This document shows positions 1-33,710 of a DNA stretch of 33,710 nucleotides, in pieces. Positions within the stretch are counted from its first letter, which is position 1. The number at the start of each line of letters is the position of its first letter. The notes beneath the pieces are model-generated. The model had not been told where the DNA came from, did not search any database, and worked only from the letters and a program-made list of their open reading frames with translations. The translations under genes were made by a program, and so were the position numbers. The stretch comes from Ignavibacteriales bacterium (GTDB lineage Bacteria > Bacteroidota > Ignavibacteria > Ignavibacteriales > Ignavibacteriaceae): positions 1-33,710 of the forward strand of contig JAGUYG010000112.1 in the NCBI GenBank assembly GCA_020061465.1. Reading direction: 5' to 3'.

Positions 1-7
1 AAATAAG

Positions 8-30
8 CCTTTCCCTTTTTAAGGGAAAGG
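8..30. repeat. 10-bp-stem hairpin at the window edge
   Basis: Arms CCTTTCCCTT (8-17) and AAGGGAAAGG (21-30) are perfectly complementary around a TTT loop, and the 3' side runs into ttggatagag. The shape (pyrimidine arm, 3-nt loop, purine arm, then ggttgg) resembles the CCCTCCCTTT/AAAGGGAGGG hairpin at 32134-32156. It may be a diverged member of the same family (inference). No gene is close enough upstream in the window to call it a terminator. Confidence 0.55.
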
Positions 31-203
31 TTGGATAGAGTTCAAATTATAAGCGTAAAAAATCTAAGAGATATTTTCTTAAATAGTCGTATTTAAGAAT
101 ATATAAGTTGTTCATTATTAAATCATTATAAACGTAACCTAAAAAAGAAACAACACTTTTAAGATGATAAGAATGTTCTCATAATATTGTGGATAATAAT
201 TTC

Positions 204-266
204 ACCCCTTTGGGGTTTTACCTTCTCTTATTACAATTTTTTAGAATCATTACACCCCTTCGGGGT
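204..266. repeat. Two ACCCC-GGGGT mini-hairpins
   Basis: Two hairpins with the same 5-bp stem and 3-nt loops lie 37 bp apart: ACCCC-TTT-GGGGT at 204-216 and ACCCC-TTC-GGGGT at 254-266. The flanks differ, so this looks like a dispersed hairpin module rather than a duplicated block. Confidence 0.55.
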
Positions 267-305
267 TAATTGATTCGCGCTACGAATTAAAACTAATCGG
301 AACGA

Positions 306-359
306 TCCCGACCGAAGGTTCCTTAGGAAAAGCTTTTCCTAAGGAACCTTCGGTCGGGA
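306..359. repeat. Perfect 54-bp palindrome
   Basis: The sequence equals its own reverse complement, centred on the AAGCTT between 332 and 333. The outer arms begin TCCCGACCGAAGG and the inner arms contain TTCCTTAGGAA, itself nearly palindromic. There is no loop, so it could form a 27-bp cruciform arm. It sits among shorter hairpin modules and looks like a nested composite. No T-tract follows, so a terminator role is not supported. Confidence 0.85.
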
Positions 360-370
360 AAAGAACTAAA

Positions 371-383
371 ATCCCGAAGGGAT
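371..383. repeat. Intact ATCCC-GAA-GGGAT hairpin module
   Basis: Stem ATCCC/GGGAT around loop GAA, followed by ggtatgattctaac. It serves as the uninterrupted reference for the split copy at 420-468. Confidence 0.6.
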
Positions 384-419
384 GGTATGATTCTAACAAA
401 ACAATACCCCATCAGTAAA

Positions 420-468
420 ATCCCGACCTGCCCGCCACTACAAACTGATGCAGGCAGGCGGGAGGGAT
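420..468. repeat. ATCCC/GGGAT module split by a 36-nt hairpin insertion
   Basis: Bases 420-426 (ATCCCGA) and 463-468 (AGGGAT) join to give exactly the 13-nt module seen intact at 371-383. The intervening 427-462 carries CCTGCC (427-432) and GGCAGG (453-458), and with TCCCG/CGGGA (421-425/459-463) forms an 11-bp stem with one bulged A. It reads as a hairpin inserted into the loop of another hairpin. Confidence 0.65.
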
Positions 469-648
469 GATATTATTTTTTGGTATTGAAAGGCAAAAAA
501 TAAATCCTAAGAATTTTACCTTACACATCATAGCTATGCAGTAGCTGGTAGGGTTTCGTTTTAGAAATCTAATTAACATTTTATGCGAGTGTGTTTTGAG
601 TGGTTACAGTCAGAAGACATTTTAGACAAATCAATAAAAAACCGCTTA

Positions 649-680
649 TTTGTATAAGAAATAGGCAATTGATATATTTG
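649..680 (+). promoter_or_regulatory. Bacteroidota-type promoter (TTTG-N20-TATATTTG)
   Basis: TTTG at 649-652 and TATATTTG at 673-680 match the Bacteroidota sigma consensus (-33 TTTG, -7 TAnnTTTG) with a 20-bp spacer. The -7 box ends five bases before the ATG at 686, so transcription would begin at or within a few bases of the start codon, giving a leaderless or nearly leaderless mRNA. No Shine-Dalgarno precedes the ATG, which fits. A second site with the same geometry precedes asnS. Confidence 0.6.
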
Positions 681-685
681 ACCAA

Positions 686-1447
686 ATGAAAAATCTCCTT
701 CAAAAACCATTTGTAAAGAAGTTTATTTACTTTTGCATCGGCTTTTTTTTACTAGTGCTTATCTTGGACCGCTTCGTTTTTCCATGGTATGTCAGTTCAC
801 CCGAAACAACTGTTCCGGATGTAGTCGGACTAATAGAGAGTGCTGCAATTGGACGTCTCGAAGATGTATCTCTGCAGCCGGTTGTAGGTGATACAACCTT
901 CGACCAAAGATTTCCGAAAGGAACAATAATTTTGCAAAGACCAAAAGCCGGCGAAATGGTAAAAGAGGGAAGAAGAGTTCATCTATATATTAGCGGCGGC
1001 GAACCGATTGTATATGTTCCGCAGTTAAGAGGTAAGTCTATTCGCGATGCTAAATTTTCACTCGAACGGCTTGGATTAAAATTAGGAATAATTGAAGAAG
1101 TTCCTTCTAATCAGCCAAAGGATATGATATTCGATCAGCAGTACACCGAGGGAACCCCATTGAAAAGAGGTGAATTTGTGGGAGTATCGGTAAGTATCGG
1201 GTCAGGCTTAGGTGAAATAGCTGTTCCTGATCTAATCGGAAAATCATTAACGGAAGCTCAGATAATACTTTCAGATAGTTCATTAGTGATAGGTAAAATA
1301 AATTATCAGCGTTCATTCTCGCTGCTGCCGAATACTATTCTCGATCAATACCCCAGTAAAGGTAACAGAGTTAATAGGGGCGATGCCGTTGACCTTTTTG
1401 TAACAAAATCAGCCGATACCGAAGCTGAAGAATTCATCGAGGAATGA
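686..1447 (+). CDS. Membrane-anchored PASTA-domain protein
   Basis: 253 aa. One transmembrane segment (about residues 11-31) is followed by three PASTA repeats (about 40-104, 108-173, 177-243), each opening with a (V/Y)VPxLxGxS-like motif and carrying the Q-x-P-x-x-G type turn (QRPKAG, QYTEG, QYPSKG). A short acidic tail ends the protein. PASTA domains bind peptidoglycan or its precursors and usually sit on Ser/Thr kinases or penicillin-binding proteins. Neither a kinase nor a transpeptidase domain is present here, so this is an orphan sensor or scaffold facing the periplasm (inference). Its stop codon overlaps the rpe start (ATGA), implying co-translation. The ATG lies immediately after a promoter -7 box, and no upstream start is available. 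Confidence 0.85.
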   Translation: MKNLLQKPFVKKFIYFCIGFFLLVLILDRFVFPWYVSSPETTVPDVVGLIESAAIGRLEDVSLQPVVGDTTFDQRFPKGTIILQRPKAGEMVKEGRRVHLYISGGEPIVYVPQLRGKSIRDAKFSLERLGLKLGIIEEVPSNQPKDMIFDQQYTEGTPLKRGEFVGVSVSIGSGLGEIAVPDLIGKSLTEAQIILSDSSLVIGKINYQRSFSLLPNTILDQYPSKGNRVNRGDAVDLFVTKSADTEAEEFIEE

Positions 1448-2100
1448 TGGGTATTTTAGCACCTTCAATTTTGTCAGCCGATCTTTCAGATTTAGCCGGA
1501 CAAATCAGGTTAGCGGAAATAGGTGGAGCAGATTGGATTCATTGCGATGTGATGGATGGTCATTTTGTTCCTAATCTCACTTTTGGGCCCATTGTAGTTT
1601 CAGCAGCAAAGCGAGCAACCAAACTTCCTCTTGATGTTCATTTAATGATCGAAAAGCCGGATAAATATCTCGAGGATTTCGTTGAGGCAGGCGCCGATTA
1701 TCTGACGGTGCACTTCGAAGCAGATGTTCATTTAAATAGAACTATTTCACGTATCAAAGAGTTAGGAGTTAAAGCAGGCGTCTCTATTAATCCCGCAACT
1801 CCAATCAACTCTTTAAACGATATTGCAGAATATGTAGACTTATTACTTATCATGTCAGTTAATCCAGGATTCGGAGGGCAAAGATTTATTTCTAATTCAT
1901 TAAGAAGAATAAAAGAAGCCGTTGAACTTAGAGAAAAATTAAATGCAAACTTTTTAATTGAAGTTGACGGCGGTGTAAGCAACAAGAATATAAAAATGAT
2001 TAAAGATGCCGGCTGCGATGTATTTGTTGCCGGTTCATCGATATTTAAATCCGGCAACATATCCGCTGCTGCGGCTGAATTGAAAAATCTTATAATTTAA
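1444..2100 (+). CDS. rpe: Ribulose-phosphate 3-epimerase
   Basis: 218 aa, normal length for the family. It interconverts ribulose 5-phosphate and xylulose 5-phosphate in the cytosolic pentose phosphate pathway. The TIM-barrel signatures are all visible: APSILSADLSDL near the N-terminus, the metal-binding HCDVMDGHFVPNLTFGP block, HLMIEKP, VHFEA, MSVNPGFGGQRF and EVDGGVS in the phosphate-binding C-terminal part. Two consecutive ATG codons (1444 and 1447) can start it. The first overlaps the PASTA gene by 4 nt. It lies between a cell-envelope gene and nagA, which fits one sugar/envelope transcript. Confidence 0.97.
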   Translation: MMGILAPSILSADLSDLAGQIRLAEIGGADWIHCDVMDGHFVPNLTFGPIVVSAAKRATKLPLDVHLMIEKPDKYLEDFVEAGADYLTVHFEADVHLNRTISRIKELGVKAGVSINPATPINSLNDIAEYVDLLLIMSVNPGFGGQRFISNSLRRIKEAVELREKLNANFLIEVDGGVSNKNIKMIKDAGCDVFVAGSSIFKSGNISAAAAELKNLII

Positions 2101-2131
2101 TTTTAAAATTTAATAGGAGATATGTAGTTAT

Positions 2132-3298
2132 ATGAAGTTAGCGTTAGTTGGCGGCACCATTATTACTCCCTTCAGAAAATTGCCGCTTGGTGCTATAGTG
2201 ATAAATGAAGGAAAAATTATTGAGTTAGGTAAATTAACCGACGTCCGATTCCCCGCTGATTGTGAAACTATCGATGTAAGCGGTAAACTATTATGTCCGG
2301 GATTTGTGGATTTATTGGTTCATGGCGGGGCTGGTTATGGCTTTGCAGACGATTTGGAAGGCAGTATAGAGAAAATAGGACGCTACTTTCTTGAACACGG
2401 CTCAACTACCGTGATGGCTTCGCTTTTTGCTAAGCCAAAGGATGAACTAATTAAAGATTTAAATCGGATTGCAGATTACATCGAATCACATCCTCATTCC
2501 AACATCCGCGGCATTCACATGGAAGGTCCATATTTAAATAAAGAATTAAAAGGAGCAATGAACGAAAGTTATTTGTGGAATCCGACTGCCGAGTCGTGGG
2601 AAACAATTTGGGAAGCATCAAGAGGACATATAAAAATTATGACAATAGCTCCCGAATTGCCGGGCGCCATCGATGTTATGAGAGCTGCCGCGGGTAAAGG
2701 TGTAGTTTTATCTATCGGTCACTCGATGGCATCTTATGCCGATATTGAAATAGCAATTGACAACGGTGCCGCTCATGTTACCCATATTTTCAATGCAATG
2801 CGTTCATTTCATCATCGTAATCCCGGAGTAATATTAGGTTCACTGCTGCGCAATGAACTGAAGATTGAATTGATTGCAGATAATCTTCATGTCCATCCTG
2901 CAGTTATGGAACTGCTGCTTAAGCTTAAAGGCGCCAGCGGAATAGTGCTTGTGTCTGATTCAATCAGAGCCGGGGGGATGCATGAAGGTGAGTATGAATT
3001 TGCCGATCAAAAAGTATTTATGAAATCAAAGAGGGCTTATCTTGCCGACGGCACTTTAGCAGGAAGCACATTGACTTTAAATACAGCCATTAAGAATATG
3101 GTTGAAAGCGCGAATGCAAAGATGACCGAAGCCGTAAGAATGGCATCCCTTAATGGAGCTAAAGTTATAAACATGGATCATACAAAAGGTATTTTAGCAG
3201 TGGGAAAGGACGCCGACATTGTTGTGTTAGATGATCATTACGATATTGAGATAACTATAATGGATGGTCAAGTTGTATATCAAAAGCAGGTTCTTTGA
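2132..3298 (+). CDS. nagA: N-acetylglucosamine-6-phosphate deacetylase
   Basis: 388 aa, the usual length. It deacetylates GlcNAc-6-phosphate to GlcN-6-phosphate, feeding amino-sugar recycling and wall precursor supply. It is an amidohydrolase-fold enzyme with PGFVDLLVHGG near residue 60, the metal-site HMEGPYLN, the histidine motifs SIGHSMASY and THIFNAM, the substrate-site HVHP, and the catalytic aspartate in LVSDSIRAGG. An AGGAGA (2115-2120) lies about 11 nt before the ATG. The gene is 31 nt behind rpe and probably in the same operon as the PASTA gene. No nagB is present in the window. Confidence 0.95.
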   Translation: MKLALVGGTIITPFRKLPLGAIVINEGKIIELGKLTDVRFPADCETIDVSGKLLCPGFVDLLVHGGAGYGFADDLEGSIEKIGRYFLEHGSTTVMASLFAKPKDELIKDLNRIADYIESHPHSNIRGIHMEGPYLNKELKGAMNESYLWNPTAESWETIWEASRGHIKIMTIAPELPGAIDVMRAAAGKGVVLSIGHSMASYADIEIAIDNGAAHVTHIFNAMRSFHHRNPGVILGSLLRNELKIELIADNLHVHPAVMELLLKLKGASGIVLVSDSIRAGGMHEGEYEFADQKVFMKSKRAYLADGTLAGSTLTLNTAIKNMVESANAKMTEAVRMASLNGAKVINMDHTKGILAVGKDADIVVLDDHYDIEITIMDGQVVYQKQVL

Positions 3299-3559
3299 TT
3301 GATTGATAGAAGTTTTTCTATCAATTCAAAACGAGAGGTATTATCTTATTTGCTGAGGCAAAATAATATTTTCGCAAATGACGCTGCAGTCGAATTGATC
3401 CTTCGGACCGGGCGTCTCTACAATAGAAACAGCAGATTTTATTTTTGTTGTTGATTGAAACGGATTTCGATAGTTCTATTTCAAAACAGATTCTCTGGTT
3501 AATAAATAAGAAATAAAAAATAATAACTTCGATAAGACAATTATTCCTAAGGTGACGGA
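3299..3559. other. Intergenic gap with two hairpins
   Basis: No gene is seen. A 9-bp perfect hairpin TTGATAGAA/TTCTATCAA (3303-3324) sits directly behind the nagA stop, but no T-tract follows. A second foldable segment lies at 3380-3416, with GACGC (3380-3384) pairing to GCGTC (3412-3416) and an inner TCC-TTC-GGA. It is followed by tctacaa, reminiscent of interspersed repeats ending in GCGTCTCTACA that I recall from related genomes (recollection, not checked). Confidence 0.4.
3303..3324 (+). terminator. Hairpin after nagA, possible terminator
   Basis: Nine-bp stem TTGATAGAA/TTCTATCAA with a GTTT loop, starting 4 nt after the nagA stop. The position suits transcription termination or mRNA 3'-end protection. 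The missing downstream T-run weakens the terminator call. Confidence 0.35.
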
Positions 3560-4717
3560 TTGTTAATTAAAATTACAAATCTCTCTCAACCTGAAGTATT
3601 TAAAAATTACAGCGCAAGGTATAAAATTTTTAGAGATGTGTACGGCTACGGTCTAATCGGAATTGAACTTAACAACATAAATGCCGCACTTGCCGAGACT
3701 GTCCAGAAGATAGTTCTGCGTGAAAAAGAAATTTGTTATAAAGCCAGCGGACAGAAAACTAAATATGTTGATTTATTAATTCCCGGATTCCTCGATAAAT
3801 TAAAAGAGATTGCCCGGAAAATTGTTTCCCACGGTGATGAGGACATCGGATATAAAATTATCAACGTGATTAAAAATTACGAAGAATATGACGCTAAGGT
3901 TTATCAGATAGGAAACCGCACATTTAATTTCAACAAGTCTTATGTTATGGGGGTGCTGAATGTTACTCCCGATTCATTTTCCGATGGCGGAAAATTTCAT
4001 AAACCCGATGATGCTTTTAAGTATGCCGAAGAAATGTTGGGAAATGGAGTGGATATAATTGATGTGGGAGGCGAATCCAGCAGACCCGGTTCCGAACCTG
4101 TTTCGCCTGAAAGTGAACTAAAAAGAGTGATGCCTGTAATTGAAAAAATCTTAAAAAATTATCCTGAAACCATTTTATCCATCGATACAACAAAAAAAAT
4201 TGTTGCCGAAGAAGCATTGCGGGCAGGTGTTAAAATCGTAAATGAAATAAGCGGTTTTACATTCGATCCTTCTATGATAGATGTTGTAAAAAAATATAAT
4301 GCCGCCGGTATTGTTATGCACATGAAAGGAATACCTGCCGATATGCAGAATAATCCGGTATACGAGGATGTAGTTAAAGAAGTTTACGATTTTCTATCTC
4401 AGCAAGCATTAAAGTTATCGAAAAAAGGTATTAATAAAATTTTTATCGATCCGGGCATCGGCTTTGGAAAAAGAGTTGAAGACAATGTTGAACTGCTGAG
4501 AAGACTTGAAGATTTTAAGAGTATGGGTTATCCCATTTTAATTGGAGTATCACGCAAATCCTTTATCGGGAAAATATTAGAGCTTGATGTTGATAAGCGA
4601 GACATACCTTCTGCCGTTATTGAAAGTTTAGCTATTAGATACGGAGCGCGTATCATCCGTACTCATAATTCAAAGATCGGTGTCCAAACTTCTAAATTAA
4701 CAGAGATACTTACTTAA
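3560..4717 (+). CDS. folP: Dihydropteroate synthase with N-terminal extension
   Basis: 385 aa. It condenses p-aminobenzoate with the pterin pyrophosphate in folate synthesis. The catalytic TIM barrel begins at residue 130 with MGVLNVTPDSFSDGG. It continues with DVGGESSRPGSEPV, the SIDTTK strand, NEISGF, MHMKG, IDPGIGFGK, IGVSRKSFIG and the C-terminal RTHN block. Residues 1-129 are extra relative to the ~270-aa enzyme. Longer DHPS forms exist in several phyla, and the role of this extension is not evident from sequence. The start is a TTG preceded by AAGGTGA, with no ATG before the barrel. It ends 7 nt before cdaA, so the two are probably co-transcribed. Confidence 0.93.
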   Translation: MLIKITNLSQPEVFKNYSARYKIFRDVYGYGLIGIELNNINAALAETVQKIVLREKEICYKASGQKTKYVDLLIPGFLDKLKEIARKIVSHGDEDIGYKIINVIKNYEEYDAKVYQIGNRTFNFNKSYVMGVLNVTPDSFSDGGKFHKPDDAFKYAEEMLGNGVDIIDVGGESSRPGSEPVSPESELKRVMPVIEKILKNYPETILSIDTTKKIVAEEALRAGVKIVNEISGFTFDPSMIDVVKKYNAAGIVMHMKGIPADMQNNPVYEDVVKEVYDFLSQQALKLSKKGINKIFIDPGIGFGKRVEDNVELLRRLEDFKSMGYPILIGVSRKSFIGKILELDVDKRDIPSAVIESLAIRYGARIIRTHNSKIGVQTSKLTEILT

Positions 4718-4724
4718 ACGCTTT

Positions 4725-5543
4725 ATGTTTGATTTATTCAAAATAGGATTTCTTACTGTCACCTTTGCCGATTTATTAGACATTGTAATTGTTTCGGTTG
4801 TCATATATAAAATTTATACGCTGCTTAAAGGAACTATTGCCGCACAAATCTTTATCGGTTTGATGCTGGTTTTGCTTCTCTCTTTTGTATCACAGGCGGC
4901 TAATTTCCGCGCACTAAGTTTCCTTCTTAACTTAGTAACCGAAATCTGGGTAATTGCTTTTATAATTTTGTTTCAACCCGAAATTAGAAGACTGTTAGTA
5001 TTCTTAGCCCGCAATCCATTTTTTAGAATGCTTGTGAAACCCGATTCACCTGGAGCAGCCGATATTATTGCCGATGCGGCATTTGAATTATCGCAGCATC
5101 AGCATGGTGCTTTGATAATTATTATCAAATCCACTGGGATAAGAGGTTTTACCGAGACAGGCGAATTGTTAAACGCTAAGCTGTCGAAAGATTTACTCAT
5201 GTCCATCTTCTTTCCGCGGTCTCCTCTTCATGACGGTGCGGTAGTAGTAAGGAATAATATTGTTGAAGCTGCCAGATGCACTTTACCGCTATCGTCTACA
5301 ACAAGCGTAAACGGTGAGAGCCTAGGTATGAGGCATCGTGCCGGATTAGGTATTTCGGAACAGGCTGATGTGGTTAGCGTTATTGTTTCAGAGGAAACTG
5401 GCAGTATTTCTTTAGCAGAAAATGGTCAATTGATAAAAGGCTTATCTAAAGATGCTTTGAGAAAAAGGCTGACACGCGCTATTAAGATTCCTGCCATTAA
5501 AGGATGGAGAGGATTGATTGAACATTACATCAAAGCGAAATAA
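4725..5543 (+). CDS. cdaA: Diadenylate cyclase (c-di-AMP synthase), CdaA type
   Basis: 272 aa. It makes cyclic di-AMP from two ATP, a second messenger tied to potassium and osmolyte balance and to wall integrity. Three N-terminal transmembrane segments (about 15-35, 40-60, 64-84) precede a DAC domain with the diagnostic motifs LHDGAVVV and MRHRAGLGISE and the following SVIVSEETG strand. This is the CdaA/DacA architecture. The usual Firmicute partners cdaR and glmM are not adjacent. Instead folP lies 7 nt upstream and a glycosyltransferase gene overlaps the 3' end. The N-terminus fits the first ATG after the folP stop. Confidence 0.93.
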   Translation: MFDLFKIGFLTVTFADLLDIVIVSVVIYKIYTLLKGTIAAQIFIGLMLVLLLSFVSQAANFRALSFLLNLVTEIWVIAFIILFQPEIRRLLVFLARNPFFRMLVKPDSPGAADIIADAAFELSQHQHGALIIIIKSTGIRGFTETGELLNAKLSKDLLMSIFFPRSPLHDGAVVVRNNIVEAARCTLPLSSTTSVNGESLGMRHRAGLGISEQADVVSVIVSEETGSISLAENGQLIKGLSKDALRKRLTRAIKIPAIKGWRGLIEHYIKAK

Positions 5544-6228
5544 TGTTTGTGCTATCATTCCCTTTTATAATGAAGCTGGATTTATAAAAGATATTTTACT
5601 CCGCACTTTTCCTTATGCCGATCTTATAATTGCAGTAAATGATGGATCGACGGATAATTTTCTTTCGCACTTTCCTCTTGTTGATAAAGTATTATTGATC
5701 TCCATTCCTCAGAATAACGGCAAAGGTTATGCGTTAAGTGATGGATTTAAGATTAGCCTAATATTAGGTTTTAAGCATACCATTGCGTTGGATGCAGATT
5801 TGCAGCATCCTCCCGAACTTATTCCCAAATTTATCGACTCATTAAATTCACACGACCTGATTATCGGAAACAGATTGAAAGAAATCTATAAGATTCCAAT
5901 TCATCGAATTTTCAGCAATTTATTAACATCGTTACTTCTATCAATTAAGTTAAGAACGAAAATTTATGATAGTCAATGCGGTTTTAGAGGATTTAAAAAT
6001 TCAGCATTAAAATTTGTTTTGCTTGAACGCACCGGTTATGAAGCTGTAAGCGAGATTATTATTAAATCCGTGAAAAATAGATTAAGTATAGGATTTATTG
6101 ATATACCTGCAGTATATCATACTGAAAAGAGCAAGATAAAATCAGCTAAAATTATAAAAGAATTTGTGAAATTACTTTTTACTCCTGTTCAAAACTTCGG
6201 AATTAATTTTAATCAAAATCAAAACTAA
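5518..6228 (+). CDS. Family 2 glycosyltransferase (DPM1/DPG-synthase-like)
   Basis: 236 aa. A GT-A fold family 2 enzyme that most likely moves a sugar from a nucleotide sugar to a lipid phosphate or envelope acceptor. It shows IIPFYNEAG at the N-terminus, VNDGSTD (about 39-46), the metal-binding DADLQHPPE (about 91-99) and DSQCGFRGFK. No clear C-terminal transmembrane pair is seen, so it is shorter than many polyprenyl-phosphate transferases. The reading frame starts at a TTG that lies inside the last 26 nt of cdaA, with a good GGAGAGG at 5506-5512, so translation is probably coupled. The substrate cannot be told from sequence. Confidence 0.85.
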   Translation: MNITSKRNNVCAIIPFYNEAGFIKDILLRTFPYADLIIAVNDGSTDNFLSHFPLVDKVLLISIPQNNGKGYALSDGFKISLILGFKHTIALDADLQHPPELIPKFIDSLNSHDLIIGNRLKEIYKIPIHRIFSNLLTSLLLSIKLRTKIYDSQCGFRGFKNSALKFVLLERTGYEAVSEIIIKSVKNRLSIGFIDIPAVYHTEKSKIKSAKIIKEFVKLLFTPVQNFGINFNQNQN

Positions 6229-6334
6229 GAAATTCCGCCAGGATAGAAAGACTTAAACTTGCTGAACTCAGAAGGAAAAGTAATAACTTTTTTAAAACAC
6301 GTGTAATTATTCAATTATTTTTTTCGACATTCTT

Positions 6335-6793
6335 ATGGCTGCACGCAAGAAGTGGGAAATAAAAGGCATAAATGAAAAGCAAGAGCTTTCAGACGCTGCT
6401 AAAATAATTTTAGGGAATAGAATCAATAATCTTCTTTCTTCGATAAAAAATTATTTCAGTGAACCCTCTGTCGAAAATTTACATTCAGTAAGAATAGCCC
6501 TCCGACGGGTGAGGTACTCTATGGAATTATTTATAGACTGCTTCAGTAAGAAAAAATTTTTAGCTTTCTACCGGGCAATAGAAAATCTTCAGGATATTTC
6601 TGGCAGCGTGCGAGATTTGGATGTTATGCTTCAAAACATAAACACGATAGTTCATGAAGATAAAGTGAAGGTATCAAATAAAGTAATCGAAAATATTATT
6701 CAACGCCGGGCGAATCTGTTAGATGAATTAAAGTTTCAGCTTATGAAGTTTATCCACGGCACACCGCTAAAAAAGTTTAAGGAATTATTATGA
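6335..6793 (+). CDS. Short CHAD-domain protein
   Basis: 152 aa. CHAD domains are helical, rich in conserved His/Arg, and bind inorganic polyphosphate. Visible hallmarks are LHSVRIALRRVRYSMELF (about 49-66) and SVRDLDVML (about 89-97). Full CHAD proteins run about 220-300 aa and carry a second basic repeat. Here the protein stops after about half of that, and the 53 nt to the next gene hold no remainder, so it is a minimal or truncated version. A Ppx/GppA phosphatase gene in the same window makes a polyphosphate link plausible (inference). No clear Shine-Dalgarno precedes the ATG, and the 106 nt upstream hold no gene. Confidence 0.75.
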   Translation: MAARKKWEIKGINEKQELSDAAKIILGNRINNLLSSIKNYFSEPSVENLHSVRIALRRVRYSMELFIDCFSKKKFLAFYRAIENLQDISGSVRDLDVMLQNINTIVHEDKVKVSNKVIENIIQRRANLLDELKFQLMKFIHGTPLKKFKELL

Positions 6794-6846
6794 TAATACA
6801 CACCTATGGATGTGTGATTTAATAACTAAAACAGGAGGAGAAAAAA

Positions 6847-7524
6847 ATGAAACTGAAATATTTATCACATTCGGCTTTCCAGATAACTACAGAAAATGGT
6901 AAAGTGATTCTTATCGATCCATTTCTTGACGGCAACCCGAACAGTCCGGTTAAGTCAAAAGATGTTAAAGCTGATTATATTGTTGTTACTCACGCACACG
7001 GCGACCACCTGGGAGATGCTTTTAACATAGCCAAACACAGCAAAACTACTTTTATTTGCGTAAATGAATTAGCAAACTACTGCAAAGAAAAAGGTTTCAA
7101 TGCTCACAATATGCACATCGGCGGGCAGCATTCATTCGATTTTGGCACTGTAAAATTTACAATTGCACATCACGGATCGCAAACACCCGATAATAAATAT
7201 GCCGGTGAGCCTGCCGGAGTTATTTTGTCGATTGAAGGAAAAAATATTTATCACACCGGCGATACGGGATTATTTTACGATATGAAGTTGATCGGTGAAA
7301 TGAATCCTATCGACTATATGCTGCTTCCAATCGGCGATAATTTTACGATGGGCATTACCGATGCGGTAAAAGCTGTAGAATTAGCTAATCCGAAAGTATG
7401 TATTCCCATGCATTACAATACCTTTCCGGTAATAGAAGCCGACCCTGAAGAATTCAAACAAAAGATTGAAGCTGCGGGACAGAAATGTTATGTGATGAAG
7501 TTCGGAGAGGAAATAATAATTTAG
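6847..7524 (+). CDS. UPF0173 metal-dependent hydrolase (metallo-beta-lactamase fold)
   Basis: 225 aa, the normal family length. A cytosolic metallo-beta-lactamase-fold hydrolase of the UPF0173/YtkL group with the metal motif THAHGDHLGD, the bridging-aspartate motif HTGDTGLF and a C-terminal PMHYNTFP histidine. IDPFLDGNP near residue 25 is typical of the group. The physiological substrate is not established for the family. Translation is driven by a strong AGGAGG seven nt before the ATG, unlike most genes here. A hairpin terminator at 7573-7611 closes the unit. Confidence 0.9.
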   Translation: MKLKYLSHSAFQITTENGKVILIDPFLDGNPNSPVKSKDVKADYIVVTHAHGDHLGDAFNIAKHSKTTFICVNELANYCKEKGFNAHNMHIGGQHSFDFGTVKFTIAHHGSQTPDNKYAGEPAGVILSIEGKNIYHTGDTGLFYDMKLIGEMNPIDYMLLPIGDNFTMGITDAVKAVELANPKVCIPMHYNTFPVIEADPEEFKQKIEAAGQKCYVMKFGEEIII

Positions 7525-7572
7525 GCAATTAGAGCTAAACACCGAAAAAGCAATAGTAGTATGTTTTAAATA

Positions 7573-7611
7573 CCCCGCCGAAAACAATTTTCCGGCGGGG
7601 CTGAATTTTTT
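7573..7611 (+). terminator. Rho-independent terminator after the UPF0173 gene
   Basis: CCCCGCCG (7573-7580) pairs with CGGCGGGG (7593-7600). The stem continues through AAAA/TTTT with one bulged C, and a run of six T follows at 7606-7611. It separates the hydrolase from the parAB cluster. Confidence 0.8.
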
Positions 7612-7753
7612 AGCAGCCGATTGATCGATGTATAAAAGTAATGAAAGAATTAATTTCATTACAGAAAAAATATTATTCACCTCTATTTTATCAAAAACTA
7701 TTAAATCTTATCTTACGGCTGTTTGAAATCATTCATCCAGAAAAAATGAGTTA

Positions 7754-8536
7754 ATGGGCAAGGTAATTTCTATAGCAAATCAAAAGGGTGGGGTTGGCAA
7801 AACCACTACCGCAATTAACCTATCCTCTTCATTAGCGGCTGCTGAAAAGAAAACACTATTGATAGACATCGACCCGCAGTCTAATTCGTCTTCCGGGTTA
7901 GGCGTGGTAAATCATTCCCCATCGGTATATGAAACCCTAATCGGAAATGTTAAAAATTCAGACGCTATCATTTCAACTTACATGCCCTATCTGGATATAT
8001 TGCCTTCAAACATAGATCTGGTGGGTGCGGAAATAGAAATGGTCGATATGGAAAACAGAGAAAGCCTGTTAAAAAATTCGATTGACGGTACACGTTCAAA
8101 GTATGACTATATAATTATTGATTGTCCGCCCTCGCTCGGCTTATTGACTCTAAATTCTCTTGCGGCTTGCGATTCGGTGCTAATTCCGGTTCAATGTGAG
8201 TATTTCGCTTTGGAGGGTTTGGGTCAACTTCTGAATACAATAAACATCGTTAAACAGCACTTCAATAAAAACTTAACTATTGAAGGCGTATTGCTTACAA
8301 TGTTCGATACAAGATTAAGACTATCGCATCAGGTTGCCGAAGAAGTAAGAAAATATTTTGGCGATAAAGTATTTAAAACAATTATTTATAGAAATGTTCG
8401 GATATCCGAAGCGCCAAGTTACGGTAAACCTGTTATTCTTTACGATGCTATTTCTACGGGTGCAAAAAATTATATCGCTTTAGCTTCAGAGTTGTTGGAA
8501 AGAAATCAAGCCGAAATAAAAGAAATTAAGATTTAA
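7754..8536 (+). CDS. parA: Chromosome-partitioning ATPase ParA/Soj
   Basis: 260 aa. A deviant Walker ATPase that forms gradients on the nucleoid and moves ParB-bound origin regions apart. It shows the deviant Walker A KGGVGKTT at residues 11-18 with the signature lysine, the DIDPQ motif (residues 38-42), and the Walker B region [10 protein letters not shown]. The size and absence of an N-terminal helix-turn-helix indicate the chromosomal Soj type. parB follows 3 nt later. No consensus parS 16-mer was spotted by eye in the window. Confidence 0.97.
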
Positions 8537-8539
8537 GAT

Positions 8540-9484
8540 ATGAGCAAAGTAAAACCCGTTTTAGGGAGAGGATTAGACGCCTTAATGAAACCCCGTAAGC
8601 CGGAAGATACGGGAGAATTAGAAAATATATACTCTGCCGCAAAAGACGACGGAATTTCGCACGATGTTCTTGTCAAAATTCCGGTTAATTCGATAACTCC
8701 AAACCCCTTTCAACCGCGTATTCATTTTGATGCTGAAGCTTTTGAGGAATTAAAAAAGTCTATCTTATCAAACGGACTAATTCAACCTATTACCGTAAGA
8801 AGAAAAGGTTTGGATGGTTTTCAGTTAATATCCGGAGAACGAAGATTAAATGCATGTAAAGATATAGGCTACCGTGATATACCTGCTTACATCATTAAAG
8901 TCGATTCTGATGAAGCAATGCTTGCCATGGCTCTGATTGAAAATATTCAACGGGAGAAATTAAATCCTATCGAAATTGGCATGGCTTATAAAAGATTAAT
9001 GGATGAATGTCATCTTACACAAGAACAGATTGCCGAAAGGGTGGGGAAGGATAGGTCTACTGTTGCCAATGCTATTAGGTTATTGAAACTGCCCAAAGAG
9101 ATTTTGGACAGCCTTGCAAAGGAAGAGATAACTTCAGGACACGCTAGAGCTTTAATCAATTTGCCCGCACCGGAAATGCAGTTAGAGTTGTTAAGGAAGA
9201 TTAAAAACGGAAATTTATCCGTAAGAAAAGTAGAACAGCTTGTAAAAAAATTAATGCAGCTTGGTAAAGGTGATAAAAAGTCTTTCTCTTTTGTACCGAA
9301 GGTAAATCATATAAATACAAGCATCAATTCTATTGAAGACAGGTTAAGAAAAATTTTCGGGACGAAAGTTATCTGCAAACAGCGTCAGGACGGCACCGGG
9401 GAACTTATTATTGAATTTTATTCAAACGACGAATTAGATCGGCTTTTCGAATTATTTGAAGTTATTGACAAATCATATAGTTAA
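8540..9484 (+). CDS. parB: Chromosome-partitioning protein ParB/Spo0J
   Basis: 314 aa. A CTP-dependent DNA clamp that loads at parS and recruits ParA and SMC. The N-terminal nuclease-like/CTPase domain carries NPFQPR, ISGERRLNA and ENIQREKLNPIE. A helix-turn-helix (LTQEQIAERVGKDRSTVAN, split by a turn) and the SGHARAL motif follow, and the C-terminus is a dimerisation domain. The N-terminal GRGLDALM is typical of chromosomal ParB. The DUF5683 gene overlaps its 3' end by 29 nt in another frame, so the genes are probably translationally coupled. Confidence 0.97.
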   Translation: MSKVKPVLGRGLDALMKPRKPEDTGELENIYSAAKDDGISHDVLVKIPVNSITPNPFQPRIHFDAEAFEELKKSILSNGLIQPITVRRKGLDGFQLISGERRLNACKDIGYRDIPAYIIKVDSDEAMLAMALIENIQREKLNPIEIGMAYKRLMDECHLTQEQIAERVGKDRSTVANAIRLLKLPKEILDSLAKEEITSGHARALINLPAPEMQLELLRKIKNGNLSVRKVEQLVKKLMQLGKGDKKSFSFVPKVNHINTSINSIEDRLRKIFGTKVICKQRQDGTGELIIEFYSNDELDRLFELFEVIDKSYS

Positions 9485-9953
9485 ATCGTTAATACTATTT
9501 TCGCTTATGCAGGCTTCTATTTGGGCTTTCGATGCCGGAATGGAAGATACTACCGCCGCAAAATCAGATTCAGTTTTTCAGATGTCGAAATCACCTTGGG
9601 GTGCGGTTTTAAGAAGCGCAATTTTACCCGGATGGGGACAAATCTATAATGGTTCATATCTTAAAGCACCTATTATTTGGGGTATAGCCGCTGCACTTAT
9701 TTATGGATGGATTCAAGATAATAATGACTATAAGTTTTATCGTGATTTATACGTTACAGTACCCAATAACCTGTATAAAACAAGGCGCGACTTCTACCGC
9801 GACAGAAGAGATATGTTTACCATCTATTTAGGACTAACGTATTTTCTTAATCTTGTGGATGCGTATGTTGATGCACACTTGTTCGATTTTACGGTTGAAG
9901 AAAATTTTTTAACGAAAGATCCAATGCTGAACTTGAAAATTAATCTAAGGTAA
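9456..9953 (+). CDS. DUF5683 membrane protein
   Basis: 165 aa. An N-terminal signal-like hydrophobic stretch (about 9-24) is followed by the DUF5683 core: SPWGAVLRSAILPGWGQIYN, a second hydrophobic segment (APIIWGIAAALIYGW), a basic RRDFYRDRRDMF block and a C-terminal NLVDAYVDAHLFDF motif. DUF5683 genes commonly follow parB in Bacteroidota-type genomes (family knowledge), and the function is unknown. The chosen TTG start inside parB retains the whole signal segment. The next ATG would cut it in half. Confidence 0.8.
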   Translation: MKLLTNHIVKSLILFSLMQASIWAFDAGMEDTTAAKSDSVFQMSKSPWGAVLRSAILPGWGQIYNGSYLKAPIIWGIAAALIYGWIQDNNDYKFYRDLYVTVPNNLYKTRRDFYRDRRDMFTIYLGLTYFLNLVDAYVDAHLFDFTVEENFLTKDPMLNLKINLR

Positions 9954-9956
9954 ATT

Positions 9957-10658
9957 TTGAAAAGTAATATTACGGTCTGTAAAAACTGCGGCAGAGAAAA
10001 TCCGTTGTATCAGCTAATATGTAATAGCTGCCAGAGTTACTTGAGAGAACGAGTTTATAATATCGATCTCTTCTCAACAATGGCTCTTCTAATAGAAAGC
10101 CCATTGAATACGTTCAGAAGGATTATATTCTCCGAGCATAAGAACTTTTTAATTTTTCTTTTTATAATTATTTCCGTCAAGTTCTTTATAAATATTTATT
10201 TCTTTTCTTCCTTAAGAGGAGGTTTGAGCTTTGCGATAACACCGGTTGGCGTGTTTATAATTGTCCTTGCGGTTGGAGCTGTCTTATTGATTCTATTTTC
10301 ACTAATTGTAAATGTGTTAAATGGAATCCTTAAAATTGATTCGCGGGTAAAAGATAATATTGCAATTTATATTTATTCACTGATTCCGTACTTCTTCGGA
10401 GCTGCGGTATTATTTCCGGTTGAGCTGATAATCTTTGGTGAATATTTATTTGATATAAACCCTTCGCCTTTTGAAATTAAACCATTTTATGCTTACGTGT
10501 TACTTGCCTTTGAAGGGATACTAATTATTTGGTCTGTATTTCTTTCGACCATGGCAACTTTTACACAAACAAGAAAAGTCTTTTACTCTTTAATAATAGG
10601 CATTGGATTTCACTTAATATTATTTTTATTTCAATTCTCAATAACATTAATTATTTAA
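9957..10658 (+). CDS. Zinc-ribbon, Yip1-like multi-pass membrane protein
   Basis: 233 aa. The N-terminus carries a zinc ribbon with CKNC at 8-11 and CNSC at 22-25. About five transmembrane helices follow, interrupted by a short loop with conserved-looking acidic and proline residues, in the style of Yip1-domain proteins. No enzymatic motif is present. The gene starts at a TTG 3 nt after the DUF5683 stop and ends 13 nt before the aminotransferase, inside the parA-nadB run. Function is unknown, and the Yip1 assignment is by topology more than by motif. Confidence 0.65.
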   Translation: MKSNITVCKNCGRENPLYQLICNSCQSYLRERVYNIDLFSTMALLIESPLNTFRRIIFSEHKNFLIFLFIIISVKFFINIYFFSSLRGGLSFAITPVGVFIIVLAVGAVLLILFSLIVNVLNGILKIDSRVKDNIAIYIYSLIPYFFGAAVLFPVELIIFGEYLFDINPSPFEIKPFYAYVLLAFEGILIIWSVFLSTMATFTQTRKVFYSLIIGIGFHLILFLFQFSITLII

Positions 10659-10671
10659 CGATATAATCACT

Positions 10672-11847
10672 ATGAATATCTTCGAAAAAGAAAAACAATT
10701 ATTTCTGAATACTTACCGTAGAATTCCCATCGAAATATCACATGGGAAAGGTGTTCATCTTATAGATGTTAAAGGCAAAAAGTATTTGGATTTCTTTTGC
10801 GGCTTAGGTGTAAATGCATTGGGGCACTCGCATCCGCGTATTATTGAGGCAGTAACGAATCAAGTAACCAGGTTTATGCACTTATCGAATAATTACATCA
10901 CCGCCATTCAGGTGGAATTTGCAGAAATGCTGATTAAACATTCGGGCATGAGTAAAATCTTTTTAACTAACAGCGGAACGGAAGCTATTGAAGGGGCTTT
11001 GAAAATTATTCGAAAGAAATTTGGTCCCGAAAAAAAAATATTCGCACTCACAAATTCTTTTCACGGCAGAACCTATGGTGCACTTACGCTTACTGAGAGA
11101 AATAAATATAAAGCCGGATTTGAACCGATGCTGCCGGGTATATCGTACATCAATTTTAACGACATCGAAGATATTAATAACAGAATAGATAAAGAAACTG
11201 CAGCAATCTTCATTGAATTCATCCAGGGTGAAGGCGGAATAAATGTTGTATCGGATGAGTTCGCAGAAAAATTGAACGAGCTTCGTAAAAAATTTGGTTT
11301 TGCTCTTGTTGCCGACGGAATTCAATGCGGATGCGGCAGAACAGGCAAGCCGTTTTCTTACAACTATTATGATATTCATCCTGACATAGTAACAAGTGCA
11401 AAAGCAATAGGCGGGGGCTTACCGTTAGGCGCTATTCTTACTTCCGAAGAATATGCCAATGTTTTGGTACCGGGTAACCATGGAACTACATTTGGAGGTA
11501 ATCCTGTTAGCTGTGCCGCAGGTAAAGTTGTGTTGGAAGAGATTTTTGAAAACGGATTAATGCAAAACGCATTAGATTTAGGGAGATACTTCAACCGGCA
11601 GCTTGAAGAATTAAAAATACTGTTTCCCGAAGACATTAAGGAAATTAGAGGTAGAGGTTTTATGATCGGTATTGAATTATTTTATGATGGAAACTCTACT
11701 GTAGATATGCTAAAAGAAAAACAAATTTTGGCAAACTGTACCAATCAAAATGTTATTAGACTGCTTCCTCCTCTGATTACAACAAAAGAAGACATCGACT
11801 TTTTCTTATATAATTTTCATGAAATATTAAAACTAAAACAGCTTTGA
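10672..11847 (+). CDS. argD: Class III aminotransferase, acetylornithine aminotransferase-like
   Basis: 391 aa, typical of ArgD. A PLP enzyme moving the delta-amino group of N-acetylornithine (or a related omega-amino donor) to 2-oxoglutarate. It shows the PLP-phosphate motif SGTEAIEGALK, FHGRTYGAL, EFIQGEGG, the aspartate motif ADGIQCGCGRTG, the lysine motif SAKAIGGGLPLGA and HGTTFGGNP. The usual DE(V/I)Q motif reads DGIQ: the pyridine-contacting Asp and the Gln remain, but Glu is replaced by Gly. No other arginine gene is nearby and nadB follows 1 nt later, so the substrate assignment is only likely. Confidence 0.8.
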   Translation: MNIFEKEKQLFLNTYRRIPIEISHGKGVHLIDVKGKKYLDFFCGLGVNALGHSHPRIIEAVTNQVTRFMHLSNNYITAIQVEFAEMLIKHSGMSKIFLTNSGTEAIEGALKIIRKKFGPEKKIFALTNSFHGRTYGALTLTERNKYKAGFEPMLPGISYINFNDIEDINNRIDKETAAIFIEFIQGEGGINVVSDEFAEKLNELRKKFGFALVADGIQCGCGRTGKPFSYNYYDIHPDIVTSAKAIGGGLPLGAILTSEEYANVLVPGNHGTTFGGNPVSCAAGKVVLEEIFENGLMQNALDLGRYFNRQLEELKILFPEDIKEIRGRGFMIGIELFYDGNSTVDMLKEKQILANCTNQNVIRLLPPLITTKEDIDFFLYNFHEILKLKQL

Positions 11848-11848
11848 A

Positions 11849-13474
11849 ATGGATATAAAAACCGATGTATTGATTATTGGCAGCGGTATCGCCGGTTTAT
11901 TTGCAGCAATTAAGATTGCAGAGTTTGCCGAAGTAGTCGTAGTAACTAAAAAGGAAAAGACAGAATCGAATACAAACTATGCACAAGGGGGAATAGCATC
12001 GGTAATGTCAAGTGAAGATTCATTTGAGACGCACGTTAAGGATACACTAACGGCGGGAGCAGGACTCTGTAATGCTAAAATGGTTAACATTATGGTCAAG
12101 GAGGGACCGGATAGAATAAGGGATTTAATTGAACTCGGAGCGGAGTTCACTCTTAAAAACGGAAAACTCGATTTAGTTAGAGAGGGAGGACATTCTGTTC
12201 CAAGAATAGTACACGCCAAAGATTTAACAGGAAAAGAAATTGAACGTGCTCTAATTGATAAGGTTAATAGCTTTAATAATATACGATTAATTGAAAACAG
12301 TTTGGCTATAGATTTAATAACAGAGCACAATGTACTAAAGTTGAAAGAGGGACCGTTAAGCAATCGGAACTGTTGGGGTGCGTATGTAATGAGGGGGGAA
12401 TCAAAAGAGGTTATTAAGATTGCTGCAAAAGCTACTGTGCTTGCAACAGGCGGATTAGGACAGGTATATTGGCATACCACAAATCCTGCCATAGCTACCG
12501 GTGATGGATTTGCGATGGCATATAGAGCCGGAGCAAGAATCGGAAATATGGAGTTCATACAATTTCACCCGACCTCACTATATAATCCAAACAAAAAGAA
12601 CAATAATAATTCTAACGCCTTTTTAATTTCCGAAGCGGTAAGAGGATTTGGGGCAATACTTCGTACAAAAGATGGTAATCCATTCATGGAAAGATACGAT
12701 GAAAGAAAAGATTTGGCTCCGCGCGATATTGTAGCAAGAGCAATCGATAATGAATTGAAAAAAAGCGGTGAAGATTGTGTCTACCTGGACATAACTCATT
12801 TACCCGCAAAAAATATCATAGATAAATTTCCGAATATATATAGCATTTGTAAAAATTATGGGATAGACATCACTAAAGAATGGATACCTGTTGTTCCTGC
12901 TGCTCACTACGCATGCGGCGGAATTGTGGTAGATGAATTTGGTCGAACATCACTAAAAGGTTTGTATGCTTGCGGTGAAGTTTCTATGACCGGTGTACAT
13001 GGAGCCAATCGATTAGCGAGCAATTCGCTGCTTGAAGCAATAGTTTTTTCCTTTAGAGCTTCTAAGAATATTAGAGAATTTTTACGAAACTATCCGTCTG
13101 ATATTCCTGAAATACCGGGTTGGGATGATTCCGGTGCTTTAACTTCTGATGAAAAAGTTTTAATCACGCACAGCATAAAAGAAGTAAAACAGATAATGTG
13201 GGATTACGTCGGTATAGTAAGGTCAAACCAGCGTTTGCTGCGCGCAGAAAAACGAGTACACAATTTATATACTGAGAATGAAGAGCTTTATAAAAAAACT
13301 AAAGTATTTGAAGAAATTCTTGAATTAAGAAATTTGATTACATGCGCACACATGATCATCAAGTCAGCTAAGATGAGAAAAGAAAGCAGGGGATTACACT
13401 ATACAATAGATTTTCCTGAGACTTTAGAAGCTCATTTAGCTTCCGATACTATAATTCAAAACCTTCACCCCTAA
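11849..13474 (+). CDS. nadB: L-aspartate oxidase
   Basis: 541 aa. An FAD enzyme oxidising L-aspartate to iminoaspartate, the first step of de novo NAD synthesis. It shows the FAD-binding GSGIAGLFAAI (about 10-20), SNTNYAQGGIASV, HAKDLTG, the active-site IQFHPTSLY, PAAHYACGGI, and GVHGANRLASNSLLEA near the C-terminal third. The helical C-terminal domain is complete. It starts directly behind the aminotransferase stop. Its 3' end overlaps the oppositely oriented phosphatase gene by 26 nt. nadA and nadC are not in the window. Confidence 0.95.
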   Translation: MDIKTDVLIIGSGIAGLFAAIKIAEFAEVVVVTKKEKTESNTNYAQGGIASVMSSEDSFETHVKDTLTAGAGLCNAKMVNIMVKEGPDRIRDLIELGAEFTLKNGKLDLVREGGHSVPRIVHAKDLTGKEIERALIDKVNSFNNIRLIENSLAIDLITEHNVLKLKEGPLSNRNCWGAYVMRGESKEVIKIAAKATVLATGGLGQVYWHTTNPAIATGDGFAMAYRAGARIGNMEFIQFHPTSLYNPNKKNNNNSNAFLISEAVRGFGAILRTKDGNPFMERYDERKDLAPRDIVARAIDNELKKSGEDCVYLDITHLPAKNIIDKFPNIYSICKNYGIDITKEWIPVVPAAHYACGGIVVDEFGRTSLKGLYACGEVSMTGVHGANRLASNSLLEAIVFSFRASKNIREFLRNYPSDIPEIPGWDDSGALTSDEKVLITHSIKEVKQIMWDYVGIVRSNQRLLRAEKRVHNLYTENEELYKKTKVFEEILELRNLITCAHMIIKSAKMRKESRGLHYTIDFPETLEAHLASDTIIQNLHP

Positions 13475-14390
13475 CAAATTGCTGAAAATATTTCTTAAGC
13501 ACTCCATATCTCAATCCTCTGGAACTTACTACCAATTTATCCAAGCCCAATATTTGCATAATGTAAATTAATATTAACGCTCCGGCTAAAGTAACATCGT
13601 TCCTTCCCTCTACAACTTTTTTATATTTCTTTAATATTTGTTCGGAGGTTAAACTTGACAGATTGTCAATCATCTTTTTGATTTCGGATTCATAAAGCCA
13701 AATTCCTTCGATTAATGGTTCATAGAATTCTTTTAAATTTTGGTTTATGCAGGCAAGCGTTGTAGGTGTACCTGCAACAGCAATTCCTTTATTCGGTGCC
13801 GGGATTTTATTCAACAAGGAAAGAGAATTGGCTAAGAAATGAGATAATTCTATTATTTCTACCAATGATGGGGGATCGCTGGTTAAGAATTTTTCAGTAG
13901 CGCTTACAACTCCGACAGGAAAACTTTTTTTGATTTCGATATTGTCTTTAGTCCCGAATATTAATTCGGTGCTGCCTCCGCCAATATCTATCACTACGTT
14001 TCGTTTATTTTTAGTAAGATAATCCTCCACACCCCAATATGCTAACTCAGCCTCTTCTTCACCCGAAACGATTGTCACTTCATGCTCATAACGCTTGCGA
14101 ATTTCTTCGACAATTTCGAAAGAGTTTGAAGCAATGCGAAAGGGATTTGTTGCTGTAACAAATATCTTCTCGACTTTGTGCTTTTTAATAATATTTGCGT
14201 ATTCATCCAAAACAGCAAAAAGTTCTGCAATTTTATCTTTTGTTATAGGGGAGTATGTATTTAGCCCTTTACCGATTCTAGGAATTCGTTGGTGATTTTC
14301 TACTGTTATAATTTTATTTGAACCGCTTTGGATTTTTGCAATGAGCAGCAATATAGTGTTGGTTCCGATATCAATTGAGGCAACAATCAT
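13449..14390 (-). CDS. ppx: Ppx/GppA-family phosphatase
   Basis: 313 aa, the short two-subdomain ASKHA form. Members hydrolyse polyphosphate ends and/or pppGpp. The N-terminal phosphate-1 loop (SIDIGTNTILLLIA, residues 4-17), EEAELAYWGV, the second phosphate loop VIDIGGGSTELIFG (about 128-141) and AVAGTPTTLA (about 207-216) are visible. The C-terminal HD-type domain of long Ppx proteins is absent, so exopolyphosphatase versus pppGpp phosphatase cannot be decided. It is the only clear minus-strand gene, converging on nadB with 26 nt of overlap and divergent from the membrane-protein gene at 14432. Confidence 0.88.
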   Translation of the reverse strand: MIVASIDIGTNTILLLIAKIQSGSNKIITVENHQRIPRIGKGLNTYSPITKDKIAELFAVLDEYANIIKKHKVEKIFVTATNPFRIASNSFEIVEEIRKRYEHEVTIVSGEEEAELAYWGVEDYLTKNKRNVVIDIGGGSTELIFGTKDNIEIKKSFPVGVVSATEKFLTSDPPSLVEIIELSHFLANSLSLLNKIPAPNKGIAVAGTPTTLACINQNLKEFYEPLIEGIWLYESEIKKMIDNLSSLTSEQILKKYKKVVEGRNDVTLAGALILIYIMQILGLDKLVVSSRGLRYGVLKKYFQQFVRGEGFEL

Positions 14391-14431
14391 TATTTTTTTT
14401 TATTTTAACTACTGAAAATCTATAATAAATT

Positions 14432-14950
14432 ATGAACCAGCTCAAAGCATCGGCAAAAGTTTTTTTGCTCTTAACATTTATCTTTGGCAGTCTTTGGTTA
14501 GGAAGTTATTTAACAAAACTTCTGTTGGTATACCAATTATTTCAAGGTAACGAATTTGAATTAAAAGATTATATAAACGATATCAACCTGGGGGCCATCT
14601 TAAAAACTATCAGTGCAGCCTTTTCGGCTACATTAATTTTATATCCGTTATTTATACTTTCCTTTGGTTCATTCCTGATGTTTTCAAAACTTAACTTAAA
14701 GAAAAATGGCTGGTTGTTTATCATCACCATGCTGATAGTAATAACCGCACCGATGGAAATATTTCTCTTAACGATTAATTACAAAATAAGTATTTTATCT
14801 TTAACATCACCCATTCCTTCCAATGAAATGTTAAGCTTAATTATTAAAAGAATGAATATCCTTGGAAGTTTTCCGCTTGTAGAACTATTATGTTATTTAG
14901 CAATCGTTTATCTAATTATTTTTAAACCTCTGCATAAAGATACAGTTTAA
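14432..14950 (+). CDS. Four-helix membrane protein of unknown function
   Basis: 172 aa. I do not recognise a family. Four hydrophobic segments are visible (about 9-31, 60-84, 92-115, 146-166). Short charged stretches lie between them, and the short C-terminal tail is basic. The ATG lies 41 nt from the divergent phosphatase start, so both promoters share that gap. TATAAT occurs 4 nt before the region tataataaattATG, a possible -10 box. It is 3 nt upstream of the next small gene and so probably co-transcribed with the aroQ group. Confidence 0.6.
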   Translation: MNQLKASAKVFLLLTFIFGSLWLGSYLTKLLLVYQLFQGNEFELKDYINDINLGAILKTISAAFSATLILYPLFILSFGSFLMFSKLNLKKNGWLFIITMLIVITAPMEIFLLTINYKISILSLTSPIPSNEMLSLIIKRMNILGSFPLVELLCYLAIVYLIIFKPLHKDTV

Positions 14951-14953
14951 GAA

Positions 14954-15226
14954 ATGAAATTAAAAGAAAAAGAATTCGAAGAAACATTTCAAGAGCTGAG
15001 AGCGTTAGCCAACCAGCTTGGTGCGGAAGTCCGTTTTGAAAAAGGCGACTTTAAAGGAGGTTATTGCATTTTAAAAGAAAACAAAGTTATAGTAATTAAC
15101 AAAATGGCAAACCTTCAACGCAAGACGATGATACTTGCCGCAGCACTTAAAGAATTGGGTGTTGATCAAATATATTTAACTCCCAAGTTGCGGGAAGTAA
15201 TTGAAGAAATGGCAGAACAGCAATGA
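14954..15226 (+). CDS. Small soluble protein of unknown function
   Basis: 90 aa, no recognised domain. The first third is helical and charged (KLKEKEFEETFQELRALANQ). A stretch likely to form beta strands (VRFEKGDFKGGYCILKENK) follows, then a helical C-terminus. The middle KVIVINKMANLQRKT suggests a compact alpha/beta fold. The stop overlaps the aroQ ATG by 4 nt (ATGA), and it begins 3 nt after the membrane-protein gene, so it sits in a tightly coupled unit. The tight packing and codon use like its neighbours support a real gene. Confidence 0.65.
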   Translation: MKLKEKEFEETFQELRALANQLGAEVRFEKGDFKGGYCILKENKVIVINKMANLQRKTMILAAALKELGVDQIYLTPKLREVIEEMAEQQ

Positions 15227-15654
15227 AAATAATAATAATTAACGGACCAAACTTAAATAACTTAGGTTCGCGTGATGAATCATATTACGGCGATCTTACT
15301 TTGAATAAAATAGAAGAAATGTTGAAGAAAGAATTTCCCGATGATCAACTTACTTTCTTGCAATCGAATCATGAGGGTGAGATAATCGATCTTATTCAAA
15401 ATGCACCTGTGAAATTTGAGGGGCTTATTATAAATCCCGGCGGGTATGCTCATACCTCTGTTGCAATACGTGATGCACTTTCAGAATGTAATATTCCCAA
15501 AATAGAAGTACATCTTTCGCATTTAGCCAATAGAGAAAACTTTAGACAGATTCTAATTACTGCTCAGGCGTGCAATGGTTATATTTCAGGGTTTAAAGAA
15601 CTAAGTTATGTTGCAGGAGTTTATCTGCTAAAAAAAGTCGTTACAAAAAATTGA
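15223..15654 (+). CDS. aroQ: Type II 3-dehydroquinate dehydratase
   Basis: 143 aa, the normal size. It dehydrates 3-dehydroquinate to 3-dehydroshikimate in the shikimate pathway and forms a dodecamer in this family. It shows INGPNLNNLGSRDESYYG with the catalytic Arg and Tyr of the flexible lid, QSNHEGEIID, NPGGYAHTSVAIRDAL and the catalytic His in EVHLSHLANRENFR. The segment after FRQ (ILITAQACNGYISG) differs from the common FRHxS pattern, so the C-terminal edge is divergent. It is coupled to the upstream 90-aa gene and followed 7 nt later by a HAD hydrolase. Confidence 0.93.
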   Translation: MKIIIINGPNLNNLGSRDESYYGDLTLNKIEEMLKKEFPDDQLTFLQSNHEGEIIDLIQNAPVKFEGLIINPGGYAHTSVAIRDALSECNIPKIEVHLSHLANRENFRQILITAQACNGYISGFKELSYVAGVYLLKKVVTKN

Positions 15655-15661
15655 GGATAAA

Positions 15662-16345
15662 TTGATAAAAGCAGTCGTATTTGATCTGGATAATACATTA
15701 GTCGATTTCATGAAGATGAAACGGCGAGCGATTGAGGAAGCCATACCTGCCATGGTGGATGCCGGGCTTGATATCACCACCTCCGAAGCCAATCAAATTA
15801 TAGATACTATTTACAAGGAACAGGGGATTGAGTATCAGCAGGTTTTCGACGAATTCCTGAGACGTGTATTAAAGAAAGTTGATTACAAAATTCTTGCTGC
15901 CGGAATCGTTGCTTACAGGCGAGCCAGAGAAGCCGCTTTAATTCCTTACCCACATGTTTATTCGACACTAAATCAATTACTGAAAATGGGAATTAAAATG
16001 GGTATAGTATCCGATGCGCCAAGTAAAGAAGCCTGGTTGAGATTAGCTTATCTTAACTTTCATCATATCTTTGATTCTGTGGTTACATTTGAAGAAACCG
16101 GCGAGCGAAAGCCAAATCCGGCTCCTTTCTTGATGATACTGCAAAAGCTCAACGTAAAACCTGAGGAAGCCTTAATGGTGGGCGATTGGGCTGAGAGAGA
16201 CATCGCCGGAGCATCTAATTTGGGGATGAAGACTGCTTTTGCCAGATACGGGGATACTTTTAACACGGTTCAGCATTTTGCCGATTATGAGTTAAATGAC
16301 ATTAGCGAGCTGTTAGATATTATTATTAAAGAAAATAGTTTATAA
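15662..16345 (+). CDS. HAD-superfamily hydrolase
   Basis: 227 aa. A cytosolic haloacid dehalogenase-fold phosphatase with motif I FDLDNTL (nucleophile Asp at residue 8, general acid Asp at 10), motif II Ser in IVSDAPSK, motif III Lys in ERKPNPAPF and motif IV VGDWAERDIAGA. The helical cap domain after motif I indicates subclass I. The substrate cannot be read from sequence. The TTG start is supported by GAGGA just upstream and by the motif beginning at residue 7. Same direction and spacing as aroQ, likely one transcript. Confidence 0.88.
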   Translation: MIKAVVFDLDNTLVDFMKMKRRAIEEAIPAMVDAGLDITTSEANQIIDTIYKEQGIEYQQVFDEFLRRVLKKVDYKILAAGIVAYRRAREAALIPYPHVYSTLNQLLKMGIKMGIVSDAPSKEAWLRLAYLNFHHIFDSVVTFEETGERKPNPAPFLMILQKLNVKPEEALMVGDWAERDIAGASNLGMKTAFARYGDTFNTVQHFADYELNDISELLDIIIKENSL

Positions 16346-16437
16346 GTCTTACTTAAAGTTTATACTTATTCGATGTTCTTAATATTGCCATTTTGAACTC
16401 AATTACTTATTTTAAGCTCAAACTTTTTCAAGAATCA

Positions 16438-16833
16438 ATGAAAGATCTATCAATAAAAAAACTTTACTACTCAATCAGTGAAGTAAGCAAAATAACTGAA
16501 GTTGAGCAATATGTTCTTCGTTATTGGGAAACCGAATTCGAGCAGCTTCGACCTCAGAAAAACAGAGCAGGCAATAGAATATACACTAACAAAGACATTC
16601 AACTTATTTTGTATATTAAACAATTATTGAGGGAAAAAAAATACACGATTGAAGGGGCAAAAAAAATCTTAAATGATAGTGAAAACTCCGAGAAAGCCCT
16701 AACCGCAGAAAAGGATTATTCGGATCATAGTCCGGTTGTGGTTGATACTGAACCTAAGAAAGAAAAATCCGGACTTAAAAAAGACCTTGAAGAGATCAAA
16801 AATATTTTAGAGTTTCTATTAGCAAAATTATAA
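16438..16833 (+). CDS. MerR-family transcriptional regulator
   Basis: 131 aa from the ATG at 16438. A winged helix-turn-helix of the MerR type covers about residues 9-77: YYSISEVSKITEV, then LRYWETEFEQLRPQKNRAGNRIYT, then the wing and helix LREKKYTIEGAKKIL. A low-complexity charged linker and a C-terminal coiled-coil-like helix (LKKDLEEIKNILEFLLAKL) follow, and no ligand-binding cysteines are present. An in-frame TTG 45 nt upstream would add 15 poorly folding residues, so the ATG is preferred. A tRNA gene begins 5 nt after its stop. The target operon is unknown. Confidence 0.85.
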   Translation: MKDLSIKKLYYSISEVSKITEVEQYVLRYWETEFEQLRPQKNRAGNRIYTNKDIQLILYIKQLLREKKYTIEGAKKILNDSENSEKALTAEKDYSDHSPVVVDTEPKKEKSGLKKDLEEIKNILEFLLAKL

Positions 16834-16838
16834 TACCT

Positions 16839-16912
16839 CGGAACGTGGCGCAGCCCGGTAGCGTACCTGAATGGGGTTCAGGGGGTCGCGGGTTCAAATC
16901 CCGCCGTTCCGA
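16839..16912 (+). tRNA. tRNA-Pro (anticodon GGG)
   Basis: Folds as a complete cloverleaf: acceptor CGGAACG/CGTTCCG, D stem GCGC/GCGT, anticodon stem CCTGA/TCAGG with loop ATGGGGT (anticodon GGG), variable loop GGGTC, T stem GCGGG/CCCGC with loop TTCAAAT, discriminator A at 16912. CCA is not encoded. It reads CCC and CCU codons. A terminator follows within 5 nt. Confidence 0.97.
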
Positions 16913-16916
16913 CTTG

Positions 16917-16953
16917 AAAAGCCTTAGAGAAGATGTTTCTTCTAAGGCTTTTT
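16917..16953 (+). terminator. Rho-independent terminator of tRNA-Pro
   Basis: AAAAGCCTTAGA (16917-16928) pairs with TCTAAGGCTTTT (16941-16952), and the T-run gives the U-tract. It lies 5 nt behind the tRNA and also ends any read-through from the MerR gene. Confidence 0.85.
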
Positions 16954-17225
16954 CATTTCAATACTAGAGGGTGGGATTGTAGATAAACGGTATCTCAAAT
17001 CTTTCTTAGTGAACCAAGTAGTTTGAATAACTAATTGAAAAAAATTTTCCTTCCTGATTGAAACCCGATTGCAAATGTTTAACACGAACGCCGGGAATCT
17101 TTTCTTAGTAAGCAGTACTTTTAATTATTAACATTGCATGACACATCGAAATTTTTTATTACAAGAAAATTATTTTAAACACTCATGTTCGATCCAACGT
17201 ACTTACTAAGCATTGCTTTCTATTC
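16954..17225. other. Non-coding gap before the asnS promoter
   Basis: With the promoter and leader, 337 nt lie between the tRNA terminator and the asnS ATG. No gene is supported. The only structure noted is a near-inverted pair CTTAGTAAG (17104-17112) and CTTACTAAG (17202-17210). Confidence 0.4.
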
Positions 17226-17257
17226 TTTGCTTTTATTTTGACCTTCGTTTATATTTG
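17226..17257 (+). promoter_or_regulatory. Bacteroidota-type promoter of asnS
   Basis: TTTG (17226-17229), a 20-bp spacer, then TATATTTG (17250-17257), an exact match to -33 TTTG and -7 TAnnTTTG. The expected transcript start near 17264 leaves a leader of about 27 nt before the ATG at 17291. It has the same sequence and spacing as the promoter at 649-680. It also rules out the longer upstream reading frame as the translated start. Confidence 0.65.
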
Positions 17258-17290
17258 ACAATCAAAATTCGTAATTATGGCAATCATTTG

Positions 17291-18586
17291 ATGCAGAAAA
17301 TCTCAATCAGAAACTTATCCGAACACATAGGGGAGGAAATAACACTTCAAGGCTGGCTCTTCAATAAAAGATCAAGCGGAAAAATAAAATTTTTAATCCT
17401 AAGAGACGGTACAGGGTATTTACAATGTGTATATTTTAAGGGAAGCGTTTCTGAAGAAGTATTCGAGCTTGCCGATAGGATAGGGCAGGAATCTTCAATA
17501 ACTGTAAGAGGTAAGGTTAAAGTGGAACCTCGAGCACCGGGCGGATATGAATTAGATGCTACCGTTTTAACCGTCATCTCCGAAGCGCATGATTATCCCA
17601 TCACTCCTAAAGAACACGGTATTGAATTTTTAATGGATCATCGGCACCTTTGGCTGCGGTCGACCAAACAGGCTGCCATCATGAGGATAAGACACAGGCT
17701 AATTAAAGCTATAAGAGATTTTTTTGATAATAATGGATTCACTTTGATGGATCCGCCCATCCTTACACCAGCCGCCTGCGAGGGAACTTCAACATTATTT
17801 GAAACCGAATATTTTGATTTAGGGAAAGCATATTTAACTCAGTCGGGTCAATTATACGCGGAAGCCGGCGCAATGGCTCTCGGAAAAGTTTATACATTCG
17901 GTCCAACTTTTAGAGCAGAAAAATCAAAAACAAGAAGGCACTTAACTGAATTTTGGATGGTAGAACCCGAAGTTGCATTCGCAAACTTAAATGATGATAT
18001 GGACCTCGCCGAAGAATTTCTTGAGTATATTGTTCAAACAGTTTTGAAGGAAAGGGAAGAAGAACTTAAAGTTTTAGAACGAGATACCACTCTGTTACAA
18101 AATGTTAAAAGACCTTTACCCCGTATAACTTATAAGGAAGCTGTAGAGATATTAAGAAAGAATGATATAGATTTTCAATACGGCAACGATTTTGGCGGAA
18201 CCGATGAAACAATCATATCAAATCAATTTGATAGACCCGTAATGGTGCATAGATACCCTGCTGAAGTGAAAGCATTTTACATGAAACGCGATCCTGAAAA
18301 TGAAAAGCTTGCATTAGCCGTAGATGTTCTTGCCCCCGAAGGCTACGGTGAAATAATTGGCGGAAGCCAGCGTGAAGATGATTACAATACACTGCTGAAA
18401 AGAATTGAAGAACACAACCTGCCGAGGGAAGCTTTTGAGTGGTACCTCGACTTAAGAAAATATGGTTCAGTTCCGCATGCCGGATTCGGATTAGGACTCG
18501 AAAGAACCGTTGGATGGATTTGCGGTCTTGATCATGTTAGGGAAACAATTCCTTTTCCGAGAATGATTTATCGCAATACTCCTTAA
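17291..18586 (+). CDS. asnS: Asparaginyl-tRNA synthetase
   Basis: 431 aa from the ATG at 17291. A class IIb synthetase charging tRNA-Asn. The N-terminal OB fold contains [20 protein letters not shown]. The catalytic domain has motif 1 near [17 protein letters not shown], motif 2 [19 protein letters not shown] and motif 3 [23 protein letters not shown] and [10 protein letters not shown] are typical of AsnRS rather than AspRS. The frame is open back to 17213, but those 26 residues lie across the promoter and do not resemble a synthetase N-terminus. The gene appears to be a single-gene unit. Confidence 0.95.
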
Positions 18587-18596
18587 ATGATCTTAT

Positions 18597-18619
18597 GCTG
18601 AACGCCCTTACAGTTCAGC
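18597..18619 (+). terminator. Hairpin between asnS and nuoJ
   Basis: GCTGAAC (18597-18603) and GTTCAGC (18613-18619) form a 7-bp stem with a 9-nt loop, 10 nt after the asnS stop. No T-run follows, so termination is only suggested by position. Confidence 0.35.
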
Positions 18620-18674
18620 CCACAGTTTGTATATTAAATGAATTATTAAAACATATTTATCGAATTTAAATTAA

Positions 18675-19190
18675 ATGTTATTAGAAGTAATAATTTTTAT
18701 CACGCTTGCCCTAATAGCAGCAGTATCGGCGATATTAGTGGTAACGCGCAGCAATCCGGTGATTTCTGCTTTATTCTTAATTTTAAATTTTGGGGCATTA
18801 GCCGGAATTTATTTGCTGTTGAATGCACAGTTTATTGCCGTTGCACAGGTTATAGTTTATGCTGGTGCTATTATGGTTCTTTTCTTATTCGTCATCATGT
18901 TACTGCGACCGGAAAACGAAAAGAAAATTTTTTCTTCCAATCCGTTAATAAAAACTCTTGCTTTCGTAATCGGAGGCGTCGTTTTCATTCAGCTTATTTA
19001 TCTTATTTTTATAGTAAGACCTTCAGAATCACAATCTCCTGAAGTTGCGCAAAGCATTCAAGCCGGAACGGTCGAAAAAATAGGCACCCTTTTGTTTACA
19101 GAGTATATACTTCCCTTTGAGGCAGCAGGATTTTTATTGCTTGCCGCTACAATCGGTGCGCTGGTATTAGCTAAAAAGAAATTCGAATAA
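18675..19190 (+). CDS. nuoJ: NADH-quinone oxidoreductase subunit J
   Basis: 171 aa. A complex I membrane-arm subunit with five transmembrane helices. It shows the hallmark VVTRSNPVISALFLILNFG near residue 25, then LLNAQFIAVAQVIVYAGAIM, whose helix-3 pi-bulge region is conserved, and VLFLFVIMLL. It opens a co-directional run nuoJKLM-antiporter-orf-nuoN. The peripheral-arm genes nuoA-I are not in the window, so the complex is encoded in at least two places or the rest lies elsewhere. Confidence 0.93.
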   Translation: MLLEVIIFITLALIAAVSAILVVTRSNPVISALFLILNFGALAGIYLLLNAQFIAVAQVIVYAGAIMVLFLFVIMLLRPENEKKIFSSNPLIKTLAFVIGGVVFIQLIYLIFIVRPSESQSPEVAQSIQAGTVEKIGTLLFTEYILPFEAAGFLLLAATIGALVLAKKKFE

Positions 19191-19196
19191 AAGATT

Positions 19197-19502
19197 ATGC
19201 ACATACAAATCGAATATTACCTTATCCTAAGCGCTTTCATGTTCATAGTTGGCGTTGTTGGGGTATTAACCAGAAGAAATGCAATTGTTGTGTTTATGTC
19301 GATTGAACTTATGCTTAACTCGGCTAACTTAACAATGGTTGCTTTCTCATCCTATCTGGGAAATGCAGTTGGGCAGTTGTTTGTGTTTTTTGTAATGGCA
19401 GTTGCCGCTGCCGAGGCTGCGGTTGGACTTGCTATCATCATCGCACTGTTCAGAAACAAGCTTACAATAAATATAGATGAGTTGAATATCCTCAAATGGT
19501 AA
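19197..19502 (+). CDS. nuoK: NADH-quinone oxidoreductase subunit K
   Basis: 101 aa, the normal length. An ND4L-type subunit with three transmembrane helices. The core glutamates of the central proton path are present in [12 protein letters not shown] (helix 2) and in [13 protein letters not shown] (helix 3). It starts 6 nt after nuoJ and ends 27 nt before nuoL. Confidence 0.95.
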
Positions 19503-19529
19503 TAGCCCTTATCAAAACAATATAAGTAT

Positions 19530-21467
19530 ATGATACAATTAATTTACCTATCTGTAATTTTGCCCCTGCTCGGTTTTTTAATAAATGGGATATTTGGCAG
19601 CCGTATTAAAAATGAAAAAGTAATAGGAACAATAGGAAGCGGTGTAATAGGTCTCGCCTTTTTTATCTCACTTTTAGCTTTTATTGAAACTTTGAGTTTG
19701 CCTGTAGACCAACGGCAAACAATCGTTGAACTATTTACGTGGTTAAATGTAGCAAGCCTGGATGTAAGCTTTGCATATCAAGTAGACCAGCTTTCACTCG
19801 TAATGGCACTAGTAGTAACCGGCGTCGGATTTATCATTCATGTTTACTCAATCGGTTACATGCACGGTGATAAAGGTTTTTGGCGCTTCTTTTCTTACAT
19901 GAATCTTTTCATCTTTGCTATGATGAATCTTGTTTTAGCCGATAATTTCGTTTTGCTGTTTCTCGGCTGGGAAGGGGTCGGTTTATGTTCATACTTATTA
20001 ATTGGATTTTGGTATGAAAGAAAATTTGAAAAAAGCACAACTGCCGATGCTGCAAAGAAGGCATTCATTGTAAACAGAATTGGTGACTTCGGATTTTTGC
20101 TTGGCATGTTTTTAATTTATATGACCTTCGGCAGCTTGAACTTTAATGATGTTTTTTCTCGTACCTTAGCCTTTAACGTAGACACAAGCACCTTCAATTT
20201 AATTGCTCTTTTCTTGTTTATAGGTGCTACGGGTAAATCGGCGCAAATTCCGCTTTTTGTATGGCTGCCAGATGCAATGGCAGGCCCAACTCCCGTTTCA
20301 GCATTAATACATGCCGCTACTATGGTTACCGCAGGAGTTTACATGGTTGCAAGATGCTCTATTATTTATGCTTCTGCACCGGCAATACTAACGCTCATTG
20401 CTGTTATTGGAGTGCTGACTGCAATATTTGCCGCTTCAATCGGATTAGTTCAGAATGATATTAAGAAGGTACTTGCTTATTCTACTATAAGCCAATTGGG
20501 TTATATGTTTTTGGGTTTGGGAGTCGGTGCCTTTTCAGCCGGAATATTTCACTTGATGACACACGCCTTCTTCAAAGCATTGCTGTTCCTTAGCGCTGGA
20601 TCCGTAATACACGCTATGCATGAGCATCAAGATATTCAAGGTTACGGCGGATTGAAAAAGTATCTGCCGCATACTGCATTAACATTCCTTATTGCAGCAC
20701 TCGCTATTTCGGGTATTCCTCCGCTCTCGGGATTTTTTAGCAAAGATGAAATACTCTGGTACTCATTCGCAAACGGTAGTTTAATACTCTGGTTAATTGG
20801 AGCGTTCACAGCGCTTCTTACAGCATTCTACATGTTCCGACTCTACTTTTTAACATTCGAAGGAAAGGAAAGATTCGGGCATGATAAGCATCCTCACGAA
20901 TCTCCGAAGGTAATGACGATTCCATTAATAGTACTGGCAGTTCTTTCGGTAATTGGAGGTTATATTGGAATTCCGGAAATATTTTCGGGTGAGCATGGGA
21001 ACCTGTTTCATACGTGGCTTGCACCGATTTTTAAAAATACCGAACGGAAATTAGCCATCTACGGAGCGCACACACATTTAGAGGAAATACTTTTAATGAC
21101 TATCTCAGTAGCCGGTGCAGCATTGTCAATCTATTTTGCACGACACGTTTATCTTAAGAATCCGCACATTGCCGCAAACACAGCAAAGAAGTTTAAGAAA
21201 GCATATAATATCCTGTGGAACAAATATTATGTTGATGAAATTTATGACGCTTCCGTCGTCAATCCGATAGTTAAAGGCTCGGATAAAATTTTATGGCGCA
21301 TTGCAGATAATAAGTTAATTGACGGATTGGTGAACGGAACAGCATCTGTTGTTGAAGTCTTATCTGCAAAGTTAAGAAAAATGCAAACCGGTGTGGCTCA
21401 GTTTTATGCCTTGGTTATGATGCTCGGAATCGTAATAGCTTTATTCTGGATAATTTTAAGTTTATAG
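19530..21467 (+). CDS. nuoL: NADH-quinone oxidoreductase subunit L
   Basis: 645 aa. The distal antiporter-like proton-pumping subunit with about 16 transmembrane helices. It shows DQLSLVMALVVTGVGFIIHVYS, the conserved Glu in LFLGWEGVGLCSYLLIGFW, the helix-7 Lys region GATGKSAQIPLFVWLPDAMAG with PTPVSALIHAATMVTAG, and THAFFKALLFLSAGS with the second lysine. The C-terminal extension includes the lateral helix region and a final transmembrane segment. Length and motifs are typical, with nothing missing. Confidence 0.96.
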   Translation: MIQLIYLSVILPLLGFLINGIFGSRIKNEKVIGTIGSGVIGLAFFISLLAFIETLSLPVDQRQTIVELFTWLNVASLDVSFAYQVDQLSLVMALVVTGVGFIIHVYSIGYMHGDKGFWRFFSYMNLFIFAMMNLVLADNFVLLFLGWEGVGLCSYLLIGFWYERKFEKSTTADAAKKAFIVNRIGDFGFLLGMFLIYMTFGSLNFNDVFSRTLAFNVDTSTFNLIALFLFIGATGKSAQIPLFVWLPDAMAGPTPVSALIHAATMVTAGVYMVARCSIIYASAPAILTLIAVIGVLTAIFAASIGLVQNDIKKVLAYSTISQLGYMFLGLGVGAFSAGIFHLMTHAFFKALLFLSAGSVIHAMHEHQDIQGYGGLKKYLPHTALTFLIAALAISGIPPLSGFFSKDEILWYSFANGSLILWLIGAFTALLTAFYMFRLYFLTFEGKERFGHDKHPHESPKVMTIPLIVLAVLSVIGGYIGIPEIFSGEHGNLFHTWLAPIFKNTERKLAIYGAHTHLEEILLMTISVAGAALSIYFARHVYLKNPHIAANTAKKFKKAYNILWNKYYVDEIYDASVVNPIVKGSDKILWRIADNKLIDGLVNGTASVVEVLSAKLRKMQTGVAQFYALVMMLGIVIALFWIILSL

Positions 21468-21470
21468 CTT

Positions 21471-22994
21471 ATGGAAAATAACTATCTAATTCCTTACTTA
21501 CTGTTAGCTCCTTTTATCGGTGGAGTGCTTGTATTATTCATCAACAAGAATAAAGAAAATCTTATTCGATATTTTGGTCTGGCAGTTTCCCTCATTGTGT
21601 TCATCATATCACTTATAATTTATTTTGATTTCGATAACGCTGACGGCGGTTTTCAGTTTTTATATCGGTTCTCCTGGATTGAAAATCTGAACATAAGTTT
21701 TTATGTAGGTGTTGACGGACTTTCATTGCTGCTGGTTCTGCTTACAACGTTTTTAACACCTCTCACGCTTCTCTCCAGTTGGTCAAGCATAGACAAGAAA
21801 GTGAAAGAATTTACATTTTTCATGCTGATGCTCGAGTTGGGAATGCTGGGTGTATTTGTATCATTGGACATGTTTTTGTTTTACATTTTCTGGGAGGCAA
21901 TGCTCATACCGATGTATTTTATAATCGGAATCTGGGGAGGCAAACAAAGGATTTACGCTTCGATTAAGTTTTTTATTTATACAATGTTCGGCAGCCTTCT
22001 GATGCTTGTTGCGATCATCTGGCTGGCAGTCTATGCTTCATCATCATTAGGATATTTTACTACCGACCTTGTAGAATTATATAAAGTAGGTCCGACAGTT
22101 CCGAAGACGATTCAAAACTATATGTTTCTCGCGTTTGCATTTAGCTTTGCCATTAAGGTTCCGTTGTTTCCATTGCATACATGGCTGCCGGATGCACACG
22201 TTGAAGCACCAACTGCCGGTAGCGTTATACTTGCAGGCGTACTCCTTAAGATGGGAACTTACGGATTGCTGCGTTTTTGTCTGCCGCTTTTCCCGCAATC
22301 ATCTATTTCCTTTGCACCGGCTATTTCAGTTCTTGCTGTAATTGGAATTATTTACGGCGCACTCGTTGCAATGGTTCAAAAGGATATGAAAAAACTCGTT
22401 GCTTATTCTTCGGTGGCTCACCTTGGATTTGTTGTGCTTGGTATTTTCGCCATGAATCTTGAAGCAGTTCAGGGTGCGGTGATACAAATGATTAATCATG
22501 GACTTTCCACCGGGGCACTCTTTATTTTGGTAGGAGTTATTTATGAAAGAACCCACACTCGCGAAATTTCGGAATACGGTGGTATAGCAAAGATTGTTCC
22601 TATTTATGCTTTTGCACTTTTATTTGCCTCTCTCTCCTCCGTTGGTTTACCCGGATTAAACGGATTCATAGGAGAGTTTTTAATTCTTTTAGGTTCTTTC
22701 AAATCGACTGTGTTGAATAATATATGGTTCACTGTTTTCGCAGCTTCAGGAGTTATTTTTGCGGCGGTATACTTATTATGGATGTACCAGCGCGTAGCTT
22801 TCGGTGAAGTTAAAAATCCTATGATGAATGAATTAAAAGATATGACTAAGCGGGAGATGCTTGTTTTACTACCCATCTTTGTATTCATTGTGTGGATCGG
22901 AATTTATCCTTCAACGTTTCTGAAGGTATCGGAGAAAACGGTAAGAAATATATTAGAACAAGTAGAGACACCACATAAAGCTGAGTTGAAGTAG
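21471..22994 (+). CDS. nuoM: NADH-quinone oxidoreductase subunit M
   Basis: 507 aa. An antiporter-like proton-pumping subunit with about 14 helices. It shows ISFYVGVDGLSLLLVLL, the conserved Glu in FYIFWEAMLIPMYFIIG, FAIKVPLFPLHTWLPDAHVE, APTAGSVILAGVLLKMGTYG, and SSVAHLGFVVLGIF followed by NHGLSTGALFILVG. It starts 3 nt after nuoL and ends 8 nt before the antiporter gene. Confidence 0.96.
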   Translation: MENNYLIPYLLLAPFIGGVLVLFINKNKENLIRYFGLAVSLIVFIISLIIYFDFDNADGGFQFLYRFSWIENLNISFYVGVDGLSLLLVLLTTFLTPLTLLSSWSSIDKKVKEFTFFMLMLELGMLGVFVSLDMFLFYIFWEAMLIPMYFIIGIWGGKQRIYASIKFFIYTMFGSLLMLVAIIWLAVYASSSLGYFTTDLVELYKVGPTVPKTIQNYMFLAFAFSFAIKVPLFPLHTWLPDAHVEAPTAGSVILAGVLLKMGTYGLLRFCLPLFPQSSISFAPAISVLAVIGIIYGALVAMVQKDMKKLVAYSSVAHLGFVVLGIFAMNLEAVQGAVIQMINHGLSTGALFILVGVIYERTHTREISEYGGIAKIVPIYAFALLFASLSSVGLPGLNGFIGEFLILLGSFKSTVLNNIWFTVFAASGVIFAAVYLLWMYQRVAFGEVKNPMMNELKDMTKREMLVLLPIFVFIVWIGIYPSTFLKVSEKTVRNILEQVETPHKAELK

Positions 22995-23002
22995 GAAATC
23001 TT

Positions 23003-24436
23003 ATGTCGCGAAGAAATAGTTCGATTTTCATATTACTAATCTCATTTATATTGTTCTTTGTAAGTACTGAATTATTCGGAAACGAGAAATTTATTGATAC
23101 AGCAGCAGTTCTATCTTCATCGGGAGAAAGTTCACTAAAGCTGCCTGATTTTTATATGGTTTTACCGTTTTTTATTCTTCTGCTGATGATTGCAACCGGA
23201 CCGTTATTCTATAGGCATTTTTGGGAGCGCCATTATCCGAAAATTTCCATTTTGTTAGGTTTGATCATCGTTATCTATTACATCTTTTTTTTGAAAGATA
23301 CCGGCAGCTTAGTTCATACCTTAGCAGAATACATTTCCTTCATTGCATTGTTAAGTTCGTTATTCGTTGCTTCGGGAGGAATACTGATAAAGGTAGATAG
23401 AAAAGCAACACCTATGCTTAATGTTATTGTGCTTTTATTCGGTGCCGTAATTGCCAACATAATCGGTACCACAGGCGCATCGATGCTGTTGATAAGACCA
23501 TTTATAAAGATTAATAAAGACAGGATAAAACCGTATCATATAATATTCTTCATATTCATTGTAAGTAATATAGGAGGTGCTTTAACTCCGATAGGTGATC
23601 CTCCGTTGTTTCTCGGTTTTCTAAGAGGAGTGGAATTTTTCTGGTTTATTCAGCACGTGTGGTATATCTGGCTGCCTACAATTCTTGCGGTAGCAGGATT
23701 TTTTTTCATTATCGATAGCAGAAATGAAGAAAGCGCAGAAAAAGTTTCGCGAATTTATTCGAACCAAATTGAATTTAAAGGTTTTAGGAATATCATCTAT
23801 TTGATGATAATTGTTATCTCTGTTTTTATAGATCCTGCTGTTATAAGCTGGGTTCCGAATCTTCATCCTTTACCGATAGGATTAAGAGAAATAATTATGT
23901 TTAGTATGGTTTATATTTCCTATAAAACTTCTGATAAAGCGTCGTTAAAAGCTAATGAGTTCGATTTTGAACCGATTAAAGAAGTAGCTTTCTTATTCGT
24001 TGGAATATTCGCAACAATGATTCCTGCATTGCAGTTAATAGCGTACGAAGCAAAAATAAACGGCAAGGACCTTACCCCGGGTATTTTTTATTGGGCTACC
24101 GGATTGCTCTCGGCATTCCTGGATAACGCACCCACTTATCTTAATTTCCTTGCGGCAGAAATGGGTAAGTTTGACCTCGACATCAATCATAAGATCGAAG
24201 TACTGAAATTCGAAATTGAACATCCGGTTTATCTTACAGCTATTTCGGTTGCTGCCGTATTCTTTGGTGCGATGACGTATATCGGGAATGGTCCGAACTT
24301 TATGGTTAAATCAATATCTGAACGAGCGGGAATTAAAATGCCAACCTTCTTCGGCTTTTTAATCAAGTATTCAATTCCTATCCTACTCCCGATTTTCTTT
24401 TTTATTTGGCTAATATTTTTTTACGGGGAGGTGTAA
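23003..24436 (+). CDS. nhaD: NhaD-type Na+/H+ antiporter inside the nuo operon
   Basis: 477 aa. An ion-transporter-superfamily protein that would exchange Na+ for H+ across the inner membrane. A signal-like first helix (about 7-25) precedes about ten further helices. Marker motifs are IGTTGASMLLIRPFI, NIGGALTPIGDPPLFLGF and the C-terminal AYLDNAPTY-like stretch, here SAFLDNAPTYLNF, plus GAMTYIGNGPNFMVK. It sits 8 nt behind nuoM and its stop overlaps the next ATG, so it is embedded in the complex I operon. An NhaD gene inside the complex I cluster is, as I recall, described for Rhodothermus marinus. An arsenite or dicarboxylate transporter is a less likely alternative. Confidence 0.85.
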   Translation: MSRRNSSIFILLISFILFFVSTELFGNEKFIDTAAVLSSSGESSLKLPDFYMVLPFFILLLMIATGPLFYRHFWERHYPKISILLGLIIVIYYIFFLKDTGSLVHTLAEYISFIALLSSLFVASGGILIKVDRKATPMLNVIVLLFGAVIANIIGTTGASMLLIRPFIKINKDRIKPYHIIFFIFIVSNIGGALTPIGDPPLFLGFLRGVEFFWFIQHVWYIWLPTILAVAGFFFIIDSRNEESAEKVSRIYSNQIEFKGFRNIIYLMIIVISVFIDPAVISWVPNLHPLPIGLREIIMFSMVYISYKTSDKASLKANEFDFEPIKEVAFLFVGIFATMIPALQLIAYEAKINGKDLTPGIFYWATGLLSAFLDNAPTYLNFLAAEMGKFDLDINHKIEVLKFEIEHPVYLTAISVAAVFFGAMTYIGNGPNFMVKSISERAGIKMPTFFGFLIKYSIPILLPIFFFIWLIFFYGEV

Positions 24437-24801
24437 TGAATAATCTTAATGAAATAATTGAGAAAAACATACACGGACTTTATTACGGCAGCAGAGTTTT
24501 ACTACCTTTTAGTGCAGTGATACTGAAAGCTGTTATAGAATCCGATATTATAACCGATTTCAGTTCACATTCAAAGGATGCACTGGTAACACTTACCGAA
24601 GACTATACCGAAATCTATTTCTTAGAGTATAAGGACATAGAAGAAAGCATAAAACAATTTGAGAATATAAAGCTAGTTTTAGTTGAAAAGGGTAAAGATA
24701 TTTTCGACTTTCAGAACCACGAGAAGATTGCACTTTACTTAGAAGAAAATCATAAACTAAGAATTGAAAAAATTAACGACGATATATTATTTATCGAGTA
24801 A
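24436..24801 (+). CDS. Small unknown protein between nhaD and nuoN
   Basis: 121 aa from the ATG at 24436, which overlaps the antiporter stop by one base (TAATG) and has GGGGAGG 5-11 nt upstream. It is soluble, with no signal peptide or membrane segment and no recognised domain. An N-terminal helical region (NNLNEIIEKN, then SAVILKAVIESDII) is followed by beta-rich and acidic segments. It lacks the histidine motif of pterin carbinolamine dehydratase, which I recall from the Rhodothermus cluster. The tight spacing on both sides (nuoN begins 2 nt later) suggests a role with complex I or the antiporter (inference). The frame is open to 24406, but the SD favours 24436. Confidence 0.7.
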   Translation: MNNLNEIIEKNIHGLYYGSRVLLPFSAVILKAVIESDIITDFSSHSKDALVTLTEDYTEIYFLEYKDIEESIKQFENIKLVLVEKGKDIFDFQNHEKIALYLEENHKLRIEKINDDILFIE

Positions 24802-24803
24802 TT

Positions 24804-26231
24804 ATGTTTAACAATATACAAGAATTTTACAATATGCTGCCGATGATAATAATTGGGGCGGGCATACTGGTATCAATCGTGATTGAGATGTACTCACGCA
24901 AAAGCGAAGAACTTATTGCATGGTTCTCTGTCTTTATATTCATTGCGGCTGCAATTTACTCCCTCCTAACGGTTAACTCGACTTCAATAATATTGCAAGG
25001 AATGTTAGCAACAGGAGGCAATGTAAATATACTCTATTTTATCTTTAACTTTGGCGCCGCTATTGTAACACTCCTTTCATTGGATTACATAAAGAAGTAC
25101 GGCACTTACTACGGTGAGTATTATATTCTTTTACAGTCTTCTGTACTTGGTATGATGTTTATGGCTGGGGCAAAAGATCTTTTCATGATCTTCCTCGGTC
25201 TTGAGTTAATGTCAATCTGTTTTTATGCGCTTGCCGGTATAAACAGAAAAAGACTGAACGCTAACGAAGCATCGTTAAAATATTTTCTGTTAGGAGCTTT
25301 TGCAACCGGTTTTGTAGTCTACGGCATAGCATTAATTTTCGGCACTGCACAAACGACTTCAATAGATTTGATAGTGGCAAAATTTCAAGAGCTTTCAGGT
25401 AATTTATTGTTCATTGCCGGAATATTACTTTTCGTAATAGGTTTTTCCTTTAAGATTGCAGCGTTTCCGTTCCACATGTGGGTGCCTGATGTATACCAAG
25501 GATCCGCTACTACAATAGCCGGTTTATTTTCAACCGGAGGCAAAGCCGCAGCATTTAGTGCTTTGATAGTAACCGTAGGAGCAATATTCTCAAGCACCAT
25601 AGGCAATTTGTTTGAACCCTACCTGATTGTAATCTCTGTTTTTTCGATGCTGATAGGAAGTATCGTAGCTATTGCACAAGAAGACATCAAGAGAATGTTA
25701 GCTTACTCTTCAATTTCACATGCGGGGTATATGATCATTGGATTTGCAGCGGGAAACTCTGAAGGACTTGCAGGCATCATTTTCTATCTTGCTGCATACA
25801 CATTTATGAATCTTGGCGCTTTCGGTATTATTGCCTTGATTGAAGGCAAGGATGAAACCAATCTGAGCATAAAATCGTATGCGGGTCTTTCGCATCGAAA
25901 TCCGCTTTTAGCGGCATTACTTTCCGTCTTTATGTTTTCATTAGCCGGTATTCCACCGTTTGCGGGATTCTTTGGGAAGTATTATATTTTTATAGCAGCC
26001 ATTAAAGCTGAACTAACATGGCTTGCTATTCTTGGCGTTGTGTCAAGTGCAATAAGCGTTTATTTTTATTTAAGAATTGTAGTGTTAATGTATTTTAAAG
26101 ATGCTGAGTTTGAAATTTCACTTGAAAAAAGCAATACCGGTCTTTTTGCAGTAATAGTTTCGGCTTTATTGGTGATTGCCTTAGGAGTAGCTCCGGGTTC
26201 AGTGATAAATCTTATTTCATCTTTCTTCTAA
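24804..26231 (+). CDS. nuoN: NADH-quinone oxidoreductase subunit N
   Basis: 475 aa. The third antiporter-like membrane subunit, about 14 helices. It shows LLQSSVLGMMFMAGAKDLF, the conserved Glu in FLGLELMSICFYALAG, KYFLLGAFATGFVVYG, GFSFKIAAFPFHMWVPDVYQG, STGGKAAAFSAL and SSISHAGYMIIGF. It ends the nuo run. The 220 nt behind it hold no gene and no clear T-tract terminator. Confidence 0.95.
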   Translation: MFNNIQEFYNMLPMIIIGAGILVSIVIEMYSRKSEELIAWFSVFIFIAAAIYSLLTVNSTSIILQGMLATGGNVNILYFIFNFGAAIVTLLSLDYIKKYGTYYGEYYILLQSSVLGMMFMAGAKDLFMIFLGLELMSICFYALAGINRKRLNANEASLKYFLLGAFATGFVVYGIALIFGTAQTTSIDLIVAKFQELSGNLLFIAGILLFVIGFSFKIAAFPFHMWVPDVYQGSATTIAGLFSTGGKAAAFSALIVTVGAIFSSTIGNLFEPYLIVISVFSMLIGSIVAIAQEDIKRMLAYSSISHAGYMIIGFAAGNSEGLAGIIFYLAAYTFMNLGAFGIIALIEGKDETNLSIKSYAGLSHRNPLLAALLSVFMFSLAGIPPFAGFFGKYYIFIAAIKAELTWLAILGVVSSAISVYFYLRIVVLMYFKDAEFEISLEKSNTGLFAVIVSALLVIALGVAPGSVINLISSFF

Positions 26232-26451
26232 AATAATATTAATAATTAATTCAAATTGTAGAACAGATTAGAGCGAATCGTTTACACGTCGGAATCTGTG
26301 CTGAATGTAAAAACATGATGAATACTTTTTGATATTGAACAAATTTCTGTATGTAAAGCAGTGCAAATAATTTGTGTACTTTTTTCTTCCTGAATGGTCA
26401 CTAAAAACAAAAGAGATTTTATTATTTAATTAGAAGGATTTGTTCATTTAA

Positions 26452-28017
26452 ATGATCCCCCTCTTTTCAACATCTCAAGTTCGCGAAATAGATGAATTTG
26501 CCTTCAATAATTTGAAGATGCCGGGAATATTATTGATGGAAAATGCTTCGCTTCAAATTTTTTCCTTCATAAAAGAGAAGATAATAGCACTTCCGGATAT
26601 AAGAAAAATTGGATTCGTTTGTGGAAAGGGAAATAACGGCGGCGATGGATTTGCAGCCGCCCGTCATTTTGCTAATGACGGGTATGAAGTTACGGCAATT
26701 TATTTTGGAAATGAAAATGAATTTTCCGGCGATGCCGCAGTTAATTTTAGAATACTAAATTCTCTTGCTTCCGATAATAATAAAATACATCTAAAACTAT
26801 ATGAATCTGAAAAAGATATAAGAGTTTTAAACGGATGCGGGGTGATAGTTGATGCAATGTTAGGCAGCGGCTCAGTAGGAACTCCGCGGGAACCTTTTTT
26901 GTCGATACTTAGAGAATTAAATATCTATCGAGCAATCAAGATTGCGGTTGATATTCCTACGGGTTTGAATTCCGATACAGGATATTTTGAAGAAGCGTTC
27001 AAAGCCGATTTAACAGTTACATTAGGTGAGTTTAAAAAAGGATTATTTGTAGGAAAAGCCCCTGAAGTCTGCGGAGAATTAGTAAAAGGAAATATTGGAG
27101 TCCCTTCTTTATACTTCGATAATTTAAAAGTTGATGACTATTTAATAGAACCCGAAGATGTGATTGATGCCCTGCCGCAAAAAAGTAAAATCTCACATAA
27201 ATATTCCACAGGAAAAGTGCTCGTTATTGCCGGCTCAGGAAAATTACCCGGTGCCGCATTGTTTACTGTAAAAGCTGCATTAAAAGCAGGCTGCGGAGCT
27301 CCGGTGCTTGCGTTTCCAAAATCAGTACGGAAATTTATTCATAAAAATTTACCCGAAGTTGTTGTTGAATCTTATCAAGATGAAAATACAGAAATTTTCC
27401 GTGTGAAGAATATTGGTGAAATAGAAAAAAGGCTTAGTTGGACAGATGTATTGGCAATTGGACCCGGATTGGGCAGAGACACCGAAACTTTAGATGCTGT
27501 TCGAACAATCATCAAAAAACGAAAATGTGAAAAAATGGTAATAGATGCCGATGCACTTTTTGCGATTGGGGATAGTGAATACAAAAAATACAATTTAAAA
27601 GGATTCGTATTAACACCTCATCACGGTGAATTTGCAAATCTATTGGGTATCGATGTTAATGAACTTATAAAGGATGTGTTAGGCTACGGTAAAAAATTTT
27701 CCAATGACACTAAATCATTTCTGGTGCTCAAAGGTGCTCCTACAATAATATTTAATCCCAAAGGAACGGCTTTTGTAAATACAACCGGAAATCCGGGCAT
27801 GGCAAAGTTTGGTACCGGTGATGTGTTAACCGGTGCATTAGCCGGTTTAATTGCGCAAAGCAATAACATAGAATCGGCTGTTTTAACCGGAGTTTACCTG
27901 CACAGCCTGGCAGCGGATTTGTTACTAAAAAAATATACCGAGTACGGTTACACTGCTTCCGATATATTAAGCAGCCTTCCGAATGCAATAAATTTTTTGA
28001 GGAAATCTTTTGCTTAA
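26452..28017 (+). CDS. nnr: Bifunctional NAD(P)H-hydrate epimerase / ADP-dependent dehydratase
   Basis: 521 aa. It repairs damaged NAD(P)HX: the N-terminal YjeF_N domain (about 1-215) epimerises the hydrate and the C-terminal YjeF_C/ribokinase-like domain (about 225-521) dehydrates it with ADP. The N-domain shows REIDEFAF, GKGNNGGDGFAAARH and VDAMLGSGS. The C-domain shows STGKVLVIAGSGKLPGA, AIGPGLGRD, VIDADAL, TPHHGEFANL and GTGDVLTGALAGLIAQ. It starts at an ATG preceded by agaagga. The VanZ-like gene overlaps its stop by 8 nt. Confidence 0.95.
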   Translation: MIPLFSTSQVREIDEFAFNNLKMPGILLMENASLQIFSFIKEKIIALPDIRKIGFVCGKGNNGGDGFAAARHFANDGYEVTAIYFGNENEFSGDAAVNFRILNSLASDNNKIHLKLYESEKDIRVLNGCGVIVDAMLGSGSVGTPREPFLSILRELNIYRAIKIAVDIPTGLNSDTGYFEEAFKADLTVTLGEFKKGLFVGKAPEVCGELVKGNIGVPSLYFDNLKVDDYLIEPEDVIDALPQKSKISHKYSTGKVLVIAGSGKLPGAALFTVKAALKAGCGAPVLAFPKSVRKFIHKNLPEVVVESYQDENTEIFRVKNIGEIEKRLSWTDVLAIGPGLGRDTETLDAVRTIIKKRKCEKMVIDADALFAIGDSEYKKYNLKGFVLTPHHGEFANLLGIDVNELIKDVLGYGKKFSNDTKSFLVLKGAPTIIFNPKGTAFVNTTGNPGMAKFGTGDVLTGALAGLIAQSNNIESAVLTGVYLHSLAADLLLKKYTEYGYTASDILSSLPNAINFLRKSFA

Positions 28018-28429
28018 TTATCTACGCAGGCACAAATTATATCTTGTTTATGTTCCCCTTACTGTTTACTGGCTTGTGCTTTTAGCCGCAACTTCATTCC
28101 CGGCACCTGCTTTTACCGAGTTCGGAATAAGCGATAAGGTTAATCACTTTCTTGCTTATTTTATTTTAGCCTTTATGGTTAACTTAGCCATAATAGTTCA
28201 GGAAAAATATCCATGGCTGAAAAAGAATTCATCCATAAAAATTTTGTTTATTGTTTCTATTTATGCTGTGCTTGACGAAGTTCATCAAGCCTTCATTCCG
28301 GGGAGAAGCTGTGAGTTCTTAGACTGGGTTGCTGATTTTGCAGGTGCTGCATTGGGAATCGTAGTACTTAATTTTATTCTTTATAGAATAGGTTATCCAA
28401 AATCAACCGAATCACAAACGGAAGCTTGA
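28010..28429 (+). CDS. VanZ-like membrane protein
   Basis: 139 aa. Four transmembrane segments with VanZ-family marks: SDKVNHFLAYFILAF around the second helix and DEVHQAFIPGRSCEFLDWVADFAGA before the last one. The HQ...PGR...D pattern is the family core. VanZ proteins affect susceptibility to cell-wall antibiotics in some bacteria, and the biochemical activity is not settled. The start is a TTG inside the end of nnr with GAGGAAA five nt upstream, and no ATG occurs before the second helix. No glycopeptide-resistance genes accompany it. Confidence 0.82.
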   Translation: MLNYLRRHKLYLVYVPLTVYWLVLLAATSFPAPAFTEFGISDKVNHFLAYFILAFMVNLAIIVQEKYPWLKKNSSIKILFIVSIYAVLDEVHQAFIPGRSCEFLDWVADFAGAALGIVVLNFILYRIGYPKSTESQTEA

Positions 28430-28435
28430 ATTAGT

Positions 28436-28485
28436 CTGAGTTACTTAAAGGAACTATTGACTAATAGTTTTGTAAAAGGACTCAG
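28436..28485. repeat. Nested inverted repeat upstream of tonB
   Basis: Outer arms CTGAGT (28436-28441) and ACTCAG (28480-28485) enclose a 7-bp hairpin AACTATT-GACT-AATAGTT (28452-28469). It begins 7 nt after the VanZ-like stop. It could end that transcript or bind a regulator of tonB. No T-run follows. Confidence 0.4.
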
Positions 28486-28493
28486 TTATATGA

Positions 28494-28522
28494 TTGACAA
28501 AGGAAACATCATTTATTAATTT
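28494..28522 (+). promoter_or_regulatory. Candidate tonB promoter
   Basis: TTGACA (28494-28499), 17-bp spacer, TAATTT (28517-28522) followed by G. This fits a housekeeping -35/-10 pair, and the -10 region also nearly matches TAnnTTTG. An AGGAGA precedes the tonB ATG at 28557. Confidence 0.4.
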
Positions 28523-28556
28523 GCGGGGCAATAATATACCCCATAGGAGAAATTAA

Positions 28557-29213
28557 ATGGCACTAAGAAAAAATCCAAAAGCAGATTTAAGGCGTATATA
28601 CAAAATAATATTTAAATTTAGCCTTATTCTTTCACTGCTTATTATGATTATAGCTTTTAAGTTTTTTCCGAAGATTGAAGCCGCCGAAACAGTTTTCGAA
28701 GGAACGCAAGAATTGGTAACGATGGAAGATATCCAGCAAACTAAGCAGGAGAACCGACCTCCTCCGCCCCCGAAACCACCAATCCCTATTGAAGCTCCAT
28801 CGGATGATGTGCTTGAAGATATTGAAATAGCCGATACTGAAATCGATTTTGATGCTCAGATTGAAGCTCCTCCGCCTCCACCTAAAGAAGAGAAAAAGGT
28901 GGAAGATGAACCTCAATACTTTGTAGCAGTTGAAGAAATGCCCGAACCCATTGGCGGAATTGCAGCAATTCAAAGCAAAATTGTTTATCCGGAAATAGCT
29001 AAAAGAGCTGGTGTTGAAGGAAGAGTATATGTTTTAGCTTTTGTTGATGAAACCGGAACCGTTACAAAAGTTGAAACAATTAAGGGCTTAGGAGCCGGAC
29101 TTGATGAAGCTGCTTTAAATGCTGTTAAACAGACAAAATTTAAACCCGGTAAACAAAGAGGCAAACCGGTTAAAGTTCAGGTATCGATTCCTATTATATT
29201 TAAACTTCAGTAA
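28557..29213 (+). CDS. tonB: Energy transducer TonB
   Basis: 218 aa. It spans the periplasm and transmits proton-motive energy to outer-membrane receptors. One N-terminal transmembrane helix (about 17-38) anchors it. A proline/acid-rich linker follows with PPPPPKPPIP (about 68-77) and APPPPPKEE (about 104-112). The C-terminal TonB domain (about 130-218) shows IVYPEIAKRAGVEGRVYVLA and GLDEAALNAVKQTKFKPG. The gene stands alone without exbB/exbD, and a strong terminator follows at 29238. It is preceded by ATAGGAGA. Confidence 0.93.
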   Translation: MALRKNPKADLRRIYKIIFKFSLILSLLIMIIAFKFFPKIEAAETVFEGTQELVTMEDIQQTKQENRPPPPPKPPIPIEAPSDDVLEDIEIADTEIDFDAQIEAPPPPPKEEKKVEDEPQYFVAVEEMPEPIGGIAAIQSKIVYPEIAKRAGVEGRVYVLAFVDETGTVTKVETIKGLGAGLDEAALNAVKQTKFKPGKQRGKPVKVQVSIPIIFKLQ

Positions 29214-29237
29214 TCGATTTATTCATATTCATCGAAT

Positions 29238-29287
29238 TGAGGCTGTCCTTAAATTATTCACTACTTTTCGGACAGCCTCATTTTTTT
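29238..29287 (+). terminator. Rho-independent terminator of tonB
   Basis: Perfect 11-bp stem TGAGGCTGTCC (29238-29248) / GGACAGCCTCA (29270-29280), 21-nt loop, followed by seven T (29281-29287). Confidence 0.9.
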
Positions 29288-29434
29288 ATCCGAATCTCAA
29301 TTCAATTCTTGAATCCAGAATCCGTTTGGCAATTGAAATTAATCATGATATTAAAATTACTGCATTGGCTAAAGAAAAAGTTTATGAAAAGGTGCAGAAA
29401 GATGACCGATTTTAATTTGAAATAGTTAAGAGCT

Positions 29435-29463
29435 ACGAATTAACACGAATTACACTAATTCAA
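29435..29463. repeat. CACGAATTA-type short direct repeat
   Basis: Three near-copies of a 10-nt unit lie in tandem (tacgaattaa, cacgaattac, actaattcaa). Similar CACGAATT strings are familiar to me as dispersed remnants in Bacteroidota-type genomes (recollection). No partner copy is seen in this window. Confidence 0.35.
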
Positions 29464-29756
29464 CTTCAAAAAATTTTGTGAAAATTCGGGTAATTCCTGT
29501 CTAAAATACCTGCACAACATAAAAATAGTTCAATTCACACACTTAAGAAAAGTAATAAAGTCTGGAAATATGCTGATCCTGTCTCCTTATTTCGTTAACA
29601 TCTAAACCCGTTCGATTTTTTATCCGATTTCTATTTCCTTGCAAGGCAATGCTAAATTGGCTAATTTTATTAACAAAAATTGGCATTCTTAAATGTTTCA
29701 ACTTGTATTAATGCCGCATTAAGCTCTTAATTAACTCTAACAATAACGGTTCCGAC

Positions 29757-30776
29757 TTGACAGGAAAAATTAAAAATCTCGCCGGATTGCTTTCACAAAT
29801 ATTCCTCATTTTAAATCTTCTATTACTTTATTTCCTTAAGTATAAAAATCAGAATTTATCCGTTTCATCCTTCAGCTTATTGAATGCGGGAAATATATTG
29901 AATTTAATAGTCTGTGCGGCTGGAATAACCGGTATTGCATTCCTTTGGAAGCGCAATAAACAGCAAGGCGAAATTTTTAAGTACCTGATTTTAATCTTTA
30001 TTTCATTTATTCTTCTGCTTTTTGCTTGGTTTTTAACAACCATAAAACTTCCCCTTCAAAGGATATACATTTTGCAGCATCCGATTAGTCATGTTTTTTC
30101 CGGAGCAATTTTTATCATTTATCAATTTTTTACTTTTGCTGTAGTTTCGATTATTTGGATGCGGATTATTAACATTAAGGATTTGCTTTGGTTGCGGGGA
30201 GTTGTAAACTCTGTTTTAATCACATTATTAATTTTAACTTTCGCATACTACTATTCGAATTTGGGTAGGACGTTTAAGAGTGATTTGAGCGATTCACCAG
30301 GCAAAGGCAACACTGCCGTTGTATTGGGCGCTGCTGTTTGGTCCGATAATACACCGAGTCCAACTTTAGCATCGCGAAACGATAAGGCATTAGAATTGTT
30401 TAATAGTGGAATAGTCGATCAAATTGTTCTTACCGGAAGCAATGCCCCTGGAGAGTTAAGCGAAGCTGAGGTATCTTTCATTTATCTAAAAGCAAAAGAT
30501 GTAGATACTTCTCGGGTTCAACTAGAAACAGAAACTACATCTACTTCGGCACAGATTAGATATATAAAGGACGTTATTATTCCTAATGAAGATTTGAATA
30601 GTGTAATAATTATTTCCGACTCTTATCATCTTCCGAGGGTAAAAGAAATTTGCAGATTTTTTAATGTAGATGCTAAGCTTACTGCTTCAGAACTTACACT
30701 GAGTTTTGAAGATAGAATCTACTATCAGATTAGAGAAAGTATTGCTCTAAGTATTTTTTGGTTTTTTGCTTTGTAA
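29757..30776 (+). CDS. DUF218 (YdcF/ElyC-like) membrane protein
   Basis: 339 aa. About five transmembrane helices (9-27, 44-64, 75-95, 112-137, 149-167) are followed by a DUF218 domain from about residue 186: AVVLGAAVWSDNTPSPTLASR, IVLTGSNAPGELSEAEV, ETTSTSAQIRY and VIIISDSYHLPR. DUF218 proteins such as ElyC and SanA act in envelope or peptidoglycan processes, and the reaction is not fixed for this subgroup. The TTG start is the only start before the first helix. A Shine-Dalgarno is weak. The gene is isolated between a 543-nt gap and the dehydrogenase. Confidence 0.82.
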   Translation: MTGKIKNLAGLLSQIFLILNLLLLYFLKYKNQNLSVSSFSLLNAGNILNLIVCAAGITGIAFLWKRNKQQGEIFKYLILIFISFILLLFAWFLTTIKLPLQRIYILQHPISHVFSGAIFIIYQFFTFAVVSIIWMRIINIKDLLWLRGVVNSVLITLLILTFAYYYSNLGRTFKSDLSDSPGKGNTAVVLGAAVWSDNTPSPTLASRNDKALELFNSGIVDQIVLTGSNAPGELSEAEVSFIYLKAKDVDTSRVQLETETTSTSAQIRYIKDVIIPNEDLNSVIIISDSYHLPRVKEICRFFNVDAKLTASELTLSFEDRIYYQIRESIALSIFWFFAL

Positions 30777-30878
30777 TTTTAAGAAAAAAGTTCTTTATCA
30801 GGGTCAGCCAAAAGCTGCTCTTTTGATGAACTATATTAAAATAAACCGCCTCAAAAAGGCAAAAAAAGGGAGATCATC

Positions 30879-31991
30879 ATGTCAATGTTTAACTTAATAG
30901 AAGAATTCGATCACGAACAAGTGGTCTACTGCTCAAACAAAGAAGCGGGATTAAAAGCAATCGTAGCAATTCACAACACTACGTTAGGGCCTGCATTAGG
31001 CGGAACGCGCATGTGGAAATATCCCACCGATGAAGCTGCACTAAAAGATGTACTTAGACTTTCAAGAGGAATGACATACAAAGCTGCTATTTCCGGTTTA
31101 AATCTTGGTGGTGGTAAAGCTGTAATAATCGGAGATTCAGCAACGCAGAAAAATGAGCTGCTCCTCAGAACGTTCGGAAAGTTTGTTGAAGGATTAGCCG
31201 GAAGATACATCACTGCCGAAGACGTAGGCACTTCTGTGAAAGATATGGAATATGTTAGAATGGAAACAAAATATGTTACCGGAATTTCCAAAGCATTAGG
31301 CGGTTCGGGCGATCCGTCTCCTGTAACAGCGTACGGTGTATACGTAGGAATGAAAGCCTGCGCAAAATTCAGATGGGGGAGTGATTCGCTTAAAGGAAGA
31401 AAAATTGCTGTGCAGGGTGCCGGACAAGTTGCCCGTTATTTATGCGAACACTTGTATAACGAAGGCGCAGAAATTTATGTAACTGATATTATCGAGGCGA
31501 AAATTAAAAGAGTGCTGGAAACTGTTAAAGCCAAAGTTGTTAACCCTGAAGAAATTTATGATACCGATGCAGAAATTTTTTCGCCCAATGCACTTGGCGG
31601 AATAATAAACAATGAAACTATCGGACGATTGAATGCGGAAATAATTGCCGGCGGCGCTAACAATCAGCTCGAAGATGAGAAAGTGCACGGACCAAAGTTA
31701 TTAGAGAAAGATATACTCTATGCACCTGACTATGCTATTAACGCAGGAGGTTTAATAAATGTAGCTAATGAACTTGAAGGCTATAGACAAGACCGCGCCC
31801 TTAAGCAGGCAGAAAGCATATATGAAATAATTACAAGGGTATTAGAAATTTCAAAGCATGAAAATATTCCGACTTATGAAGCTTCGAACAAAATTGCAGA
31901 AGAAAGACTGCTTCATGTTGGCAGGATAAGTAATATTTATACCGGTAAATCATTTTTTTCCGGCAGACTTGGGGAGTTGATTAAGAAATAG
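30879..31991 (+). CDS. ldh: Leucine dehydrogenase-like amino acid dehydrogenase
   Basis: 370 aa, close to leucine/valine dehydrogenases (about 365 aa) and shorter than glutamate dehydrogenase. It deaminates branched-chain amino acids to 2-oxo acids with NAD+. It shows GPALGGTRMWKYP, the catalytic-lysine region LGGGKAVIIGD, TAEDVGTSVKDME, the nucleotide-binding GAGQVARYLCEHLYNEGA, and AGGANNQLED. GGGATC-like GGGAGATC precedes the ATG. Phenylalanine dehydrogenase is a possible alternative, since substrate specificity rests on few residues. It is flanked by non-coding DNA, with a terminator behind, and so forms a single-gene unit. Confidence 0.88.
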   Translation: MSMFNLIEEFDHEQVVYCSNKEAGLKAIVAIHNTTLGPALGGTRMWKYPTDEAALKDVLRLSRGMTYKAAISGLNLGGGKAVIIGDSATQKNELLLRTFGKFVEGLAGRYITAEDVGTSVKDMEYVRMETKYVTGISKALGGSGDPSPVTAYGVYVGMKACAKFRWGSDSLKGRKIAVQGAGQVARYLCEHLYNEGAEIYVTDIIEAKIKRVLETVKAKVVNPEEIYDTDAEIFSPNALGGIINNETIGRLNAEIIAGGANNQLEDEKVHGPKLLEKDILYAPDYAINAGGLINVANELEGYRQDRALKQAESIYEIITRVLEISKHENIPTYEASNKIAEERLLHVGRISNIYTGKSFFSGRLGELIKK

Positions 31992-32010
31992 GATTGATGA
32001 AGCAGTTAGC

Positions 32011-32027
32011 CGATAAATATTTTATCG
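32011..32027. repeat. Short hairpin before the ldh terminator
   Basis: CGATAAA-TAT-TTTATCG, a 7-bp stem 20 nt behind the dehydrogenase stop and just before the main terminator. Confidence 0.5.
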
Positions 32028-32030
32028 ATT

Positions 32031-32066
32031 AGCCTGACTACTTAACAGAGTCGGGCTTTTTATTTT
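32031..32066 (+). terminator. Rho-independent terminator of the dehydrogenase gene
   Basis: AGCCTGACT (32031-32039) pairs with AGTCGGGCT (32049-32057) with one G-T pair, followed by the T-rich run TTTTATTTT. Confidence 0.85.
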
Positions 32067-32100
32067 ATATTGAAAAAGTAGTTTATGTTGTTAGTAGGTC

Positions 32101-32225
32101 TTCGATTTATCCAGCGTAGCGAACCCACCCCGCCCCTCCCTTTGGTAAAGGGAGGGTGGTTGCCCTTTTTTCTTTTAAGTGTGTCGTTCTCCCCTTCTCG
32201 GAAGGGGAGAAAAAGAGGGGTTCGC
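32101..32225. repeat. 125-bp palindromic element, copy A (direct repeat)
   Basis: It matches 33523-33649 almost base for base. Within it, GCGAACCC (32119-32126) and GGGTTCGC (32218-32225) are perfect 8-bp terminal inverted repeats. They bracket two 10-bp-stem hairpins: CCCTCCCTTT/AAAGGGAGGG (32134-32156) and TCTCCCCTTC/GAAGGGGAGA (32188-32210). The layout resembles a paired-REP or miniature inverted-repeat element. Confidence 0.8.
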
Positions 32226-32574
32226 CGAAATACGAACAACTTAAAATATTTCGCTCCTAACGGAGCTTGTGTTTTGTTACGATTTTTTGTTTCTACTAAT
32301 TTATCGCGCCTCTGGAGCTGAAGAACGTATGTGTTTGTTTTCTAACTCCTTTAGGAGTGACATATTAGTAGTAGTGAATAATTCCCAAAATTGCCAGAAC
32401 TCCGTTAGGAGTGACATATTGTTTTCTTGAAGGAATTGTTTAAATGGCTATCCAAAGGATCCAATAAGGAAAGCTTGAAATTTGTTTTGGTTATTCATGT
32501 CCGTTCACTAAAGTGAACGGAAATTGATAGAAGTTTAAACAAGAGGAAGAGAGAGAGAGGGTGGAACGTTTTTT
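32172..32574. repeat. Tandem unit 1 (403 bp)
   Basis: Repeated as unit 2 with high identity. Modules in order: TCTCCCCTTC hairpin, GCTCC/GGAGC (32253-32266), a degraded GCGCC/GGAGC, ACTCC/GGAGT twice (32345-32358, 32399-32412), GGCTA...AAGCTT split by a 20-nt insertion at 32451-32470, CCGTTCAC/GTGAACGG with TAAA loop (32501-32520), then a GA-rich stretch. Confidence 0.8.
32451..32470. repeat. 20-nt insertion of two mini-hairpins in unit 1
   Basis: Absent from unit 2, where GGCTA joins AAGCC directly to make a GGCT-AA-AGCC hairpin. The insert is two tandem mini-hairpins, TCC-AAA-GGA and TCC-AATAA-GGA, placed in the loop of the host hairpin. Confidence 0.65.
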
Positions 32575-32955
32575 CTTTTAAGTGTGTCGTTCTCCCCTTC
32601 TCGGAAGGGGAGAAGAAGAGGGGTTCGCCGAAATGCGAACAACTTAAAATATTTCGCTCCTAACGGAGCTTGTGTTTTATTACGATTTTTTGTTTCTACT
32701 AATTTTTCGCTCCTATGGAGCTGAAGAACGTATGTGTTTGCTTTCTAACTCCTTTAGGAGTGAAATTATTATAGAACTGATTACCCCTTAATTAACCTGA
32801 ACTCCGTTAGGAGTGACATATTGTTTTCTTGAAGGAATTGTTTAAATGGCTAAAGCCTGAAATTTGTTTTGGTTATTCATGTCCGTTCACTAAAGTGAAC
32901 GGAAATTGATAGAAATTAAAACAAGAGGAAGAAAGAGAGGGTGGAATGCTTTTTT
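32575..32955. repeat. Tandem unit 2 (381 bp)
   Basis: Second copy of the unit with the same module order. It has the intact GCTCC-TAT-GGAGC and GGCT-AA-AGCC hairpins that are altered in unit 1. The spacer between the two ACTCC/GGAGT hairpins (after 32760) is unrelated to that of unit 1, while the flanks are nearly identical. CCGTTCAC/GTGAACGG recurs at 32883-32902. Confidence 0.8.
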
Positions 32956-33010
32956 CTTTTAAGTGTGTCGTTCTCCCCTTCTCGGAAGGGGAGAAGAAGA
33001 GGGGTTCGCC
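32956..33010. repeat. Partial tandem unit 3
   Basis: Identical to the first ~55 bp of units 1 and 2, including the TCTCCCCTTC/GAAGGGGAGA hairpin. It breaks off right after the terminal GGGTTCGCC. The end of homology coincides with the end of the palindromic element, which supports that point as an element boundary. Confidence 0.75.
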
Positions 33011-33119
33011 TAATGACGATACACCCCACACAAGCCGCAAAATTTCCCAACCTAAAATATGCACTGCTACTTTTGTCTTTATGTTAGAAATATTAATTTG
33101 CAATCAAATACTTTTAATC

Positions 33120-33500
33120 ATGACTAAACTCTTCAACAAAAAGAAAGAACAAGAAAAACGCAGATACCTGAGGAAGAATATTACTGCAGCCGAAAAATTA
33201 GTATGGAAATATTTGAGAAAGAGACAAATTTGCGGAGAGCGCTTCCTTCGTCAATATAGCATCAAACACTACGTTGTAGATTTTTATTGTCCGAGATTAA
33301 GGCTAGCAGTAGAAATTGACGGCGAGACGCATTTTGAAGATGAAGCGGCAATTCAATATGATAAAGATAGGCAGGAAGAGATCGAATTACTAGGTATTCA
33401 ATTTCAAAGGTTTCGTAATGAAGAGGTGTTTCAAAATTTAGATCGAGTAATTGATACAATTGAAGCAAAGGTTAAAGAATTGCAAATTAAGAAAGAGTGA
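33120..33500 (+). CDS. DUF559 endonuclease-like protein
   Basis: 126 aa from the ATG at 33120. DUF559 proteins have the Vsr-like PD-(D/E)XK nuclease fold. A basic N-terminus (KKKEQEKRRYLRKN) and the helix ITAAEKLVWKYLRKR lead to FLRQYSIKHYVVDFYCP with Asp54, then LAVEIDGETHF with Glu65, Asp67 and His71, and a C-terminal IQFQRFRNEEV strand. These are the family's likely metal-site residues. The frame is open upstream through the repeats to 32946, but the protein-like part starts here. The gene lies 110 nt after a partial palindromic element and 22 nt before another, suggesting it travels with or acts on these repeats (inference). Confidence 0.85.
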   Translation: MTKLFNKKKEQEKRRYLRKNITAAEKLVWKYLRKRQICGERFLRQYSIKHYVVDFYCPRLRLAVEIDGETHFEDEAAIQYDKDRQEEIELLGIQFQRFRNEEVFQNLDRVIDTIEAKVKELQIKKE

Positions 33501-33522
33501 GGGATGTGGTCTATACTGAGAT

Positions 33523-33649
33523 TTCGATTTTGTACAGCGTAGTGAACCCACCCCGCCCCTCCCTTTGGTAAAGGGAGGGTGGTTACCCTTTTTTCTATTA
33601 AAGCGTGTCGATCTCCCCTTCTCGGAAGGGGAGAAGAAGAGGGGTTCGC
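33523..33649. repeat. 125-bp palindromic element, copy B (direct repeat)
   Basis: Same orientation and module order as copy A: (G)TGAACCC at 33542, both 10-bp hairpins, and GGGTTCGC at 33642-33649. The left terminal repeat has one mismatch. With copy A it brackets the tandem units and the DUF559 gene. The final ~60 nt of the window hold nothing recognisable. Confidence 0.8.
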
Positions 33650-33710
33650 TGTGGTACGCAAAATTTCATACAAGCCAAAACATTCTCAAACAAAAATTAT
33701 TTCAGTAAGT

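What the first reader, a model, noticed from the sequence alone, without database searches (positions are those of the whole stretch)
32101..33649. DUF559 nuclease gene bracketed by direct repeats of a palindromic element with terminal inverted repeats
Two ~125-bp copies in the same orientation flank a 1.5-kb block with tandem units and one gene, a PD-(D/E)XK-like DUF559 protein. Each copy has 8-bp terminal inverted repeats (GCGAACCC/GGGTTCGC) and two perfect 10-bp hairpins. Two further partial elements lie in between. A small nuclease next to palindromic repeats recalls RAYT/REP systems, but with an unrelated enzyme. A DUF559-driven repeat or mobile cassette would be new to my knowledge.
Basis: partly seen in the sequence, partly recalled or inferred. 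Interest (0 to 1): 0.68.

Follow-up and report, generated by a model that had tools for sequence, protein, structure and literature searches.

The report
Nuclease gene bracketed by palindromic repeats
A tiny DNA-cutting gene sits between two copies of a hairpin-forming repeat, and the same arrangement recurs in many unrelated bacteria, which suggests an undescribed kind of selfish DNA that spreads between genes and may help explain orphan bacterial repeats.

Summary
Two full copies (32112-32235, 33535-33649; 94% identical) and two partial copies of a palindromic element with terminal inverted repeats bracket one DUF559 (PD-(D/E)XK) gene, 33120-33500. It is not a local oddity. In 80 genomes of the same family, 34 of 86 small DUF559 genes are bracketed by repeats (6 of 134 size-matched ORFs). 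GC-rich hairpins lie within 200 bp on both sides in 33 of 86 (1 of 287 control ORFs), in 11 of 16 cyanobacterial loci (0 of 23) and in 13 of 26 from other phyla (0 of 52). Bracketing copies are mostly direct (53:5), and the element's end motif follows the DUF559 subfamily. At one orthologous site relatives show no such element, element only, and element-gene-element, with two distinct DUF559 subfamilies. The closest solved structures include homing endonuclease I-Bth0305I. Best reading: a free-standing homing-type nuclease gene that invades gene ends between copies of its own palindromic element; cleavage and drive are inferred. Against specificity: small GIY-YIG genes, taken as a control, are also repeat-bracketed (33 of 56), several by tRNA ends, so the principle may be wider than DUF559. 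Ten searches of an open-access library showed no paper on it.

The parts
30879..31991 (+). host gene, Glu/Leu/Phe/Val dehydrogenase, after which the block sits
   Evidence: Pfam ELFV_dehydrog_N 1.9e-29; followed directly by a nusB-like ORF in 4 relatives
32112..32235 (+). element copy 1, full (left TIR, hairpin 1, spacer, hairpin 2, right TIR)
32119..32126 (+). left TIR of copy 1, GCGAACCC
32134..32156 (+). hairpin 1 of copy 1
32187..32211 (+). hairpin 2 of copy 1
32218..32225 (+). right TIR of copy 1, GGGTTCGC
32166..32568 (+). tandem unit 1 (hairpin 2, right TIR and about 300 bp with other small palindromes)
   Evidence: direct repeats D2/D3, spacing 403; unit borders approximate
32554..32638 (+). 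partial element copy (spacer, hairpin 2, right TIR)
   Evidence: 91% identity
32569..32951 (+). tandem unit 2
   Evidence: D2 93%, D3 87%; unit borders approximate
32932..33019 (+). partial element copy (spacer, hairpin 2, right TIR)
   Evidence: 90% identity
33120..33500 (+). DUF559 nuclease gene, 126 aa
   Evidence: PF04480 6.1e-29; start chosen by the conserved N-terminus in alignments A2/A3; model pLDDT 91
33535..33649 (+). element copy 2, full
   Evidence: 94% identity to copy 1
33542..33549 (+). left TIR of copy 2, GTGAACCC (one mismatch)
33557..33579 (+). hairpin 1 of copy 2
33611..33635 (+). hairpin 2 of copy 2
33642..33649 (+). right TIR of copy 2

Best explanation
A selfish nuclease cassette: element - DUF559 gene - element, both copies in direct orientation. 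The element is a TIR-closed pair of hairpins placed at gene ends. The gene encodes a small PD-(D/E)XK nuclease with the fold of the homing endonuclease I-Bth0305I and Vsr. Proposed cycle: the nuclease cuts a copy of its target that lacks the gene (a solo element or the gene end that receives it); recombinational repair from a gene-bearing cassette, with the element copies as homology arms, inserts the gene; recombination between the direct copies can later delete it and leave a solo element. SHOWN: anatomy, bracketing in several phyla, mostly direct orientation, absent/solo/occupied states at one orthologous site, change of the nuclease between closely similar flanks, element type following nuclease subfamily, fold and conserved acidic/His residues. 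INFERRED: the cut site, recombination as the copying step, self-propagation.
For: Bracketing by repeats of 50 bits or more in 34 of 86 DUF559 genes v 6 of 134 size-matched and 12 of 284 all control ORFs. Hairpins on both sides: family 33/86 v 1/287, Cyanobacteria 11/16 v 0/23, other phyla 13/26 v 0/52, Ignavibacteria outside the 80 genomes 5/16 v 1/39; on at least one side 69/86, 15/16, 25/26 and 14/16. Hairpin density in the family loci 6.5 per kb within 100 bp, 0.06-0.18 per kb at 1-4 kb. Direct:inverted 31:3 and 22:2. Palindrome sites within 500 bp of a DUF559 gene: 19 of 82 v 0.09 expected; 16 of 75 without this genome. Site between an exonuclease gene and purL: occupied in 4 genomes by two DUF559 subfamilies (33-40% identical between them), solo element in 2, neither in 6. 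G075/G076: flanking DNA about 87-92% identical up to the elements, DUF559 57% identical in protein. sufB-sufC: occupied in Sphingomonas, 330-470 bp closer together in 9 of the 14 other listed records. TIR type v subfamily, permutation p 5e-5. Fold: 3hrl Z 15.9, I-Bth0305I (3r3p) Z 12.0, Vsr Z 10.1; profile hit to 3r3p 3.5e-6. Invariant E25, D54, E65, D67, H71. In-frame stops in 7 of 90 genes fit decay of a selfish gene.
Against: 52 of 86 DUF559 genes are not bracketed at 50 bits. Most listed palindromes of the type are not near a DUF559 gene (63 of 82), and an S. meliloti-type element has 1067 places in 261 plasmid records, so solo copies need action in trans or another mobiliser. GIY-YIG genes show even more bracketing (33 of 56). 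For the window itself no clean empty site exists: nusB, which follows the dehydrogenase in 4 relatives, lies on another contig and the window ends at the contig end. At the purL site the unoccupied genomes differ in more than the cassette: G035, G041 and G056 hold other palindromic repeats and G006 other sequence. Cleavage of the element is untested; a characterised DUF559 protein (VsrA of Caulobacter) is read by its authors as a mismatch-repair enzyme (PMC12907096).
Confidence: 0.5

Rival explanations
1. Transposition: the element is a MITE of a minimal DNA transposon, and DUF559 (with or without host factors) is its transposase, cutting at the TIRs; solo elements are non-autonomous copies.
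For: TIRs on the elements; many solo copies; in L205 and L207 the flanks are inverted copies (47 and 42 bits), as if the gene lay inside one element; TnsA shares the fold more distantly, Z 6.5.
Against: In 53 of the 58 loci bracketed at 50 bits the copies are direct, so the gene lies outside the TIR pair. No short target-site duplication recognised. The closest folds are homing and repair nucleases, not transposases.
Confidence: 0.2
2. Passive collecting: palindromic elements, spread by something else, accumulate at gene ends beside small dispensable genes; DUF559 is an ordinary repair or restriction-type nuclease that happens to be such a gene.
For: Another small nuclease family, GIY-YIG, is also repeat-bracketed (33 of 56). 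Most listed element copies are solo. VsrA was read as a repair enzyme.
Against: Size-matched ORFs in the same neighbourhoods are rarely bracketed (6 of 134). Independent insertions on both sides would give direct and inverted pairs equally, but 53:5 was found. Element type follows DUF559 subfamily even within one genome (9 of 11 different-subfamily pairs differ).
Confidence: 0.15
3. Palindrome processing: DUF559 is a structure-specific nuclease that cuts hairpins or cruciforms formed by these elements, and is kept beside them as a local maintenance or regulatory pair.
For: Elements fold into a TIR-closed pair of hairpins; Holliday-junction resolvases share the fold at Z 7.3.
Against: Does not by itself explain direct bracketing, unoccupied sites or replacement of the gene between similar flanks.
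Confidence: 0.1

Closest known systems
Free-standing homing endonucleases, EDxHD/Vsr-like type (I-Bth0305I, PDB 3R3P)
   Same: Related nuclease domain by profile (3.5e-6) and fold (Z 12.0); presence/absence at a fixed site in relatives.
   Different: Not in an intron or intein; sits between copies of a palindromic intergenic element; the cut site is unknown.
REP/REPIN elements with RAYT (Y1 HUH) transposases
   Same: One nuclease gene flanked by palindromic repeats, solo copies elsewhere in the genome.
   Different: Enzyme is PD-(D/E)XK, not Y1/HUH; elements are about 90-125 bp TIR-closed hairpin pairs; flanking copies mostly direct.
CGTC-tagged REPs (Di Nocera 2013, PMC3733652) and rhizobial intergenic mosaic elements
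   Same: GC-rich palindromes in intergenic regions, abundant in alphaproteobacteria; alphaproteobacterial DUF559 genes carry GC-rich palindromes beside them. [quoted passage not shown]
   Different: Identity of the families was not tested: no published consensus was aligned here; the RIME likeness is from recall.
Vsr very-short-patch-repair endonucleases
   Same: Fold (Z 10.1); YcjD profile detects Vsr (PMC1189080 passages).
   Different: DUF559 is the family matched here; bracketing elements; no linked cytosine methylase was looked for.
MITEs (for example ERIC, Correia/NEMIS; recalled)
   Same: Short TIR-bearing intergenic elements.
   Different: A nuclease gene is attached, mostly outside the TIR pair; a transposon with matching ends was not searched for beyond the fetched loci.

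Membership tests
DUF559 (PF04480) | profile score above the curated cut-off | tested here: met
   100.5 bits v cut-off 20.6
DUF559 (PF04480) | conserved PD-(D/E)XK-type acidic and His residues | tested here: met
   E25, D54, E65, D67, H71 invariant in 29 and 33 aligned proteins
Free-standing homing endonuclease gene | nuclease domain of a homing family | tested here: met
   profile hit to 3r3p 3.5e-6; Z 12.0, rmsd 2.7, 96 aligned
Free-standing homing endonuclease gene | presence/absence at a fixed orthologous site | tested here: met
   4 occupied, 2 solo element, 6 neither, of 12 genomes; for relatives, not for the window's own site
Free-standing homing endonuclease gene | cleaves the gene-less site and promotes its own transfer | not testable with these tools
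   needs biochemistry or a two-plasmid assay
REP/RAYT system | Y1 (HUH) transposase beside the repeats | tested here: not met
   the gene of the block is DUF559
REP/RAYT system | GTAG or CGTC tetranucleotide at the palindrome base | tested here: inconclusive
   GTAG precedes the left TIR in both window copies but is not seen there in the element of the second DUF559 locus of this genome
MITE / insertion sequence | terminal inverted repeats | tested here: met
   8 bp in copy 1, one mismatch in copy 2
MITE / insertion sequence | target-site duplication | tested here: inconclusive
   none recognised by eye at the window copies; 100-430 bp duplications of host-gene ends at some relatives
MITE / insertion sequence | transposase gene inside the TIR pair | tested here: not met
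   window gene lies outside both TIR pairs; copies direct in 53 of 58 bracketed loci
Vsr mismatch-repair endonuclease | partner cytosine methylase / T-G mismatch cleavage | not tested
   no search made
CGTC-REP / RIME | match to the published consensus | not tested

The most novel reading that the evidence does not exclude
DUF559 nucleases are the missing mobilisers of many orphan palindromic intergenic repeats: a widespread class of minimal selfish element, element-nuclease-element, in Ignavibacteria, Cyanobacteria, Nitrospirae, Planctomycetes, Deinococcota and Proteobacteria. With GIY-YIG genes bracketed by duplicated tRNA ends as a parallel, homing-type nucleases would invade bacterial gene ends by carrying a duplicate of the end they hit.
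Probability: 0.4. Interest if true: 0.9.

Novelty: new variant of a known kind. Interest (0 to 1): 0.8.

Why it matters
Small palindromic intergenic repeats are common in bacteria, and for some families no mobilising enzyme is known; the 2013 survey says so for CGTC REPs (PMC3733652, abstract). A nuclease gene found between direct copies of such elements in several phyla, with element type following nuclease subfamily, gives a concrete, testable candidate. It would also give a role to DUF559, a family usually called unknown or repair-like. It bears on annotation too: several DUF559 genes end inside an element.

Tried and rejected
Single-protein scan of genome contigs found no relative; an alignment of one subfamily did. 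A wider alignment was too diverse for the scan. A first palindrome pattern had the wrong loop length and found nothing; the corrected one is. An empty site for the tandem G044 locus was sought in 5 congeners; only short matches came back. A second orthologous site (helicase gene of G048) was found in only two genomes. An empty site for the window itself: relatives have dehydrogenase-nusB, but nusB is elsewhere in this genome. RNA families: only two sub-threshold matches, taken as chance. Defence library: weak partial matches to a methyl-directed restriction enzyme and Hhe, not taken as evidence of a defence role. E. coli ycjD is less clear than hoped: GC-rich hairpin elements lie only downstream (the upstream palindrome resembles one also present after sapF in an eef-bearing strain) and the alternative state at sapF-fabI is the eef operon, not a clean empty site. 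The GIY-YIG control did not behave as a neutral control and is reported as such. A protein tree was built but is not used for any claim. Subfamilies were assigned by N-terminal motifs written by me, with one remainder class, not by that tree; 47 of 90 genes had no or ambiguous TIR labels and were dropped from the permutation test. The grouping 'rest' mixed Ignavibacteria outside the 80 genomes with other phyla (18 of 42 v 1 of 91); one search splits it and its numbers are used.

Full report
OBSERVATION. The block at the right end of the window is as described, with small corrections. Two full copies of an element (32112-32235 and 33535-33649) are 94% identical and in the same orientation. Each is left TIR - hairpin 1 - spacer - hairpin 2 - right TIR; the left TIR of copy 2 has one mismatch. 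Folded as single-stranded DNA, the TIRs close over the hairpins (z -4.65 and -4.44). Two partial copies (32554-32638, 32932-33019) lie in tandem units of about 403 and 381 bp that also carry other small palindromes. The gene is DUF559, PF04480, E 6.1e-29, best read as ATG 33120 to stop 33500 because relatives share its N-terminus. Eight GC hairpins occur in the last 1.6 kb v a mean of 0.02 in shuffles.

THE SAME GENOME. The element is nearly confined to this locus: outside it, one partial copy on contig C8 and a weak 36-base match on C68. The only other small DUF559 gene (C32:2687-3007) is also bracketed by direct copies of an element of the same architecture but different sequence, with ACACCCC ends.

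RELATIVES, WITH CONTROLS. PF04480 was sought in 80 genomes of the family. From the listing I took 90 small genes: 88 of about 85 bits or more with frames up to about 210 aa, plus the two of this genome. Eleven further fetched regions held weaker or fragmentary matches and were not scored. Comparing 600 bp up- and downstream (4 genes at contig ends dropped), repeats of 50 bits or more bracket 34 of 86 DUF559 genes, 12 of 284 other ORFs at least 1.2 kb away in the same loci, and 6 of 134 such ORFs of up to 200 aa. An independent hairpin count gives hairpins within 200 bp on both sides in 33 of 86 v 1 of 287 (Fisher 1e-22), on at least one side in 69 of 86, with density falling from 6.5 per kb within 100 bp to 0.06-0.18 per kb at 1-4 kb. 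In six single-contig genomes 8 of 14 genes are bracketed, so assembly is not the cause.

OTHER PHYLA. A scan of GTDB genomes with one subfamily alignment found 289 relatives, of which the best 80 were kept. Phylum labels are mine, from record titles or identity with the family's contigs. Bracketing at 50 bits: Ignavibacteria-type loci 16 of 35 v 7 of 81 controls (19 of these loci are identical to genes of the 80 genomes), Cyanobacteria 8 of 16 v 1 of 23, other phyla 7 of 26 v 0 of 52; three loci with short flanks dropped. Hairpins on both sides: Cyanobacteria 11 of 16 v 0 of 23; other phyla 13 of 26 v 0 of 52; Ignavibacteria outside the 80 genomes 5 of 16 v 1 of 39; on at least one side 15 of 16, 25 of 26 and 14 of 16. 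In the plasmid collection 31 records matched. Of 14 fetched, 11 have a counted hairpin within about 400 bp on at least one side and 5 on both, among them Sphingomonas, Shinella, Azospirillum lipoferum, Sinorhizobium, Methylobacterium and Deinococcus; the other three (A. brasilense, Picosynechococcus, E. coli) show GC-rich repeats by eye only. No control ORFs were run for these 14.

SHAPE OF THE CASSETTE. At 50 bits, repeats are direct in 31 of 34 family loci and 22 of 24 others (binomial 3e-11). In 12 of 31 directly bracketed genes the downstream repeat begins within 6 nt of the stop codon; in several the element itself supplies the stop, and in G002, G041 and G048 the upstream copy likewise abuts or supplies the stop of the preceding host gene. 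So the unit sits at gene ends. In L205 and L207 the flanking copies are inverted (47 and 42 bits, below the cut), a minority form that fits a transposon better.

ELEMENT FOLLOWS NUCLEASE. TIR motif and DUF559 subfamily are associated (43 labelled of 90 genes, permutation p 5e-5). In one genome, genes of different subfamilies have different TIRs in 9 of 11 pairs and genes of one subfamily the same TIR in 3 of 3. Related sequences count more than once in this test.

MOVEMENT. DUF559 proteins 94% identical can have no shared flanks within 3.4 kb (L202/L221, different cyanobacteria), and similar flanks can hold different DUF559 proteins (listing cut in the middle). In G075/G076 the flanking DNA is about 87-92% identical up to the elements while the proteins between are 57% identical. 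At the site between an exonuclease gene and purL, 12 genomes keep both neighbours, G003 judged by its alignment to G005. Four carry a DUF559 gene between hairpins or elements (G005 from one subfamily; G003, G036, G039 from another). Two carry a solo element (full in G062; one imperfect hairpin in G037). Six have neither (G004, G006, G034, G035, G041, G056); of these G035, G041 and G056 hold other palindromic repeats, G035 also a Y1-transposase ORF, and G034 may keep a remnant. The other 18 of the 30 loci fetched for this gene show no purL start within the stretch held. In Sphingomonas the cassette lies between sufB and sufC; 14 other listed records (of 210 matched) match sufB and sufC in two pieces, 9 of them with the two genes 330-470 bp closer together; 5 Paracoccus records have something else between.

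GENOME-WIDE DISTRIBUTION. Of 82 listed palindrome sites in 19 genomes (the listing was cut), 19 lie within 500 bp of a DUF559 gene v 0.09 expected, or 16 of 75 without this genome. Yet 63 do not, and an S. meliloti element has 1067 places in 261 plasmid records, 38 in one record. Solo elements are the majority.

THE ENZYME. AlphaFold model pLDDT 91. Best matches: 3hrl, an endonuclease-like protein that the DUF559 profile also finds (Z 15.9), homing endonuclease I-Bth0305I (Z 12.0), Vsr (Z 10.1 and 9.8), Holliday-junction resolvase (Z 7.3), TnsA (Z 6.5). A sequence profile finds the same first two. E25, D54, E65, D67 and H71 are invariant. A DUF559 protein, VsrA of Caulobacter, causes an SOS response when a cytosine methylase is missing (PMC12907096, abstract and one section read), so members can act on DNA in vivo; its authors favour mismatch repair.

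A CONTROL THAT TURNED INTO A FINDING. Small standalone GIY-YIG genes of the same 80 genomes (61 picked by hand from a cut listing, 56 scored, 5 at contig ends dropped) are bracketed at 50 bits in 33 of 56, but have hairpins on both sides in only 8 of 56. Of 12 bracketed loci read by eye, four have duplicated tRNA 3' ends (L327, L330, L355, L356). A tRNA lies within 250 bp in 26 of 55 GIY-YIG loci and in none of 60 DUF559 loci scanned, of about 90 (read by eye). So bracketing by a duplicated target may be a general habit of homing-type nucleases, each with its own niche. This weakens any claim that bracketing is unique to DUF559 and supports the homing reading.

LITERATURE. Ten searches of open-access PMC text showed no paper linking DUF559 or YcjD to palindromic repeats. 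Of 14 papers that hold 'DUF559' I saw passages of three and the listing only of the rest. Passages read: PMC9403480 places a DUF559 gene in the EDxHD homing family; PMC12308824 reports DUF559 with a transposase in recombination hotspots of Legionella; PMC1189080 relates YcjD to Vsr; PMC12817139 reports ycjD where the eef operon is absent; PMC3733652 abstract, one section and passages. Subscription papers and preprints were not searchable, so prior description cannot be excluded.

VERDICT. The arrangement is real and recurrent. The homing-type cassette is the best reading (0.5); transposition, passive collecting and palindrome processing remain open. Nothing here shows cleavage or drive.

Noticed in passing
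L330, L356, L355, L327 (GIY-YIG loci among L297-L356): Small standalone GIY-YIG nuclease genes bracketed by direct duplications of a tRNA 3' end plus terminator; a tRNA lies within 250 bp in 26 of 55 GIY-YIG loci.
   Followed up: partly
L068 (G044): Two identical DUF559 genes in tandem about 936-bp repeats, beside a Y1_Tnp (RAYT-type) gene.
   Followed up: partly
L271 (G035), exonuclease-purL site: The intergenic site that holds DUF559 cassettes in relatives holds a Y1_Tnp ORF with other palindromes here.
   Followed up: partly
L155, L216, L088, L125: DUF559 genes flanked by diverged 100-430 bp duplications of the end of a host gene instead of, or besides, palindromic elements.
   Followed up: no
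L286-L289 (E. coli sapF-fabI): ycjD (DUF559) with downstream hairpin elements or the eef efflux operon occupies this site; a region covering 80% or more of the ycjD query in 3363 of 5426 genomes.
   Followed up: partly
window 32245-32960: Tandem units between element copies carry further small palindromes (CTCCTAACGGAG / CTCCGTTAGGAG, GTCCGTTCACTAAAGTGAACGGA) of unknown family.
   Followed up: no
G000 C22:54908 v window 31991: Dehydrogenase and nusB, adjacent in four relatives, are unlinked in this genome; the window ends at the contig end just after element copy 2.
   Followed up: partly
G017 contigs C2, C16, C88, C96, C105: Palindromic elements spaced 242-261 bp in doublets and triplets on contigs without a listed DUF559 gene, like small arrays.
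   Followed up: no
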